Shown here: positions 1 through 64,000 of the stretch, one piece after another | How the letters are laid out: every line of letters starts with the position of its first letter | Position numbering within the stretch: position 1 is the stretch's first letter | Origin: Acuticoccus sp. I52.16.1 | Lineage (GTDB): Bacteria; Pseudomonadota; Alphaproteobacteria; Rhizobiales; Amorphaceae | Reading direction: 5' to 3' | Length of the DNA stretch: 64,000 bases | Assembly (NCBI RefSeq): GCF_022865125.1 | Contig: NZ_CP094828.1 | Span: 3,403,219-3,467,218 of the forward strand | Made by a program: the position numbers and the translations under genes | The notes under the pieces: model-generated | Told to the model about the DNA's origin: nothing | Databases searched by the model: none | The model's input: only the letters and a program-made list of their open reading frames with translations

Positions 1-240
1 GACGAGGCCGAGCGAGGCGAATGTGCTGCCGCGCGCCTCCATCATGTGGCGCATCATCTCGTAGTAGGCGCGCTGCTGGGTGGTGGCCCACTTGGCCGCC
101 TCGACGAGGCCGAGGCCGGAAGAGAGCAGGATCGCCGTCGCCGCGAAGAACGCCAGCGCCAGGACCGCCGCGACGGCGGTGCGCCAATGGCGCCGCGGGT
201 GCGCGGCGACGCGCGAGCCGATGATGGGAACCGTACGCAT
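1..240 (-). CDS. NicO-family nickel/cobalt exporter-like protein, N-terminal part
   Basis: Partial gene: 80 codons from the ATG at 240 to the left edge. The product starts with a short basic stretch, then one hydrophobic segment (about residues 22-45), then an amphipathic stretch rich in W, QQR, YY and MM. In NicO/RcnA-type transporters a first membrane segment is followed by a similar W..QR......M...LR region before the conserved histidine-containing core, which would lie outside the window. It follows znuA on the same strand with a 112-bp gap, so it may be the last gene of the zinc operon, possibly a metal efflux or homeostasis protein. The family call rests on the N-terminus and context only. 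Any other small polytopic membrane protein remains possible. Confidence 0.5.
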   Translation of the reverse strand, partial: MRTVPIIGSRVAAHPRRHWRTAVAAVLALAFFAATAILLSSGLGLVEAAKWATTQQRAYYEMMRHMMEARGSTFASLGLV

Positions 241-352
241 TGACACCCTCTCGCCGAGCGATCGAACCGAGGCAACATGGTGGCCGTCCGCAGCGGGCGA
301 ACGGCCGGGCCGGCGGGCGGCAGGGGCCGCGCCGGCGGCAATGTATCGAACT

Positions 353-1318
353 CTAGGCGCCCTTGCCCAGCGCCTTGACCAGAACCCCGAGGTTGTGGCG
401 CATCATGTCGAGGTAGGTCGCCCCGTCGCCGCCCGCGGGCGACAGGGCATCGGCGTAGAGTTCGCCGCCGAGGGTGACGCCGGTCTCCACGGCGATTTGC
501 TCCACCAGGCGGTTGTCGGCGACGTTTTCCAGGAACACCGCGTCGATCCCCGCGTCGCGGATCTGCGTCACCAGGGCTGCGACGTCGCGCGCGGAGGGTT
601 CGGCCTCGGTGGAGACGCCCTGCGGCGACACGAACGTCACCCCGTAGGCCTCGCCGAAGTAGGCGAAGGCGTCGTGATTGGTGAGGATGGTGCGGGCGTC
701 GAGCGGGATCGTCGCCATCTCGGCCTTCGCCTCGGCGTCGAGTGCGGCGATCGCCTCGGCGTAGGCGGCGGCGTTGGCGGCGTAGGTCTCGGCGCCATCC
801 GGGTCCGCGGCGGCGAGCCCGTCGGCGATCGCGTGCACGTAGAGGACGGCGTTGGAGAGATCCTGCCAGGCGTGCGGGTCGTAGACGCCGTGGTGATGGT
901 GCCCGGTGTGATCGGTGTCGGCGTGGTTCGCGTCGACGTGATCCGCATCGGCTTGCCGGTGGGCGGCCTCGGAGCCTGTGTCGCCGGTGCGCAGCGGGGC
1001 GACGTCGCGCGAGGCGACGATGACCGGCCCGCGATAGCCGGAGGCGGCGACGAGGCGCTCCATCCATCCCTCGAGGCTGAGGCCGTTCATGACGATGGCG
1101 TCCGCCTTGGCGACGGTCGCGGCCTGACGCGGGGTCGGATTGAAGACGTGCAGGTCGCCGCCGGCGCCGACGAGGGTCGTCACGGCGACGCGCTCGCCGC
1201 CGATCACCTCGGTCATGTCGCCGAGGATGGAGAATGTGGCGACGACCTGCAGCGGTTCGGCCGCGTGGGCGGGTTGCGCCGCGGCCGCGAGGCCGAGCGC
1301 CAGGAGGAGGGTACGCAT
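353..1318 (-). CDS. znuA: Zinc ABC transporter, periplasmic substrate-binding protein
   Basis: Captures Zn2+ in the periplasm and delivers it to the ZnuB permease. About 321 residues. There is a signal peptide (hydrophobic residues 4-15, cleavage near AHA-AE), then the cluster A-I binding-protein fold. Family features seen: LHVFNPTPRQ near residue 58 with a ligand-type His, the NGLSLEGWMERL segment, NHDAF with a second His, and a C-terminal Asp-containing region. Between the first and second lobe lies a His/Asp-rich loop ending in HTGHHHHG, typical of zinc rather than manganese binding proteins. A GTG just upstream (1321) is an alternative start. The gene begins one base after the znuB stop, so it is translationally coupled. 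Zn specificity is inferred from the His loop and the zur gene in the same operon. Confidence 0.9.
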   Translation of the reverse strand: MRTLLLALGLAAAAQPAHAAEPLQVVATFSILGDMTEVIGGERVAVTTLVGAGGDLHVFNPTPRQAATVAKADAIVMNGLSLEGWMERLVAASGYRGPVIVASRDVAPLRTGDTGSEAAHRQADADHVDANHADTDHTGHHHHGVYDPHAWQDLSNAVLYVHAIADGLAAADPDGAETYAANAAAYAEAIAALDAEAKAEMATIPLDARTILTNHDAFAYFGEAYGVTFVSPQGVSTEAEPSARDVAALVTQIRDAGIDAVFLENVADNRLVEQIAVETGVTLGGELYADALSPAGGDGATYLDMMRHNLGVLVKALGKGA

Positions 1319-1322
1319 CACT

Positions 1323-2186
1323 TCAAGCTTCCCGGTGAGAGCGTGGCGTATGGCGGGCGAGGAGGCTCCCCTCCGTGCCGGCGATCAGCGAGAGCCCGTA
1401 GAGCGCGCCGAGGGCGAGGACGATCGCCGGTCCGGACGGCAGGCCGTACTGGTAGGAGAGCCAGAGCCCCGTGACGCTGCCGGTGGCGGCGACGGCGAAG
1501 GCGATGCCGATCATGGCGCCGACCCCGCGGGCCCAGAAACGGGCCGCCGCCGCCGGCAGGATCATGATGCCGACGGCCATCAGCGTGCCGAGCGCGTGGA
1601 AGCCGCCGACGAGGTTGAGCACCGCCAGCGCCAGGAAGGCGAAGTGCGCCACCGGCGACAGCCGACTGACGCCGCGCAGGTACGCCGGGTCCAGGCATTC
1701 GAGCACCAGCGGGCGGTAGAGGAGCGCGAGCGCGAACATGGTGACGGTGGCGATGGCGCACAAAAGGATCAGCGCGTCGTCGCCCAGCGCCAGCACCGAG
1801 CCGAAGAGCACGTGCATCAGGTCGACGTTGCTGCCGTGCATCGAGACGACCGCGACGCCGGCCGCCAGCGACACGAGGTAAAAGGCGGCGAGGCTGGCGT
1901 CCTCGCGCAGGATGGTGGAGCGCGACACGGCGCCGGCGGCGACCGCGACCGTCATGCCGGCGACGAGGCCGCCCAGGGTCATCGCCGTCAGCGACAGGCC
2001 GGCGAACAGGAAGCCGACCGCCGCGCCCGGTAGGATCGCGTGGGCCATCGCGTCGCCGGTGAGGCTCATGCGGCGCAACAGGAGGAACACGCCGACGGGC
2101 GTCGCGCCCATCGACACCGCGATGCAGCCGACGAGCGCGCGCTGCATGAAGGCGAACTCGCCGAAGGGGCCGAGAAGATGATCCAT
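1323..2186 (-). CDS. znuB: Zinc ABC transporter permease
   Basis: Integral membrane subunit of the zinc importer, 287 residues with about eight hydrophobic segments. It has the ABC-3 family N-terminal region (FMQRALVGCIAVSMGATPVG, then RRMSLTGDAMAHAILPG, the conserved loop that contacts the ATPase). The ATG at 2186 overlaps the znuC stop as TGATG, which fixes the start. The reading frame stays open far upstream, but that extension lies inside znuC and lacks family similarity. Transcribed with zur, the 32-codon peptide, znuC and znuA. Confidence 0.9.
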   Translation of the reverse strand: MDHLLGPFGEFAFMQRALVGCIAVSMGATPVGVFLLLRRMSLTGDAMAHAILPGAAVGFLFAGLSLTAMTLGGLVAGMTVAVAAGAVSRSTILREDASLAAFYLVSLAAGVAVVSMHGSNVDLMHVLFGSVLALGDDALILLCAIATVTMFALALLYRPLVLECLDPAYLRGVSRLSPVAHFAFLALAVLNLVGGFHALGTLMAVGIMILPAAAARFWARGVGAMIGIAFAVAATGSVTGLWLSYQYGLPSGPAIVLALGALYGLSLIAGTEGSLLARHTPRSHREA

Positions 2187-2932
2187 CAGGCGGCGCGCTT
2201 GCAGATCGGTGCGGCCTCGTCGAGTGCCTCGCCGACGGCACGGGCGCGGGTGAGGTGGGCGGAGGTCAGCACCGCGGCGCTGGGGCCGTGGGCGATGAGG
2301 TCGCGCGCCAGGAGCATCGCCTCGGGAAAGCGGCGGCGCACCTCGTCGAGGTCGTGCAGCACGGCGAGCACGGTGCGCCCGTCCTGGTGCCAGCCGTCGA
2401 TCACGTCGAGCAGATCGTCGATCGTGCGGCGGTCGACACCGGTGAACGGCTCGTCGAGCAGGATCAGCGCCGCGTCCTGGAGGGCGAGGCGCGCGAACAG
2501 GACGCGCTGCATCTGCCCGCCGGAGAGCGTGGCGATGGGCCGTTTCTCCAGCCCGGTGAGGCCGACGCGGGCGATCGCCTTGGCGACCGCGGCGCGGCCC
2601 GCCTTGCCGAGCCGGCCGAACGGGCCGATCCGCCGCCACAGGCCGAGCGCCACCACCTCGGCGACGCTGATCGGGAAGGTGCGGTCGATCTCCGTGATCT
2701 GGGGCATGTAGGCGGTGCCGGAGCGCCCGGCGGGATTGACGATGCGCCCGGTGATCGGCCGCATCTCGCCGGCGATCGCCTTCAGCAGCGTGGACTTGCC
2801 GGCGCCGTTGGGGCCGACGATCGCGGTCAGCGACCCGGCGGGGATCGTCGCCGAGATGTGATGCAAAGCGGGGTGGCGGTCGTAGCCGAGGGTGACGTCC
2901 TCGAGGACGAGGTCGGCGGGGGCGGCGGTCAT
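2186..2932 (-). CDS. znuC: Zinc ABC transporter ATP-binding protein
   Basis: Cytoplasmic ATPase that powers zinc import, about 248 residues. Motifs in order: Walker A GPNGAGKST near residue 40, a Q-loop (YMPQITEID), signature LSGGQMQRV, Walker B ILLDEPFTGVD, and H-loop AVLHDLDEV. The chosen ATG (2932) overlaps the stop of the upstream 32-codon gene as ATGA. An in-frame ATG at 2944 would add four residues. The C-terminal tail ends ICKRAA. Together with ZnuA and ZnuB it forms a complete importer. Confidence 0.9.
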   Translation of the reverse strand: MTAAPADLVLEDVTLGYDRHPALHHISATIPAGSLTAIVGPNGAGKSTLLKAIAGEMRPITGRIVNPAGRSGTAYMPQITEIDRTFPISVAEVVALGLWRRIGPFGRLGKAGRAAVAKAIARVGLTGLEKRPIATLSGGQMQRVLFARLALQDAALILLDEPFTGVDRRTIDDLLDVIDGWHQDGRTVLAVLHDLDEVRRRFPEAMLLARDLIAHGPSAAVLTSAHLTRARAVGEALDEAAPICKRAA

Positions 2933-3027
2933 AGGATGGCCCATGCGAGGAGCGCCCACAGGATGGCGGCGGCGGCGGAGGCGACGGCGAGGCGGACCCC
3001 GGCGCCGGCGAGGAGCGGCGAGCCCAT
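2929..3027 (-). CDS. Small single-pass membrane peptide (32 aa) in the zinc operon
   Basis: A 32-codon frame fits exactly between zur and znuC. Its ATG (3027-3025) abuts the zur TGA (3030-3028) with no gap, and its TGA (2931-2929) overlaps the znuC ATG (2932-2930) as ATGA. The product is short and hydrophobic: a GSPLLAGAGVRLAV start, an alanine run, then AILWALLAWAIL at the C-terminus, enough for one membrane helix, with a single Arg near the N-terminal side. Seen: the perfect tiling with both neighbours. Inferred: translation by coupling, and an accessory role with the zinc importer. I do not recognise a family. It could instead be a non-functional spacer whose translation merely couples zur to znuC. 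Confidence 0.55.
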   Translation of the reverse strand: MGSPLLAGAGVRLAVASAAAAILWALLAWAIL

Positions 3028-3432
3028 TCAGGCGGACCGGCAGGCGGCGCAGCGGCCGTGCAGCTCGATGACCTGCTTCTCCGCCTCGAAGCCCTCGCGC
3101 TGGACGGCGGCGGCGAGGTGGGTGGCGACCGTCGGGTCGGCCAGCTCGCCGACGACGCCGCAGTCGTCGCAGATGGAGAAGAGCGGGGCGGTCCCGTCAT
3201 GCTCGGCGCAGCAGGCGACGTAGGCGTTCAGCGATTCGAGACGGTGGGCGAGGCCCTTGTCGATCAGCTTGGCGAGGGTGCGGTAGGCGGTGGGCGCGGC
3301 GGCGGTGGGCCGCGCGGCCCGCAACGCGCCCAGCACGTCGTAGGCGCCGACGGGGCCGGTGGCGCTGCGCAGCACCGTCAGGGCGATGCGCTCCAGCTCG
3401 CCGATGGTCGGTGGTGGGGCCGCGTGGGTCAT
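3028..3432 (-). CDS. zur: Fur-family zinc uptake regulator
   Basis: Zinc-sensing transcriptional repressor, about 134 residues from the ATG at 3432. The N-terminal winged helix contains TAYRTLAKLIDKGLAHRLES, the Fur/Zur recognition region. The C-terminal dimerisation domain has HDGTAPLFSICDDCG with a CxxC pair, and CAAC near the C-terminus forms the second half of the structural zinc site. It is first in the operon with the znu genes, and a 22-bp inverted repeat lies 32 bp upstream of its start, consistent with autorepression. An in-frame ATG at 3465 would add 11 residues but would overlap that repeat, so 3432 is preferred. Confidence 0.88.
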   Translation of the reverse strand: MTHAAPPPTIGELERIALTVLRSATGPVGAYDVLGALRAARPTAAAPTAYRTLAKLIDKGLAHRLESLNAYVACCAEHDGTAPLFSICDDCGVVGELADPTVATHLAAAVQREGFEAEKQVIELHGRCAACRSA

Positions 3433-3463
3433 GGTGTGTCCTGCGTCGAGGGCTGTGGCGTAC

Positions 3464-3485
3464 AATGTACAGCCCGGCGTACATT
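3464..3485. promoter_or_regulatory. Candidate Zur operator
   Basis: Inverted repeat AATGTAC - 8-nt spacer - GTACATT, with a nested GTACA-A-TGTAC palindrome at its left end (3460-3470). It sits immediately upstream of zur in the 3433-3758 gap shared with the divergent nasT. Length and position suit a Fur/Zur-family operator. The assignment to Zur is inference from location. Confidence 0.6.
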
Positions 3486-3758
3486 ATCCGTTTCTGCGCC
3501 GATGGCAACCGTGCCCCGACGCTCGTCGCCCTCGGCCCTTCTCTCGGCATCGCTCGTCCCGGCATCGCTCGTGCAACATACTGCTACTCGGCTCGGGTGG
3601 CGGTGGGCGCCGCGTCCGCCGGGACTGCGGGGAACCCGCCGCGCACCGGCGCTGGCAAGCCAAGGTTGCTGAAATGCAGGGCGATTGACCGGATGTTGGT
3701 CACGGCGATGCACACCATTTGGGGTCCCGATTTTCGCCGATCCGTGGCACCAGAACCC

Positions 3759-4355
3759 ATGCGCGACGCCGGCTTGAAGATTCTGGTCATCGACGAGAAT
3801 GCCATCCGGGCGGCCATCCTGGAGGAGGGGCTGCGCGAAGCCGGCTTTGCAAACGTCACTATAGTGCGCAACATGGCCAATCTTCTGCGCTCCATCGTCG
3901 ATGCCGATCCCGACGTCATCATCATCGACCTCGAGAATCCCAACCGGGACGTCCTGGAGCAGATGTTCCAGGTGTCGCAGACGGTGCGGCGACCGGTGGC
4001 CATGTTCGTCGGCGAATCGGGGGCGGAGATGATCGAGCGCGCGGTGGAGGCGGGTGTCTCCACCTACATCGTCGACGGGTTGAAGAAGGAGCGGGTGAAG
4101 CCGATCCTGGACATGACCCTGTCGCGGTTCAACGCCTTCAATCGCCTGCAGCGCGAGCTGGAGGATACGCGCAAGGCGCTGGAGGACCGCAAGGCGGTCG
4201 ACCGCGCCAAGGCGCTGCTGATGGAGCGCCGCGGGCTGACGGAGCGGGACGCCTACCACCTCCTGCGCAAGGCGGCGATGAACGAGCACCGCACCATCGG
4301 CGAGGTCGCGCGTTCCATCATCACGGCGGCGGACCTGCTGGAGGGGAGCGTGTGA
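3759..4355 (+). CDS. nasT: ANTAR-domain antiterminator of nitrate assimilation genes
   Basis: RNA-binding response-regulator-like protein that lets polymerase read through leader terminators of nitrate genes. 198 residues. The N-terminal receiver-like domain (LKILVIDENAIRAA, IIIDLEN) has only part of the acidic pocket (D-E-N instead of D-D/E-D). The C-terminal ANTAR domain (about residues 130-195) contains DRAKALLMERRGLTERDAY and LLRKAAM. Its stop overlaps the nasS GTG as GTGA, so the two are coupled. Upstream in-frame starts exist (for example the ATG at 3711), but family length and the domain start favour 3759. No strong ribosome binding site is visible, so the start is uncertain. A matching hairpin/terminator leader lies 1.4 kb downstream. 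Confidence 0.88.
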   Translation: MRDAGLKILVIDENAIRAAILEEGLREAGFANVTIVRNMANLLRSIVDADPDVIIIDLENPNRDVLEQMFQVSQTVRRPVAMFVGESGAEMIERAVEAGVSTYIVDGLKKERVKPILDMTLSRFNAFNRLQRELEDTRKALEDRKAVDRAKALLMERRGLTERDAYHLLRKAAMNEHRTIGEVARSIITAADLLEGSV

Positions 4356-5611
4356 CCACCTTGCGCGTCGGCTTCATCCCCCTGGTGGACAGCGCGGTGC
4401 TGGTGGCGGCCGCGCGGCGCGGGTTCGCGGCCGAGGCGGGCATCGCGCTGGAGCTGGTGCGCGAGGCGTCGTGGGCGACGGTGCGCGACAAGCTGACCAT
4501 CGGCCACATCGACTGCGCGCACATGCTGGCGCCGGTGCCGATCGCCTCGCAACTGCAGATCGGCAATCCGAAGGCGCGGATGGTCGCGCCGTTCACGCTG
4601 TCGATGAACGGCAACGCGATCTCGGTCTCCAACGCGCTCCATGGCGACATGGAGGCCACCGGGCTGATGGGCGCCCCGCGCGACGCAGCGGCGAAGGCGA
4701 GGGCACTGAAGGCGGTGGTCGACAGGCGCGCCCGGCGCGGCGAGGAACGGCTGACCTTCGGCACCGTGCACCCCTTCTCGCCGCACAATTACGAGCTGCG
4801 CTACTGGCTCGCCTCCGCCGGCATCCATCCCGACCGCGACATGACGCTGGTCGTCATCCCGCCGCCCTTCGTCGTCGACTACCTGCGCGAGGGGCACATC
4901 GACGGGTTCTGCGTCGGCGCGCCCTGGAACAGCGTCGGCATCGACGAGGGGGTGGCCAAGGCGGTCGTCGCGATCGTCGACCTGTGGCACCGCGCGCCGG
5001 AGAAGGTGCTGGGCGTGCGCGAGGCGTGGGCCGACGCGCAGCCCGAGACGCTGGACGCGCTGCTGCGGGCGCTGAAGCGGGCGGCCGAGTGGGCCGAGGA
5101 CCCCGCCAATGTCGAGGAGCTGACCGCGCTGCTGGCGGCCCACGACGTGATCGACATGGACCCCGCGCCGATCCGCGCCGCGCTCACCGGCCGTGTCCCG
5201 CTGGGAGACGACGCGCCGGAGCCGATCCCCGGCTACCTCATGTTCGACCGCGGCGGGGCGAGCTTCCCGTGGCGCTCGCACGCGCTGTGGTTCTACTCGC
5301 AGATGGTGCGGTGGGGGCAGGCGCCGCTGTCGCCCGAGGGGTTGGACCTCGCCGGCGGCGCCTTCCGCCCGGACATCTACCGCCGCGCGTTCAAGGGGAC
5401 GGGCGTGGCGCTCCCCTCGGCCAACGCCAAGGTGGAGGGGAGCCTGACGGCCGACGAGCCGGTCGGCTCGACCACGGGGCGCCTGGTGCTGCCGCGCGAC
5501 GGCTTCTTCGACGGCCGTATCTTCGACCCCACCGACATCAAGACATACGTCGACGATTTCGCCATCGACTCGCGCGATCTGCACGCGGAGTGGGCGCGGA
5601 CCGACCGCTGA
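4352..5611 (+). CDS. nasS: Cytoplasmic nitrate sensor, NrtA-like
   Basis: Nitrate/nitrite-responsive partner that sequesters NasT. 419 residues of the NrtA/CmpA fold, without a signal peptide (it starts TTLRVGFIPLVDSAVLVAA), which separates it from the exported NrtA encoded downstream. Shared family blocks: HMLAPVPIA, the FTLSMNGNAISVS segment, [24 protein letters not shown] and FYSQMVRWGQ. The GTG start at 4352 overlaps the nasT stop. Known for the family: nitrate binding releases NasT. A perfect 6-bp hairpin with a 4-nt loop follows directly after the stop (5620-5635). Confidence 0.88.
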   Translation: MTTLRVGFIPLVDSAVLVAAARRGFAAEAGIALELVREASWATVRDKLTIGHIDCAHMLAPVPIASQLQIGNPKARMVAPFTLSMNGNAISVSNALHGDMEATGLMGAPRDAAAKARALKAVVDRRARRGEERLTFGTVHPFSPHNYELRYWLASAGIHPDRDMTLVVIPPPFVVDYLREGHIDGFCVGAPWNSVGIDEGVAKAVVAIVDLWHRAPEKVLGVREAWADAQPETLDALLRALKRAAEWAEDPANVEELTALLAAHDVIDMDPAPIRAALTGRVPLGDDAPEPIPGYLMFDRGGASFPWRSHALWFYSQMVRWGQAPLSPEGLDLAGGAFRPDIYRRAFKGTGVALPSANAKVEGSLTADEPVGSTTGRLVLPRDGFFDGRIFDPTDIKTYVDDFAIDSRDLHAEWARTDR

Positions 5612-5619
5612 GACCGGCG

Positions 5620-5635
5620 CCGCGAGGTGTCGCGG
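5620..5635 (+). terminator. Hairpin just after nasS
   Basis: CCGCGA - GGTG - TCGCGG, a perfect 6-bp stem starting 9 bp after the nasS stop. There is no T tract, so it may act as a 3' end stabiliser or a weak terminator rather than a true intrinsic terminator. The rest of 5636-5780 is AT-richer than its surroundings and presumably holds the nrt promoter, but I could not assign clear -35/-10 boxes. Confidence 0.35.
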
Positions 5636-5788
5636 TGGGCCAACCGACGCAGAACCTGCGAGAAATCACCGTTCTTGCTGCATCAATGTGCAACTGCACT
5701 CTGGTTTTGTTCGAAATTTGGACTGGCGCATTCTACGTAATCTCAGGTAGACAAAGACATCGGCTTACGCTGATACCGAAATTCGCCC

Positions 5789-5826
5789 CGCCTTCAAGGT
5801 TGACGGGCAAACGGCAACGTCGCCGG
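5789..5826 (+). promoter_or_regulatory. Tandem ANTAR-type hairpins in the nrt leader RNA (NasT target)
   Basis: Two successive hairpins, each with a six-base loop that has A at position 1 and G at position 4, the known recognition pattern for ANTAR proteins. Hairpin 1: loop AAGGTT at 5796-5801, closed by C-G and T-A, then one T-C mismatch and two C-G pairs. Hairpin 2: a perfect 4-bp stem CGGC/GCCG (5812-5815 and 5822-5825) around loop AACGTC (5816-5821). Only about five bases separate them. The 3' arm of hairpin 2 is part of the 5' arm of the terminator at 5821-5828, so the two structures exclude each other. NasT is encoded 1.4 kb upstream. Confidence 0.75.
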
Positions 5827-5884
5827 CTCTCTCGCTCAAGCAAAAGCTTAGTAGCGTGACCAGCCGGCGGCGTTTTTTGTTTTT
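5821..5884 (+). terminator. Intrinsic terminator/attenuator in the nrt leader
   Basis: Perfect 8-bp stem CGCCGGCT (5821-5828) with AGCCGGCG (5862-5869). The 33-nt apical part can itself fold (CGCT/AGCG and AGC/GCT around AAAA). A T-rich tract, TTTTTT then G then TTTTT, follows at 5873-5884. It lies 41 bp before the nrtA ATG. The position between the ANTAR hairpins and the first structural gene marks it as a conditional terminator that NasT would relieve. Confidence 0.8.
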
Positions 5885-5925
5885 CCGGACGCGCCAACGA
5901 GGGCCGCCGGCTACGGGGACACCAC

Positions 5926-7323
5926 ATGACCATTGCCGCGTTCACGCGCAGGACTGTGACTGCGCTTCTTCTCGCCTCCACCAGCCTCGTCTCCTCGGCG
6001 GCCCTCGCCCAGGAGACCGTGTGGCTCGACGTCGAAAAGGACGAGCTGACCTTCGGCTTCATCAAGCTGACCGACATGGCGCCGCTCGCGATCGCCTACG
6101 AGAACGGCTACTTCGAGGACGAGGGCCTGTTCGTCACGCTGGAAGCGCAGGCGAACTGGAAGGTCCTGCTCGACGGCGTGATCACCGGCCAGCTCGACGG
6201 GGCGCACATGCTCGCCGGTCAGCCCCTCGCCGCCACGATCGGCTTCGGCACCGAGGCGCACATCGTCACCCCGTTCTCGATGGACCTCAACGGCAACGGC
6301 ATCACCGTGTCGAACGACGTCTGGGCCGAGATGAAGCCGAACATCCCGACCGATGCCGACGGCAAGCCGCAGCATCCGATCTCCGCCGCCGCGCTGAAGC
6401 CGGTGGTCGACAAGTACAACTCCGCCGGCAAGCCCTTCAACATGGGCATGGTCTTCCCCGTCTCGACCCATAACTACGAGCTGCGCTACTGGCTGGCGGC
6501 CGGCGGCATTCATCCGGGCTTCTATTCGCCGGACGACATCTCCGGCCAGATCCAGGCGCAGGCGTTCCTCTCCGTCACCCCGCCGCCACAGATGCCCGCG
6601 ACCCTCGAGGCCGGCACCATCTACGGCTACTGCGTCGGCGAGCCGTGGAACCAGCAGGCGGTGTTCCGCGACATCGGCGTGCCGGTGATCACCGACTACG
6701 AGATCTGGAAGAACAACCCGGAGAAGGTCTTCGGGATGACGAAAGAGTTCGTCGACGAGAACCCGAACACCACGCTCGCCATCGTCAAGGCGCTGATCCG
6801 CGCCGCCAAATGGCTCGACGAGAACGACAACGCCAACCGCATGGCGGCGGTGGAGATCCTGTCGCAACCGCAGTATGTGGGCGCGGACGCCGAAGTCATC
6901 GCCAATTCGATGACCGGGACGTTCGAGTACGAGAAGGGCGACGTGCGCGACGTGCCCGATTTCAACGTCTTCTTCCGCTACAACGCGACCTATCCCTTCT
7001 ACTCCGACGCCACCTGGTATCTGACGCAGATGCGCCGTTGGGGGCAGATCGCCGAGCCGAAGTCGAACGACTGGTACGCGGACGTCGCCAAATCGGTCTA
7101 TCGCCCGGACATCTACGAAGAGGCCGCGCGGCTCCTCGTCGAGGAAGGCTTCCTGAGCGAGGACGAGGTGCCCTTCGGCAGCGACGGCTACAAGGCGCCG
7201 CAGACCGAGTTCATCGACGACGTGACCTACGACGGCCGCGACCCGAACGGCTACCTCGACCAGTTCCCCATCGGCCTGAAGGGCGAGCAGAAGGTCGAGG
7301 GCACCGAGGTCGTCGGCGGCTGA
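5926..7323 (+). CDS. nrtA: Nitrate ABC transporter, substrate-binding protein
   Basis: Exported nitrate/nitrite-binding protein, 465 residues. It has a signal peptide (basic start, hydrophobic core to about residue 27, cleavage near ALAQ), then the NrtA fold: [28 protein letters not shown], the [18 protein letters not shown] block, [44 protein letters not shown] and [11 protein letters not shown]. It is the first gene of the nrtA-cysG operon and follows the leader terminator directly. Function is firm from family features. Nitrate versus nitrite preference cannot be read from sequence. Confidence 0.92.
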
Positions 7324-7426
7324 CCGCGCGTCGCGGAGCCGCTCGCCCCGCGCGGCGGCTCCCATGACCGGCAGGGCGCCCGAGCGCGCCCGCACCCAGA
7401 TCTCCCGCGTTTTTGGAGCGAGACCC

Positions 7427-8515
7427 ATGGCAGTCACCACGACGGGGCCGGATCCGGAGATGATCCGCGCGAAAGAGGCCCGGCGCGAGAAGCGCTTTAC
7501 CCTCATCAACAAGTCCGCCGGCTGGCTCGGCGTGTTCGGCCTCGGCTTCCTGGTGCCGCTGATGCGGATGGCGGCGGGCGACAGCGCCAAGGCGCAGATG
7601 CCCGAGCTGGTGCAGAGCCTCGTCATCCCGCTCGCCGGCATCGTCATCTTCATCGCCGCGTGGGCGGTGTTGGCGCCGCAGGTGAACACCTCGCTCGGCG
7701 CCATTCCCGGTCCGGTCGAGGTGGCGCGTGAGGCGGGCGGCCTGTGGGACGCGCACGCCGCCGAGCGCGAGAAGGCGGCCGACTTCTACACCCGCCAGGA
7801 CGAGCGCAACGCCAAGCTCGCCGAGATGGGAAAGGACGACCGCATCAAGTGGCGCACCTACACCGGCGCGCCGACCTACGTCGACCAGATCGTCACCTCG
7901 CTCAAGACCGTGGCGCTGGGCTTCATCTTCGCGACCGTCGTCGCCGTGCCGCTGGGCATCGCGTCGGGCCTGTCGCGGGCCGTCAACGGGGCGCTCAACC
8001 CGCTGATCCAGATCTTCAAGCCGGTCTCGCCGCTCGCGTGGCTGCCGATCGTCACCATGGTCGTCTCCGCCACCTACGTCGACGCGTCGGACGCGCTTCC
8101 CAAGTCGATGCTCGTCTCGGCCATCGTCGTCACGCTGTGCTCGCTGTGGCCGACGCTCATCAACACCGCGCTCGGCGTCGCCTCGGTCGACAAGGACCTC
8201 ACCAACGTCGGCCGCGTGTTGCAGCTGCCGACCGCGAAGTTCGTCGCCAAGGTGATCCTGCCCTCGGCACTGCCACTGATCTTCACGGGGCTGCGCCTGT
8301 CGCTGGGGGTGGGCTGGATGGTGCTGATCGCGGCGGAAATGCTGTCGCAGAACCCCGGCCTCGGCAAGTTCGTGTGGGACGAGTTCCAGAACGGGTCTTC
8401 CTCGTCGCTCGCCAAGATCATCGTCGCGGTGCTGACCATCGGCGTCATCGGCTTCCTGCTCGACCGGCTGATGTACGCCCTGCAGGCCGCCTTCACCTTC
8501 ACCAGCCAGCGCTGA
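7427..8515 (+). CDS. nrtB: Nitrate ABC transporter permease
   Basis: Inner-membrane permease, about 362 residues. A membrane helix near residue 35-50 and another near 65-85 are followed by a charged loop, then the ABC permease core with YVDQIVTSLKTVALGF, PLIQIFKPVSPLAWLPI (NrtB/SsuC-type) and the EAA-like segment ending in GLGKFVWDEFQNG. The ATG at 7427 has a GGAG ribosome binding site 9 bp upstream. An upstream in-frame start at 7364 would give an Arg-rich 21-residue extension without support. Nine bases separate it from the ATPase gene. Confidence 0.9.
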   Translation: MAVTTTGPDPEMIRAKEARREKRFTLINKSAGWLGVFGLGFLVPLMRMAAGDSAKAQMPELVQSLVIPLAGIVIFIAAWAVLAPQVNTSLGAIPGPVEVAREAGGLWDAHAAEREKAADFYTRQDERNAKLAEMGKDDRIKWRTYTGAPTYVDQIVTSLKTVALGFIFATVVAVPLGIASGLSRAVNGALNPLIQIFKPVSPLAWLPIVTMVVSATYVDASDALPKSMLVSAIVVTLCSLWPTLINTALGVASVDKDLTNVGRVLQLPTAKFVAKVILPSALPLIFTGLRLSLGVGWMVLIAAEMLSQNPGLGKFVWDEFQNGSSSSLAKIIVAVLTIGVIGFLLDRLMYALQAAFTFTSQR

Positions 8516-8524
8516 GGCCCCGTC

Positions 8525-10285
8525 ATGGCGTACCTTGAGCTGCAACACGTCTCGAAGGGCTTCGGCGAAGGTCCGGAGCGGACCGACGTCCTCGCCGACG
8601 TCAACCTCGCGGTGGACGAGGGCGAGTTCATCGCCATCGTCGGCTTCTCCGGCTCCGGCAAGTCGACGCTGATCTCCATGATCGCCGGGCTGCAGACGCC
8701 GGACGAGGGCAAGGCGATCCTGCGCGGCGCCGCCATCGCCGGCCCCGGCCCCGACCGCGGCGTGGTGTTCCAGAACTACTCGCTGATGCCGTGGCTGTCG
8801 GTCGCGCAGAACGTCGCCCTCTCGGTGGACCAGGTCTTCCCGAAAGAGAGCCGCAAGCAGCGCCGCCAGCGCGTCGCCGATGCCGTCGCGATGGTCGGCC
8901 TGGCGCACGCCAAGGACCGCAAGCCGGCCGAGCTGTCGGGCGGCATGCGCCAGCGCGTCTCGGTCGCCCGTGCGCTCGCCATGAGCCCGGACATGCTCCT
9001 CCTCGACGAGCCGCTGTCGGCGCTCGACGCGCTGACCCGCGCCAAGCTGCAGGACGAGATCGAGGAGATCTGGGAGCGCGACAAGAAGACGGTGATCCTC
9101 ATCACCAACGACGTCGACGAGGCGATCCTCCTCGCCGACCGGATCATTCCGCTCACCCCCGCGCCGCGTGCCACGCTGGGTCCGGCCTTCAAGGTCGACA
9201 TCCCGCGGCCGCGCGACCGCACGGCGATGAACTCCGACCCGGAATTCATCCGCCTGCGCGCCGAGGTGACGAACTACCTGATGCAGGTCGGCATGGAGCG
9301 CGGCGCCGACGCGTCCGATTCGCTGACGCTCCCCAACATCACGCCGATCGACAAGTCGCGCCCGCCGAAAGCCTACCTCGACGCGGCCGCCTCGCCGCTC
9401 GAGCGACGCTACCTCGAATTCTCGGGCGTCAAGAAGATCTACCCGACGCCCAAGGGCCCGCTCACCGTCGTCGACGGGTTCGACCTGATGATGGATCGGG
9501 GCGAGTTCATCACTCTGATCGGCCACTCCGGCTGCGGCAAGTCGACCGTCCTGTCCATGACCGCGGGGCTCAACGACATCTCCGCCGGCGGCATCGTGCT
9601 CGACAATCGCGAGATCTCCGGCGCCGGGCCGGACCGCGCGGTGGTCTTCCAGGCGCCCTCGCTGATGCCGTGGATGACGGCGCGCGAAAACGTCTCCATC
9701 GGGGTCGACGAGGTCTACCCCAAGGCCTCGCGCAAGGAGCGGCGCGAGATCGTCGACTACTACCTCGCCCGCGTCGGCCTGTCGGATGCGGCGGGCAAGA
9801 AGGCGGCCGAGCTCTCCAACGGTATGAAGCAGCGCGTCGGCATCGCCAGAGCCTTCGCCCTGTCGCCCAAGCTGCTCCTGCTCGACGAGCCCTTCGGCAT
9901 GCTCGACTCGCTCACCCGGTGGGAGCTTCAGGAGGTCCTGATGGACGTCTGGAAGCGCACCAAGGTGACCGCGATCTGCGTCACGCACGACGTCGACGAG
10001 GCGATCCTGCTGGCCGACAAGGTGGTCATGATGACCAACGGGCCGAACGCCAAGATCGGCCACGTCATGCACGTCGACCTGCCGCGGCCGCGCTCGCGCA
10101 AGGCGCTGCTGGAGCATCCCGACTACTACCGCTACCGCCAGACCCTCCTCGACTTCCTGGAGGCCTACGAGGGCGGGGCGACCCCCGACCCCGAGCGGCT
10201 GGCCCAGCTCCAGGCGACCGCCGGTGACAGCGTCACCGAGGTCACGCTCTCCCCCACCGATCGTGCCAACCAGGAAGCGGCGTAA
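8525..10285 (+). CDS. Double-domain ABC ATPase of the nitrate transporter (NrtC/NrtD-like fusion)
   Basis: 586 residues carrying two complete ABC ATPase domains (about 1-255 and 296-560), so both nucleotide-binding domains of the transporter are in one chain. The cyanobacterial NrtC solute-binding extension is absent. Domain 1: Walker [10 protein letters not shown] (40-48), signature LSGGMRQRV, Walker [13 protein letters not shown], but the H-loop reads ITNDVDEA with Asn near position 195. Domain 2: Walker [10 protein letters not shown] (about 333), signature LSNGMKQRV with Asn near 432, Walker [13 protein letters not shown], and H-loop His near 488. Both deviations would fall in the same composite ATP site. 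Membrane-associated partner of NrtB. Confidence 0.9.
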
Positions 10286-10290
10286 CCGTC

Positions 10291-11262
10291 ATGAACCTGA
10301 CCATGCGTGAGGCGAAGGCTGCCAGCGGCAGCGCCCCGGTGATGAAGCGGCCCTTCATCCGTGTGACCGAGGTGTGGGTCCCGTCCGAAGACGGCCCGCT
10401 CACCCTGAAGGACGGCCTCTACGGCCCGCTCGACGACTTCGAGCGCGTCGCCCGCGAGACGCGCTTCGCCAAGGGCGAGGGGCTGCCGGGGATGGCGTGG
10501 GAGACGGGCGTGCCGATCGTCCTGAAGGACCTCGTCGGCTCCTACTTCAAGCGTGGCGCGGCGGCCGAGCTCGCCGGGCTCACCTGCGCGGTGGCCGTCC
10601 CGGTGTTCCAGGGCGACACGCTCAACGCGGTGCTGGTGATGTTCTGCGGCGACGACGCCGAGCACGTCGGCGCGATCGAGCTGTGGCACGCCCCTCCGCG
10701 CGACCCGGAGATGGCGCTGGTCGACGGCTACTTCGGCACCGCGGACGTCTTCGAGTGGACCGCGCGGCACGTCAACTTCGTCAAGGGCTCCGGGCTGCCG
10801 GGGCAGACCTGGGAGCGCGGCTTTCCGGTGGTGTTCGCCAACCTCGCGTCGCCCCGCTTCCTGCGCTGGGAGAAGGCGGCGAAGGTCGGCATCACGCGCG
10901 GCTTCAGCCTGCCGATCCACAGCCCGCAGCCCGGCGTCTACGTGCTCGCCTTCCTCTCCGCGCTGGCGACGCCGATCGCGCGGCGGGTCGAGGTCTGGGT
11001 CGCCGAGAACGGCCGGCTGAAGCTCGCCGACGGGTTCTGCGAGCAGGCCGGGCTTCTCGGTGCCGCCCCGCTCGACCTCGCCTTCGGCGAAGGCGCCATC
11101 GGCATGGCCGCCACCTCCGGCGTCCCGCAAGTGACCGCGGACCTCTCCGCCGAGCCGGCGGCGATCGCCTCGGCCGCCCGTTTCGCCCAGCTCGACACGC
11201 TCGTCGCGCTGCCGGTGTTCGGCGCCGGCGGCCTCGTCGCCGTGGCCGTCTGGTACCTCTGA
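10291..11262 (+). CDS. Triple-GAF-domain protein in the nitrate operon
   Basis: 323 residues built of three tandem repeats of about 100 residues. Each opens with a strand ending in VEVW/IELW, then L.L.DG(Y/F), and contains a GLPG-type block: KGEGLPGMAWETGVP at 61, KGSGLPGQTWERGFP at 165, FGEGAIGMAATSGVP at 265. This matches the GAF domain of sensor kinases. No kinase, cyclase or DNA-binding domain is attached. It starts 5 bp after the ATPase stop and lies 52 bp before nirB, so it is co-transcribed with nitrate uptake and reduction. Function unknown. A cytosolic sensor or modulator of the transporter or reductases is inference. Confidence 0.75.
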   Translation: MNLTMREAKAASGSAPVMKRPFIRVTEVWVPSEDGPLTLKDGLYGPLDDFERVARETRFAKGEGLPGMAWETGVPIVLKDLVGSYFKRGAAAELAGLTCAVAVPVFQGDTLNAVLVMFCGDDAEHVGAIELWHAPPRDPEMALVDGYFGTADVFEWTARHVNFVKGSGLPGQTWERGFPVVFANLASPRFLRWEKAAKVGITRGFSLPIHSPQPGVYVLAFLSALATPIARRVEVWVAENGRLKLADGFCEQAGLLGAAPLDLAFGEGAIGMAATSGVPQVTADLSAEPAAIASAARFAQLDTLVALPVFGAGGLVAVAVWYL

Positions 11263-11314
11263 GGGCGGCTCGCGCGCGCCCCGTTCCCCCGCCACCCGTT
11301 TCGGAGTCTCGACA

Positions 11315-13798
11315 ATGAGTGACAAGAAACGCCTCGTCGTCATCGGCAACGGCATGGCGCCGGGCCGCGTCCTGGAGCGCCTGTTCGAGGCCGCGCCGGA
11401 CGCCTACGACGTCACGATCTTCAACGCCGAGCCGCGGGTCAACTACGACCGCATCATGCTCTCCCCGGTGCTGTCGGGCGAGAAGACGTACGAAGACATC
11501 ATCATCCACGACGACGACTGGTACGGCGAGCGCGGCATCACGCTCCACCAGGGCAAGCGGATCACCGAGATCGACCGCGACGCCAAGCGCGTCGCCGCCG
11601 CCGACGGCACGGTCGCCGAATACGACACGCTGCTGATCGCGACCGGCTCCAACCCGTTCATCATCCCGGTGCCGGGCCACGACCTCGAAGGCGTTGTCAC
11701 CTACCGCGACCTCGAGGACGTCGAGAAGATGATCGCCGCGGCCAAGCCGGGCGGGCGGCGTGCGGTGGTGATCGGCGGCGGGCTCCTGGGACTGGAGGCG
11801 GCGGCGGGCCTCGCGATGCGCGGCATGCAGGTCTCGGTCATCCACCTCTCCGAGACGCTGATGGAGCGCCAGCTCGACCCGTCGGCGGGCTACCTCCTCG
11901 AGAAGGCGATCACCTCGCGCGGGATCGACGTCATCACCAAGGCCAACACCGAGGCGATCCTCGGCGACACGCACGTCACCGGCATCAAGCTGAAGGACGG
12001 GCGCGAGATCGCGGCCGACATGGTGGTGATGGCGGTGGGCATCCGCCCCTCGGTCCAGCTCGCCAAGGACGCGGGGCTGGAGGTCGGCCGCGGCATCATG
12101 GTCGACGACCACCTCAAGACCTCGGATCCGAACGTCTTCGCGGTCGGCGAGTGCGTCGAGCACCGCGGCCAGTGCTACGGCCTGGTGGCGCCGCTCTACG
12201 AGATGGCCGCCGTCATCGCCGACCAGCTCGTCGAGGGGAGCCGCGCCTACAAGGGCTCGGTCACCTCCACCAAGCTGAAGGTGACGGGGATCGACCTCTT
12301 CTCCGCCGGCGACTTCGCCGAAGGGGAGGGGCGCGAGGAGATCGTCCTGCGCGACGCGGCGTCCGGCGTCTACAAGCGCCTGGTGCTGAGCCAGAACAAG
12401 ATCCTCGGCGTCGTCCTCTACGGCGATACCGCGGACGGCGCCTGGTACTTCCAGATGATGCGCGAGGGGGCCGACGTGTCGGACCTGCGCGACACGCTGA
12501 TCTTCGGGCAGGCGTTCGCGGGGGCCTCCCCGCTGGACCCTACGGCGGCCGTTGCAGCCTTGCCGGCTGACGCAGAGATCTGCGGCTGCAACGGCGTGTG
12601 CAAAGGGCGGATCGAGACGGCCATCACCGAGAAGAACCTCAGCAGCGTCGACGACGTGCGCGCCCACACCAAGGCGTCCGCCTCGTGCGGGACCTGCACC
12701 GGCCTCGTCGAGCAGCTCCTGAAGCTGACGCTGGGCGACGCCTTCAACCCCGCCGCAGTCCAGCCGATGTGCGGCTGCACCGGGCTCGGCCACGCGGACG
12801 TGCGGCGGCTGATCAAGGCCAAGGCGCTGAAGTCGATCCCGGCGGTGATGCAGGAGCTGGAGTGGGGCACCGCGCACGGCTGCGCCAAATGCCGTCCGGC
12901 GCTCAACTACTACCTCGTCGCCGACTGGCCGGGCGAGTACGAGGACGACGAGCAGTCCCGCTTCATCAACGAGCGCGTCCACGCCAACATCCAGAAGGAC
13001 GGCACCTACTCGGTGGTCCCGCGGATGTGGGGCGGCGTCACCTCGGCGGGCGAACTGCGCGCCATCGCCGACGTGGTGGACAAGTACGACGTCCCCACGG
13101 TGAAGGTCACCGGCGGCCAGCGGATCGACATGCTGGGCATCAAGAAGGAGGACCTCCCCGCGGTATGGGCCGATCTCGGCAAGGCGGGCTTCGTCTCCGG
13201 TCACGCTTACGCCAAGGGCCTGCGCACCGTGAAGACCTGCGTCGGGTCCGACTGGTGCCGCTTCGGCACGCAGGATTCCACCGGCCTCGGCATCAAGCTG
13301 GAGAAGTTCCTGTGGGGCGCGTGGACGCCGGCCAAGGTGAAGCTCGCCGTCTCCGGCTGCCCGCGCAACTGCGCCGAGGCGACGTGCAAGGACGTCGGCG
13401 TGATCTGCGTCGACTCCGGCTACGAGATCCACTTCGCCGGCGCCGCCGGTCTCGACATCAAGGGCACCGAAGTGCTCGGCCTGGTGCCGACGGAGGCGGA
13501 AGCGATCGAGTACATCACCGCCCTCATCCAGATGTACCGCGAGCAGGGGCACTACCTGGAACGGATCTACAAGTGGGCCAAGCGCGTCGGCCTCGACGCG
13601 GTGCGCGACCAGATCATGAACGATCCGGAGCGCCGGCGCGAATACTACGACCGCTTCGTCTACGCGCAGCAGTTCGCGCAGGACGATCCGTGGGCCGGCC
13701 GCGTCGCCACCACCGCCGGCCACGCGACCGAGTTCCGCCCCCTCGCCGAAATCGGCACGGCCTTCCCGCCGGCCGCCGTGATGGAGCCCGCCGAATGA
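11315..13798 (+). CDS. nirB: Assimilatory NAD(P)H-nitrite reductase, large subunit
   Basis: Six-electron reduction of nitrite to ammonium in the cytosol, 827 residues. Order: an FAD/NAD(P)H pyridine-nucleotide oxidoreductase domain (VVIGNGMAPGRVLE at the start, the VIGGGLLGLEAA motif near 150), two BFD-like cysteine-rich [2Fe-2S] regions (EICGCNGVCKG with CGTCTG; PMCGCTG with GCAKC), then the siroheme/[4Fe-4S] domain with CVGSDWCRFG and SGCPRNCAEATCKD. Its stop overlaps the nirD ATG. All cofactor cysteines are present. Confidence 0.95.
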   Translation: MSDKKRLVVIGNGMAPGRVLERLFEAAPDAYDVTIFNAEPRVNYDRIMLSPVLSGEKTYEDIIIHDDDWYGERGITLHQGKRITEIDRDAKRVAAADGTVAEYDTLLIATGSNPFIIPVPGHDLEGVVTYRDLEDVEKMIAAAKPGGRRAVVIGGGLLGLEAAAGLAMRGMQVSVIHLSETLMERQLDPSAGYLLEKAITSRGIDVITKANTEAILGDTHVTGIKLKDGREIAADMVVMAVGIRPSVQLAKDAGLEVGRGIMVDDHLKTSDPNVFAVGECVEHRGQCYGLVAPLYEMAAVIADQLVEGSRAYKGSVTSTKLKVTGIDLFSAGDFAEGEGREEIVLRDAASGVYKRLVLSQNKILGVVLYGDTADGAWYFQMMREGADVSDLRDTLIFGQAFAGASPLDPTAAVAALPADAEICGCNGVCKGRIETAITEKNLSSVDDVRAHTKASASCGTCTGLVEQLLKLTLGDAFNPAAVQPMCGCTGLGHADVRRLIKAKALKSIPAVMQELEWGTAHGCAKCRPALNYYLVADWPGEYEDDEQSRFINERVHANIQKDGTYSVVPRMWGGVTSAGELRAIADVVDKYDVPTVKVTGGQRIDMLGIKKEDLPAVWADLGKAGFVSGHAYAKGLRTVKTCVGSDWCRFGTQDSTGLGIKLEKFLWGAWTPAKVKLAVSGCPRNCAEATCKDVGVICVDSGYEIHFAGAAGLDIKGTEVLGLVPTEAEAIEYITALIQMYREQGHYLERIYKWAKRVGLDAVRDQIMNDPERRREYYDRFVYAQQFAQDDPWAGRVATTAGHATEFRPLAEIGTAFPPAAVMEPAE

Positions 13799-14121
13799 CC
13801 TCGCTCGTGAAGGTCGGCCGCGTCGCCGACATCCCCGTCCTCGGCGCGCGCTGCGTGACGACGCCCGGCGGCCGCATCGGCGTCTTCCGCACCGCCGACG
13901 ATCAGATCTTCGCCATCGACAACCGCTGCCCGCACAAAGGCGGCCCATTGTCGGAGGGGATCGTCCACGGCACGTCCGTCACCTGCCCGCTGCACAGCAC
14001 CGTCATCTCGCTCGCCACGGGTCAGGTGGAGGGGCCGGACGGCGGCGGCGTCGCGACCATCCCGGTGGAGGTGGTGGACGGCGAGATCTTCCTGCGCCTC
14101 GCGGTTCGCGAGGCGGCGTGA
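13795..14121 (+). CDS. nirD: Nitrite reductase small subunit (Rieske-like)
   Basis: 108-residue Rieske-type subunit of nitrite reductase. It keeps the Rieske-like pattern with CPHKGGPLSEG and CPLHSTVISLATG, so both Cys-x-His pairs are present and it may bind a [2Fe-2S] cluster (many NirD proteins lack these ligands). It starts at the ATGA overlap with nirB and ends in a TGATG overlap with nasA. Confidence 0.9.
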   Translation: MTSLVKVGRVADIPVLGARCVTTPGGRIGVFRTADDQIFAIDNRCPHKGGPLSEGIVHGTSVTCPLHSTVISLATGQVEGPDGGGVATIPVEVVDGEIFLRLAVREAA

Positions 14122-16805
14122 TGGACGCCGCGCCCGCCGCCCCGAGCGCCGTCGCGACGACGTGTCCTTACTGCGGCGTCGGATGCGGCGTCCTCGCGAC
14201 CGCGACGGCGAACGGGGTCGATATCGCCGGCGACCGCAGCCACCCGTCCAACTTCGGCCGCCTCTGCTCCAAGGGATCGGCGCTCGGCGAGACGGTGGGG
14301 CCGGAGGACCGCCTGCTCCATCCCGAGATCCACGGCGCCCGCGCCACATGGGACGCGGCCGTCGGCACCATCGCCGACGCCTTCCGCGCCGCGATCGCGG
14401 AGCACGGCCCGGATTCGGTGGCGCTCTACGTCTCCGGCCAGCTCCTGACCGAGGACTACTACGCCGCCAACAAGCTGATGAAGGGATTCATCGGCACCGC
14501 CAACATCGACACCAACTCGCGCCTGTGCATGGCCTCGTCCGTCGCCGGCCACCGGCGCGCCTTCGGGACCGACACGGTGCCCGGCGTCTACGAGGACCTC
14601 GAGGCGGCCGACCTCCTGGTGCTGGTCGGGTCCAACCTCGCCTGGTGCCACCCGGTGCTGTTCCAGCGCGTCGCAGCCGCCAAGGCCGCCCGGCCGGAGA
14701 TGACGATCGTCGTCGTCGACCCGCGCGCCACGGCCACCACCGTCGCCGCCGACCTGCACTTGGCGCTGACGCCCGACACCGACGTCGCGCTGTTCACCGG
14801 CCTCCTGGCGCATCTCGCGGAAGGGGGCCGGACGGACCACGCCTACGTGAGCGCTCATACCGAGGGCTTCGACGACGCGCTCGCCAACGCCGCCGGCTGG
14901 TCGGTCGCGCGGGTGGCCGAGGCGACGGGTCTCGCGGCGGCGGACGTCGCCCGCTTCTACGCCCTGGTGGCGGCGACGGATCGGACCGTCACCGTCTACA
15001 GCCAGGGCGTGAACCAGTCGTCCTGCGGCACCGACAAGGTGGGCGCGATCATCAACACGCACCTCGCCACCGGGCGTATCGGCCGGCCGGGGACGGGGCC
15101 CTTCTCCGTCACCGGTCAGCCCAACGCCATGGGCGGGCGCGAGGTGGGCGGCCTCGCCAACATGCTCGCCTGCCACATGGACATCGAGGACCCGGTCCAC
15201 CGCGGCATCGTCCAGCGCTTCTGGAACGCGCCGGTTATCGCGGCCCGGCCCGGCCTCAAGGCGGTCGACCTCTTCGAGGCGGTGCACGACGGGCGCATCA
15301 AGGCGCTGTGGGTGATGGCGACCAACCCGGCCGATTCGATGCCGGACGCCGGCCGCGTCGAGGAGGCGCTGCGGCGCGTGCCCTTCCTCGCCGTCTCCGA
15401 CGTCGTTGCCTCCACCGATACGCTGCGCCACGCCCACGTGAAGCTCCCCGCCGCGGCGTGGGGCGAGAAGGACGGCACGGTGACCAATTCCGAACGCCGC
15501 ATCTCGCGCCAACGCGCCTTCCTGCCGCTGCCGGGCGAGGCGCGTCCGGACTGGCGCGCCATCGCCGACGTCGCGGCCCGCATGGGCTTCGGCGACGCGT
15601 TCGCCTGGTCCGGTCCCGCCGCCATCTTCGACGAGTACGCCCGCCTCTCCGGCAGCCAGAACGACGACACCCGCGACTTCGACATTTCGGGCCTCGCCGG
15701 CCTCTCACGTCACGGCTACCACGCATTGGCGCCGGTGCAGTGGCCGGTGCCGGCGGGGGCGCCGATGGCGGGCCGGCCGGCGACGCGCTTCTTCGCCGCC
15801 GGCCGCTTCTACACGCCCTCGCGCCGTGCCCGGTTCGTCGCGCCCGAGCCGCGCCGGGCGGCCGAGAAGCCGCGCCGCTACCCCTTCACGCTCAACACCG
15901 GCCGTGTGCGCGACCATTGGCACACGATGACCCGAACCGGCCGCTCGCAACGTCTGTCGAGCCACATCGGCGAGCCGTTCGTGGAGATCCACCCGGACGC
16001 GGCGGCGGCCCACGGCATCGGCCCGGCGGACCTCGTGCGTGTCACCAGCCCGCGCGGGGCCATCGTGGTGCGCGCATTGGTGACGGACCGCGTCGCGCCG
16101 GAGGCGCTCTTCGTGCCGATGCACTGGACAGATCAGACCAGCGCCGATGCGCGGGTCGACCGGCTGGTCGCTCCCACGGTCGACCCGATCTCCGGGCAGC
16201 CGGCGCTCAAGTTCTCGTTCGCGCGGGTCGAGCGCTTCGCGGCCGAGACCTACGGCTACGCGGTGTCGACGCGCCCGATCCCGACGGCTGGACTGGCCTA
16301 CTGGGCGAGCGCGCGCGTCGCCGCCGGGACAGCCCTGGAATTCGCCGGCGACGGGCTGGACCCGCGCCCGCTCGCCGAGCGCTTGCTGGACACCGGCGAC
16401 CTCGTCGGCGTGATCGACGCGGCGGCCGGCACCGCGCGCTTCGCCGCGGTCGTGGACGGGTGCCTCGCGGGGGCGATCTTCATGGCGACAGGTCCCGTCG
16501 CGGTTTCGCGCGCCTATATGACAGGAATGCTCGGCGAGGCCGTTCCCAGCGCGGGGGCGGTGCTGGCAGGGCGTCCGGGCGCGGATCAGCCCGATCCGGG
16601 GCCGATCATCTGCTCCTGCTTCAAGGTGGGCGCGAACCAGATCGCCGCGGCGGCCGTTGACGGCGCGCGGACGGTCGCCGCAATTGGAGACGCGTTGCAA
16701 GCCGGCACGAATTGTGGATCGTGCCGAACCGAGATCGCACGAATCCTGACGAGAGTGGGTGACGAGACCGATGATTCCGAACGACAGCTCGCGTCGACCG
16801 GCTGA
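14121..16805 (+). CDS. nasA: Assimilatory nitrate reductase, catalytic subunit
   Basis: Cytosolic molybdopterin (bis-MGD) enzyme that reduces nitrate to nitrite, 894 residues. The N-terminal [4Fe-4S] site CPYCGVGCGV is followed by FGRLCSKG. Molybdopterin domains include NIDTNSRLCMASSVAG (with the likely Mo-ligand Cys), GSNLAWCHPV, the NQSSCGTDKVGAIINTH segment, TGQPNAMGGREVGG and WVMATNPADS. The C-terminus has a BFD-like [2Fe-2S] domain (ICSCFKVG, then GTNCGSC), the usual NasA addition that receives electrons. The ATG overlaps the nirD stop. A GTG three bases upstream is possible. Confidence 0.94.
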   Translation: MDAAPAAPSAVATTCPYCGVGCGVLATATANGVDIAGDRSHPSNFGRLCSKGSALGETVGPEDRLLHPEIHGARATWDAAVGTIADAFRAAIAEHGPDSVALYVSGQLLTEDYYAANKLMKGFIGTANIDTNSRLCMASSVAGHRRAFGTDTVPGVYEDLEAADLLVLVGSNLAWCHPVLFQRVAAAKAARPEMTIVVVDPRATATTVAADLHLALTPDTDVALFTGLLAHLAEGGRTDHAYVSAHTEGFDDALANAAGWSVARVAEATGLAAADVARFYALVAATDRTVTVYSQGVNQSSCGTDKVGAIINTHLATGRIGRPGTGPFSVTGQPNAMGGREVGGLANMLACHMDIEDPVHRGIVQRFWNAPVIAARPGLKAVDLFEAVHDGRIKALWVMATNPADSMPDAGRVEEALRRVPFLAVSDVVASTDTLRHAHVKLPAAAWGEKDGTVTNSERRISRQRAFLPLPGEARPDWRAIADVAARMGFGDAFAWSGPAAIFDEYARLSGSQNDDTRDFDISGLAGLSRHGYHALAPVQWPVPAGAPMAGRPATRFFAAGRFYTPSRRARFVAPEPRRAAEKPRRYPFTLNTGRVRDHWHTMTRTGRSQRLSSHIGEPFVEIHPDAAAAHGIGPADLVRVTSPRGAIVVRALVTDRVAPEALFVPMHWTDQTSADARVDRLVAPTVDPISGQPALKFSFARVERFAAETYGYAVSTRPIPTAGLAYWASARVAAGTALEFAGDGLDPRPLAERLLDTGDLVGVIDAAAGTARFAAVVDGCLAGAIFMATGPVAVSRAYMTGMLGEAVPSAGAVLAGRPGADQPDPGPIICSCFKVGANQIAAAAVDGARTVAAIGDALQAGTNCGSCRTEIARILTRVGDETDDSERQLASTG

Positions 16806-18240
16806 GGCTGCGCCGCAGCGCCTGGGGGAGCTTGCGGTTCTTCCGGTCTTCCTGGGCCTGAAGGGGCGCCGGGGGGTCCTGGCGGGCGGCAGCGAAGCGG
16901 CGACCTGGAAGGCCGAGGTGCTGGCCGCGGCCGGCGCCGACGTCGACGTCTATGCCGCCGAACCGACCGAGGAGATGCTGGCGCTGATCGCCCGCGGCGC
17001 CGCGGACGGCAGCCTGACGCTGCACACCCGCGGCTGGACCCCGGCCGACCTCGCGGGCGCCGCCGTCGCCGTGTGCGACGCGGAGACCGAGGCGGAGGCG
17101 CAGGCCTTCCATGACGCCGCGCGCGAGGCCGGCGCCCCGGTCAACGTGATCGACAAGCCGGCGTTCTGCCAGTTCCAGTTCGGCTCCATCGTCAACCGCT
17201 CGCCGGTGGTGGTCGGAATCTCGACCGACGGGGCGGCGCCGATCGTCGGCCAGGCGGTGCGCCGCCGGGTGGAGACGCTGCTGCCGCCGGGCCTCGCCGA
17301 TTGGGGCAAGCTCGCCGCCAAGGTGCGCGCCAAGGTGATGGACCGGCTGGAGATGGGGCGTCCGCGCCGCGTCTTCTGGGAGCGCTTCGCCGACCTCGCG
17401 TTCGGCAACACCGCGCCGCCCGAGGACGTCGACGCTCTGATCGAGACCGCGGGGCGGGAGCGTCAGGCCGGCCGTGTGACCCTCGTCGGCGCGGGGCCGG
17501 GCGATGCCGAGCTGATGACGCTGCAGGCGCTGCGGGCGCTCCAGGCGTGCGACGTGATCCTGTTCGACGATCTCGTCGCCGACGAGGTGCTGGAGCTCGC
17601 CCGGCGCGAGGCGAAGCGGATCTGCGTCGGCAAGCGCGGCGGCCGCGTCTCGTGCAAGCAGGAGGACATCACCGCGCTGATGATCCGCCTCGCCAAGCAG
17701 GGCCGCAGCGTGGTGCGGCTGAAGTCGGGCGACCCGATGATCTTCGGCCGCGCGGGCGAGGAGATCGCCGCGGTGCGCGCCGCGGGCATCGAGATCTCGG
17801 TGGTGCCGGGCGTGACGGCGGCCTCGGCGATGGCGTCGATCCTCGGCACGTCGCTCACCCACCGCGACCATGCCCAGACGGTCAGCTTCACCACCGGCCA
17901 CTCGCGGCACGGCAAGCTTCCCGAGGGGCTGGACGTCGCCGCGATCGTCGGCGAGGGCCGCACGGCGGTGGTCTACATGGGCGGCCGCACGTCCCAAGCG
18001 TTCGTCGACCGGGCCCGCGAGGCGGGCGTGGCGGGCGATACCCCGGCGGTGGCGATGTGGAACGTCGCGCGGGCCGACCAGCGAATCTGGCGCGGCGTGC
18101 TCGAAGGCCTCCCGGCGGCGGTGCAGGCGGCGGACGACGACGGCCCGCTGCTGATCGCGATCGGCGGCGTCTTCGGTGCCGAGGCGGCGGACCTCGCGGA
18201 CCTTCCCGAGCCCGTCCGCCAGGCGATCGCCGCGGGCTGA
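16771..18240 (+). CDS. cysG: Siroheme synthase (bifunctional CysG)
   Basis: Makes siroheme for NirB from uroporphyrinogen III. 489 residues. The N-terminal precorrin-2 dehydrogenase/ferrochelatase (Met8-like) domain has a nucleotide-binding turn (GVLAGGSEAATWKAE), the VNVIDKPAFCQFQFGS strand and GISTDGAAPIVGQAVRR. The C-terminal uroporphyrinogen methyltransferase domain (from about residue 230) has TLVGAGPGDAELMTLQALRAL, KRGGRVSCKQEDI, RLKSGDPMIFGRAGEE and VVPGVTAASA. The start lies 35 bp inside nasA. Last gene of the operon. The nucleotide loop reads GGS where many relatives have GGG. Confidence 0.92.
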   Translation: MIPNDSSRRPAEAAPQRLGELAVLPVFLGLKGRRGVLAGGSEAATWKAEVLAAAGADVDVYAAEPTEEMLALIARGAADGSLTLHTRGWTPADLAGAAVAVCDAETEAEAQAFHDAAREAGAPVNVIDKPAFCQFQFGSIVNRSPVVVGISTDGAAPIVGQAVRRRVETLLPPGLADWGKLAAKVRAKVMDRLEMGRPRRVFWERFADLAFGNTAPPEDVDALIETAGRERQAGRVTLVGAGPGDAELMTLQALRALQACDVILFDDLVADEVLELARREAKRICVGKRGGRVSCKQEDITALMIRLAKQGRSVVRLKSGDPMIFGRAGEEIAAVRAAGIEISVVPGVTAASAMASILGTSLTHRDHAQTVSFTTGHSRHGKLPEGLDVAAIVGEGRTAVVYMGGRTSQAFVDRAREAGVAGDTPAVAMWNVARADQRIWRGVLEGLPAAVQAADDDGPLLIAIGGVFGAEAADLADLPEPVRQAIAAG

Positions 18241-18369
18241 ACATCGAACGCCGGCCTTGCGGGAGGCGGGCGGGTCAGGCGCCCACCCGGAGCCACGCGC
18301 AGCCCGTAAGGGTGAGCATGGCGAGGACGGGCGCTTGACGCGCTCGCATCCCGCTTCACGCTGGAGGCC

Positions 18370-18394
18370 GCCTGCAGGATCCCATCCTGCAGGC
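18370..18394. terminator. Strong hairpin between convergent operons
   Basis: Perfect 11-bp inverted repeat GCCTGCAGGAT / ATCCTGCAGGC with a 3-nt loop. It lies between cysG and the convergent rhamnonate operon (18241-18486 holds no gene). There is no T tract on either side, so it may be a bidirectional transcript-end structure or a mobile hairpin repeat. Confidence 0.45.
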
Positions 18395-18420
18395 CTGCCC
18401 GTCGGCGAGACGGAGGGAGC

Positions 18421-18442
18421 GCGAGGGGGGAACCCCCCTCGC
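18421..18442. terminator. Second strong hairpin between convergent operons
   Basis: Perfect 10-bp inverted repeat GCGAGGGGGG / CCCCCCTCGC with only two bases between the arms, 27 bp after the previous hairpin. No T tract. With its neighbour it probably ends both converging transcripts. Confidence 0.45.
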
Positions 18443-18486
18443 ATCGGCGCCTCCCCACGGCAGGGCGCCGGGGGACGGGCGGCGTC

Positions 18487-19323
18487 TCAGGCGTTGCCGA
18501 CCTTCTGCGTCTGCGTCCCCAGCCCTTCGATGCCGAGCTTCATCGTCTCGCCGCCCTTCAGGTAGACCGGCGGCTTCTGCCCCATGCCGACGCCGGGGGG
18601 CGTCCCGGTGGAGATCACGTCGCCCGGCTGCAGCGACATGAACTGCGACAGGTAGTGGACGAGGTGGGCGACGCCGAACACCATGGTCTGGGTCGAGCCG
18701 TCCTGGTAGCGGTGCCCGTCGACCTCCAGCCACATCGAGAGGTTCTGCGGATCGACCTCGTCGGCGGTGACGAGCCAGGGGCCGATCGGGCCGAAGGTGT
18801 CCGCGGACTTGCCCTTCACCCACTGCCCGCCGCGCTCGATCTGGAACGCGCGTTCCGACACGTCGTTGACGACGCAGTAGCCGGCGACGTGGCTCATCGC
18901 GTCCTCGGGCGAGATGTAGACCCCGCCCTTGCCGATCACGACGCCCAGCTCGACCTCCCAGTCGCACTTGTCGGACCCGCGCGGGACCAGCACGTCGTCG
19001 TTGGGGCCGCACACGGCGGAGGTCGCCTTCATGAACATGACAGGCTCGGTCGGCACGGCCATGCCGCTCTCGGCTGCATGGTCGGCGTAGTTGAGGCCGA
19101 TGCAGATGAACTTGCCGATCGCGCCGACGCAGGGGCCGATGCGGCCCGCGGGGAGGGCGGGAAGTGTCGCGGGGTCGACGCCGCGGAGGCGCTCGAGGCC
19201 CTCCGGCGTCAGGACGTCGCCGGCGATGTCGTCGACGATGCCGGAGAGGTCGCGGGCGGTGCCTTCGGAGTCGAGGATGGCGGGCTTTTCGTGGCCCGGC
19301 TCGCCGATGCGCAGGAGCTTCAT
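18487..19323 (-). CDS. FAH-family hydrolase, probable 2,4-diketo-3-deoxy-L-rhamnonate hydrolase
   Basis: 278 residues of the fumarylacetoacetate hydrolase fold. Seen: GKFICIGLNYADHAAE, metal-ligand region DWEVELGVVIGK (two acidic ligands), GYCVVNDVSERAFQ (third acidic ligand) and the STGTPPGVGMG loop. Last gene of the minus-strand operon with rhamnonate dehydratase and an SDR. In the non-phosphorylating L-rhamnose pathway this step splits the 2,4-diketo acid to pyruvate and L-lactate. The exact substrate is inferred from context; the fuconate analogue is chemically close and cannot be excluded. Confidence 0.8.
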   Translation of the reverse strand: MKLLRIGEPGHEKPAILDSEGTARDLSGIVDDIAGDVLTPEGLERLRGVDPATLPALPAGRIGPCVGAIGKFICIGLNYADHAAESGMAVPTEPVMFMKATSAVCGPNDDVLVPRGSDKCDWEVELGVVIGKGGVYISPEDAMSHVAGYCVVNDVSERAFQIERGGQWVKGKSADTFGPIGPWLVTADEVDPQNLSMWLEVDGHRYQDGSTQTMVFGVAHLVHYLSQFMSLQPGDVISTGTPPGVGMGQKPPVYLKGGETMKLGIEGLGTQTQKVGNA

Positions 19324-19337
19324 GGGTGGGTCTCGTC

Positions 19338-20078
19338 TCAGTAGGTGGCGCGGCCGCCGGAGAGGTCGAACACGGCGCCGGTGGTGAAGGAATTGTCGGC
19401 CGAGGCCAGCCAGGCGATCATCGCGGCCGCTTCGTCGACTTCCAGGAAGCGATTGCGCGGGATCTTCGACAGCATGTAGTCGATGTGCTCCTGCTTCATC
19501 TGGTCGAAGATGCGGGTGCGGGCGGCCGCCGGCGTCACGCAGTTGACGCCGATGTCGTGCCCCGCGAGTTCCTTGCCGAGCGACTTCGTCAGCGCGACGA
19601 CGCCCGCCTTGGAGGCCGAGTAGGCCGACGCGTTGGGGTTGCCCTCCTTGCCCGCGATGGACGCCACGTTGACGATGCGGCCGTAGTTGCGCGCGATCAT
19701 CCCCGGCACCACGGCGCGGTTGAGGTAGAAGACGCCGTTGAGGTTGATGTCGATGATGCGGCGCCACTCGGCCGGGTCGTAGTCCTTCACCGGGGCGTTG
19801 GCGCCGGCGATCCCCGCACAGGCGATCAGCACGTCCACCGCGCCGAGATCGCTCTCGACGGACTTGACCACCGAGGAGACGGCGAGCTCGTCGGTCTGCT
19901 CCAGCGAGCGGAAGTCGCAGCCGAGCTCGGCGGCGGCGGCCTTGCCGAGCTTCTCGTCGCGGTCCCAGATGGAAACCTTGGCGCCGCCGGCGGCGAGGCG
20001 CTTGGCGACGGCCAGCCCGATCCCTTGCGCCCCGCCCGTGACGGCGGCGACGCGGCCTTCGAGGTCGATCTTGTTCAT
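19338..20078 (-). CDS. SDR dehydrogenase, probable 2-keto-3-deoxy-L-rhamnonate 4-dehydrogenase
   Basis: 246 residues, classical short-chain dehydrogenase: TGGAQGIG cofactor loop near residue 15, CAGIAG (the NNAG-like position), catalytic Ser in NVASIAGKEG, YSASKAG with the Tyr/Lys pair, and a C-terminal TGAVFDLSGGRATY. An AAGGAGA ribosome binding site precedes the ATG. It sits between the TRAP permease and the FAH hydrolase, which matches the order of steps after rhamnonate dehydratase: oxidation of the 4-hydroxyl before C-C cleavage. The substrate is inferred from context. Confidence 0.8.
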   Translation of the reverse strand: MNKIDLEGRVAAVTGGAQGIGLAVAKRLAAGGAKVSIWDRDEKLGKAAAAELGCDFRSLEQTDELAVSSVVKSVESDLGAVDVLIACAGIAGANAPVKDYDPAEWRRIIDINLNGVFYLNRAVVPGMIARNYGRIVNVASIAGKEGNPNASAYSASKAGVVALTKSLGKELAGHDIGVNCVTPAAARTRIFDQMKQEHIDYMLSKIPRNRFLEVDEAAAMIAWLASADNSFTTGAVFDLSGGRATY

Positions 20079-20127
20079 GGGTGGAATGGTCTCCTTGGGG
20101 GCTCGATGCGCGTCGGCGGGCGGCGGG

Positions 20128-21414
20128 TCAGCCGCCGTAGCCGCCGAACAGGCGCGGCACCGAGAGCGTGACGGCCGGCACGTAGGTGATGACGATCAGG
20201 CCGGCGAGGATGATGAGGAAGTAGGGGATGAAGGGCTTCATCACCTTGGCGTAGTCCACCCCGCCGATGCGGCAGGCGAGGATGAGGATGATCGCCACCG
20301 GCGGCGTGATCGAGCCCAGCAGCACCGAGATGATGGTGACGATGGCGAAGTGGATCGGGTCGATGCCGTAGGCGGCGCCGATCGGTGCCAGCATCGGCGT
20401 CACCAGGATAAGCGCCGAGATGGTCTCGACGAACATCCCCAGCACCAGGAGCGCGGCGACGATCAGGCCGAGCGCCAAATAGGGGTTCTGGGTCAGGGTG
20501 GTCAGAGCGTCGGCGATCTGTGCCGGGAAGCCCTCGCGCGCGATGATCCAGGAGAACAGCGCCGCGCCGCCCAGGATGATGAGGATCGACGATGTAGCGA
20601 CGGCGGCGTCGCGCAGGTGGTTCCAGGCACGGCCGGGGCCGAGCTTGCCGGTGACGAAGCCGTAGAGCAGCGCGTACACGACCGCCAGCACGCCCGCCTC
20701 GGTGGCGGTGAAGAACCCGGACTGGATGCCGCCGATGATGAGGAGCGGCAGCACCATCGCCGGCAGCGCGGCGAGGAATGCCCCGCCGACCTCGGATTTC
20801 GACGCGCGCGGGTAGCGCTTGCCGCCGATGGAATCGGCCTTCACCCAGGTCAGCGCCATCAGGAACAGCGCGATGACGATGCCCGGCAGGATCCCGGCGA
20901 GGAAGAGCGTGCCGATGGAGAGCCCCGTCATCGCGCCGTAGAGCACCATGAGGAGGGAAGGGGGCAGGATCGGCCCCAGGATGGCCGACGCGGCGGTGAT
21001 CACGGCCGACCACTCGGGCTTGTAGCCCTCCTTCTTCATCGCCGGCAGCAGCATGGAGCCGACCGCCGCGACGTCCGCCGCGGCCGAGCCGGAGATGCCG
21101 GAGAACATCAGCGAGGTGGCGATGTTGACCTGCGCCAGGCCGCCGCGGATGTGGCCGATGAGCGCCGAGGCGAAGCGCACGATCGCCTCGGTGATGCCCG
21201 ACACGTTCATCAGGTTGCCCGCCAGGATGAAGAGCGGAATCGCCATCAGCGGGAAGGAATCGAGCGAGGAGAAGAAGCGCTGCGGCAGCAGCACCAGCGG
21301 CACGTTCATGAAGAACAGCACCACCGTGACGGCGGAGAGGCCCATCGCGAAGGCGATCGGCACGCCCACCACGAGGAGCACCGTGAAGAGGCCGAAGAGA
21401 ACGGCGACGGTCAT
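20128..21414 (-). CDS. TRAP transporter large permease (DctM family)
   Basis: 428 residues, about 12 hydrophobic segments, the ion-coupled membrane subunit of a TRAP importer. Family blocks: GVPIAFAMGLSA near the N-terminus, PLFILAGNLMN, SGSAAADVAAVGSMLLP and GSITPPVAIILILACRIG near the C-terminus. The ATG overlaps the stop of the small permease gene as ATGA. With the binding protein and small permease it forms a complete importer, probably for L-rhamnonate or a related aldonate. Confidence 0.9.
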   Translation of the reverse strand: MTVAVLFGLFTVLLVVGVPIAFAMGLSAVTVVLFFMNVPLVLLPQRFFSSLDSFPLMAIPLFILAGNLMNVSGITEAIVRFASALIGHIRGGLAQVNIATSLMFSGISGSAAADVAAVGSMLLPAMKKEGYKPEWSAVITAASAILGPILPPSLLMVLYGAMTGLSIGTLFLAGILPGIVIALFLMALTWVKADSIGGKRYPRASKSEVGGAFLAALPAMVLPLLIIGGIQSGFFTATEAGVLAVVYALLYGFVTGKLGPGRAWNHLRDAAVATSSILIILGGAALFSWIIAREGFPAQIADALTTLTQNPYLALGLIVAALLVLGMFVETISALILVTPMLAPIGAAYGIDPIHFAIVTIISVLLGSITPPVAIILILACRIGGVDYAKVMKPFIPYFLIILAGLIVITYVPAVTLSVPRLFGGYGG

Positions 21415-21947
21415 GAGAAGTTCACCGGAGTGTCGTCGCCTTCGGCGAGCGGGTAGGCGTGCGCGCCGCTCTCCCGGCGAACGAGGAGGGCGAGGATGCC
21501 GAGCGCCGCGCCGATGGGGATCGGAGCGTAGATCCAGCCGCGCGAGATGCCGAGCGTGGGAAGGCGGAAGTTGGCCGACTGGGCGGCGAACTTGTACCCG
21601 TACCAGGCGAGGAAGCCGAGGAAGACGGCGCCCAGCAGCGTCGCCAGCCGCAGGCGCCAGATGGTGGCGGCGGGCGGCAGCGGCAGCAGGTCGACGATGA
21701 TCTCGCCGTGGATGTAGAGCACGACCGGCAGGCCGAGCATCACGGTCCAGACCAGGAGGATGCGGACCACCTCTTCGGTCCAGAAGTAGGAGAACCAGGG
21801 GGCGAAGCGATCGACCACCTGGAGAAACACCAGGGCGATCATCACCGCGAAAACGACTGTGAGGACCGCCGCCAGAACGGCAGCGATCCCATCAGCCACG
21901 CGGCGGAGCGTACCCCGCCGGTGGTCATCGCCCGGCGTCGGTGTCAC
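21411..21947 (-). CDS. TRAP transporter small permease (DctQ family)
   Basis: 178 residues with four hydrophobic segments and the DctQ pattern FSYFWTEEVVRILLVWTVMLG. The GTG start overlaps the binding-protein stop (GTGA), and its own stop overlaps the large-permease ATG. The N-terminus is short and polar. Forms the membrane complex with the large subunit. Confidence 0.88.
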   Translation of the reverse strand: MTPTPGDDHRRGTLRRVADGIAAVLAAVLTVVFAVMIALVFLQVVDRFAPWFSYFWTEEVVRILLVWTVMLGLPVVLYIHGEIIVDLLPLPPAATIWRLRLATLLGAVFLGFLAWYGYKFAAQSANFRLPTLGISRGWIYAPIPIGAALGILALLVRRESGAHAYPLAEGDDTPVNFS

Positions 21948-22936
21948 TGAGCGCCGAGTTCGCGAATCTGCGCAAGCGCGTCGGTGGCGCCGGCGTCCTC
22001 GGCGAACGCGTCCTGCACCGGGGTCAGCACCTCGCGGAACGGCGCCGGGTCGACGTCGTGGATCTCGATGCCGGTCTCGGCGAGCTTCTCGAACCAGTCG
22101 GCCTCACGGGCGGCCTGCTCGTCGATCTGCATGCGGGCGACCTCGGCGGCGGCGTCCATCAGGATCTTCTGGTTCTCCTCCGACAGGCTGTCGAGGAACA
22201 TGCGCGAGGTGACGAACGAGCCGTCGAACAGGATGTGCCGCGTCTTGTTGAGGTGCTTCGTCACCTCGTACATGCGCTGCGTCATGCCGGACTCGGGGGT
22301 CCCTTCCATCGCCGCGACCACGCCGGACTGCAGCGCGGTGTAGAGCTCGGTGAACGGGATCGGCGTCGGCTCGGCGCCCAGCGCGGCGAACGTCTCGATG
22401 AAGACCGGGCTCTCGGGCACGCGGATCTTGAGGCCCTCGAAGTCTGCCGGGGTCTCGATCACGCGGTCGGTGGTGTAGGTGTCGCGGTAACCCGACAGCA
22501 TCCAGTTGGTGAGAACGAGACCGGTGGCCTCCTCGAGCTGGTCGACCATCGTCTGGCCAATCTCGCCGGTGACGACCGCTTCCCAGTGCTCCGGCCCGGT
22601 GTAGAGGTAGGGGAGGGTGAGGATGCCGAAGCCCGGCACGTAGTTGGCGTAGAGCCCGCTCTCGCCGAAGCCCATCTCGATGGTGCCGAACTGCACGCCC
22701 TCGATGATTTCGCGCTGACCGCCGAGCTGGCCGGCGGGGAGGATCTCCATCTTCAGCTCGCCGTTGGAGCGCTCTTCCACCAGCTCCTTCAGCCGCGTGG
22801 CGGCGAGGTGCTGCTCGGAGTTCTCCTGCAGATGGTGGGCGAGGCGGATCGTCGTCTGCGCGGCGGCCGGGCCGGCGAGCATCGCCGTGCCCAGAAGCGC
22901 CGCCACCGTCAGCCGCGCGGAAGTCATGAATGTCAT
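21944..22936 (-). CDS. TRAP transporter substrate-binding protein (DctP family)
   Basis: 330 residues. A signal peptide (hydrophobic to about residue 25, cleavage after AAAQ) is followed by TTIRLAHHLQENSEQHLAA, the usual DctP start, GQLGGQREIIEGVQFG, LKIRVPESPVF, and the MEGTPESGM segment in place of the common NGQE/DAVE motif. The conserved Arg of LKIRVP would bind the substrate carboxylate. Encoded between rhamnonate dehydratase and the permeases, so an acidic sugar such as L-rhamnonate is the likely ligand (inference). Confidence 0.88.
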   Translation of the reverse strand: MTFMTSARLTVAALLGTAMLAGPAAAQTTIRLAHHLQENSEQHLAATRLKELVEERSNGELKMEILPAGQLGGQREIIEGVQFGTIEMGFGESGLYANYVPGFGILTLPYLYTGPEHWEAVVTGEIGQTMVDQLEEATGLVLTNWMLSGYRDTYTTDRVIETPADFEGLKIRVPESPVFIETFAALGAEPTPIPFTELYTALQSGVVAAMEGTPESGMTQRMYEVTKHLNKTRHILFDGSFVTSRMFLDSLSEENQKILMDAAAEVARMQIDEQAAREADWFEKLAETGIEIHDVDPAPFREVLTPVQDAFAEDAGATDALAQIRELGAQ

Positions 22937-23005
22937 CGGGTCGTCCTCCTTGGGAGATTCTTGTCAGCATTCCGCGGGCGGGGGTGGCCGCCGCGCGGCT
23001 CCGGA

Positions 23006-23023
23006 GCGCCGCCGAAGCGGCGC
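23006..23023 (-). terminator. TTCG-loop hairpin after the rhamnonate dehydratase gene
   Basis: On the minus strand a perfect 7-bp stem GCGCCGC / GCGGCGC with a TTCG tetraloop begins five bases after the dehydratase stop, in the 91-bp gap before the TRAP binding-protein gene. There is no T tract. It may stabilise the dehydratase mRNA or partly terminate, setting different levels of enzyme and transporter. Confidence 0.4.
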
Positions 23024-23027
23024 GTCA

Positions 23028-24212
23028 TCAGTGCGTGTACGGCCGCTCGAGCGTCAGGTCGTCGGCGAGCGTCACGCCGAAGCCCGGCTTGTCGAGCTCG
23101 GACATCTTGATCTTGCCGTTCACCGGCACCGGCTCGCCCTCCAGCATCGGCGAGAACATCGGCACCACCTTGTCGGCCTTGGGGGCCATCATCAGGAACT
23201 CGGCGAACGGGCTGTTCTGCTGGGTGCAGACGAAGTGGTAAGAATAGACGCTCGACCCGTGCGGGACGACGAGCTTGCCGTGCGCGTCCGCCAGCGCCGA
23301 GATCTTCTTCAGCTCGGTCAGGCCGCCGCACCAGTTCACGTCCGGCTGGATGATGTCGCAGCAGTCCATCTCGAGGAGCATGCGGAAGCCCCAGCGGGTC
23401 GCCTCGTGCTCGCCGGTGGTGACGAGCATGCCGCGCGGCACGTTGCGGCGCAGCTCCGCATAACCCCAATAGTCGTCCGGCGAGAGGCACTCTTCGATCC
23501 ACTTGAAGCCGATCGGCGCCAGGCGGTTGGCGAGGCGCGTCGCGTACTCGACCGTGAGGCTCATCCAGCAGTCGTACATCAGCCAGAAGTCCGGGCCGAC
23601 CTTGTCGCGCATCTTGGCGACGTGCTCGACCGCCTCGTTGAGGCCGTCCTCGCCCTGGGCCGGGCCGAAGCGCAGCGGCATCTTGCCGCCGATGAAGCCC
23701 ATCTCCTTGGCAAGGTCCGGCCGGGCGCCGGTGGCGTAGAAGGTGATCTCGTCGCGCACCGCGCCGCCGATCATGGCGTGCACCGGCTCCTGGCGCACCT
23801 GACCGAGGAGATCCCACAGCGCCAGGTCGACGCCGGAGATGACATTGAGCACCAGACCGCGGCGACCGTAGTAGATGGTCGCGTTGTACATCTGATCCCA
23901 CATCAGCTCGATGTCGGTGACCTTGCGGCCTTCCAGGAAGCGGGCGAGGTGCTTCTCGACGATGTAGGCGCCCGGCTCGCCCGCCGTGGTGACGGCGAAG
24001 CCGCGGTGCCCGGTGTCGGTCTCGATCTCGACCAGCAGCGTGCCGAGGACGTTGATACCGAAGGACTGGCGGCTGGCGCGATAGGCCGGATACTTCGACA
24101 TCGGCGTCGAGATGTTGTCGTCGATCCAGTGATCGGCGCCCTGATCGTGGTAGTCCGCGCCGCCGCCGCGCACGACGCTGGCACGGACGTGCTTGATCAC
24201 TGGTACCGCCAT
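23028..24212 (-). CDS. rhmD: L-rhamnonate dehydratase (enolase superfamily)
   Basis: Dehydrates L-rhamnonate to 2-keto-3-deoxy-L-rhamnonate in the cytosol. 394 residues with strong family signatures: [85 protein letters not shown] and [13 protein letters not shown], so the catalytic His positions known for RhmD and the metal-ligand acids are present. The C-terminus ends LERPYTH. First gene of the minus-strand operon. The LysR regulator starts divergently 128 bp away. Confidence 0.93.
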
Positions 24213-24307
24213 TCAGGGGTCTCCCTCTCGCTGCCTGATCTCTGCTGGATCGATGCCGCAATTGATCGAAAGGGGTGGTGCCAATCCAATGAGATTGTGC
24301 CATGCTG

Positions 24308-24326
24308 CGATCGCAAATCGCGATCG
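24308..24326. promoter_or_regulatory. Inverted repeat upstream of the LysR gene
   Basis: CGATCGC - AAATC - GCGATCG, perfect 7-bp arms, lying 14 bp before the LysR ATG at 24341 and between divergent promoters. LysR-type regulators bind such interrupted palindromes next to their own gene. The repeat also argues for the 24341 start, since an upstream ATG at 24302 would place it in coding sequence. Confidence 0.5.
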
Positions 24327-24340
24327 ATCCGCGGGATCTG

Positions 24341-25288
24341 ATGAGTAACTTCATCCAAACGTTGCGGTTTCGGCATCTCGCCCTGGTGGAGTCGCTCGCG
24401 ACGCATGGGACGATGCACCGCGCCACCGAGGCGCTGAACATGACCCAGTCCACCGGCTCCAAGATGCTGATGGACGTCGAGGCGATGGTCGGCTGCCCGC
24501 TCTTCGTGCGCGAGCCGCGGGGCATGCGCGTCACCGAAATGGGGGAGCTGTTCGTCGCCCACGCGCGTGAGCAACTCGGCCGGCTGAGGCGGTTCGAGGA
24601 GGGATTTTCGGCGATGCGCCAGGGCGGCTACGGCACGCTGGTGGTGGGCGCCATCATGGGCTCCGCGCCGGATCTCGTCGCCCGCACGGTGGCCGAGGTG
24701 AAGCGCGCCCGCCCGCATATGACCGTGCGCCTGGTCGGGGAGACGAGCGACCAGATCATCAGCCTGCTGGAGCGCGGCGACCTCGACCTCGCCGTCGGCC
24801 GCGTCAGTGACCCCCGCGCCCGCGAGGCCTTCCGGTTCGAGCCGCTGGCGGACGAGCCGTTGGCCGTGGTCGTGCGCGCGGGCCACACGCTGGACTCGCC
24901 GGGCCGGCCGCTGTCGTTGACGGCCCTGATCGCCCACCCCTGGGTCCTGCAACCGACGTCCACCCCGGCGCGCCGGGTGTTGGACGCCGCGTTCGCCGAG
25001 GCCGGACGGCAGCCGACCGACGTCGTCGAAGCGGTGTCGATTTTCGGCATCCTGCACCTCGTCCAGCAATCGGACGCGGTGGCGCTGCTGCCGTTGGCGG
25101 TGGTGCGCGACCATATCCGCGCCGGCCTCTTGGCGCAGTTGCAGATGACCGAGATGATGTCGATCGCCGGATTCGGCCTCATCACGCGGCGTGACGCGCC
25201 GTTGAGCGAGGCGGCGGCGATGTTCGCGGCGGCGCTCCGCCGCAACGCCCACGTGTCTGAAGAGGCGTCAGAGGCCCTCAGTACATGA
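24341..25288 (+). CDS. LysR-family regulator of the rhamnonate operon
   Basis: 315 residues. The N-terminal winged helix-turn-helix (FRHLALVESLATHGTMHRATEALNMTQST, given here as two parts in the family order LVESLATHGTMHRAT and ALNMTQSTGSKML) is followed by CPLFVREPRGMRVTEMG, then the effector-binding domain (GTLVVGAIMGSAPDLV onward). Divergent from rhmD, so it probably senses rhamnonate or its dehydration product and controls that operon. The 3' end overlaps the convergent nadK by 11 bp. An upstream ATG (24302) would add 13 residues, but 24341 fits family length. Confidence 0.85.
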   Translation: MSNFIQTLRFRHLALVESLATHGTMHRATEALNMTQSTGSKMLMDVEAMVGCPLFVREPRGMRVTEMGELFVAHAREQLGRLRRFEEGFSAMRQGGYGTLVVGAIMGSAPDLVARTVAEVKRARPHMTVRLVGETSDQIISLLERGDLDLAVGRVSDPRAREAFRFEPLADEPLAVVVRAGHTLDSPGRPLSLTALIAHPWVLQPTSTPARRVLDAAFAEAGRQPTDVVEAVSIFGILHLVQQSDAVALLPLAVVRDHIRAGLLAQLQMTEMMSIAGFGLITRRDAPLSEAAAMFAAALRRNAHVSEEASEALST

Positions 25289-26051
25289 ACTGCTCGGCGA
25301 GGATCCGCTCGTCCCAGGAATGATCCGGGTCGAACATGATCTGGCAGCTCGCCTCCTGGTCTTCGCTGATCTCGACCCGCGCGACCTGGCGGATCTCGAC
25401 ATGGTCGGCCGCGGCGGCGATGGGCCGCTTGATCTGCTCCAGCGCCTCGATCGTCACCCTCACGTGGCTCGGCAGCAGCGCGCCGCGCCAGCGCCGGGGG
25501 CGGAAGGCGGAGATCGGCGTCAGCGCGAGGAGCTGCGCGTTGATCGGCAAAATCGGCCCGTGGGCGGAGAGGTTGTAGGCGGTCGACCCCGCCGGGGTGG
25601 CGACGAGGATGCCGTCGCAGATCAACTCGCGCAGGCGGGGCCGGCCGTCGATGTGGATCGCCAGCTTGGCCGCCTGGTAGGTCTGCCGCAGGATCGACAC
25701 CTCGTTGATCGCCCGCGCCTCGAACACCTCGTCGCGCGTGTTGGTCGCGCGCATGTGCAGCGGGCGGATCGTGGTGATCTCGGCCGAGGCGATGCGCTCC
25801 TGCAGCCGTTCGACCGCGAAGTCGTTCATCAGGAAGCCGACCGAGCCGCGGTTCATGCCGAACGTCGGCTTGCCTGTGGACATGAAGCGATGCAGGCACG
25901 ACAGCATCAGCCCGTCGCCCCCCAGCGCGACGATCACGTCGGCATCGTCCGGCTCGTGCGCGCCGTAACGGTCGGCGAGGGACTGGGCGGCGGCCCGTGC
26001 TTCGGCCGTCTCCGCGGCGACGAAGGCAAAGCGCTCGAGGCGGCGGGTCAC
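25278..26051 (-). CDS. nadK: NAD kinase
   Basis: Phosphorylates NAD to NADP in the cytosol. 257 residues, the usual length of alphaproteobacterial NadK. Motifs: VIVALGGDGLML (GGDG), FGMNRGSVGFLMND, ATNTRDEVFEARAINEVS (with the NE/D block) and ICDGILVATPAGSTAYNLSA. The start is a GTG at 26051. The gene stands alone on the minus strand, tail to tail with the LysR gene and head to head with the Mrp-type gene. Confidence 0.93.
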   Translation of the reverse strand: MTRRLERFAFVAAETAEARAAAQSLADRYGAHEPDDADVIVALGGDGLMLSCLHRFMSTGKPTFGMNRGSVGFLMNDFAVERLQERIASAEITTIRPLHMRATNTRDEVFEARAINEVSILRQTYQAAKLAIHIDGRPRLRELICDGILVATPAGSTAYNLSAHGPILPINAQLLALTPISAFRPRRWRGALLPSHVRVTIEALEQIKRPIAAAADHVEIRQVARVEISEDQEASCQIMFDPDHSWDERILAEQFMY

Positions 26052-26120
26052 GGGCGGGGGATACTGTAAGACATCAGGGCATGTGGTCCGGTGGCGTCAT
26101 CATCACGCCTGGGAGCGGCG

Positions 26121-26137
26121 CGTCAACCGCGTTGACG
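26121..26137. promoter_or_regulatory. Palindrome in the nadK/mrp divergent region
   Basis: CGTCAAC - CGC - GTTGACG, perfect 7-bp arms, midway in the 175-bp gap between divergent nadK and the Mrp-type gene. A possible operator; the binding protein is unknown. Confidence 0.3.
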
Positions 26138-26226
26138 TTGCGTCCGGCAGGAAACAAGACCACACGCAAGGCGGGCGGCCCGGTGGCGGGACCCGCCCGA
26201 CGAGAGCGGCGGAAAGGACAAGTCCC

Positions 26227-27423
26227 ATGGTCACACGCGAACAGGTGCTGCACGTTCTGGGCACCGTAGCCGATCCGGAGGGCGGCGACCTCGTCTCGCG
26301 CCGCCGGGTTCGCTCGCTGGTGGTGCGGGACGATGGGCGTGTGGGCTTCGCGCTGGCGGCCCACGACCCGCACGCGATGGAGGGGGCGCGCGCCGCCGCC
26401 GAGGCCGCCGTCAAGGCGCTCGACGGGGTGAGCGACGTTCTCGCCGCCGTCGTGGACGAGCGCGACGGCAACGCCTCGGAGGAAGTGACGGCCGAGCGCC
26501 CCGGCTTCCTCGCCAAGGCCAAGCGCCTGGTGGGGGGGGCCAAGCCGACCGCCTCCCGCGCCGCGCCGGCCGCCCCGCCGCGCGCCGCACCGGCGGGGAC
26601 CCCGCAGGCCGCCGCCGAGCCCCAGAAGCCGGACAATCTCGCCGGCGTGAAGCGCATCATCGCGGTGGGGTCGGGCAAGGGCGGGGTGGGCAAGTCCACC
26701 GTGTCCGCCAACCTGGCGGTGGCGCTCGCGGGGCTGGGCTGGCGGGTCGGCCTGGTCGACGCGGACATCTTCGGCCCCTCGGTGCCGATCCTGTTCGGCG
26801 CCCAGGACTACCGGCCCAAAGGCGGGTTCGTGCCGCTCGACACGCACGGCATCAAGATCATGTCGGTCGGCTTCATGGTCGACCCGGCGAAAGCGGTGGT
26901 GTGGCGCGGGCCGATGGTCTCCGGCGCGCTGATGCAGCTCGTGCGCGAGACCACCTGGGGCGACCTCGATGCGCTGCTGATCGACCTGCCGCCCGGCACC
27001 GGCGACATTCAGCTCTCGCTGGCGCAGCGCGTCTCGCTGGCCGGCGCCGTGGTGGTGACGACGCCGCAGGACCTCGCCCTCCTCGACGTGCGCAAGGCGA
27101 CCAACATGTTCGCCGCGGTCAACGTCCCGATCCTGGGCATGGTGGAGAACATGTCCACCTTCATCTGCCCGCACTGCGGCGGCGAGACGGACATCTTCGG
27201 CCATGGCGGCGGCGCACGCGAGGCGCAGGCGCAAGGCGTCCCCTTCCTCGGCGCGATCCCGCTGACCCGCGCGATCCGCGACGCGTCCGACGCCGGGAAC
27301 CCGCTCGCCGGCGACCCGTCGACGCCGGAGGGCGGGGCCTACGCCGCGATCGCGGCCGAGCTGGTCGCGACCCTGGCGGGCGCCCAGGCCAAGCCCTTCC
27401 CCGAGATCGTGTTCGAGAGCTGA
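26227..27423 (+). CDS. Mrp/ApbC-type iron-sulfur cluster carrier ATPase
   Basis: P-loop ATPase that binds and transfers Fe-S clusters in the cytosol. 398 residues: an N-terminal MIP18/DUF59-like domain (TREQVLHVLGTVADPEGGDLV), an Ala/Pro-rich linker (about 100-135), then the Mrp domain with deviant Walker A VGSGKGGVGKSTVSANLA, GLVDADIFGPSVP, IDLPPGTGDIQLSL and the CxxC cluster motif ICPHCGGETDIFG. The ATG at 26227 gives the standard domain start. Convergent with the MFS gene with a 2-bp gap. Confidence 0.92.
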   Translation: MVTREQVLHVLGTVADPEGGDLVSRRRVRSLVVRDDGRVGFALAAHDPHAMEGARAAAEAAVKALDGVSDVLAAVVDERDGNASEEVTAERPGFLAKAKRLVGGAKPTASRAAPAAPPRAAPAGTPQAAAEPQKPDNLAGVKRIIAVGSGKGGVGKSTVSANLAVALAGLGWRVGLVDADIFGPSVPILFGAQDYRPKGGFVPLDTHGIKIMSVGFMVDPAKAVVWRGPMVSGALMQLVRETTWGDLDALLIDLPPGTGDIQLSLAQRVSLAGAVVVTTPQDLALLDVRKATNMFAAVNVPILGMVENMSTFICPHCGGETDIFGHGGGAREAQAQGVPFLGAIPLTRAIRDASDAGNPLAGDPSTPEGGAYAAIAAELVATLAGAQAKPFPEIVFES

Positions 27424-27425
27424 GC

Positions 27426-28769
27426 CTACTGGACCGCGCCGCGCTTGAGATTGAGCGCGAAGAGGAAGGCGACCGCGGTCCCGCACGCCATCGGCCCCAG
27501 CACCGGCCACACCGTGCCGGGCCACGGGTTCACGTCGACGAGGATGCCGGTGACCGTCGCCGCCACCGCGCCGGCGCCCAGCTGCATCGCCCCGGTGAGG
27601 CCCGAGGCGGTGCCGGCGAGGTGCGGCCGCACGCTGACCGCGCCGGCGATCGCGTTCGGCAGCGTCAGCCCGTTGCCGAGCCCCACCAGCGCCATCGGCG
27701 CGAAGAAGGTGAGCGAGCTGGTCACCCCGCTCGCCTGCGCGATCGCCGCCAGCGATATGCCGCTGAGCACCGACATGGTGCCGAAACGGATCATCATGAC
27801 GATGCCGATCCGTTCCACGAAGCGCCCGGTGATGAAGTTGCCGGTGATGTAGCCGGCCGCCACGCACATGAAGAAGAGCCCGTAGACCGAGGGCGCGAGG
27901 TTCAGCACCGTCTCGGAGATGAAGGCGCTGCCGGCGACGAACGAGAAGAAGCTCGTGGAAATGAACGACACCGTCGCGACGTACATCCAGAAGGTGCGCA
28001 CGCCGAAGAGCTCCAACGCCTCGCGCCGCATGCGCGCGACGCCGCCCGCCTCGCCGCTCGGCGGGTGCGTCTCCCCCAGCCGCACGAAGGTGGCGATGGT
28101 GATGACGACGCCGATCACCGCCATGAAGACGAAGATCGGCCGCCAGCCGAGGTGCTCCGACATCAGTCCGCCGAGGCTCGGCGCGATCATCGGCGCGACC
28201 GCCATGCCCATCGTCACGTAGGCCAGCGCCGAGGCGGCGGTGCGCGCGCCGTGCAGGTCGCGCACGATGGCGCGGGACAGCGCCAGCCCCGCGCAGCTGC
28301 CGATCGCCTGGACGACGCGCCCGGCGATCAGCATCTCCACCGACGGCGCCAGCGCGCACAGCACCGAGCCGATCGCGTAGAGGCCGAGGCCGAAGATCAG
28401 CACCGGCCGGCGCCCGCGCATGTCTGAGATCGCGCCGACGACGAGCGTCGCCAGCGCGGTGGCGATGAGGAAGGCCGACAGACTGAGCGAGATGGCGGCG
28501 CGCGTGGTGCCGAGGTCGGCCTGCATCTGCGCCATGGCCGGCACGTACATGTTGAGCGCGACCGGCTGCACCATGCTCATGGCGATGAGGAGCCACAGCG
28601 GGGCGGGCGAGCGCAGCAGCTTGTCGGCCACTCCGCTCGCCGGAGCCGCGGCGGCCGGGCCCGCGCGGCTGCGGGGCGCAGCGGCGGAGCTTATGGCGTC
28701 CTCGGCGGACGCGGCGGATTCTTGCGTCGGCGCGAAATCCGCCGACGTCGGTCCATCCTGTGGAGGCAC
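27426..28769 (-). CDS. MFS multidrug exporter, Bcr/CflA family
   Basis: 447 residues, 12 predicted membrane segments after a polar 50-residue N-terminal extension rich in Ala and Ser. Family features: LNMYVPAMAQMQADLGTT (first segment and loop of Bcr/CflA), SDMRGRRPVLIFGLGLYAIG (motif A), and IGSCAGLALSRAIVRD. Drug/proton antiport is the family role and the substrate is unknown. The start is a GTG at 28769; a shorter start would remove the extension. Confidence 0.85.
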   Translation of the reverse strand: MPPQDGPTSADFAPTQESAASAEDAISSAAAPRSRAGPAAAAPASGVADKLLRSPAPLWLLIAMSMVQPVALNMYVPAMAQMQADLGTTRAAISLSLSAFLIATALATLVVGAISDMRGRRPVLIFGLGLYAIGSVLCALAPSVEMLIAGRVVQAIGSCAGLALSRAIVRDLHGARTAASALAYVTMGMAVAPMIAPSLGGLMSEHLGWRPIFVFMAVIGVVITIATFVRLGETHPPSGEAGGVARMRREALELFGVRTFWMYVATVSFISTSFFSFVAGSAFISETVLNLAPSVYGLFFMCVAAGYITGNFITGRFVERIGIVMMIRFGTMSVLSGISLAAIAQASGVTSSLTFFAPMALVGLGNGLTLPNAIAGAVSVRPHLAGTASGLTGAMQLGAGAVAATVTGILVDVNPWPGTVWPVLGPMACGTAVAFLFALNLKRGAVQ

Positions 28770-28829
28770 GGTTCTTCCTTTTTCGGAGCGCCGCGGCCGT
28801 TACCTTCGGCACCCCAGGGGTGGGAGGCC

Positions 28830-29831
28830 TCAGCCCCCCGTCGTGGACATGTGACGCGCGACGGCGGGACGCTCGTTGCGACGCTCGATCACGAAGTCAT
28901 GGCCACGGGGCTTGATACCCATGCCGTGGTCGATGGCTCGGTGCAGAGCCTCGTTGCCCTCGGACTGGCGCATCGGTGCGCGCAGGTCGACGGCGTGGTC
29001 CTGTCCCAGGCACAGGAACAGCGTCCCCGTGCACGTGAGCCGGACCCGGTTGCAGCTCTCGCAGAAATTATGCGTGAGCGGCGTGATGAAGCCGATGCGA
29101 CCGCCGGTCTCCTCCACATGCATGTAGCGCGCGGGGCCGCCGGTGCTGTCCGGCAGGTCGGTCATCGTAAATTCCTGCGCCAGGCGGCCGCGCACCTCGG
29201 AGAGCGGCAGATACTGGTCGGTCCGGTCCGCTTCGATCTCGCCCAGCGGCATCGTCTCGATCAGCGTCAGGTCGTGGCCGTTCTCGTGGCAGAAGCGCAT
29301 CATCGGCACGATCTCGTGCTCGTTGGCGTCCTTCAGCGCGACCATGTTGATCTTGATCTTCAGCCCGGCAGCCGTCGCCGCCTCCATCCCCTCGAGCACC
29401 TTGTCGAGGTTGCCCCAGCGGGTGATCGTGCGGAAATTGTCGGGGTCCAGCGTATCGAGCGAGACGTTGACCCGCTTCACCCCGCAGTCGGCGAGTTCAG
29501 TCGCATACTTGCCGAGCTGCGAGCCGTTGGTGGTGAGGGTCAGCTCCTTCAGCGCACCCGTCTTCAGGTGGCGCGACAGGTCGCGGAAGAGGCTCATCAC
29601 GTTGCGCCGCACCAGCGGCTCGCCACCGGTGATGCGCAGCTTCGTCACGCCCCGCTCGACGAAGGCGGTGGACAAGCGGTCCAGTTCCTCCAGCGTGAGG
29701 AGGTCGCGCTTCGGCAGGAACGACATGTTCTCGGACATGCAGTAGACACAGCGGAAGTCGCACCGGTCCGTGACCGAAATGCGCAGGTAGGTCACCCGCC
29801 GCCCGAACGTGTCCTCCAAGACTGACGTCAT
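28830..29831 (-). CDS. moaA: GTP 3',8-cyclase, molybdenum cofactor step 1
   Basis: Radical SAM enzyme that converts GTP to the 3',8-cyclo precursor of molybdopterin. 333 residues: N-terminal [4Fe-4S] motif [34 protein letters not shown], the second cluster [19 protein letters not shown], and the C-terminal GG (MSTTGG), which inserts into the active site. Supplies cofactor for NasA and probably the Mo hydroxylase at 60.7 kb. Monocistronic by context. Confidence 0.94.
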
Positions 29832-29910
29832 TGATTGCCTCGTGCGTGTACGATCCGTTTATATCGGCTCGAAGGCCGTTCATCCAAGCCCATGTGAAAG
29901 TTTACGTGTC

Positions 29911-30291
29911 ATGCAACATATCCCGTGGCCGACGCGCCTCACCGTCGACCCCGCCCGCACGACGCTGACAGTGGCCTACGACGACGGCACCCGCCACGCG
30001 GTCGGCGCCGAGCTTTTGCGCGTGCTGACCCCGTCGGCCGAGCGCACCGGCCATGGTGCACGTCAGGTCATCGGCGGCAAGAAAGGCGTGACGATCCGCA
30101 GCATCGAGCCGGTTGGGCGCTACGCCGTGCGGATCGGCTTCGACGATGGACACGACAGCGGCCTCTACACTTTCGAGACGCTGCACCGCCTGGGGGCCGG
30201 CGCCGACAGCCTCTTTGCCGAGTACGAGGCGGAGCTGGCGGCCGTCGCCCTGACCCGCGACCGGCCGGGATCGGCGCCCGCGCCACGCTGA
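29911..30291 (+). CDS. DUF971 protein (gamma-butyrobetaine hydroxylase-like N-terminal domain)
   Basis: 126 residues covering one DUF971 domain: WPTRLTVDPARTTLTVAYDDGT at the start, a LLRVLTPSAE segment where relatives often have CxxC residues, then VTIRSIEPVGRYAVRIGFDD, GHDSGLYTFETLHRLG. The domain is usually found with Fe-S or Mo cofactor genes or fused to dioxygenases. Here it diverges from moaA across 79 bp. The metal-binding Cys pair is missing. Function unknown. Confidence 0.75.
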   Translation: MQHIPWPTRLTVDPARTTLTVAYDDGTRHAVGAELLRVLTPSAERTGHGARQVIGGKKGVTIRSIEPVGRYAVRIGFDDGHDSGLYTFETLHRLGAGADSLFAEYEAELAAVALTRDRPGSAPAPR

Positions 30292-30426
30292 AGGCCATAG
30301 GCCGGCGCTATAGGTCGCGCGGATGGCGGGCAGAAAAAAGTTCTATCTCTCGCCCGCGTCCGGCCACCCTACAACGACGAGACCGCCGGTGCGGACGCCG
30401 CCCGTGGGCGAAATGGAGTGACGATC

Positions 30427-31368
30427 ATGGATGACGCTGCGTCCGAGACAGGGCGGCCGCGGGGCGCGTCGGCGGCGCTCGGCCGCGCGGAGGCGCTGCT
30501 CGCCGACCCTGACGCCGATCCGGCCGCCGTTCTCGCCGCCTTCGAGGCCGCCGCCGATATCCTGACGACCCCCTGCGGCGACGGCGAGATCGTGTGGCAC
30601 ACCTTCGGCGCCGGGCCGGCGGTCGCGATGCTGCACGGCGGCCACGGCTCCTGGCTGCACTGGCTGCGCGTGATCGCCCCGCTCGCGCGCAGCCACCGCC
30701 TCTTGGTCGCCGACATGCCCGGCTACGGCGCCTCCGGCGACCTGCCGGTCATCCCCGACGAGGGGACCGCCTTCGCCGACGCGATGGCCCGCCCCATCGC
30801 GGACGGTCTCGCCGCCCTCTGCGGCGAGGCACCGGTCACGGTGGTCGGCTTCTCCTTCGGGGGCGTCGTCGGCGCGCGGCTGGTGCGGATGCTGGGGGCG
30901 CGGGCGGCGGGGTTCGTCGTCATCGGCTCGATGGGGTTCGGCTTTCCGCTCGGGCCGCCGCCGCCGCTGCGCAAGGTCCGCAACGTCGGGGCCGACGCGC
31001 TCGCCGAGGTGCACCGCGCCAATCTCGCGGCGATGATGTTCGCCGACCCGTCGCGGATCGACGCGCTCGCCGTCCACATCCAGGGCCTCAACGTTCCGCG
31101 CGCCCGGGCGCCCAGCCGCCTCGCCTCGCGCAGCGCCGCTCTCCTGGAGGCGTTGCCGGAGATCGCCGCCCCCGTCACCGCCATCTACGGCGAGCGCGAC
31201 AGCGTCGCCTTCCAGCACGCCGAGCGGTGGGAGATCCTCGCCGCCCACCCCGCCGGCGCGCGCCAGCACGTCCTCCCCGGCGTCGGCCACTGGGCGCAGT
31301 ACGAGGCGGCGGACACGGTGGCGCCGCTCATCGCCCGCGCCATCGCCGAACCGCCGGGCGTCGCCTGA
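30427..31368 (+). CDS. Alpha/beta hydrolase
   Basis: 313 residues, alpha/beta-hydrolase fold: oxyanion-type strand MLHGGHGSWLHW, GYGASGDLP, nucleophile elbow VGFSFGGVVG (Ser), acid GERDSV and catalytic His in GVGHWAQYE. A GGAG site precedes the ATG at 30427. The first 45 residues form an extra helix-rich segment. It runs together with the thioesterase and SDR genes (25- and 46-bp gaps), which suggests a small catabolic operon for an ester or thioester. Substrate unknown. Confidence 0.8.
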   Translation: MDDAASETGRPRGASAALGRAEALLADPDADPAAVLAAFEAAADILTTPCGDGEIVWHTFGAGPAVAMLHGGHGSWLHWLRVIAPLARSHRLLVADMPGYGASGDLPVIPDEGTAFADAMARPIADGLAALCGEAPVTVVGFSFGGVVGARLVRMLGARAAGFVVIGSMGFGFPLGPPPPLRKVRNVGADALAEVHRANLAAMMFADPSRIDALAVHIQGLNVPRARAPSRLASRSAALLEALPEIAAPVTAIYGERDSVAFQHAERWEILAAHPAGARQHVLPGVGHWAQYEAADTVAPLIARAIAEPPGVA

Positions 31369-31393
31369 GGCGCGTTGGCGCGGCGGGCGGCGC

Positions 31394-31843
31394 ATGCTAC
31401 CGGGCACCGAGCAAGATCAGGGGGCCGGCGTGGACGCGAGCGACGTGACGGACGATGGATGGGTGGCGATGACCGGCCAGGGCTTCGTCGACGAGATCGG
31501 CCCCATGCTGACGCGCCAGACGCCGGACGGTCCGCGCTTTGCGATGCGGGTCGAGGAGCGGCACCTCAACCCGTTCGGCATCATGCACGGCGGCGCGATC
31601 ATGACCTTCCTCGACCATGCCATCGGCATCACCGGTGCCCGCACCCACGACGCGCCGGGTCAGGCGACGATCACCCTCACCGTGGCTTTCGTCGACGGGG
31701 TGCCCGCCGGCGTGCTCCTAGAGGCGGACGTCGAGGTGGTGCGCACCACGCGGTCGGTCATTTTCCTGCGCGGGGCGGCCCGGGTGGGGGAGAAGGTGGT
31801 CGCCACCGCCGACGGGGTGTGGAAGATCCGCCGCCCGCGCTGA
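31394..31843 (+). CDS. PaaI-type hotdog thioesterase
   Basis: 149 residues: one hotdog domain with HLNPFGIMHGGAIMTFLDHA (the N/D..G..HGG active-site block), then ATITLTVAFVDG. Hydrolysis of acyl- or aryl-CoA thioesters is the family role. Located between the alpha/beta hydrolase and SDR genes in the same direction. Substrate unknown. Confidence 0.82.
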   Translation: MLPGTEQDQGAGVDASDVTDDGWVAMTGQGFVDEIGPMLTRQTPDGPRFAMRVEERHLNPFGIMHGGAIMTFLDHAIGITGARTHDAPGQATITLTVAFVDGVPAGVLLEADVEVVRTTRSVIFLRGAARVGEKVVATADGVWKIRRPR

Positions 31844-31889
31844 CGCCCCGCCGCCGCGCACGAGACAACGAGAGACGAGGAGAACTGGG

Positions 31890-32651
31890 ATGGAACTGTC
31901 GCTGGACGGGAAAGTCGCGCTGGTCACGGGCGCGTCGAGCGGGTTGGGCGAGAACTTCGCCAGGGCGCTGGCGGGGGCGGGCGCCGCGGTGGTCCTCGCC
32001 GCCCGCCGCCTCGACCGGCTGGAGGCGCTGCGCGACGCGCTCACCGCCACCGGCGCCCGCGTCACCGCCGTCGCGATGGACGTCACCGACACCGGCTCGA
32101 TCACCGCGGGTCTCGACGCCGGCGCGGCCGCGCTCGGCACGATCGACGTCGTGGTGAACAACGCCGGCGTCTCCACCGCGGCCCCGGCGATGGACATCGG
32201 CGACGCGGACTGGCGCTTCGTGGTCGACACGAACTTGACCGGCTGCTTCACCGTCGCCCGCGAGGCGGCCGTGCGGCTGAAAGCGGCCGGGACCGGCGGG
32301 TCGATCGTCAACATCGCCTCGATCACCGGGATGCGGCCGGCGGGCGCGCTGGTGCACTACGCTTCGGCGAAGGCCGGGCTGATCCACATGACGAAGGCGC
32401 TGGCGCTGGAATGGGCGCGGTACGGCATCCGCGTCAACGCGATCGCGCCGGGCTACATCGAGACCGACATCAACCGGGACTTCTTCACCACCGATGCCGG
32501 CAAGGCGCTGATCAAGCGCATCCCGCAGCGCCGCCTGGGCCAGCCCGAGGACCTCAACGGTGCCCTCTGCCTGCTCGCCAGCGACGCCTCCGGCTTCATG
32601 ACCGGCAGCACCCTGGAGGTCGACGGCGGTCACCTCTGCAGCTCGCTGTAG
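31890..32651 (+). CDS. Short-chain dehydrogenase/reductase
   Basis: 253 residues: TGASSGLG cofactor loop at about 15, VVNNAGV, catalytic Ser in NIASITGM, HYASAKAG (Tyr/Lys), GYIETDIN, and the C-terminal MTGSTLEVDGGH. A GAGGAG-type ribosome binding site precedes the ATG. Last gene of the three-gene set with a hydrolase and thioesterase. The 255 bp that follow (32652-32906) are GC-rich and hold no supportable gene. Confidence 0.83.
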   Translation: MELSLDGKVALVTGASSGLGENFARALAGAGAAVVLAARRLDRLEALRDALTATGARVTAVAMDVTDTGSITAGLDAGAAALGTIDVVVNNAGVSTAAPAMDIGDADWRFVVDTNLTGCFTVAREAAVRLKAAGTGGSIVNIASITGMRPAGALVHYASAKAGLIHMTKALALEWARYGIRVNAIAPGYIETDINRDFFTTDAGKALIKRIPQRRLGQPEDLNGALCLLASDASGFMTGSTLEVDGGHLCSSL

Positions 32652-32906
32652 GCCGCCCCGGCCGCGGCTCCGGCTCCTGCGGACACGCCCCACAGGCCGC
32701 GGCCCGACCGGCGGAGTTGGGCCTGTGCCGTCGCAAGGCCGGCGGGGCCGCGGACCGTGGAGTGCGCCGTTGGCAGACCCGAAGACGAGGACCACGGGAG
32801 ATCGGCTGGGGGCGCGCCACGAAAGGACGGTGACGCGTGGGGCGGGGGAGGCCGTGATCGCGACCTGTGTCCGCCGGCGCGCCGATCTCCCCGCGGCGGC
32901 CGCGCG

Positions 32907-33638
32907 TCAGTAGTGGCGGAGGAGGGCGGCGAGCCTGCCTTGGATCTGGACGCGATCGGCACCGAAGATGCGGGTCTCGTAGGCCGGGTTGGCGGCCTCC
33001 AAGGCGATCGTGTTGCCGCGCTTGCGCAGGCGTTTCAACGTCGCCTCCTCGCCGTCGATCAGGGCGACGACGATGTCGCCGTTCTCGGCATGGTCGGTCC
33101 GGCGCACGACCACGGTGTCACCGTCGTGGATGCCGGCGTCGATCATCGAATCGCCGTTGATCTCGAGGGCGAAGTGCTCGCCCGGGCCGATCATGTCGGA
33201 CGGGAGGTGGACGGCGGAACTCTGCTGCTGGATCGCCTCGATCGGCACACCGGCGGCGATACGGCCCATCATCGGCACGTCGACCACGTCGTAGGCGGCG
33301 GACACGGGGCGCAGCGAGGCGCCGCGCTTGGGGCTCGCCATCGGATCGCGTGGGGCCGACCCCTCGATCACCGAGGGGGAGAAGCCGCGGGGCCGCAGAG
33401 GCGGGGCGTTCTTCGCCATCGCGACGTCCGGTAGGCGCAGAACCTCGAGGGCGCGGGCGCGGTTGGGAAGGCGGCGGATGAAGCCCCGCTCCTCCAGCGC
33501 GGTGATGAGCCGGTGGATGCCTGACTTCGACTTCAGGTCCAGCGCGTCCTTCATCTCTTCGAAAGATGGCGGGACGCCGGTGGAGCTCATACGCTCATGA
33601 ATGAACATGAGGAGATCGTACTGCTTCTTCGTCAGCAT
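32907..33638 (-). CDS. lexA: SOS response repressor LexA
   Basis: Represses DNA damage genes and self-cleaves with RecA filaments. 243 residues. N-terminal winged helix starts [17 protein letters not shown], with [21 protein letters not shown] linker of about 40 residues is longer than in enteric LexA, as in other alphaproteobacteria. The cleavage site Ala-Gly is in [11 protein letters not shown], the catalytic Ser in [14 protein letters not shown] and the Lys in [10 protein letters not shown]. It has its own SOS-box promoter directly upstream. Confidence 0.95.
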
Positions 33639-33698
33639 AGTGTGCCGTCGTCCTGACGCTGTATGACCAGCATTGGTACCCGAATCATTCCGCCATCA

Positions 33699-33727
33699 TC
33701 TATACACGTTCGTCGTGTGTTCTGCAA
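33699..33727 (-). promoter_or_regulatory. lexA promoter with embedded SOS box
   Basis: On the minus strand: -35 TTGCAG (33727-33722), 17-bp spacer, -10 TATAGA (33704-33699). The alphaproteobacterial LexA site lies between them: GTTC-N7-GTTC on the plus strand at 33708-33722 (GAAC-N7-GAAC on the minus strand), so bound LexA would block polymerase. The lexA ATG is 60 bp downstream of the -10. Confidence 0.85.
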
Positions 33728-33761
33728 CGTGGACAACCGCAGTGTGCCGAGAGTCAAGCAC

Positions 33762-34940
33762 TCAGAGCGCGATATACCGACATGTTTCGCCCGCCGACGC
33801 CGGTCCCGCATGCGGCTCGCGCACCAACAGCACGTCCGAGTGGGCCAGCACGTTGAGCATCGAGGAATCCTGCCGCGCCGCCGGTGTGATCGTCCGGCCG
33901 GTGCGGACGGCGCGCATGTGGTCGCGCCGCGGACCGTTGCCGGAGAGGTCACGGCCGAGGACGCCCTCGTGCACCTCGGGGAGCGGCCGGGCGGCACCTT
34001 GCATCGCCCGCACCAGCGGCACGAGGAAAAGGACCGCGCACACCGCGCCCGACACCGGGTTGCCCGGCAGACCGAGCACCAGCGGGCGCGACGAGAACAT
34101 CAGCGGCTTGCCGGGCCGCACCGCCACCTTCCAGAAATCCGGCTCGATGCCGAGGTCGCCGAGCGCCGGCTTGACGAGGTCATGGTCGCCCACCGAAGCG
34201 CCGCCGAGCGTCACCAGGACGTCCGCCTCGTCGAGCCCCGCGCGGGCGCGGCGGGCTATCTCGGCCCGGTCGTCCGGCGCGATGCCGAGGTCGATCGTCT
34301 CGGCCCCTGCCGCCTGGACCGTGGCGGCGAGGGCCGGCGTGATCGAGGCGACGATCTGGTCGGGGCCGGTCGGTTCGCCGGGGAGCACCAACTCGTCACC
34401 GGTCGCCAGGAAGGCGACGCGCGGTCGCCGCGCCACCATGAGCTCGGCGTGACCGCCGGCGCCCGCCAGCGCGACGTGGCGCGGCGCGAGCACGGTCCCG
34501 GCCTCCACCAGCGTGTCGCCCAGGGCGAAATCGAGGCCCATGCGGCGGACATTGTCGCCCTTCGCGGCGACGTCGGTGGCGCGCACCATGTCGCCCTCGC
34601 GCGCCGCGTCCTCCTGGATCAGGACCGCGTCGGCGCCCTCCGGCACGGGCGCGCCGGTGAAGATGCGCACGCTCTCGCCCGGCCCGAGTGCCGCCGCGTA
34701 ACGCCGTCCGGCCGCCGACTCGCCCACCACACGCAGCGGCCCCGGCAGGTCCGCGGTGCGGATCGCATATCCGTCCATGGCCGAGGAGGGGAAGGGGGGC
34801 TGCGTCCGGCGCGCGACGATCGGTTCGGCCGCGACCCGCCCCGCGGCGTCGGCCAGGGCGACGGCCTCGGCCGGCAGGCGCGGCGCCGCGGCGAGCAGGC
34901 GGGCCTGGGCCTCGTCGACGTCGATCAAGAGGCGCGCCAC
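33762..34940 (-). CDS. moeA: Molybdopterin molybdenumtransferase
   Basis: Inserts molybdate into adenylylated molybdopterin in the cytosol. About 392 residues from a GTG at 34940, which overlaps the end of the trpC-moaC gene by 16 bp. Motifs: [36 protein letters not shown], the FLATGDELV strand, [25 protein letters not shown] and [12 protein letters not shown]. No ATG lies at a suitable position; a TTG at 34928 is another possible start. Part of the ppiD-trpD-trpC/moaC-moeA operon. Confidence 0.9.
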
Positions 34941-36193
34941 TCGCCGGAGCGGCCGCCGGATTTCTCCAGGAGCCGCACGCCGCCGATCACCATGCCCCGG
35001 TCCATCGCCTTGGCCATGTCGTAAAGGGTCAGGCATGCCGCGCTGACGGCGGTGAGCGCCTCCATCTCGACCCCGGTGCGACCCGTGGTCTTGGCCCGCG
35101 CGGTGACGCGGTAGCCCGGAAGCGCGGGATCGGCCGCGAGGTCCACCGAGACCGAGGAGAGCGGCAGCGGATGGCAGAGCGGGATCAGCTCGGAGGTCTT
35201 CTTCGCCGCCATGATGCCGGCGATGCGCGCCACGGCGACGACGTCGCCCTTCTTCACGTTGCCCGCCAGGATCGCCTCCAGCGTCTCCGGCGCCATGGTC
35301 ACGGTGCCCTCGGCCACGGCGACGCGGGTGGTCTCGGCCTTGCCGGCAACGTCGACCATGTGGGCGGCGCCGGTCGCGTCGAGGTGGGTGAGCGGGTTGC
35401 CGAGCAGCGCGCGCGTCGCCGCGGCGACGTCCGCGTGGCGCATCAGGCTCTCGCCGACGAGGAAGGCGCCGGCGCCGGCGGCCTGCAGCCGCGTCACGTC
35501 GGCGTGGGTGGCGATGCCGGACTCGGCGATCATGATGCGGTCGCCGGGGACCATGGCCGCCAGCCGCTCGGTCACGCCGAGATCGGTGACGAAGGTGCGC
35601 AGATCGCGATTGTTGACGCCGATCAGCGGCGAGGGGAGGGCGAGCGCCCGCTCCATGTCGCGCTCGTCGTGCACCTCAAGGAGGGCGGCCATGCCGAGCG
35701 CGGCCGCGGTGTCGACGAGGGCGCGGGCCAGCGCGTCGTCGACGGCGGTCATGATGACGAGGATCGCGTCCGCACCCCACACTCGCGCCTCGAACACCTG
35801 CTCGGGCACGTACATGAAGTCCTTGCGCAGCACCGGCAGCGTGACGGCCTCGCGCGCTGCGGTGAGGAACTCGGGCGCCCCTTGAAAGGACGGCTTGTCG
35901 GTCAACACCGAGAGGCAGGCGGCGCCGCCTTCGGCGTAGGCCCGGGCCAATGCCGGAGGGTCGAAGTCGGGACGGATGAGACCTTTGGACGGGCTCGCCT
36001 TCTTGATCTCGGCGATGAGCCCCGGCCGGCCGGCGGCCGCGGCGGCGCGCAAGGCGCCGGTGAAGTCGCGCGGCGGGGCGGCGGCTTCGGCGCGGGCACG
36101 CCAGGCCGCGCCGTCCTCCACCAGGCGCGCGGCCGCGATTTCCTCGCGTTTGTACGCCTCGATGCGGGCGAGAATGTCGGGAGCGGCGTCCAT
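34925..36193 (-). CDS. TrpC-MoaC fusion: indole-3-glycerol phosphate synthase / cyclic pyranopterin monophosphate synthase
   Basis: One uninterrupted 422-codon frame with two enzymes. Residues 1-264 are Trp[65 protein letters not shown] and FLVGESLMR. Residues from about 268 are Moa[67 protein letters not shown] and [14 protein letters not shown], with its catalytic His and Lys. The junction reads [11 protein letters not shown] with no stop, no ATG/GTG/TTG at the expected MoaC start and no linker. In many relatives trpC and moaC are adjacent separate genes. Tryptophan synthesis and Mo cofactor step 2 would share a polypeptide. A sequencing indel at the junction is the main alternative. Confidence 0.88.
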
Positions 36194-36198
36194 GGCGT

Positions 36199-37239
36199 CT
36201 ACTTCGCGCTTGTCGGCTTGGGGGCGGCGGCATTCGAGAAGGAGACGAGCGCCTCCAGCCGGGCCGCGGCGGACCCGTCGTCGATCAGCTTCTGCGCCAG
36301 TGCGACCCCCTCGGCAAGGGTCGCCGCCTTCTGTGCCACCACCAGCGCGCCAGCGGCGTTGAGGCAGGCGATGTCGCGGTAGGCGCTCGGCTCGCCGGCG
36401 AGCACCGCCTTCAGCGCGGCGGCGTTGTGCGCACCGTCGCCGCCGACGAGATCGGCCAAGGCGGCACGCGGCAGGCCCGCGTCCTCGGGCGTGATGGTGA
36501 AGGTGGTGACGGCCCCGTTCTCGACCGCGGCGACCTCTGTCTCGGCCGTGGTCGTCATCTCGTCGAGCCCGTCGGTGCCGTGGACGACCCAGACGCGGTC
36601 CGCCCCCAGTGCCGCCAGCGCCTCGGCCAGCGGGCGCACCCACTCTGAGGCGAAGACGCCCAGGAGCTGACGCTTCACCCCCGCCGGGTTCGACATCGGC
36701 CCGAGCAGGTTGAAGATCGTGCGGGTGCCCAGCTCCACGCGCGCCGGGCCGACATGCTTCATCGCCGCGTGGTGCGCCGGGGCGAACATGAAGCCGATGC
36801 CGGCGGTGCGGATGCAGGCGGCGATCCCCTCCGGCGTCAGGTCCAGCACGATGCCGAGCGAAGAGAGAACGTCCGCTGCCCCCGACTTGGAGGAGAGCGC
36901 GCGGTTGCCGTGCTTGGCCACCGGAACCCCCGCCGCCGCGACGATGAAGGCCGCGCAGGTGGAGACGTTGTAGGTGCCGGACGCGTCGCCCCCGGTGCCG
37001 ACGATGTCGATCGCGTCGGCCGGTGCGGCGACGGGGAGCATGCGTGCCCGCATCACCTCCACCGCGCCGGCGATCTCCTCGACCGTCTCGCCGCGGACGC
37101 GCAGCGCCATCAGCAGGCCGCCGATCTGCGCCGGCGTCGCCTCGCCCGACATCAGCACGTCGAACGCGGCCGACGCCTCCGCCCGCGACAGCGCTTCGCC
37201 GGCCGCCGCCTTGGCGATGAAGGTCTTGAGGTTAGCCAC
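36199..37239 (-). CDS. trpD: Anthranilate phosphoribosyltransferase
   Basis: Joins anthranilate to PRPP in tryptophan synthesis. 346 residues: [20 protein letters not shown] (PRPP loop GTGGD), [37 protein letters not shown] and [14 protein letters not shown]. The next gene, trpC-moaC, starts 5 bp after its stop. No trpE or trpG lies upstream; ppiD does, 36 bp away, so the anthranilate synthase genes must be elsewhere, as in other alphaproteobacteria with a fused trpE(G). Confidence 0.94.
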
Positions 37240-37275
37240 CGGAGCCTGCCCCGGCGCTCGCGCGCGGCGCCTTCA

Positions 37276-39156
37276 TCACCCCTGCCTCTGGGCGACGCCG
37301 GTGATCTGGTCGAGGATCGGCTGGTTCACCGTCGCCCCGACCTCGGTCTGCCACGCGTTCAGGAAGTCGAGCAGGACGGCGTTGGCGAGGTCCTCGTCGA
37401 GGCGCTGGCGCACCTGGGAGAGGGCCTGATCCTCGGCGAAGAAGGCCGGCTCGGAGACCGCGGCGACCTCCAGCACGATGCGCGAGTCGCCGTCGGCGAC
37501 CGACGCGGCGTGGCCGACCGGACCCTCGAACGCGGCGGTGGCCACGGCCTGCGGCAACTCGCCGGGCGCCTCGTTGAAGGTGAACGGGTCGGACCGCGCG
37601 ACCTGGGCGTCGTACTCGGCGGCGACGTCCTCGATCGGCGTGCCCTCGTTCACGGCGTCGACCGCCGCGCTCGCCAGCTCGTCGAGCTGGCGGGCCCGCT
37701 CGGCCTCCGTCCAGGCGAAGAGAACGTCGGTCTGCGCCTCGCCGAAGGGGCGCACGTCCGCCTCGATGATGGTGTCGACCTGGACCCAGATGGTGGCGTC
37801 GCCGTCCTCCACCGGGGCGGCGTCGTCGCCGGCCTCGGCGCGGAAGGCGGCGCCCAGCACCGTATCGCCACCCGTCACGTCGACGGTCTGCCCGTCGAGC
37901 CCGACACCTCCCGCGGTGACGGCTTCGACCGTCTGCAGCGGCAGGTCGAACCGCTCGGCGATCTCGCTGACCGGGGCACCGCCGGCGACCGCGTCGGTCA
38001 CGTCGGTCTGGAGCGCGCGCGCCTGATCCATCGCCTCGTCGAGGGCGAGCTGCTCGCGGATGTCGGCCTCGACCTCCTCGAACGGCTGCTTGGCGGCCTC
38101 CTGGATCTCTTCCACGCGCACCAGCGTCGGGCCGAAGCGGCCGTCGACGACGGTCGCCTTGCGCGCCTCGAGCTGGAACGCGGCGTCGGCGACGGCCTTG
38201 TTGAAGATGGCCGATTTGGTCACCAGGCCGAGGTCGACGTCGGCGCGCTTCTTGTCGAGCTGACGCAGGATCGCGGCGAAGGCGTAGCCCTCGTTGATGG
38301 CGTCGGCGGCCTTCTGCGCCAGCTCCGCGTCGTCGAGAACAACCTGCTGCACGCGGCGCATCTCGGGCTCGCCGTAGGCGCCGTCCGTCTCGTAGGCGCG
38401 GCGCACGGCGTCCGCGTCGACGACGTCGGGCTCGGCCAGAAGCTGCGGCGACAGGGTGACGGTGGTGAAGCTGCGACGCTCGGGCGCGCGGAACTCGTCC
38501 TTGTGCTCGTCGTAGTAGGCTTGCAGCTGCTCCTCGGTGGGATCGGCGATCGTCGCGAGGTTGGCGTCGGTGAGGCGGAAGGTCGCCACTTCGCGCGTCT
38601 GGTTGGTGAAACGGTTGACCGCCTCGAGGTAGGGCGTCGGCGCCTGCATGCCGCCGAGGAGACTATTGGTCCACATCTCCTGCACGGTCGCATCGCGCTC
38701 GATCTCGATGAACTCGTTCTCGCTGTAGCCGAAGTTGGCGAGGTAGCGGTTGAACGCGTTGCGGTCGAACCGGCCGCCGGCGGCGAAGCGCGGGTCGGTG
38801 CGCAGCTGCTCGGCCAGCGTCTCGTCGCCGACGTCGATGCCGATGGTGCGCGCCGCGTCCACCTGGAGCGCCTCGGTCACCAGCGACTGCAGCACCGAGT
38901 TGGCGAGGCCGAAGTTCTGGATCTCCTCCGGCGTCAGCGCGCGGCCGAGCTGTTGCGAGATGCGGATGGACTGAAGTCGCCAGGCACGTTCAAATTCACG
39001 GGCGGTGACCGGGGTGTCGCCCACCCGCGCCACTTCGGACACGTTGGTGGTATTGACGACGCCGGATACGCCCCAGACGGCGAACGAAAGGACGAGGACA
39101 GCGATGAGTATCTTGGCGAAGGGACCCTTCGCCCCTCGTCGCAGTGCATTCAACAT
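37276..39156 (-). CDS. ppiD: Membrane-anchored periplasmic folding chaperone/PPIase, PpiD/SurA-like
   Basis: 626 residues. An N-terminal cytoplasmic stub ([14 protein letters not shown]) and one membrane helix (about 16-34, [17 protein letters not shown]) are followed by a SurA_N-like domain ([18 protein letters not shown] onward), then a parvulin-type rotamase region around 255-370 and a long acidic, Ala/Asp-rich C-terminal part. Helps fold exported proteins at the inner membrane. First gene of the minus-strand trp/moa operon and divergent from tpiA across 108 bp. Confidence 0.85.
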
Positions 39157-39264
39157 GTAAGAGCCGTTTGTTTACGCCGTGCGCGGCATACGCACGATGG
39201 AACACAGCGGCAAGTGCCGAATACGGTGCGCCCCACCGCCGACCGCACGAGAAAGGGACACGGA

Positions 39265-40005
39265 ATGCTCATCGCAGGCAACTGGAAAATGAACGGCACG
39301 CCCGAGTCGATGGAGGAGTTCGGCCGGATGATCGCCCGTGCGCCGGAGGTCACCACCCGCGGGATCGACCTCCTGGTGTGTCCGCCGGCGGTGCTGATCT
39401 CCAAGTTCGCCGACCGCGCCACGGTGTCCAAGATCGCCATCGGCGGGCAGGACTGTCACCCCGAGGAGAAGGGCGCCCACACCGGCGACATTTCCGCCGA
39501 GATGCTGGCCGCATGCGGTGCATCGGCCGTGATCGTCGGCCATTCCGAGCGCCGCGCCGACCACGGCGAGACCGACGCGCTCGTCGCCGCCAAGGCCGCG
39601 GCGGCGCAGCGGGCGGGGCTGACCGCCATCGTGTGCGTCGGCGAGACCGAGGCCCAGCGCGACGCCGGCGAGACCGAGGCCGTGGTCGGCACCCAGCTCG
39701 ACGGATCGGTCCCGGCGACGCTGGATCCGGCCAAGCTGGTCGTCGCCTACGAGCCGGTCTGGGCGATCGGAACCGGGCGCACGCCCTCGGTGGAGGACGT
39801 CGCGGCCGTGCATGCGGCGATTCGCGCCAAGCTCGCCGAGCGGTTCCCCGCGCACGTCGCCATCCTCTACGGCGGCTCGGTCAAGCCGTCCAACGCGGCC
39901 GAGCTGCTGGCGGTGGAGAACGTCGACGGTGCGCTCGTGGGCGGCGCCAGCCTCAAGGCCGAGGATTTCCTGGGGATCGCTCTGGCGGCGCCGAAACCGG
40001 CCTGA
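39265..40005 (+). CDS. tpiA: Triosephosphate isomerase
   Basis: Interconverts dihydroxyacetone phosphate and glyceraldehyde 3-phosphate. 246 residues: [10 protein letters not shown] (catalytic Lys), [18 protein letters not shown], catalytic His in VIVGHSERR, catalytic Glu in [16 protein letters not shown], and [15 protein letters not shown] with LVGGASL. The 3' end overlaps the convergent ceramidase-like gene by 53 bp. Confidence 0.96.
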
Positions 40006-40672
40006 CGTTTCGGCGTGGCGGTCCCTCGCCGTGGCGGATCAGCGCCACGGTGAGGTGGCCGAGGAGAAGCCCGTTGAGGAGGTGCCACAGGATGTGCGTG
40101 CCGGTGGGTAACCTCTCGCACATGGCCGCGTCGACGGTGCGAAACGTCAGCGAGAGAGCGAAGATCGCGGCCCCGAGGATGAGCGCCCGGCCCGCCGCGC
40201 CGCGCCCGGACGCCCACAGCGCCGCGCCGACGACGCCGAGCGCGAGGAGCGGCGGGATGTAGCCCTGCGAGCCGTTGAGGTCGACCGCGCGGCCCAGTAG
40301 CTGGCCGCCGACTGCCGAAACGGCGACGAAGCCTGCCGTGACGGCCGCCGCGCCCCACCACGCCATCCCGGCGAAGCGCCGCATCGCCAACGCCATGTAG
40401 CCGACGATGAAGAGCTGGATGGGGACGACGTCGGCCAGCGCCGCCAGCGGTGTCGCGACCGTGTGGAAGAGGAACGAGCCGACGCCGATCGCCACCATGA
40501 CGGCGATGAGGAGCGCGACGCCGACGTCCGGTCCGCCGCGCCGCCGTGCCACGATGGCGGCAACCGCCGCCGCCACCAGAAAGGCGGCGTTTGACCAGGC
40601 GTTGAGCGGCTCGGCCCAGAACTCCGGGCCGAGCCGCTCGCAATAATTGTCGATCGGTCGGTGCCAGTCCAT
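39953..40672 (-). CDS. Ceramidase-like (CREST superfamily) integral membrane protein
   Basis: 239 residues, about seven hydrophobic segments. Superfamily pattern: [21 protein letters not shown] at the start (E and N/S of the first motif), [19 protein letters not shown] (HxxT..D), and HILWHLLNG (H..WH) near the C-terminus, together giving the His/Asp metal site of alkaline ceramidase-type hydrolases. The substrate in bacteria is uncertain (amide lipid hydrolysis is inference). The last 17 codons overlap the tpiA 3' end. Confidence 0.7.
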
Positions 40673-40764
40673 GCGTGCCCCGCTGATGGGGCGGCGCCCC
40701 GGTGCCGTGGCATCTTACGGCGCGGCAGCGTGCCCGTCGCGTGGCGGCGCGCCGCAGTCGCCGT

Positions 40765-41367
40765 TCAGGCGGGCATCCGCTCCAGCATGCCGGTCAGCGA
40801 GTTGCGCACCGCCGGCCACTCGTGCGGCAGGATCGAATAGACGACCGTGTCGCGCAGGGAGCCGTCGGGCGCGATCTGGTGGTTGCGAAGGACGCCGTCG
40901 AGCTTGGCGCCCAGCCGCTCGATCGCCTTGCGGCTGGCGCGGTTCATGAAGTGCGTGCGGAATTCCACCGCGATGCAGTCGAGCGCCTCGAACGCGTGCC
41001 CCAGCAGCAGCCGCTTGGCCTGCGTGTTCAGCCGCGTGCGCTGCACGCGCTGGGCGTACCAGGTGGAGCCGATCTCGACCCGCTGGTTGGCCCGGTCGAC
41101 GTTCATGTAGGTCGTCATGCCGGCGATCCGGCCCTCGCCGTCGAACACGGTGAACGGCACCATGGTGCCCGCCTCCTGCAGGCCGAGGCGGCGGTCGATC
41201 TCGGCCGTCATCCCGTCTCGGCTGGGCACCGCCGTGTACCACAGACGCCACACGTCGCCGTCCTCCGCCGCCTCCACCAGGCCGTCGTGGTGGGCATGCG
41301 CCAGCGGGGCGAGGGTGACGTGGCTGTCGCGCAGCGTCACGGGCGCGATCGTCGGCTTCGTCGTCAT
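40765..41367 (-). CDS. GNAT-family N-acetyltransferase (RimJ/RimL type)
   Basis: 200 residues, a GNAT fold of the RimL kind: VTLRDSHVTLAPLAHAHHDG start, RVEIGSTWYAQRVQRTRLNT (acetyl-CoA binding region in this subgroup), LLLGHAFEALDCIAVEFRTH, and NRASRKAIERLGAKLDGVLR. Acceptor unknown. The ATG overlaps the GST stop as ATGA, so the two are coupled. Confidence 0.82.
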   Translation of the reverse strand: MTTKPTIAPVTLRDSHVTLAPLAHAHHDGLVEAAEDGDVWRLWYTAVPSRDGMTAEIDRRLGLQEAGTMVPFTVFDGEGRIAGMTTYMNVDRANQRVEIGSTWYAQRVQRTRLNTQAKRLLLGHAFEALDCIAVEFRTHFMNRASRKAIERLGAKLDGVLRNHQIAPDGSLRDTVVYSILPHEWPAVRNSLTGMLERMPA

Positions 41368-41990
41368 TCTGCGGTCATCTCCTTGGCGTCGGCATCGTCC
41401 AGCGCGGTCGCGCGGCGGTAGGCTTCGCGGGCCGCCATGCGTTCGGAATAGGCGGTGAAGGCGGCGCGCGGCTCGATGCTGCCGAACGCCAGCCCCCAGG
41501 TCACCTGCGCGCCGACGTAGACGTCGGCCGCGGTGAAGCGGTCACCGGCGATGTAGGGCCCGGCCGAGACCGCGGCCTCGAGCGCGTCGAGCGTGCGCGC
41601 GTATGTGCCGAAGCCGACCATCCGGCTGCGCTCGGCGGAGATCTCCACCTGGAGCGCGTGCATCGTGACCGCCGGTTCCAGACAGCCCGCGGCGAAGAAG
41701 AGCCAGCGATAGTAGGCTGCCCGGTGCGCCGGCTCGGGCGCGAGGCCGGCGGCGGGAAAAGCGTCGGCGAGATAGGCGCAGATGGCGGCGGTCTCGGTGA
41801 CGACGGCGTCGCCGTGGCGGATCGCCGGCACCTTGCCCATGGGGTTGAGCGCCCGGTACTGCGCCGCCGCCGTGCCGCCTTCGCCGTAGGGGACGACGAC
41901 GCGTTCGTAGGGGGCGCCGATCTCCTCCAGCATCCAGCGGGCCATCCGCCCGCGCGACATCGGATTGGTGTAGAGCGTGACGTCGGCCAT
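41364..41990 (-). CDS. Glutathione S-transferase family protein
   Basis: 208 residues: thioredoxin-like N-terminal domain (VTLYTNPMSRGRMARWMLEE, with Ser near residue 10 as a likely thiol-activating residue), NPMGKVPAIRHGDAVVTETAAIC (cis-Pro and glutathione-binding ES/ET motif), then an all-helical C-terminal domain with GDRFTAADVYVG. Conjugation or stress role is generic and the substrate is unknown. The 302 bp that follow upstream (41991-42292) are GC-rich with no supportable gene or clear signal. Confidence 0.85.
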   Translation of the reverse strand: MADVTLYTNPMSRGRMARWMLEEIGAPYERVVVPYGEGGTAAAQYRALNPMGKVPAIRHGDAVVTETAAICAYLADAFPAAGLAPEPAHRAAYYRWLFFAAGCLEPAVTMHALQVEISAERSRMVGFGTYARTLDALEAAVSAGPYIAGDRFTAADVYVGAQVTWGLAFGSIEPRAAFTAYSERMAAREAYRRATALDDADAKEMTAE

Positions 41991-42292
41991 GGGGGCCTCC
42001 CGGTGAACCGGCCGGTCGTATCCCTCCGCCCGGGCGACTGCAACCGGCGCCGTGCGCTCTGCCGCCGAGGCCGTGATTTTGCTGGATTCGTGACCACGAA
42101 CCGCCCGCTGTGTGAACCATGCGGCCTGTGCGGGCGCGCACGACCGCGGGCCGGGGCGACGCCGGCGTCAGGCCGAGCGTCACCGGCGACCGCCGGGCGG
42201 GACGGAAGGACGGAAGGGGAAGACGCCGGCCGCGACGAGGGGCCGGAGCGAAGGGCGGCGCGCGCGTCGCCGCTAAGCGCGAGCGGGGATGC

Positions 42293-42784
42293 TCAGGCTT
42301 CGTGCTCCAGATATTGCCGCGTGATCCACGTGGCGGCGAGGACGGGCTTCAGCCCGCCTTCGATCTCGACGGTGACCGACCAGGTGAGCGTCAGCTCGGC
42401 CGGCGTCTGGTCGTCGAGGTGTGTCAGCGAGAAGCGGCCGCGCACCCGCGAGCCACACCGCACCGGTGCCAGAAAGCGCACCCGGTCGAACCCGTAGTCG
42501 AGGTTCATCCGGACCCCGGTCCGCTGCGGCAGCGCGTCGTTCGACATCGCCGGCAACAGCGACAGCGTCAGAAACCCGTGGGCAATCGTCCCGCCGAAGG
42601 GCGATTCGGCCTTCGCCCGGACGGGGTCCACGTGGATGAACTGGCGATCGCCGCTCGATTCGGCGTGCCGATCGATCAGCGCCTGGTCGACCGTGAACCA
42701 GCGGGAAACCCACATGTCCCGACCAACGGACTTGCGCAGGTCCCCTAGAGTTTGTGCGTCTTTTTCAAGCGCTTGCGGGTCCAT
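42293..42784 (-). CDS. MaoC-like dehydratase
   Basis: 163 residues, a single hotdog hydratase domain: VSRWFTVDQALIDRHAESSGDRQFIHVDP (catalytic D..H pattern of (R)-specific enoyl-CoA hydratases), then GGTIAHGFLTLSLLP. It resembles NodN/MaoC-type proteins. Substrate unknown, likely an acyl-CoA. The ATG at 42784 is preferred; an upstream frame to 42832 lacks domain support. Confidence 0.83.
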   Translation of the reverse strand: MDPQALEKDAQTLGDLRKSVGRDMWVSRWFTVDQALIDRHAESSGDRQFIHVDPVRAKAESPFGGTIAHGFLTLSLLPAMSNDALPQRTGVRMNLDYGFDRVRFLAPVRCGSRVRGRFSLTHLDDQTPAELTLTWSVTVEIEGGLKPVLAATWITRQYLEHEA

Positions 42785-43086
42785 CAAACCTCCCCGTACG
42801 TTCGTGACGAATACATTCTCGAACGGTCCCAAGTATGAGGCATCTTCTGCCCGTGTTGTGACTTTTAGTTATGCATTCGCGGGATAGGGGGACTGCTTGC
42901 TATGCATCCCGTCCAAGCATCCTGCACAACTGTGCACTGCGAGAAGCTGGGACGCTGATGCGCAATTGGGCGCCCCGCTCTGGCCGCGTTGTTGCATCGT
43001 CCGGCGCGACCGGCAACACCGCGTGCCGGACGCCACTGTTTGGGGCATGGTGCGCCACGCCGCCGGCAGGACCGAGGGAGACAGCC
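42785..43086. promoter_or_regulatory. Divergent intergenic region maoC/ppc
   Basis: 302 bp between the MaoC-like gene (minus) and ppc (plus). The first half (42790-42920) is AT-richer than its surroundings and must carry both promoters, but I could not define convincing -35/-10 pairs. The frame upstream of ppc remains open to 42871 without family similarity, so I treat it as leader. Confidence 0.3.
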
Positions 43087-45813
43087 ATGCCCATCGACGA
43101 CGACAAGGACGCCCCGCTGCGCGAGGACATTCGCCTGGTCGGCCGCCTGCTCGGCGAGGTCGTCCGCACGCAGGAAGGCGGCGAGATCTTCGCACTCATC
43201 GAGCAGGTCCGCCAGCTCGGCCTGCGCTTCCACCGCGACGAGGACACCTCCGCCCGCGACGAGCTGGAGGATACGCTGTCCCACCTCTCCCGCGGCGGCG
43301 CGATACAGACGATCCGCGCCTTCAGCTATTTCTCGCACCTCGCCAACATCTGCGAGGACCAGCACCATATCCGCCGTAACCGCGCACACCAGATCGCGCG
43401 GTCGGACCCGCGCGACGGCAGCCTGGCGCTCACCCTCGCGCGTCTCGCCGACGGCGGCTTCTCCCCGGCCGACATCCGCGCCGCGCTCGACGATGCGCTG
43501 ATCAGCCCCGTCCTCACCGCGCATCCGACCGAGGTACGGCGCAAGTCCGCCCTCGACCGCGAGCGCGAGATCGCGGCGCTGTTGACCCGGCGCGACGGCG
43601 GTCGCCTCACCCCGCAGGAGGACGCCTCCACCGAGGCCGCTCTCGAGCGCGCGATCCTGACATTGTGGCAGACGAGCATCCTGCGCCGCAATCGCCTCGG
43701 CGTGCCGGACGAGGTCGCCAACGCGCTCGCCTACTACGACTATACGTTCCTGGAGGAACTCCCCAACCTCTACAACGAGTTGGAGGACGCGCTCGGGCTC
43801 GACCCCGCGGCCAACCCGCTGCCGGCCTTCTTCCGCATGGGCTCCTGGATCGGCGGCGACCGCGACGGCCACCCCTTCGTCAACGCCGAGATCCTGCGCA
43901 CGGCCACGCGCCTCAACAGCGAGAAGATCTTCGACCACTATGAGCGGGAGCTGTTCCAGCTCGCGGGCGAGCTGTCCCTCGACGAGCGCCTCGTGAAGGT
44001 GAGCGCGGAGGTCGCCGAACTGGCCCAGATGTCCGACGACAGCCCGCATCAGGCCTCCGAGCCCTACCGCCGCGCGCTGACCGGTATCCGCCGCCGCCTC
44101 GCCGCCACGCGCGCCGCGCTGCACGCGCCCAACGGCCACGACCTGCCCGACCCCTATGCCGGGCCGGACGAGTTTCGCCAGGACCTCGCCGCGATCCATC
44201 GCTCGCTGTCGGCCAACGGGTCGGAGCGGCTGGCGCGCGGGCGGCTGCGGCACCTGCGCCGCGCGGCCGACATCTTCGGCTTCCACCTCGCCACCATCGA
44301 CCTGCGCCAGAACTCGGACGTGCACGAGCGCGTGCTGGAAGAGCTGTTCGCCAAGGCGAGCGTGGTCGAGAACTACGCCGGTCTCGGCGAGGACGAGAAG
44401 ATCGCGATCCTGTCGCGGGAGCTCGGCACCCCGCGCATCCTGGTCTCGCCCTTCCTGGACTATTCGGAGGAGACCGAGAAGGAGCTCGGCATCCTGCGCG
44501 AAGCCGCGATCGCGCGCCGCCGCTACGGCGACCGGGTGATCGAGAACGCCATCATCTCCAAGGCGGACTCGGCGAGCGACGTGCTGGAGGTGGCGGTCCT
44601 CCTCAAGGAGGTCGGCCTTATGACGCCGACCGACCAGACGCTGGCGCTCAACATCGTCCCGCTGTTCGAGACCATCGGCGACCTGCGCGCCGCGCCCGGT
44701 ATCATGCGCCAGCTCTTCGGACTTCCGGCCTACGTGCCGCTGCTGGAGAGCCGCGGCAAGATGCAGGAGGTCATGCTCGGCTATTCCGACAGCAACAAGG
44801 ACGGCGGCTTCCTCACCTCGCGCTGGGAGGTGTTCAAGGCCGAGCACCAGCTGGTCGACGTGTTCGGCGAGTACGGCGTGACGATCCGCCTGTTCCACGG
44901 GCGCGGCGGCTCGGTCGGCCGTGGCGGCGGCCCGAGCTACGAGGCGATCGTCGCCCAGCCGGCGGGGGCGGTCACGGGCGCGATCCGCATCACCGAGCAG
45001 GGCGAGGTCATCACCGGCAAGTACTCCAACCCGGAGCTGGGGCGGCGCAATCTGGAGGCCATCATCGCCGCCACGCTGGAGGCGACCATGCTGCCCGAGG
45101 CCGCCGGCTCCTCGCCGCCCGAGTTCATGGCGGTGATGGACGATCTCTCCGAGCGCGCCTTCAGGTCCTACCGAGCCTTGGTCTACGAGACGGAGGGGTT
45201 CGAGGAATATTTCTGGACCTCGACCGTCATCGGCGAGATCGCCAACCTCAACATCGGCTCGCGCCCGTCGTCACGCAAGAATTCCCGCGCCATCGAGGAC
45301 CTGCGCGCCATCCCGTGGGTGTTCGGCTGGGCGCAGTGCCGCGTCATGCTGCCGGGCTGGTACGGCTTCGGCACCGCCGTCGAGGGCTACCTCGCCGACA
45401 ATGACGGCGGGCTCGACGTGCTGCGCCGCCTCGCGGCCGAGTGGCCCTACTTCGAGACGCTGCTCTCCTCGCTGGACATGGTCCTGTCCAAGACCGACCT
45501 CGCGATCGCCTCGCGCTATGCCGAGCTGGTGCCGAACGCGGCGCTGCGCGAGCGGGTCTTCCCGCGCATCCGCGGCGAGCACGAGCTGACCAAGCGCATG
45601 CTGCTGACGATCACGCAGCAGAACGACCTGCTGGCCACCAACCCGCTGCTGGCCCGCTCGATCCGCAACCGCTTCCCCTACCTCGACCCGCTGAACCACC
45701 TTCAGGTCGAGCTGATGAAGCGCCACCGCGCCGGGGACGAGGACGACCGCGTGCCGCACGGCATCAACCTGACGATCAACGGCATCGCCGCTGGCCTGCG
45801 CAACTCCGGGTGA
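43087..45813 (+). CDS. ppc: Phosphoenolpyruvate carboxylase
   Basis: Anaplerotic carboxylation of PEP to oxaloacetate. 908 residues. Key blocks: VLTAHPTEVRRKSALDRE (catalytic His), FRMGSWIGGDRDGHPFVN, the MLGYSDSNKDGGFLTSRWE segment with its catalytic Lys region, FHGRGGSVGRGGGPSY (catalytic glycine-rich loop), QGEVITGKYSNP, and the C-terminal GIAAGLRNSG that binds at the active site. GGGAG precedes the ATG at 43087. Confidence 0.95.
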   Translation: MPIDDDKDAPLREDIRLVGRLLGEVVRTQEGGEIFALIEQVRQLGLRFHRDEDTSARDELEDTLSHLSRGGAIQTIRAFSYFSHLANICEDQHHIRRNRAHQIARSDPRDGSLALTLARLADGGFSPADIRAALDDALISPVLTAHPTEVRRKSALDREREIAALLTRRDGGRLTPQEDASTEAALERAILTLWQTSILRRNRLGVPDEVANALAYYDYTFLEELPNLYNELEDALGLDPAANPLPAFFRMGSWIGGDRDGHPFVNAEILRTATRLNSEKIFDHYERELFQLAGELSLDERLVKVSAEVAELAQMSDDSPHQASEPYRRALTGIRRRLAATRAALHAPNGHDLPDPYAGPDEFRQDLAAIHRSLSANGSERLARGRLRHLRRAADIFGFHLATIDLRQNSDVHERVLEELFAKASVVENYAGLGEDEKIAILSRELGTPRILVSPFLDYSEETEKELGILREAAIARRRYGDRVIENAIISKADSASDVLEVAVLLKEVGLMTPTDQTLALNIVPLFETIGDLRAAPGIMRQLFGLPAYVPLLESRGKMQEVMLGYSDSNKDGGFLTSRWEVFKAEHQLVDVFGEYGVTIRLFHGRGGSVGRGGGPSYEAIVAQPAGAVTGAIRITEQGEVITGKYSNPELGRRNLEAIIAATLEATMLPEAAGSSPPEFMAVMDDLSERAFRSYRALVYETEGFEEYFWTSTVIGEIANLNIGSRPSSRKNSRAIEDLRAIPWVFGWAQCRVMLPGWYGFGTAVEGYLADNDGGLDVLRRLAAEWPYFETLLSSLDMVLSKTDLAIASRYAELVPNAALRERVFPRIRGEHELTKRMLLTITQQNDLLATNPLLARSIRNRFPYLDPLNHLQVELMKRHRAGDEDDRVPHGINLTINGIAAGLRNSG

Positions 45814-45818
45814 GACGA

Positions 45819-45840
45819 CGCGGCCGGGGGAGGGGCCGCG
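45819..45840 (+). terminator. Hairpin after ppc
   Basis: CGCGGCC / GGCCGCG, a perfect 7-bp stem with an 8-nt purine loop, starting 5 bp after the ppc stop and just before the convergent RTX gene. No T tract on the plus strand. A plausible bidirectional end structure. Confidence 0.4.
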
Positions 45841-45846
45841 GTCCGG

Positions 45847-47187
45847 CTACAGGACGGTGAAGTCGCTGGCGGAGAGCGCGGCGGTGTCGACACCGACGAG
45901 GACGGCGAGAACTTCCTCGCCGGCGAGGATCCGGTCGCCGTCGAACGAGAGGTCGGCGAAGGTCAGCCCGTTGTCGAGGCCGATGAGGTCGACGTCGACC
46001 TCGAAGTCGAGGATGCGCGACTGGCCCTCCGCCGCGTAGAGGACGAAGGTGTCGGCGCCCGCTTCGCCGGTCACCACATCGCGCCCGCGCCCGCCGATGA
46101 TGACGTCGTCGCCCAGCCCGCCGCGTATCAAATCGTCGCCGCCGCGGCCGATCAGCGTGTCGTCGCCGTTGCCGCCCAGCAGCGTGTCGTCGCCGGTATC
46201 GCCGACGATGCGGTCGTCGCCGGCGTTGCCGCGGACGAGGTCGTCGCCGGCGCCGGCGTCGATCCCGTCGCTGTCGCGTCCGCCTTTGATCACGTCGTCG
46301 CCAGCGCCGCCGTGGATCGCGTCGCGTCCTGCGCCGCCGCCGATCGTGTCGTTGCCGTAGGTGCCGGTCAGCACGTCGTCCGCGCGCGTGCCGGCGACGA
46401 CCTCGCCCTCGACGTCCTCGTCGGGCGGGACCCCTCCGTCGTCGTCGGGATCGTCGGGATCGTCGATGATTCCGTGGCCGCCGGCGGGGGTGTCGTCCTC
46501 GTCCGGGTTCTGCACCACGCCGCCGCGCACCTCGTAGACGACGACGCCGCGCGTGGGCGAGCCGAGGCCCGGCGCGTCGGGCAGGCCGAGGAGGGCGGCA
46601 CGGTTGCCGGAGGCGGCGAGCTCGGAATAATTCCGCTGGTCGCCGGCGGAGTAGCCGATACGCGCGTCGGTGTCGCCCGAAGCCGAGCCCACCGTCCACT
46701 CGACCTCCTCGTAGCGGAAGACGATGTCGAAATCGCCGCCGCCGCGGTCGACGAGCTGCAACTGGAAGGCGTTGCGGGTCGCCAGGTCCGAGGAATAGAC
46801 GCCGACGTCGTCCCAGGTGACGGTGAAGACGCCGTTCTGCGTGTCGAAATCGTACCAGACGAGGTCGGTCCCCTGGCTGGTGCCGCCGGGCGTCGGGCTC
46901 AGCTCGGCCTCGTCCCCGCGGGTGTCGACGTCGGCGAAATAGGCGGCGATGATCGGCCGCGTGGATTCGATGATCCCGAACGGCGTGAACGTCGACAGCG
47001 GGCTCTCGAACGTAATGTTCCCGTTGTTGTTGAGGTAGAGCGCCTCGTAGACGGTGCCGAAAAAGTTCAGTCCGCCGGGGAAGATGCCGGTAATATCAAT
47101 GGCGACGCTGCTTTCGTCGTCATTCGGCTCCAAATGATTTTCACCAAAACCGGCGATGCCGCCGAGGCCGTCGACCAGATCTGCCAT
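45847..47187 (-). CDS. Secreted RTX protein with N-terminal NIDO-like domain
   Basis: 446 residues, no Sec signal. Residues about 35-170 resemble the extracellular NIDO domain (GTVYEALYLNNNGNITFESP, FADVDTRGDEAEL, VWYDFDTQNGVFTVTWDDVG, FDIVFRYEEVEW). A very acidic Asp/Pro/Gly linker follows (225-262), then RTX nonapeptide repeats of GGxGxDxUx type at 265-383 (GGAGDDVIKGG, GGNGDDTLIGRGGDD), which bind Ca2+. A 60-residue hydrophobic/acidic tail ending FTVL would be the type I secretion signal. An adhesion or surface role is inference. No T1SS genes are nearby. The promoter must lie in 47188-47523. Confidence 0.82.
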   Translation of the reverse strand: MADLVDGLGGIAGFGENHLEPNDDESSVAIDITGIFPGGLNFFGTVYEALYLNNNGNITFESPLSTFTPFGIIESTRPIIAAYFADVDTRGDEAELSPTPGGTSQGTDLVWYDFDTQNGVFTVTWDDVGVYSSDLATRNAFQLQLVDRGGGDFDIVFRYEEVEWTVGSASGDTDARIGYSAGDQRNYSELAASGNRAALLGLPDAPGLGSPTRGVVVYEVRGGVVQNPDEDDTPAGGHGIIDDPDDPDDDGGVPPDEDVEGEVVAGTRADDVLTGTYGNDTIGGGAGRDAIHGGAGDDVIKGGRDSDGIDAGAGDDLVRGNAGDDRIVGDTGDDTLLGGNGDDTLIGRGGDDLIRGGLGDDVIIGGRGRDVVTGEAGADTFVLYAAEGQSRILDFEVDVDLIGLDNGLTFADLSFDGDRILAGEEVLAVLVGVDTAALSASDFTVL

Positions 47188-47424
47188 GGATAAACCTAAT
47201 GTAAGTTTACCAAGTATTTAGCATCCGGACACACCGCGAGCAACAGAATGTCGCGGCCCGCTCCGGCCTCCCGACCCCATCGTTGCGACGGTGCCGACAA
47301 AAAAGTGTCATGCGAAATCCGCGCCGGCGCATTGGAAGACGAGCAACGAGGCCTCCATATTTCGAGCATGCCCGGAGGGGAAGCGGCCGCGAAAGGGCGG
47401 GCGCGCTCGGCCGGGCCTGTCCCT

Positions 47425-47441
47425 GATAGGGATCTTCTATC
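47425..47441. promoter_or_regulatory. OxyR-like operator upstream of catalase
   Basis: GATAG - GGATCTT - CTATC, a 17-bp interrupted palindrome that equals the ATAG-N7-CTAT half of an OxyR site. Its right edge is 20 bp upstream of the candidate catalase -35, a typical position for a LysR-type activator. A second ATAG/CTAT pair at the expected spacing is not evident. Confidence 0.55.
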
Positions 47442-47461
47442 AATGGGTGCCAAATAACCGA

Positions 47462-47490
47462 TTGGACGTTAGGCGTCGCCTCGGTCTAAT
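47462..47490 (+). promoter_or_regulatory. Candidate catalase promoter
   Basis: -35 TTGGAC (47462-47467), 17-bp spacer, -10 TCTAAT (47485-47490), each one mismatch from the sigma-70 consensus. The catalase ATG is 33 bp beyond the -10, preceded by a GAGGAG ribosome binding site. The remainder of the 336-bp divergent gap (47188-47523) also serves the RTX gene. Confidence 0.55.
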
Positions 47491-47523
47491 AGGTTTAATG
47501 ATAACAATTCGAGGAGTTCCACG

Positions 47524-49080
47524 ATGACGGATCGACCGAAACTCACTACGTCGGCCGGCGCTCCCTGGCCCAACAACCAGGACTCGCTGTCGGCGGGTCA
47601 GAAGGGCCCCGTCCTCCTGCAGGACTACCAGCTGATCGAGAAGCTGGCGCACCAGAACCGCGAGCGGATCCCCGAGCGTACCGTCCACGCCAAGGGCTGG
47701 GGCGCCCACGGCAAGCTCGTCATCACCGGCGATATCTCGAAGTACACCAAGGCCAAGTGCCTGCAACCGGGCGCCGAGACGCCGATGATCGCGCGCTTCT
47801 CCACCGTCGCCGGTGAGCAGGGTGCCGCCGACCACGAGCGCGACGTGCGCGGCTTCGCCCTCAAATTCTACACCGACGAGGGCAACTGGGACATGGTCGG
47901 CAACAACACGCCGGTCTTCTTCGTGCGCGACCCGTACAAGTTCCCCGATTTCATCCACACCCAGAAGCGCCACCCGAAGACCAACATGCGCTCGCCGACG
48001 GCGATGTGGGACTTCTGGTCGCTCTCCCCGGAGGCGCTGCACCAGGTGACGATACTGATGTCGGATCGCGGCCTGCCGCAGACGCCGATGAACATGAACG
48101 GGTACGGCAGCCACACCTTCTCGTTCTGGAACGACGCGGGCGAGCGCTACTGGGTGAAGTTCCACTTCAAGACCGAGCAGGGCCACAAGTGGTACTCGAA
48201 CGAGGAGTCCGAGAAGATCATCGGGCGCACCCGCGAGGGCTACCAGGAAGCGCTCTTCAACACGATCGAGAACGGCGAGTATCCGCGCTGGAAGTTCCAG
48301 GTGCAGATCATGCCCGAAGCCGATGCGGAGAAAACGGCCTACAACCCGTTCGACCTCACCAAGGTGTGGCCGCACGCGGAGTATCCGCCGATCGACGTCG
48401 GCTACGTGGAGCTGAACCGCAATCCGGACAACTACTTCGCGGAGATCGAGAACGCGGCGTTCTCGCCCTCGAACATCGTGCCGGGTATCTCCTGGTCGCC
48501 GGACAAGATGCTCCAGGCGCGCATCTTCTCCTACGCCGACGCGCACCGCTACCGCCTCGGCACGCACTACGAGACGATCCCCGTCAACCGTCCCCGCTGT
48601 CCGGTACACCATTACCACAAGGACGGCGAGATGAACATGTACGGCGGCGTCGCGACCGGCAACGAGAATGCCTACTACGAGCCGAATTCGTTCAACGGCG
48701 CGGTCGAGGATCGCACCGCCCAGGAGCCGCCGCTCAGGATCCACGGGGACGCCGCGCGCTACGACCATCGCGAGTACGACGACTACCTCCAGGTTCGCGA
48801 CCTCTACGCCAAGGTCATGAACGACGACGAGCGGGCCCGCCTGCACGCCAACATGGGCGGCGCCATGGTCGGCGTGCCGACCGAGATCGTCGAGCGCTGG
48901 TTCGGCCATCTCGCCCAGGTGGACCCGCGCTACGAGGCGGGCGTGCGCGCCGAGTGGGAAGCCAAGAGCCGCGATGCCGGCTACGACCCCAACGGCCTGC
49001 CGATCACCGGCAACACCCCGCAGTCGACCAAGGGCGACAGCGCCCACGGCCTGCCGGGCATGCCGCACGCGGCGGAGTAG
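47524..49080 (+). CDS. katA: Monofunctional heme catalase
   Basis: Breaks down hydrogen peroxide. 518 residues, small-subunit (clade 3) type. Catalytic His in [19 protein letters not shown], Asn region in [15 protein letters not shown], heme-ligand Tyr in [14 protein letters not shown], and the [15 protein letters not shown] segment near the NADPH-binding region. An OxyR-like site lies upstream and a strong terminator downstream, so it is monocistronic. Confidence 0.95.
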
Positions 49081-49111
49081 ACCGGCCGCGCGGCCGACGC
49101 TGAACGCCACG

Positions 49112-49139
49112 AGCCCGCGGTTCCGACCGCGGGCTTTCT
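49112..49139 (+). terminator. Terminator after katA
   Basis: AGCCCGCGGT / ACCGCGGGCT, a perfect 10-bp stem with loop TCCG followed by TTCTC, 31 bp after the katA stop. Short T tract but a very stable stem. Confidence 0.7.
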
Positions 49140-49311
49140 CGTGTGCCGACCTCGCCGGTCGGCGGGAGTGGGTCGCCGGTCGTGGGTCGTGCGTCGCCGG
49201 CACGGCGGGTCACCAGCCGCCGACGTGCCGGTCCGGCGGGGCGGCGGCGCCCTGTTCCTGCCGCGCGTGCCTTTACGCGTGCCGCCTCCGTCGCGCACAA
49301 GACGCATCGCC

Positions 49312-50472
49312 ATGAACAAATCGCACACACCAAGCCGCTCCGGCCGCGTCGCTCAGTTCGGCCGTCCCTTCCTGCCCGCCATCCCCGGCACCCACGCCGA
49401 CGAGCGGCTGCGTGCCGCATTCGGCGCCGGCGTCGGCCTCCTGATCTGCGCGCTGGTGACGATGGTGCTGCGCGACAGGTACGGCGCCGACTGGTTCCTC
49501 ATCGCCCCGTTGGGGGCGACGGCGGTGCTGGTCTTCGCCGTCCCCAACAGCCCTCTGGCGCAGCCATGGTCGGCGGTGGTCGGCAACGCCGTCTCGGCGC
49601 TGGCGGCGACGGCGGTGGTCTACTCGCTCGCCTCGCCCTGGGCGCCGGCCGTCGCCGTGGGCGCCGCGATCTACTGCATGATGCTGGCGCGCGCGCTGCA
49701 TCCGCCCGGAGGGGCCGTCGCCCTCCTCGCCACCATCGAGGCCGACACCGTCCGAGAGATCGGCCCGCTCTTCGCGCTCGTGCCGGTCGGGGTGACGACG
49801 GCGCTGCTGGTGCTGGTGGCCGTCGTCTACAACCGCTGGACCGGACGGATCTACCCGTTCCGGCAAGCCGCCGGGCCGACCGTCGCCGAGCAGCGGCTGG
49901 GCCTCTCCACCGCCGAGCTGCAGAACCTTCTGACGAGCTACAATCAGTCGTCCAACGTCGGCGTCGCCGATCTGGCGCGCCTGCTCGCCGCGGCCGAGCG
50001 CGAGGCGGTCTCGCATCGGTTCGAGGGGACGCGCTGCGTCGACATCATGTCGGGCGAGCTCATCACCGTGAGCCCGGAGACGCCGCTGATCCGCGCCGCC
50101 TGGCTGTTCCAGCGCCACGCCATCAAGAGCCTGCCGGTGGTGGACGGTGCCGGCCGCCTGCTCGGCATCGTGCTCCAGGCGAACCTGATCTCGGCGCTGA
50201 CGCTGGGCCAGCCGCTGCAGCGCTCACGCAGCGCGCGCCGCCTGAAGCGCCCGTTCCGCGACCTGCTGGCCGAGGACGCGATGGTCGAGCCGGCCGTGCC
50301 GGTCACCAGCCGGACCCCCGTCGGCTCGCTGCTCAACCGCCTGGCGACGCAGCAGGTCCAGGTGGTGCCCGTGATCGACGAGGAGCGCCTGGTCGGCATC
50401 ATCACCCGATCGGACATCATCGCGCTGCTGTTGAAGGACGCCTCCCACCGCTCGCTCGCCTCGGCCTCCTGA
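49312..50472 (+). CDS. HPP-family membrane protein with CBS domains
   Basis: 386 residues. The N-terminal half (about 25-185) has four or five membrane segments with the HPP signature ALHPPGGAVALLATIE and FLIAPLGATAVLVFAVPNSP. A linker follows, then a C-terminal pair of CBS domains (CVDIMSGELITVSPETPLI; then the region from MVEPAVPVTSRT to GIITRSDIIALLL), which usually sense adenine nucleotides. HPP proteins have been linked to nitrite transport in plants and cyanobacteria; the role here is unknown. Ends 36 bp before the insertion sequence. Confidence 0.82.
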   Translation: MNKSHTPSRSGRVAQFGRPFLPAIPGTHADERLRAAFGAGVGLLICALVTMVLRDRYGADWFLIAPLGATAVLVFAVPNSPLAQPWSAVVGNAVSALAATAVVYSLASPWAPAVAVGAAIYCMMLARALHPPGGAVALLATIEADTVREIGPLFALVPVGVTTALLVLVAVVYNRWTGRIYPFRQAAGPTVAEQRLGLSTAELQNLLTSYNQSSNVGVADLARLLAAAEREAVSHRFEGTRCVDIMSGELITVSPETPLIRAAWLFQRHAIKSLPVVDGAGRLLGIVLQANLISALTLGQPLQRSRSARRLKRPFRDLLAEDAMVEPAVPVTSRTPVGSLLNRLATQQVQVVPVIDEERLVGIITRSDIIALLLKDASHRSLASAS

Positions 50473-50508
50473 CCGCGCGGGCGGCCCCGCGCCCGAGGCC
50501 GGCCGCTA

Positions 50509-51348
50509 GGTCGTGAACTCATGGTCCGGGATTCTCAAATGGTCGCGCCCATGATTCAATCTCCTGTCAGTCAGGAGTTGGGGCGTGGCACGTTACGATC
50601 TGAGCGAAGTGGAATGGTCGATCATCGAGCCGCTGTTGCCGCCGGCGCCGGCCGGAAAGCAGCGTGTGGACGACCGGCGTGTCCTCAACGGCATCTTCTG
50701 GGTGTTGCGGACCGGGTCACCGTGGCGCGACTTGCCGGCGCGCTATGGCCCATCGACGACGGTCTACAATCGCTTCAACAGATGGGCCAAGCGCGGCGTA
50801 TGGCTGGTGGTGTTCGAGGCACTTGCTCGAGAAGAGCCGGCCGCGCTCCAGCTCATCGACAGCTCCATCGTGAAGGCTCACCAGCACGCAGCCGGCGGAA
50901 AAAAGGGGGCCCGGATCACGCCATTGGCCGTTCTCGTGGAGGACTGACGACCAAACTCCACGCCGTCGTCAACGAGCGGGGCCTGCCGATCCGCTTCGTA
51001 ATCACGGCTGGTCAGGCCTCCGACAAGACAACAGCGCCGATCCTCCTCGACGGGCTCCCACTCGCACCGGACATCGTGGCCGACCGCGGCTACAGCGCCA
51101 AGGCGCTGATCGAATGGTGTGCGGCCAGAGGCGCCACCGCCCACATCCCGAGCCAGCGCAACGTTCGTGTTATGCGCACCGTTGCACCACCGCTCTATCG
51201 GCTGCGCAACCTCGTCGAGCGGTACTTCAACAAGCTGAAGCACTTCCGCCGCATTGCCACCCGATTCGACAAACTCGCCCGAAACTTCATGGCCGCCGTC
51301 GCCTTGGCATCGACCCGCCTATGGCTACGACACCATGAGTCCACGACC
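50509..51348 (+). mobile_element. IS5-family (IS427-group) insertion sequence, intact
   Basis: About 840 bp. Terminal inverted repeats: left GGTCGTGAACTCATGG (50509-50524), right, read inward, GGTCGTGGACTCATGG, one mismatch in 16. Flanked by TA, or CTAG if the outer G is assigned to the target (50506-50509 and 51348-51351), which fits the short duplications of this group. It carries two overlapping frames joined by a -1 slippery heptamer. Inserted between the HPP gene and the gntR stop codon. Near-perfect ends and intact frames suggest a recent arrival. Confidence 0.9.
50585..50947 (+). CDS. IS5-family transposase, orfA
   Basis: 120 residues from a GTG start: YDLSEVEWSIIEPLLPP, NGIFWVLRTGSPWRDLPARYGP (helix-turn-helix part of the family) and LIDSSIVKAHQHA, which holds the first Asp of the DDE triad. 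A slippery A-AAA-AAG heptamer at 50899-50905 lies in phase for -1 frameshifting into the second frame. Without the shift, translation ends at 50947. Confidence 0.88.
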   Translation: MARYDLSEVEWSIIEPLLPPAPAGKQRVDDRRVLNGIFWVLRTGSPWRDLPARYGPSTTVYNRFNRWAKRGVWLVVFEALAREEPAALQLIDSSIVKAHQHAAGGKKGARITPLAVLVED

Positions 51349-51351
51349 TAG
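50899..51351 (+). CDS. IS5-family transposase, orfB (made by -1 frameshift)
   Basis: The frame entered after the A6G5 run continues HAIGRSRGGLTTKLHAVV, ITAGQASDKTTAPILLDG, VADRGYSAKALIEW (second Asp of the DDE triad), and NLVERYFNKLKHFRRIATRFDK (Glu of the triad). It has no credible independent start, so the working transposase (about 255 residues) is the orfA-orfB fusion. The stop codon TAG lies in the target duplication at the right end. Confidence 0.85.
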   Translation, partial: KKGGPDHAIGRSRGGLTTKLHAVVNERGLPIRFVITAGQASDKTTAPILLDGLPLAPDIVADRGYSAKALIEWCAARGATAHIPSQRNVRVMRTVAPPLYRLRNLVERYFNKLKHFRRIATRFDKLARNFMAAVALASTRLWLRHHESTT

Positions 51352-52043
51352 GCGCGGTCGGAAAAGCCCGACGGCTCGGCCGCGCCGATTTCTTCGAGCC
51401 GCACGCCGCGCAGGGTGATGTCGTCGACGACGGCGCGCGCGGCCAGGGCCGCATCTCCGCGGCGAACGGCCTGGATGACCCTCAGATGGTCGTGCGTGTC
51501 CGCGGGCACGGCCGTCTCGCGGCGGTAGAGGCTGTGCTGATAGGGCCCGGTCTGCGCCCAGAGACCTTCGACGATGGACACCACCTGCGGCATGGACGCC
51601 TTCTCGTAGAGAGAGAAGTGAAAATCGCGATTGCGTTGCATGACGACGTCATAGCGGCCGGCCAGCTTCGCCCCGATCAGCTCCTCGTGCAGGGCCGCGA
51701 GCCGGCCCGCGAACGCCGCATCCGGCTGGACGACGGCCTCGCCGGCCAACAGCCCTTCGAGCGCCACTCGGGCTTTGCGAATTTCGATGAATTCCGCCCG
51801 TGACAGCACCGGGACGCGAAAGCTGCGGGGCTCCAGCACCAGCGCCTTCTCGCTGGCAAGCTGCAGAAGCGCTTCGCGAACCGGGGTGACGCTGACGCGA
51901 AAACGCTGCGCCTGCTGGCGGATGGAAAGCTTCGCGGCCGGGTGCCACTGACCGCCGATAATCTCGTTTCGCAACTGGGCATAGATCAGCTGTGAGAGAT
52001 TATCGCGGTGCGACAGGTCGATGACGGTCGCCGGCTCACTCAT
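51348..52043 (-). CDS. GntR-family regulator (FCD subfamily)
   Basis: 231 residues from the ATG at 52043 (a GTG at 52049 would add two). N-terminal wHTH: LIYAQLRNEIIGGQW, LSIRQQAQRFRVSVTPVREAL. C-terminal helical FCD domain: IEIRKARVALEGLLAGEAV, NRDFHFSLYEKASMPQV and HDHLRVIQAVRRGD, with the His/Asp metal or acid-ligand positions. It diverges from the AtuA-like gene, and a 19-bp palindrome lies between them. Its stop codon TAG falls in the CTAG target of the adjacent IS, which leaves the protein unchanged. Confidence 0.87.
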   Translation of the reverse strand: MSEPATVIDLSHRDNLSQLIYAQLRNEIIGGQWHPAAKLSIRQQAQRFRVSVTPVREALLQLASEKALVLEPRSFRVPVLSRAEFIEIRKARVALEGLLAGEAVVQPDAAFAGRLAALHEELIGAKLAGRYDVVMQRNRDFHFSLYEKASMPQVVSIVEGLWAQTGPYQHSLYRRETAVPADTHDHLRVIQAVRRGDAALAARAVVDDITLRGVRLEEIGAAEPSGFSDRA

Positions 52044-52128
52044 GGTCACCCCTCGAAAATCGACCGAAATCTATCCGCTCGAAATGATCCGGCCAAGCGA
52101 GCCGAAAGTGGATTGACACCTAACACAC

Positions 52129-52147
52129 ATGATACATCATGTATCAT
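52129..52147. promoter_or_regulatory. 19-bp palindrome, candidate GntR operator
   Basis: ATGATACAT-C-ATGTATCAT, perfect 9-bp arms around one base, in the 149-bp divergent region between gntR and the AtuA-like gene. A consensus -35 TTGACA (52113-52118, plus strand) lies 10 bp to the left, so the palindrome covers the expected -10 of the catabolic operon. Size and symmetry match GntR-family operators. Confidence 0.75.
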
Positions 52148-52192
52148 ATTGATCGCCGACGATGTATCGGCGTGCTGTCAGGGAGGGAGCGC

Positions 52193-53536
52193 ATGACGCT
52201 TCGTATCGGGTCGGGCTCCTCTTGGTGGGGAGACCGGATATCGCCGGCTGTCGCCAACGCGAAGTCGGGCGATCTCGACTATCTGTGCTTCGAGACGATG
52301 GCGGAGGCGACGGTGTCCGCCGCGCAGGTCCGTAAGCGTCGCGACCCGTCGTTCGAAGGGTTCGACACCTATCTGGAGGACCGCTATCGCGCCGTCCTTC
52401 CCCACTGCCTGGCGCGCGGGACGAAGATCGTCTCCAATCAGGGCTGGATCAATCCGATCGGCGCCGCGAAGAAGACCAAGCAGATCCTCGCTGAACTCGG
52501 CCATCCGGATGTGAAGGTCGCCGCCGTCACCGGCTCGCTCCTCGACGACCAGATCGACGAGCTCACCGGCCCGGTCCTGGAGAACGGCGCCGCGCTGAAG
52601 GACCTCCACGGAGAAGTCGTCGCCGCCGAGGCCTACCTGGGGGCGGAGCCCATCGTCGAAGCGCTGAAGGGCGGCGCGCAGATCGTGCTGACCGGGCGCG
52701 TGGCCGACCCCTCGCTGTTCCTTGCGCCGATGATGTACGAGTTCGGCTGGGATCCGCTCGACGCCGAATTGATCGGGCGCGGATCGGCGATCGGACATCT
52801 CATGGAGTGCGGCGCCCAGGTGACGGGCGGCTACTTCGTCGACCCCGGCTACAAGGACGTGCCCGAGCCCTGGAACCTCGCCTTCCCCATCGCCGAGGTG
52901 GAGCCCGACGGGTCGGTCGTCATCGGTAAACTCGCCGGTACCGGGGGCGCCGTGAACCGCCGCACCGTGCTGGAGCAGATGTTTTACGAGGTGCACGACC
53001 CGGCCAACTACATCACGCCCGACGGCGTGGTCGACTTCACCGACAGCGAGATCGAGGAGCTGGGCGGCGACCGCGTGCGCGTCACGTCCCTGCGCGGCAA
53101 GCCCCGGACCGACACGCTGAAGGTCAGCGTCGGCATGATGGAGGGGTACATCGGTCAGGACATGTTCTACTTCGCCGGGCCGGGCTGCCTCGACAAGGCC
53201 AAGCTCGCCAAGCGCATCCTGGAAGAGCGCTTCCGCATCGTCGAACTCGACGCCGAGGACGTGCGGATCGACTTCATCGGCGTGAACGCGATCCACGGGC
53301 CGATGTCGAAATGGCCGCAGGCCGAGCCTTACGAGGTCGCGGTTCGCGTTTCGGCGCGCACGCGGACCCGCGCGGAGGCCGAGAAGGTCGGCCGCGAGGT
53401 CGACGGCATGGCCGTCTCCGGCATCGGCTCCACCGGCAAGAGCGTCCCGCACGGCGACCGTGTGCGCGAAGTCATCGGCGTCTGGTCGATGCTTCTCGAC
53501 CGCACGCGCGTCACCCCGCAAATCCACTATTTTTGA
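52193..53536 (+). CDS. AtuA-like protein (DUF1446), main domain
   Basis: 447 residues of the acyclic terpene utilisation AtuA family: RIGSGSSWWGDRISPAVANAK, DYLCFETMAEATVS, VSNQGWINPIGAAKK, IVLTGRVADPSLFLAPMMYE, GHLMECGAQVTGGYF and AGTGGAVNRRTVLEQ. The biochemical reaction of this family is not established. The C-terminal AtuA domain is encoded separately by the next gene, 7 bp downstream. Start at 52193 with a GGGAGGGAG ribosome binding site. First gene of the operon that includes a TctCBA transporter. Confidence 0.8.
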   Translation: MTLRIGSGSSWWGDRISPAVANAKSGDLDYLCFETMAEATVSAAQVRKRRDPSFEGFDTYLEDRYRAVLPHCLARGTKIVSNQGWINPIGAAKKTKQILAELGHPDVKVAAVTGSLLDDQIDELTGPVLENGAALKDLHGEVVAAEAYLGAEPIVEALKGGAQIVLTGRVADPSLFLAPMMYEFGWDPLDAELIGRGSAIGHLMECGAQVTGGYFVDPGYKDVPEPWNLAFPIAEVEPDGSVVIGKLAGTGGAVNRRTVLEQMFYEVHDPANYITPDGVVDFTDSEIEELGGDRVRVTSLRGKPRTDTLKVSVGMMEGYIGQDMFYFAGPGCLDKAKLAKRILEERFRIVELDAEDVRIDFIGVNAIHGPMSKWPQAEPYEVAVRVSARTRTRAEAEKVGREVDGMAVSGIGSTGKSVPHGDRVREVIGVWSMLLDRTRVTPQIHYF

Positions 53537-53543
53537 GGTTCCG

Positions 53544-53906
53544 ATGAAGGTTCCGTTGAGAGCGCTCGCCCATTCCCGTTCGGGCGACAAGGGCAACACG
53601 TCGAACATCACCGTCATCGCCTACGAGAGCGAGTTCTACCCCCACATCAAAGAGCAGATCACCGATGCCGCCGTGCGCTCGCACTACGATGGCGTCGTGA
53701 CCGGTACGGTGACGCGGTACGACGTCGACAAGCTGGGGGTCCTCAACTTCGTGTGCGAGGGCGCGCTGGGAGGGGGGGTCTCCCGCAGCCTCTGCCTCGA
53801 CAACTACGGCAAGTCCCTGGCGGCTGCGATTTTGACGATGGAGGTCGAGATCCCGGACCGGCTCGCCAACTCGATCCGCCGCGGGCACGTCACCGAACCC
53901 GCCTGA
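53544..53906 (+). CDS. AtuA C-terminal-domain protein
   Basis: 120 residues matching the small domain that follows AtuA in single-chain relatives: PLRALAHSRSGDKGNTSNIT near the start, then VTRYDVDKLGVLNFVCEGAL and LCLDNYGKSLAAAIL. The SGDKGN motif is the family hallmark. It presumably assembles with the preceding protein. Enzymatic role unknown. Confidence 0.78.
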   Translation: MKVPLRALAHSRSGDKGNTSNITVIAYESEFYPHIKEQITDAAVRSHYDGVVTGTVTRYDVDKLGVLNFVCEGALGGGVSRSLCLDNYGKSLAAAILTMEVEIPDRLANSIRRGHVTEPA

Positions 53907-54013
53907 CGGGGCGAAGCGCCGCACAGAACGGCGCGCCCATCCCGAGCACACCCGTGTTCCGCGCCGGCCGCCACGCGAAGGGCGACCGGCTGAAAATACG
54001 CATGGAGGAAACA

Positions 54014-54985
54014 ATGCACGCTATCATCAAGACCGCGCTTCTGGCCGGCGTGGTGGCCACCGCCGCCATCGCCCCGGCATGGGCCGACTATCCGCAGAAG
54101 CCGGTGACCATCGTCGTTCCCTATCCCGCCGGGGGCACGACCGACGTTCTCGCCCGCATCGTCGGCGAGCAGCTCACGCAAAAGCTCGGCCAGCCGTTCG
54201 TCATCGAGAACAAGCCCGGCGCCAGCGGCGCGCTCGCCATGTCGCTCGTCGCCCAGGCCGAGCCGGACGGCTACACCCTGGTCTGCGGCAACATCAACAC
54301 GCACGGGATCAATCCGGCGCTGCGCAGCGATCTGCCCTACGATCCGATCGCCGACTTCACGCCGATCTCGGTCATGGCCAACACCCCGAACGTGCTCCTC
54401 GCCAATACGCAGACCGAGTTCCAGACCGTCGAGGATGTCGTCGCCGCCGCCAAGAACGAGCCCGGCTCGATCAGCTTCGGGTCGACGGCCATCGGCGGCA
54501 GCCCGCACATGTCCGGCGAGCTGATGAAGGCCCAGGGCGGGATCGACATGGTGCACATCCCCTATCAGGGCGGCGGTCCGATGCTGGCGGCGGTCATCGG
54601 CGGCGAAGTCCCCATCGCGTTCGACAACATGCCCTCGGCCTCCGAGCACATCCGCGCCGGCAACGTGCGGGCGCTTGCCGTGACCACCACGACCCGCTGG
54701 CCGGAGCACCCGGACATCCCGACCTTCAAGGAGGCGGGAATGCCCGACTATGACGTGACGGCGTGGTTCGGCCTTCTCGCCCCGGCCGGCACTCCGGACG
54801 ACGTCGTCGCGGTTCTGGAAACGGCGGTCGGCGAGATCATGCAGCAGGACGACGTGAAGGCGCGGCTCGCCAAGCTGGGCGCGGAGCCGGTCGGCAGCAC
54901 GTCCGCGGAGTTCAAGTCGCGCATCGGCGACGAGGTCGAGCGCTGGTCCGCCATCGCCGAGGACGCCGGCATCTCGCTCCAGTAG
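54014..54985 (+). CDS. Tripartite tricarboxylate transporter, substrate-binding protein (TctC family)
   Basis: 323 residues. Signal peptide to about residue 24 (cleavage near AWA-DYP), then YPQKPVTIVVPYPAGGTTDVLARI, PFVIENKPGASGALAMSLVAQAEPDGYTL (quoted in two overlapping family blocks, FVIENKPGASGALA and AEPDGYTLVCG), VHIPYQGGGPMLAAVIGGEV and the GLLAPAGTPDDVV segment. All are typical of Bug/TctC receptors. A GGAGGAAAC ribosome binding site fixes the start at 54014. Substrate unknown, expected to be a carboxylate. Confidence 0.9.
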   Translation: MHAIIKTALLAGVVATAAIAPAWADYPQKPVTIVVPYPAGGTTDVLARIVGEQLTQKLGQPFVIENKPGASGALAMSLVAQAEPDGYTLVCGNINTHGINPALRSDLPYDPIADFTPISVMANTPNVLLANTQTEFQTVEDVVAAAKNEPGSISFGSTAIGGSPHMSGELMKAQGGIDMVHIPYQGGGPMLAAVIGGEVPIAFDNMPSASEHIRAGNVRALAVTTTTRWPEHPDIPTFKEAGMPDYDVTAWFGLLAPAGTPDDVVAVLETAVGEIMQQDDVKARLAKLGAEPVGSTSAEFKSRIGDEVERWSAIAEDAGISLQ

Positions 54986-55034
54986 AATGATCGAACCGAA
55001 GGGCCGCGCCCGCCGCGGCCCGAAAGGCTCTGCC

Positions 55035-55481
55035 ATGACGCTCATTGTGGATCGGCCGCGGCAGCAGTGGCTCTGCGCGCTCGCCATCGTGCTGTTCGGC
55101 GCCTTCGTCGTCTGGGAGGGGTTGCACTACAGCCTGGGCACCGGCTTCCAGCTCGGGCCCGGCGCATTCCCGGTGGGCACCGGCGCGATCCTGATGCTGC
55201 TGGGCGTCGGGGTCCTTCTGGAGCCCACCTCGGCGGACGACGAAGCCGTCCCGCGTCTGCGTCCCGTCCTCGCGGTGGGGGCCGGCATCATCGCGTGGAG
55301 CTATCTCGTCGACCGTTACGGCCTCTACCCCGCCACGTTCGCGCTCGTCGGCCTTTCGGCGCTCGGCGGGCGCGACCTCGGTCCGGTCGCCGCGTCGGCC
55401 ATCGCGCTCGTGCTCTGCGTCGGCGGGCAGCTCATCTTCATCCAGGGTCTTGGTCTTCCTCTGGACGCCTTCAAATGGTGA
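55035..55481 (+). CDS. Tripartite tricarboxylate transporter, small permease (TctB family)
   Basis: 148 residues with four membrane segments: LCALAIVLFGAFVVWEGLHY, GPGAFPVGTGAILMLLGVGV, AVGAGIIAWSYLVDRYGLYPA and a C-terminal hydrophobic stretch. The FQLGPGAFP motif is typical of TctB. It lies 49 bp after the tctC-like gene and 4 bp before the large permease. Confidence 0.86.
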   Translation: MTLIVDRPRQQWLCALAIVLFGAFVVWEGLHYSLGTGFQLGPGAFPVGTGAILMLLGVGVLLEPTSADDEAVPRLRPVLAVGAGIIAWSYLVDRYGLYPATFALVGLSALGGRDLGPVAASAIALVLCVGGQLIFIQGLGLPLDAFKW

Positions 55482-55485
55482 CGTC

Positions 55486-57006
55486 GTGACGTTCGTCGAC
55501 AACCTGTCCCTGGGCTTTCAGACGGCCCTCACGCCCGAGGCTCTGCTCTTCTGTTTCGCGGGCGTCACGCTGGGCACCCTCGTCGGCGTCCTGCCGGGGA
55601 TCGGCGCCCTGGCGACGATCTCGATGTGCCTGCCGCTGACGTTCTATCTCGACCCGACCGTCGCGCTCATCATGCTGGCCGGGATCTTCTACGGTGCGCA
55701 GTACGGCAGTTCGACGGCCGCCATCCTGTTGAACATCCCCGGGACGGCGACGGCCGCCGCGACCTGTCTCGACGGGCATCCGATGGCGCGCAACGGCCGC
55801 GCGGGTGTCGCGCTGTTCATGACCTCCATCGCCTCCTTCGTCGGCGGTTCGTTCGCGATCGCCCTGCTCATCCTGTTCGCGCCGATGCTGGCGAACGTCG
55901 CCGTGCGGTTCACTTCGGCGGAGTATTTCGCGATCATGCTGCTGGGGCTGGTCGCCGCGTCGACTTTGTCGGTCGGCTCGCCGATCAAGGGGCTGGCGAT
56001 GGTGTTCGTCGGCATCGCCGTCGGTCTCGCGGGGATGGACGTCAACACCGGCACGCTGCGCTTCGCGTTCGGCTCCTACCGGTTCGCCGACGGCTTCAGC
56101 CTCGTCGCGGTCGCCATGGGGATCTTCGGCATTTCCGAGATCATCAAGAACCTCGCCCACAACGACGCCCCGCGCATCGAGCGCAAGGCGATCACCTTCC
56201 GCTCGCTCGTCCCGACACGGGCGGACTGGCGCGCGTCCTGGGGGCCCATGGGGCGGTCCTCCGTCCTCGGGTCGGCGGTCGGTATCCTGCCGGGGGCGGG
56301 GCCGAGCATCGCCGCCTTCATGGCCTACGCGATGGAGCGCAAGCTCTCGCGTCACCCGGAGAAGTTCGGCACCGGCACAGTGGAGGGCGTCGTGGCGCCG
56401 GAAGCGGCCAACAACGCCTCGGTGCAGGCCGCGTTCATCCCCACCCTCAGCCTCGGCATTCCGGGGGACGCCGTGATGGCCGTGCTGATCGGCGCGCTGA
56501 TGATCCACGGCATTGCGCCGGGGCCGCTGCTCGTCGTGGAGCATCCGGAGATGTTCTGGGGGCTGGTCGCCAGCTTCTGGGTCGGCAACGTGCTGCTGCT
56601 CGTCCTCAACATCCCCTTCATCGGCCTTTGGGTGCGGGTGCTCACCATCCCGTACCGGGTGCTCTATCCGGCGATGCTCTTCTTCATCTGCGTCGGGGTC
56701 TACAGCGTGAACAACTCCGTGTTCGACGTGTACGTCGCCATGGGGTTCGGGGTGATCGGCTATCTGCTGATGCTGTACAATTTCCCGATCGCGCCGCTGC
56801 TCTTGGGCTACATTCTCGGCCCGCTGATGGAACAGCACCTGCGCCGCACGCTGCTGATCTCACGCGGCGACATCCTGGTCTTCCTCGAGCGGCCGGTCAG
56901 TGCGGCGCTCATCGGACTGACGCTGGCGATCCTGGTCTGGATGGCCGTCTCACAGGCCAGAAAGCACAGCGCCAAGCGCGCGATGCTCACGCGTCCCAAC
57001 GGCTGA
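55486..57006 (+). CDS. Tripartite tricarboxylate transporter, large permease (TctA family)
   Basis: 506 residues, about 11-12 membrane segments. Conserved blocks: GTLVGVLPGIGALATISMCLP, MLAGIFYGAQYGSSTAAILLN, IPGTATAAATCLDGHPMA, GAGPSIAAFMAYAMERKLS, PEAANNASVQAAFIPTLSLG and IPGDAVMAVLIGALMIHG. The GTG start at 55486 has no better ATG nearby. Completes the importer with the TctC and TctB homologues. The 192 bp that follow (57007-57198) are GC-rich and hold no supportable gene. Confidence 0.9.
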   Translation: MTFVDNLSLGFQTALTPEALLFCFAGVTLGTLVGVLPGIGALATISMCLPLTFYLDPTVALIMLAGIFYGAQYGSSTAAILLNIPGTATAAATCLDGHPMARNGRAGVALFMTSIASFVGGSFAIALLILFAPMLANVAVRFTSAEYFAIMLLGLVAASTLSVGSPIKGLAMVFVGIAVGLAGMDVNTGTLRFAFGSYRFADGFSLVAVAMGIFGISEIIKNLAHNDAPRIERKAITFRSLVPTRADWRASWGPMGRSSVLGSAVGILPGAGPSIAAFMAYAMERKLSRHPEKFGTGTVEGVVAPEAANNASVQAAFIPTLSLGIPGDAVMAVLIGALMIHGIAPGPLLVVEHPEMFWGLVASFWVGNVLLLVLNIPFIGLWVRVLTIPYRVLYPAMLFFICVGVYSVNNSVFDVYVAMGFGVIGYLLMLYNFPIAPLLLGYILGPLMEQHLRRTLLISRGDILVFLERPVSAALIGLTLAILVWMAVSQARKHSAKRAMLTRPNG

Positions 57007-57198
57007 CACCCGCCCGTTGCGACCATCGTCGCGCCGGGGTCGGCCCGCTCTCTGCGCATCCTCCGAGGGCGGCGCAGAGGAGGCGGCGCCTCCTCCGAAG
57101 GGAGGCGCGGAGGGCGCCGCCCCGGCCGGGCGCACACGGTCGGCGTTCCGAGGCGCCGACAGCCGTTCGTCCACGGCCGTGCGTGTGCGACGGACCCT

Positions 57199-58125
57199 CT
57201 AGAACTCGACGCGGTCGCCGCCCTTGAGCTGCAGGATCTCGCGCGCCTCGTCGGGCGTCGCGATCTCCAGCCCCAGGCCTTCCAGGATGCCGCGGGCGAT
57301 CGTCACCTGCTCGGCGTTGGAGGTGGCGAGGCGGCCCTTTCCGGCCCACAGGTTGTCTTCCAGGCCCACCCGCACGTTGCCGCCCATCGCCGCCGCGATC
57401 GCCGCGATGCGCATCTGGTTGCGTCCCGCGCCCAGCACCGACCAGCGATAGTCCGAGCCGAACAGGCGGTCGGCGGTGCGCTTCATGTGCGCCACGTCCT
57501 CCGGATGCCCGCCGATGCCGCCCAGGATGCCGAACACCGACTGCACGAAGAACGGCGGCTTGACGAGGCCGCGCTCGACGAAGTGGGCGAGGGTGTAGAG
57601 ATGGCCGATGTCGTAGCACTCGATCTCGAACCGGGTGCCGTTTTCGGCGCAGGCGGTGAGAATGTGCTCGATGTCGCCGAAGGTATTCTTGAAAATCCGG
57701 TCCCTGGAGCCTTCCAGGTAAGGCTGCTCCCAGTCGTGCTTGAACTCCTTGAAGCGGTTCAGCATCGGGAAGAGGCCGAAGTTCATCGACCCCATGTTCA
57801 GCGAGGCGACCTCTGGCTTGAAGACCTCCGCCGGGCGCATCCGCTCCTCGACCGACATCGTCGGCGCGCCGCCGGTGGTGATGTTGATGACGCAGTTGGA
57901 GCGCTGCTTGATCACCGGCAGGAACTTGCCGAACGCCTCGGGCGACTGGTCCGGCAGGCCGGTCTCGGGGTGACGCGCGTGAAGGTGCACGACCGCCGCG
58001 CCGGCCTCCGCCGCGCCGACGGCCGCATCGGCGATCTCCTCGGGCGTGATCGGCAGGTGAGGCGACATCGACGGGGTGTGGATCGACCCGGTGACGGCGC
58101 AGGTGATGATGACCTTGTTGGCCAT
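57199..58125 (-). CDS. BKACE-family beta-keto acid cleavage enzyme (DUF849)
   Basis: 308 residues. Zn-dependent enzymes of this family condense a beta-keto acid with acetyl-CoA and split it into acetoacetate and a new CoA ester. Seen: VIITCAVTGSIHTPSMSPHLP start, AAVVHLHARHPETGLPDQSPE (metal-binding His pair), INITTGGAPTMSVEERM, SLNMGSMNFG, FEIECYDIGHL and GAGRNQMRIAAIAAAMGGNVR (quoted as GAGRNQMRIAA and AMGGNVRVGLEDN). The hydroxyacid dehydrogenase gene lies upstream in the same operon (8-bp gap) and would make its keto substrate. Substrate not assignable. Confidence 0.87.
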   Translation of the reverse strand: MANKVIITCAVTGSIHTPSMSPHLPITPEEIADAAVGAAEAGAAVVHLHARHPETGLPDQSPEAFGKFLPVIKQRSNCVINITTGGAPTMSVEERMRPAEVFKPEVASLNMGSMNFGLFPMLNRFKEFKHDWEQPYLEGSRDRIFKNTFGDIEHILTACAENGTRFEIECYDIGHLYTLAHFVERGLVKPPFFVQSVFGILGGIGGHPEDVAHMKRTADRLFGSDYRWSVLGAGRNQMRIAAIAAAMGGNVRVGLEDNLWAGKGRLATSNAEQVTIARGILEGLGLEIATPDEAREILQLKGGDRVEF

Positions 58126-58133
58126 GAGAGCTC

Positions 58134-59057
58134 CTACTCTTGCGATTTCTTGTGGGCCGCCAGCGCGGCGAGGCGCTTGTCGCGCCAGCGGCTCATCTCG
58201 GCGACCCGCTCGACCGAGGGCGCCGACCCCCACGCTTCGACACAGCGGGCGAGATTGTCGACGCCGAGCGCGGCGTCCGGGTCGCTCGTCTCGGCGACGC
58301 GGCGGAAGAACGGGCTGTAGCGCTCGATATAGTCGGCGAGGCCCGCAGGGGCGTTCAACTCGCCGACCTGGAAGGGGCCGATGAAGGACCACCGCAGGCC
58401 CAGCCCGTCGGTGATCGTCTTGTCGAGATCCTCGGGGCTGACATACCCCTCGCCGACGAGCCTGAAGGCCTCGGTCACGAGGGCGGCCTGCAGGCGGTTG
58501 AGGATGAAGCCGTCCACCTCCTTCTTCACGGTGATCGGCTTCTGCCCCAGCGCCTCGAACATGGCGCGTGTCTTGGCGACCACCGCCTCGTCCGTCCACG
58601 GCGCGCCCGACAGCTCCACCACCGGGGCGAGGTGGGGTGGGTTCACCGGATGCGCGACGAGGCAGCGCGCACGGCCCGGCAGCGCCTCGGTGAAGAGCGA
58701 GCATTGCAGCGCGGAGGTGGACGAGGCGAGGATGGTGTCGGCGCCGGCCAGCCGGTCGAGTTCGGCGAAGAGGTCGAGCTTGACCTCCAGCCGCTCCGGG
58801 CCGCTCTCCTGCACGTAGGCCGCGCCCTCCAGCGCCTCGCCCAGGGTGGCGACGGCGACGAGGCGGCCGAGCGCGGCCTCCGGGTCGTCGCACAGCCCGT
58901 GTTCGGCGAGGGTGGCGAGGCCGTGGGCACACTCGGCGACGCAGGCGTCGGCGGCGCCGTCCACCAGGTCGTAAACGGCGACGTCCCAGCCGCCCCGCGC
59001 AAACACCATCGCCCAGGCCCGTCCGATGAGCCCTGCGCCGACGATCGCGACCTTCAT
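58134..59057 (-). CDS. 3-hydroxyacid/3-hydroxyacyl-CoA dehydrogenase (lambda-crystallin/carnitine dehydrogenase-like)
   Basis: 307 residues: NAD-binding VAIVGAGLIGRAWAMVFARGG, SSTSALQCSLFTEAL, catalytic HPVNPPHLAPVVELSG, KEVDGFILNRLQAAL and GLRWSFIGPFQ. Single-domain length and lack of a second C-terminal domain fit lambda-crystallin and L-carnitine dehydrogenase relatives rather than fatty-acid HADs. Paired with BKACE, it probably oxidises a 3-hydroxy acid to the 3-keto acid that BKACE cleaves, as in carnitine breakdown. Substrate is inference. Confidence 0.85.
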   Translation of the reverse strand: MKVAIVGAGLIGRAWAMVFARGGWDVAVYDLVDGAADACVAECAHGLATLAEHGLCDDPEAALGRLVAVATLGEALEGAAYVQESGPERLEVKLDLFAELDRLAGADTILASSTSALQCSLFTEALPGRARCLVAHPVNPPHLAPVVELSGAPWTDEAVVAKTRAMFEALGQKPITVKKEVDGFILNRLQAALVTEAFRLVGEGYVSPEDLDKTITDGLGLRWSFIGPFQVGELNAPAGLADYIERYSPFFRRVAETSDPDAALGVDNLARCVEAWGSAPSVERVAEMSRWRDKRLAALAAHKKSQE

Positions 59058-59084
59058 AGAAACTCCCTCGTTCAACGCCCGGTA

Positions 59085-59100
59085 GACAACGTTGTCGACA
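59085..59100. promoter_or_regulatory. Overlapping palindromes, candidate GntR operator
   Basis: GACAACGTTGTC, a perfect 12-bp palindrome (59085-59096), shares bases with TGTCGACA (59093-59100). They sit between the dehydrogenase gene (minus) and the second gntR (plus), a natural place for a regulator of both directions. The operator role is inferred. Confidence 0.55.
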
Positions 59101-59177
59101 CGGCGCAACTGCCGCTTGCCGCGGTCTGTGATCACACTTACGCTGGACGAGATGCCCCCGTTTGTCGAGAGCGTTCC

Positions 59178-59879
59178 ATGACCGAGGTCGCCGTCGTCGA
59201 TCGCAACTCCCCGGCCTGTCGCAAAGTCACCCTCGGCACGCAGGTCTACGAGGCGCTGTCGAACCGGCTGGTCGGCGGAGAGCTGGCGCCGGGCGAGAAG
59301 ATCTCGCTGCGCCACATCGCCGACGGGCTCGGCACCTCCGTCATGCCGGTGCGCGAGGCGGTCTCGCGCCTCGTCGCCGACGGCGCGCTGGAGGTCTCGC
59401 CCAACAAGGCGGTCTCGGTCCCGGTGATGACGCGCGACATGTTCTGCGAGCTGACCACCGTGCGCGTCGCGATCGAGGGGTTCGCCGCCGAGCAGGCGGC
59501 CTTCAACCACCGCGCCGGCGACCTCGCCACGCTGAGCGCGCACGACGCCGCCTTCCGCCACGAATGCAGCGTCGACCATCCCGACCGGGTGGCCGCGTTG
59601 AGCGCCAACCGCGACTTCCACTTCGCGCTCTACGCGGCGGCGGACCTGCCGACCTTGCTGCCGATCATCACCGGGCTGTGGCTGAAGATCGGCCCGGTCC
59701 TCAACCTCGACCTGCGCCTTTCCACGCAGCGGCTCGCCATCGGCGGTGCGGAGGCGCAGCACGCCCGCTGTATCGAGGCGGTGCGCCGGCGCGACGGCGC
59801 TGCGGCCCGCGCCGCGATCGCCAAGGATATCGAGACGACGGCGGCGCTGATCGCCTCGACCGGGCGGCTCGCCCCCTGA
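59178..59879 (+). CDS. GntR-family regulator (FCD subfamily), second
   Basis: 233 residues: VYEALSNRLVGGELAPGEKI, LRHIADGLGTSVMPVREAVS (wHTH), then the FCD domain with CELTTVRVAIEGFAAEQAA, NRDFHFALYAAADLPTL, and HARCIEAVRRRDG. It resembles the 52-kb regulator in layout (the same NRDFHF..Y block), suggesting related modules. Divergent from the dehydrogenase-BKACE operon and followed 24 bp later by an SDR gene. Confidence 0.87.
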   Translation: MTEVAVVDRNSPACRKVTLGTQVYEALSNRLVGGELAPGEKISLRHIADGLGTSVMPVREAVSRLVADGALEVSPNKAVSVPVMTRDMFCELTTVRVAIEGFAAEQAAFNHRAGDLATLSAHDAAFRHECSVDHPDRVAALSANRDFHFALYAAADLPTLLPIITGLWLKIGPVLNLDLRLSTQRLAIGGAEAQHARCIEAVRRRDGAAARAAIAKDIETTAALIASTGRLAP

Positions 59880-59903
59880 ACAACAACAAGACGGGAGAAC
59901 ACC

Positions 59904-60680
59904 ATGGAGCTTGGATTGAAGGACTTGCGCGTGCTGGTGACGGCGGGCGCGGCCGGCATCGGCCTCGAGACCGCGCGGGCGTTCCGTGAGGAGGGGGCGA
60001 AGGTCCACATCTGCGACGTCGACACCGCCGCCCTCGCCGAGGTCGCCGCGAGCGACCCCGAGTTGACGCAGAGCGTGTGCGACGTCGCAAATCGCGACGC
60101 CGTCGATGCGCTCTTCCGCGATGCGCTGGGCGCGCTCGGCGGGCTCGACGTGCTCATCAACAACGCCGGCATCGCCGGGCCGACGGCCTATGTCGACGAG
60201 ATCGAGCCGACGGACTGGGACCGCACCGTCGAGGTCTGCCTCACGGGGCAGTTCAACTGCACGCGCCTCGCGGTGCCGCACCTCAAGCAGTCGTCCAACG
60301 CGCTGATCGTCAATCTGTCGTCGGCGGCGGGCAAGTTCGGCTTCGGCCTGCGCACGCCCTATGCGGCGGCCAAGTGGGGCGTCGTCGGCTTCACCAAGTC
60401 GCTGGCGGTGGAGCTGGGGCCGTTCGGCATCCGCTGCAACGCGATCCTGCCGGGCCTCGTCGCCGGCCCGCGCATCCAGCGCGTGTTCGAGGGCAAGGCG
60501 CGGGCGAAGAACGTCGCCGCCAAGGAGATCGAGGCGCAGGCACTGGCGATGAACTCGCTGCGTACCTTCGTCACCGCGCGGCAGATGGCCGATCAGATGC
60601 TCTTCCTCGCTTCGGAGCGCGGGCGTACCATCTCGGGACAGGCGATCTCGATCGATGGCGACACCCAGTCGCTGATGTAA
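59904..60680 (+). CDS. Short-chain dehydrogenase/reductase
   Basis: 258 residues: cofactor loop VTAGAAGIGLETA (Ala where most SDRs have the second Gly), VLINNAGIAG, catalytic Ser in NLSSAAGKFG, PYAAAKWGVVG (Tyr/Lys), and GQAISIDGDTQ. Located between the second gntR and the Mo hydroxylase gene in the same direction, so probably part of the catabolic module. Substrate unknown. Confidence 0.85.
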   Translation: MELGLKDLRVLVTAGAAGIGLETARAFREEGAKVHICDVDTAALAEVAASDPELTQSVCDVANRDAVDALFRDALGALGGLDVLINNAGIAGPTAYVDEIEPTDWDRTVEVCLTGQFNCTRLAVPHLKQSSNALIVNLSSAAGKFGFGLRTPYAAAKWGVVGFTKSLAVELGPFGIRCNAILPGLVAGPRIQRVFEGKARAKNVAAKEIEAQALAMNSLRTFVTARQMADQMLFLASERGRTISGQAISIDGDTQSLM

Positions 60681-60735
60681 GGTCGCCCCAGCGATACCGG
60701 GCGGGGCCCCCCGTCCGTCAGACGAGGCATCATCC

Positions 60736-63030
60736 ATGGCAGATCGTACCGGGCGCATCGAGGATGTGCGCTTCATCACCGGCCGCGGCCGTTACACCGC
60801 AGACATCGCCGAGCCCGCCGCGCTGCACGTCGTCTTCGTGCGTGCTCCGCTGGCGTCGGCGCGGATCGCGGCGGTCGACGTCGCGGCCGCGGCGGCGATG
60901 CCGGGCGTGTCCGCGGTGCTGACGGCGGCGGACCTCGCCGCGGACGGGGTGAAACCCGTGCAGGCACCGCTCAACGTCACCGGTCCGGACGGCACGGTGT
61001 GGGGCGCGGTCGAGCGGCCCCTCCTGGTGGGCGACCGGGTGCGCTTCGTCGGCGAGCCGGTGGCGATGGTGGTCGCCGCCTCGCGCATGGCGGCGATGGA
61101 CGCGGCCGAAGCGGTCGACGTCACCTATGCCGACGAGGCCGCGGTGACGACGATCCCCGACGCGCGCGCCGACGGCGCCCCGCTGGTGTTCGAGACGCGC
61201 CCCGGCAACGTCGGCTTCGTGTGGGCGCACGGCGACCGGGCGGCCGCCGACGCCGCCATCGCCGCCGCCGCGCACCGGGTGACGCTCACCACCCACGTCA
61301 CCCGCGTCGCGCCGATGGCGATGGAGCCGCGCAACGCCATGGCCCGGCCGGAGGGCGAGCGCTGGGCGATGTACGTCAGCCACCAGGCCCCGCAGGCCTT
61401 CCGCGGCACGCTGGCGGGCGCCTTCGGCCTGGCGCCCGAGGATATCCGCGTGGTCGCCGCCGACGTCGGCGGCTCGTTCGGCATGAAGATGGGGCCGATG
61501 CGTGAGGAGATGCTCGTCCTCTACGCCGCGCGCAAGCTGGGCGTCGCCGCGCGCTGGGTCGCCGACCGGACCGAGGACTTCCTCACCGACGAGGCCGGCC
61601 GCGACATCCTCATGCACATCACCCTGGGGCTCGACGCGGACGGCGTCTTCACCGGCCTTGCGGTCGACATGGAGGCCAACCTCGGCGCCTATGCCACCGG
61701 CCGCTCGCAGCCGCCGCTCTTCAACATCGGCGGCATCGCCGGCGTCTACCGCACGCCGGTCATCGCCGCGACCGTCACCGGGGTTCTGACCCACACCGCG
61801 CCCGTCTCGGCCTATCGGGGGGCGGGGCGGCCGGAGGCGACGCTCGCCATCGAGCGTGCGGTCGACAAGGCGGCGCGCGAGCTCGGCATCGACCCGGTGG
61901 AATTGCGCCGGCGCAACCTCATCCAGCCGGGCGAGATGCCCTGGGTGTCGCCCTTCATCTTCAACTACGACTGCGGCGACTTCCCCACCGTGCTCGCCGA
62001 GGGCGCCGACTTCGCCGACCTCGCCGGCTTCCCCGAGCGGCGCCGCCAGTCCGAGGCGCGCGGCAAGCTGCGCGGTCTCGGCGTCGCCATGTGCATCGAG
62101 GCCGCCGGCGGTCCCTACGGGCGCACCTCGCCCGACTATTCGGACGTGATCGTTGGGGAGGACGGGCGCATCGTCCTCACCGGCGGAGCCTTCAGCGCCG
62201 GGCAGGGGCTGGAGACGGCGATGATCGACCTCGCCGCCGGCGCGCTCGGCCTGTCGCCGGGCGACTTCCGCTACGTCCAGGGGGATACCGACGACGTGCC
62301 CAAGGGCAAGGGCATGGGCGGCTCCTCGGCGATGATCTCGTGCGGCTCGGCCGCCCTGGAGGCCGCGCGCGACCTCATCGAGAAGGCCACGAAGAAGGCC
62401 GCCGATAGGCTGGAGGTCGCCGAGGTCGACGTCGAGTACGAGGCCGGCAGCTTCCGCGTCGTCGGGACCGACCGCACGGTGAGCCTCGCCCAGCTGGGTG
62501 CGGACGCGGCGGCGGCGGGCGAGCGGCTTGCCGGCAACGGCGCCTTCCAGCCGCAGGAGGCGACCTTCCCCAACGGCTTCCACGTCTGCGAGGTGGAGGT
62601 CGACCCGGACACCGGCGAGACCCGCATCGTCGGCTACAGCGCGGTCGAGGACATCGGCCGGGTGCTGAACCCGCAGCTCGCCTCGGGCCAGATCCACGGC
62701 GGCGTGGTGCAGGGCCTCGGACAGATCCTGCAGGAGGACGTGGTCTATTCTCCCGGCGACGGGCAGCTCCTGTCGGCCAGCCTGATGGACTATTCCGTCC
62801 CCCGCGCCGACGACATGCCCACCGTGCGCACCGCCTTCTGCGCGGTCGAGACGGCGCTCAACCCGCTCAAGGTCAAGGGCGTCGGCGAGGCGGGTTCGGT
62901 CGGCGCCGTCGCGGCCGGGCTCAACGCCGTCAACGACGCGCTCGCCCAGCGCGGCGTCCCCTCGTTCGACATGCCGGCGACCCCGTCACGGGTGTGGGAG
63001 GCGCTCCACAAGGCACAGGGTGTGCGATGA
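60736..63030 (+). CDS. Xanthine dehydrogenase-family molybdenum-binding subunit, orphan
   Basis: 764 residues, large (Mo-cofactor) subunit of an aerobic-type hydroxylase. Seen: FITGRGRYTADIAEPAALHV, MEPRNAMARPEGERW, VGGSFGMKMGP, APVSAYRGAGRPEATLAIE near 360, GGAFSAGQGLETAMIDLAA, GDTDDVPKGKGMGGSSA and GVGEAGSVGAVAAG near 715 with the catalytic Glu. The AYRGAGR loop rules out CO dehydrogenase proper (AYRCSFR). No FAD or 2Fe-2S subunit genes lie beside it in the window. It probably hydroxylates an organic acid or heterocycle; the substrate is unknown. Confidence 0.87.
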   Translation: MADRTGRIEDVRFITGRGRYTADIAEPAALHVVFVRAPLASARIAAVDVAAAAAMPGVSAVLTAADLAADGVKPVQAPLNVTGPDGTVWGAVERPLLVGDRVRFVGEPVAMVVAASRMAAMDAAEAVDVTYADEAAVTTIPDARADGAPLVFETRPGNVGFVWAHGDRAAADAAIAAAAHRVTLTTHVTRVAPMAMEPRNAMARPEGERWAMYVSHQAPQAFRGTLAGAFGLAPEDIRVVAADVGGSFGMKMGPMREEMLVLYAARKLGVAARWVADRTEDFLTDEAGRDILMHITLGLDADGVFTGLAVDMEANLGAYATGRSQPPLFNIGGIAGVYRTPVIAATVTGVLTHTAPVSAYRGAGRPEATLAIERAVDKAARELGIDPVELRRRNLIQPGEMPWVSPFIFNYDCGDFPTVLAEGADFADLAGFPERRRQSEARGKLRGLGVAMCIEAAGGPYGRTSPDYSDVIVGEDGRIVLTGGAFSAGQGLETAMIDLAAGALGLSPGDFRYVQGDTDDVPKGKGMGGSSAMISCGSAALEAARDLIEKATKKAADRLEVAEVDVEYEAGSFRVVGTDRTVSLAQLGADAAAAGERLAGNGAFQPQEATFPNGFHVCEVEVDPDTGETRIVGYSAVEDIGRVLNPQLASGQIHGGVVQGLGQILQEDVVYSPGDGQLLSASLMDYSVPRADDMPTVRTAFCAVETALNPLKVKGVGEAGSVGAVAAGLNAVNDALAQRGVPSFDMPATPSRVWEALHKAQGVR

Positions 63031-63176
63031 CGACGCTCGCCTCCGGCGCACGGCCGGCGCGATGACTGTTTGTCGGACGATGACGGGCATGCGGGATCGT
63101 TGCCGCCGTCTGCCGCGTTGTGAGGGGGCCCGCTGTATGGTACCGGGTGCCCTCGAGTATTTGGTGGAGTCCGCCA

Positions 63177-63587
63177 ATGATAGCACGATTACTTTTCAGC
63201 GTTGTTTTGGTAACTGTCGGGTTGGTGTCGTCGGCTGGCGCAGAAGAGCAGCTCAGCGCACGGCAAATCCGGGAATTCATGCTTGGGGCCAAGATGTCCG
63301 GCGTTTTGGTCGAGACCAACGAGCGCTGGTATGAGTGCGTCGCGCCCAGCGGGGATACGGTCTACAACCTGGAGGGGCACATCTCGACCGGGTTCGTCGA
63401 GATCGAGGAATCGGGCCGCACCTGCTTCACCTATCCCCGCATGCAGACGACGTCTCGCTCCTGCTTCCACGTGCAGATGGAGGAGGGCAAGCGCGTCTTC
63501 GTCGAGGAAACCTCGCGCATCAAGTTCCGTGTCGACGAGATTGACCGCGGGTTCGATCAATGCCCCGCTTCACAGCCGGTCAGCTGA
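63177..63587 (+). CDS. Small secreted cysteine-containing protein, unknown function
   Basis: 136 residues from the ATG at 63177 (GGTGGAG ribosome binding site 8 bp upstream). Signal peptide IARLLFSVVLVTVGLVSSAG, cleavage near AGA-EE. The mature part contains LSARQIREFMLGAKMSGV, W and Y aromatic residues, and four Cys (in WYECV, GRTCF, SRSCF and DQCPA), likely two disulfides. I do not recognise a named family; it resembles short periplasmic proteins of alphaproteobacteria. Base use is slightly less GC-rich at its 5' end than in the neighbours. Confidence 0.65.
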   Translation: MIARLLFSVVLVTVGLVSSAGAEEQLSARQIREFMLGAKMSGVLVETNERWYECVAPSGDTVYNLEGHISTGFVEIEESGRTCFTYPRMQTTSRSCFHVQMEEGKRVFVEETSRIKFRVDEIDRGFDQCPASQPVS

Positions 63588-63671
63588 CCGCCGCCTCGGC
63601 CAGACCGCTCGGGCCCCGCTGACACCCGTCGCGCACCCTCGCTCCGTGGGGCTTCGTCCGGCGCGGCGGCG

Positions 63672-64000
63672 ATGACGATCTTCCTCGTCCTCAGCACGAT
63701 CTTCGTCGGCTCGGTCATGAAGGGGGCGATCGGCATCGGTCTGCCGCTGCTGGCGACGCCGGTGCTGTCGATCTACCTCGGCGTGCCGGCGGCGGTGGCC
63801 ATCGTGTCGATCCCGATCGTCGCGACCAACGCCCGGCAGGTGGTGAAATTCCGGGCCGACGTGTTTCGTCAGCGCTACCTCGCGGCCTTCCTCGTCGCCG
63901 GGGGTGTCGGCGTGGTCCTCGGCACCACGGTCCTCGTCAGCGCGCCGGTGGCGCTGCTGCAGATCGGGCTGGGCGGCGCGGTGCTGGCCTACCTCGCGAT
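63672..64000 (+). CDS. TauE/SafE-family permease, N-terminal part
   Basis: Partial: 109 codons to the right edge. It starts MTIFLVLSTIFVGSVMKGAI, then GIGLPLLATPVLSIYLGVPA and IVSIPIVATNARQVVKF, the first-repeat signature of sulfite/sulfoacetate exporter-type permeases (KG..G.G.P and P...TN). At least three membrane segments are visible. Follows the secreted-protein gene by 84 bp in the same direction. Export of an organic or sulfonate anion is possible; the substrate is unknown. Confidence 0.85.
   Translation, partial: MTIFLVLSTIFVGSVMKGAIGIGLPLLATPVLSIYLGVPAAVAIVSIPIVATNARQVVKFRADVFRQRYLAAFLVAGGVGVVLGTTVLVSAPVALLQIGLGGAVLAYLA

Follow-up and report, generated by a model that had tools for sequence, protein, structure and literature searches.

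Gene organization of the nasT-nasS-nrtA locus

Does the RNA leader between nasS and nrtA of Acuticoccus sp. I52.16.1 allow NasT to decide whether a downstream set of nitrate assimilation genes is transcribed, and which of its hairpins would serve this purpose? The target of ANTAR proteins has been defined as two hairpins (PMC3369931; PMC8164766, the latter with a linker of 2-25 nt). The window, by which we mean the whole 64-kb stretch of DNA that was analysed, corresponds to C1:3403219-3467218 of the 5.5-Mb Acuticoccus genome. The order along it is nasT, nasS, a gap of 314 nt, nrtA, nrtB, nrtCD, a gene for a GAF-domain protein, nirB, nirD, nasA and cysG, which ends at 18240.

3759-4355, forward strand: nasT, 198-aa protein with receiver and ANTAR domains (Pfam ANTAR 3.4e-19, Response_reg 1.5e-10)
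4352-5611, forward strand: nasS, 419-aa NrtA-like nitrate/nitrite sensor (Pfam NMT1_2 2.1e-72)
5926-7323, forward strand: nrtA, nitrate ABC transporter binding protein (Pfam NMT1_2 9.3e-95; synteny among relatives)
7364-8515, forward strand: nrtB, permease, start codon provisional (TIGR01183 3.7e-49, under its cut-off; BPD_transp_1)
8525-10285, forward strand: nrtCD, fused ATPase (TIGR01184 9.7e-185, two stretches)
10291-11262, forward strand: GAF-domain protein (PF13185, two stretches)
11315-13798, forward strand: nirB (TIGR02374 1.7e-275)
13795-14121, forward strand: nirD (TIGR02378, above cut-off)
14118-16805, forward strand: nasA, molybdopterin nitrate reductase, named by context (Pfam Molybdopterin)
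16759-18240, forward strand: cysG, siroheme synthase (NF007922, above cut-off)

A preliminary description of this DNA had placed NasT and NasS directly upstream of the leader and an operon of eight genes and about 12 kb downstream of it. Both upstream frames were found with family matches, and the eight downstream reading frames, likewise with family matches, occupy 5926-18240 (about 12.3 kb). The nasS and nasT frames share 4 nt, and the putative name NasS was assigned from the position next to nasT; the closest named match of NasT was that of A. yangtzensis JL1095 (93% identity over the best segment). The NCBIfam models Fdh-alpha, NasC and NasA all matched the nasA product and all did so under their cut-offs. 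The GAF-domain protein between nrtCD and nirB, for which no NCBIfam match was obtained, may be a further sensor. The eight genes are predicted to form one transcript, of which nrtA would be the first gene under control.

The order nasT-nasS-nrtA was kept in six of the six relatives examined, namely five congeners (G003 to G007) and G009 from the same family. An nrtA of this kind was absent from Acuticoccus G001 and G002 and from the family member G008, G002 giving a single weak nrtA match (E 1.1e-4). In the locus of G004 (L224), nasS was matched by tblastn in two frames at about 2667-2679, which looks like a frameshift and is possibly an error of that draft assembly.

The terminator and hairpin P2

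The structures considered in the leader (5612-5925) were the following.

5759-5774, forward strand: hairpin P0 of the window, ATCGGC-UUAC-GCUGAU, fold of -6.5 kcal/mol, with a hairpin at the matching place in congeners
5785-5808, forward strand: P1 region in the MFE fold, a two-tier hairpin with arms 5785-5788/5805-5808 and 5790-5793/5797-5800, MFE -9.0
5790-5808, forward strand: P1 in the proposed antiterminator form, loop AAGGTT at 5796-5801 and C5804 bulged, -5.6 kcal/mol (covariance model hit; two compensatory pairs relative to G003)
5812-5825, forward strand: P2, CGGC-AACGUC-GCCG, stem of 4 bp (5812-5815/5822-5825), A1/G4 hexaloop with closing C:G
5816-5884, forward strand: intrinsic terminator, arms 5816-5828/5862-5874, -35.3 kcal/mol, z -6.4

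Analysis of the terminator revealed a stem of 13 bp in which A5816-U5828 is paired with A5862-U5874, with a nested hairpin inside and U-runs at 5873-5878 and 5880-5884. The region lies 6.4 SD below dinucleotide shuffles, none of the 200 shuffles being as low; a simple terminator scan, which admits loops of 3-8 nt only, made no call at the leader. The second of the two A1/G4 loops proposed in the preliminary description, AACGTC, was located at 5816-5821, and P2 folds as had been claimed once the 3' arm of the terminator is left out of the sequence. Since the P2 loop and the 3' arm of P2 are contained in the 5' arm of the terminator (shared bases 5816-5825), P2 and the terminator are mutually exclusive. 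The overlap proposed earlier is thus real but had been mis-measured, in that the terminator arm is 5816-5828 (13 bp) and not 5821-5828 and the overlap is 5816-5825 and not 5822-5825.

A scan for P2-like hairpins (stem of at least 4 bp with 3 G-C, A1/G4 loop) with the requirement of an overlapping terminator found this one case on the forward strand of the window and none on the reverse strand. The layout did not occur in 20 shuffles of the 64 kb in which letters were mixed inside 200-base blocks and one strand was scanned. Taken without the terminator, the two small hairpins were not better than shuffles (z -0.4 jointly; -1.0 and -0.7 singly).

Comparison of the congeners indicated that P2 and its terminator are present in all five that have nrtA, and thus in all six Acuticoccus leaders, with P2 stems of 4-5 bp. 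The loops are AACGTC in the window, G004 and G005, AACGCT in G003, AGCGTC in G006 and AACGCC in G007, so that A1 and G4 are invariant. P2, whose 4-bp stem exceeds the 3 bp asked of such a hairpin, is the solid part of the tandem-hairpin claim.

No sigma-70 promoter match was found for the leader. A block, TTGTTCGAAATTTGGACT, at about 5703-5725 of the window, upstream of P0, recurs by eye with changes in several Acuticoccus leaders; it gave no sigma-70 match either and could be a promoter or an operator.

Hairpin P1 and the number of hexaloops

The other proposed loop, AAGGTT with A1/G4, was likewise located (5796-5801), and its hexaloop stem joins 5790-5795 with 5802-5803 and 5805-5808 in 6 bp, one of them U.G, closed by C:G. 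The MFE fold of the region has a UCA triloop instead, and the hexaloop form lies 3.4 kcal/mol above it. An alternative form with a 3-nt bulge (-4.5 kcal/mol) was replaced by the better one with a 1-nt bulge (-5.6). In the bulged form the linker between P1 and P2 is 5809-5811, that is 3 nt, which is inside the range of 2-25 nt; linkers of 3 nt recur among related leaders, e.g. L114. In EutV leaders, linkers of 3 nt (sharply) and of 14 nt lowered induction and the addition of 20 nt abolished antitermination (PMC3369931; PMC8934654).

The window and the genome were searched with a covariance model whose 31 training leaders included no Acuticoccus sequence. Over the 31 aligned leaders the P1-P2 module covaries, with 96.1% of cells paired and 45 double-change cells against 13.1 +/- 3.1 in shuffles, the leaders having been chosen for possessing both hairpins and L198 (misaligned) and L085 having been omitted; the closing pair of the P1 loop is C:G in 26 of them. 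The covariance check suggested earlier came out in part: the leader was the best hit in the window (5790-5826, 19.4 bits, E 0.013 in 64 kb), with two of the six P1 pairs of the model non-standard, but genome-wide it ranked third with E 1.1 (150 of 3371 candidates scored). The two higher-scoring hits (25.5 and 24.1 bits) were rejected as NasT targets and appear chance-like, since one is antisense to a reading frame, the other is located within one, and no T-run was seen in the 120 bases following either. Other searches gave no Rfam family reaching its gathering score in the window; a match to a trypanosomatid snoRNA family just downstream of the leader (E 1.6) appears chance-like. BLAST of 5780-5885 against its own genome returned itself and 37 matches, each of at most about 25 bases and with E 0.078 or worse.

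At the P1 region the congeners fold by MFE into two-tier hairpins with the loops UCUAC (G003), GCAG (G007), UGAGAAU (G006), UUUU (G004) and UUUC (G005). G003 can form a bulge-free P1 hexaloop of 6 bp at -8.6 versus an MFE of -12.3. In G007, whose NasT is 92% identical, the hexaloop form is barely possible (-0.9 versus -12.2), the best A1/G4 loop of G006 has -0.7, and G004 and G005 have no A1/G4 loop at P1. A stable equivalent of P1 is thus missing in four of the five congeners. Alignment of the window with G003 revealed that both loop-adjacent P1 pairs are doubly changed (C-G to U-A and U-A to C-G) and that A1 and G4 are kept, the compensatory bases being unpaired in the MFE fold. Of the two clean tandem hexaloop hairpins claimed in the preliminary description, P2 stands, but P1 has a bulge, is not the preferred fold and has few stable counterparts; judged from the sequences, the P1 hexaloop is plausible but weak.

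These observations bear on a variant of NasT-dependent antitermination, with which it overlaps in probability, in which P2 is the sole NasT site of this Acuticoccus lineage, NasT is recruited directly there, and P1 and P0 are ordinary hairpins remaining from an ancestral multi-hexaloop leader. The triloop of P1 and the tetraloop of P0 in the MFE folds are consistent with it, as is G007, which is without a stable A1/G4 loop upstream of P2. It has been suggested that one hexaloop is the least that an ANTAR protein needs as a site (PMC8934654). P2 on its own is bound by NasR, albeit with an affinity of about 12 instead of 1 uM (PMC7496416). It is opposed by the two double changes that separate the window from G003 at bases left unpaired in the MFE fold, across which A1, G4 and the loop-adjacent pairing of P1 are maintained, and by the impairment of EutV-dependent induction reported upon removal of P1 (PMC3369931). 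We regard this variant as a serious candidate, albeit a rather doubtful one.

Survey of NasT-type leaders

For comparison, 187 regions that follow nasS or precede nrtA, the window among them, were scanned; they came from 72 order-level genomes minus three (contig edge or fragments), 39 of 45 class-level genomes, 77 contig loci, L013 and L075. The layout of P2 within a terminator was found in 84 of the 187, and the 103 regions without P2 and terminator were excluded from the counts. Removal of four by eye (coding or chance) and of 14 redundant ones (70% identity) left 66 discovery leaders. In five of these (L090, L139, L198, L206 and L070) P2 was reassigned by eye because the program had picked P1, and the counts use the reassigned P2. 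The terminator arm begins at or within the assigned P2 loop in 63 of the 66 non-redundant leaders, an outcome that the search window favours. A second set was drawn phylum-wide and is still mainly alphaproteobacterial; of its 62 genome hits, 51 entered the analysis, and P2 with a terminator was present in 30, of which 23 were non-redundant.

Among named plasmid records, Methylocella tundrae has a dual leader and Phyllobacterium P2 only, and no leader was found downstream of nasS in the Sinorhizobium meliloti record. In L068 (Rhizobiales bacterium AFS066368) both P0 and P2 are present. In Afipia leaders (e.g. L008 and L019) the P0 loop has 8 nt, and a stretch downstream of nasS and ahead of the leader hairpins, TGGCACGATCCTTGAATA, resembles a sigma-54 promoter.

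A proposed third hairpin position

Zones were defined by distance upstream of the P2 loop (P1, 10-28 nt; P0, 38-62 nt; far zone, 66-90 nt), and stable hexaloops, with a constrained dG of -3 or below and no more than 1 kcal/mol above the local MFE, were counted blind to loop sequence. In the 66 discovery leaders A1/G4 loops made up 34 of 53 stable hexaloops in the P1 zone, 27 of 45 in the P0 zone (in 27 of the 66 leaders) and 5 of 25 in the far zone. Shuffles of the upstream sequence (40 times) gave a mean of 2.5 A1/G4 loops in the P0 zone and a maximum of 7. Two features outside the selection were shared by these P0 loops, namely A2 (23 of 27) and a closing C:G (23 of 27, compared with 7 of 18 for other loops). 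The second set behaved in the same manner, with A1/G4 in 10 of 19 P0-zone hexaloops (10 of the 23 leaders; shuffles, mean 0.9, maximum 4), closing C:G in 10 of 10 and A2 in 8 of 10. Its far zone had 5 of 15 and is therefore not a clean blank, so that hexaloop sites may extend further upstream. The binomial p values for A1/G4 at P0 against 1/16 were 2e-21 (discovery) and 5e-8 (second set), both overstated because the leaders are related.

Examples of P0 are GCTGC-AGTGGA-GCAGC (L125), GTCAGC-AACGGG-GCTGAC (L123) and GAACC-AACGCC-GGTTC (L146), and L281 and L284, from outside the class, have P0, P1 and P2. A1/G4 loops at both P0 and P1 occurred in 11 of the 66 discovery leaders, and full triple leaders (for example G366 and G221) are thus a minority. 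The counts suggest that many NasT leaders have a third docking hairpin, whose position is apparently widespread. No description of a third hexaloop in NasT leaders was found in a search of mostly open-access article texts.

Over 89 leaders an A1/G4 hexaloop was present at both P0 and P1 in 13, at P1 only in 33, at P0 only in 24 and at neither in 19, that is at P1 or P0 in 70. The two positions were anticorrelated (Fisher p 0.010, relaxed 0.006) in a test that ignores phylogeny. A strict alternation of P0 and P1 was rejected, as the signal is gone once G is allowed alongside A at position 1 (p 0.83, relaxed 0.36).

In the window the P0 stem is present and its loop, UUAC (CUUACG), is without A1/G4 and does not count as a P0 hexaloop; by strict and relaxed criteria alike no consensus hexaloop was found upstream of P2. 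In the window and G003 the P1 loop sequence is combined with a tetraloop at P0, G004 and G005 have P0 loops (AACGAA and ATTGGA, closed by G:C and not C:G) and tetraloops at P1, and G006 and G007 have neither hexaloop clearly. In the outgroup G009 there are three loops, AATGGC, ACCGTC and AACGCC; of these, AATGGC precedes P2 by 70 nt, which is outside the P0 zone. NasT of the window, G003 and G007 is 92-93% identical, that of G004, G005 and G006 74-81%, and identity between the two clades is 61-65%. The P0/P1 type of the window, G003, G004 and G005 follows these clades, but G006 and G007 do not fit so simple a scheme; the clade-wise split in six species is a pattern, not proof.

One reading of these data is that NasT leaders have three hairpin positions, P0 serving for recruitment either first or as an alternative, with NasT then passed from P0 or P1 to P2; we hold it tentatively, as a proposal whose support falls somewhat short of even. 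Lineages would then retain P0, P1 or both. In G004 and G005 the working pair would be P0 and P2, separated by an ordinary hairpin that would act as a folded spacer and so get round the linker limit reported in the literature; the span from P0 to P2 in these leaders is about 35-40 nt including that hairpin, compared with linkers of 5-12 nt in the eut leaders of Enterococcus faecalis. The window lineage, with no consensus P0 loop and a weak P1, would be a natural intermediate on the way to a switch with one hexaloop.

Proposed mechanism and comparison with known systems

NasT-dependent antitermination of the nrtA-B-CD-GAF-nirB-nirD-nasA-cysG operon by the 5612-5925 leader is the best explanation and very probably the right one, being well supported by the gene context, the mutual exclusion of P2 and terminator, and conservation. 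For the leader itself we infer from relatives NasT binding, a nitrate response and the direction of the effect. Against the explanation count the energy of the P1 hexaloop relative to the local MFE and its instability or absence in G004 to G007, the place of the window among leaders with no consensus hexaloop upstream of P2, the 3-nt linker, the third rank in the genome-wide model search and the missing sigma-70 match. When nitrate is absent, NasS would hold NasT, the nascent RNA would form the 13-bp terminator and the polymerase would stop at 5873-5884. In the presence of nitrate or nitrite, NasS would release NasT, which would recognise the P2 hexaloop (A5816, G5819), perhaps aided by P1 (A5796, G5799) as a weak recruitment site. 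NasT would thereby keep 5816-5825 from the terminator stem and transcription would continue into nrtA. The NasT-responsive tandem-hairpin leader of the preliminary description thus survives as a probable antitermination device but not with a clean P1.

That such a mechanism is known from other bacteria, as had been stated, is right. In Paracoccus denitrificans, nitrate splits NasS-NasT, after which the nasA leader RNA is bound by NasT (PMC3795266). Of the two hairpins HI and HII, 137 and 91 bp upstream of nasA, changes in HI severely lower transcription and stop growth on nitrate, those in HII having little effect (PMC5424462). That leader resembles ours in having nasT-nasS directly upstream, hairpins, and assimilatory nitrate genes downstream (PMC3795266; PMC5424462), although its operon, nasABGHC, is unlike that of Acuticoccus in content. 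The nasF leader of Klebsiella oxytoca shares A1/G4 hexaloops closed by C:G, the two-hairpin motif and transcription attenuation, but it is regulated by NasR, a one-component NIT-ANTAR protein, and is described as a two-hairpin module; NasR SELEX selected the C:G closing pair (PMC7496416). The E. faecalis eut leaders (EutV) likewise have two hexaloops, P2 lying within the terminator, but respond to ethanolamine and have the shorter linkers given above (PMC3369931; PMC8934654), and EutX RNA has one extra single hexaloop (PMC8934654). In another alphaproteobacterium, Bradyrhizobium diazoefficiens, NasT prevents terminator formation in the nosR leader (PMC6759348), but nosR is a denitrification gene.

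The strength of the hairpin (-35.3 kcal/mol) and its place directly after nasS would also suit a constitutive partial terminator that ends or trims nasTS transcription with no protein involved. We consider this very unlikely, given that an A1/G4 P2 within the terminator arm recurs across families with otherwise different stems and loops, that NasT is encoded alongside, and that the layout was found in none of the 20 shuffled windows. That one of two other ANTAR proteins, which look AmiR-like, acts on the leader in place of NasT has hardly any claim, for such proteins exist (three ANTAR matches in the genome including NasT) but both are encoded elsewhere on the chromosome adjoining AmiC/UrtA-like receptor genes, and by synteny the partner of the leader is NasT. 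The two loci, L002 (C1:4537973-4541131) and L003 (471450-474608), each adjoin an AmiC/UrtA-like receptor frame, and one also has a neighbouring nitrilase-like frame; the AmiR-like and AmiC/UrtA-like labels come from inspection of the translations and are provisional.

The leader of the window is a somewhat decayed example of an already known type of switch, and for this Acuticoccus genome NasT-dependent antitermination suggests under which conditions the nitrate-use operon is probably expressed. The most interesting result is the apparently widespread third hexaloop position seen in the comparison of leaders. The ANTAR models in the literature, one with a dimer gripping two loops together and one with successive binding, are divided by whether a second hexaloop is required and by the spacing permitted, and leaders with P0 only, P1 only or neither are natural mutants for this question.
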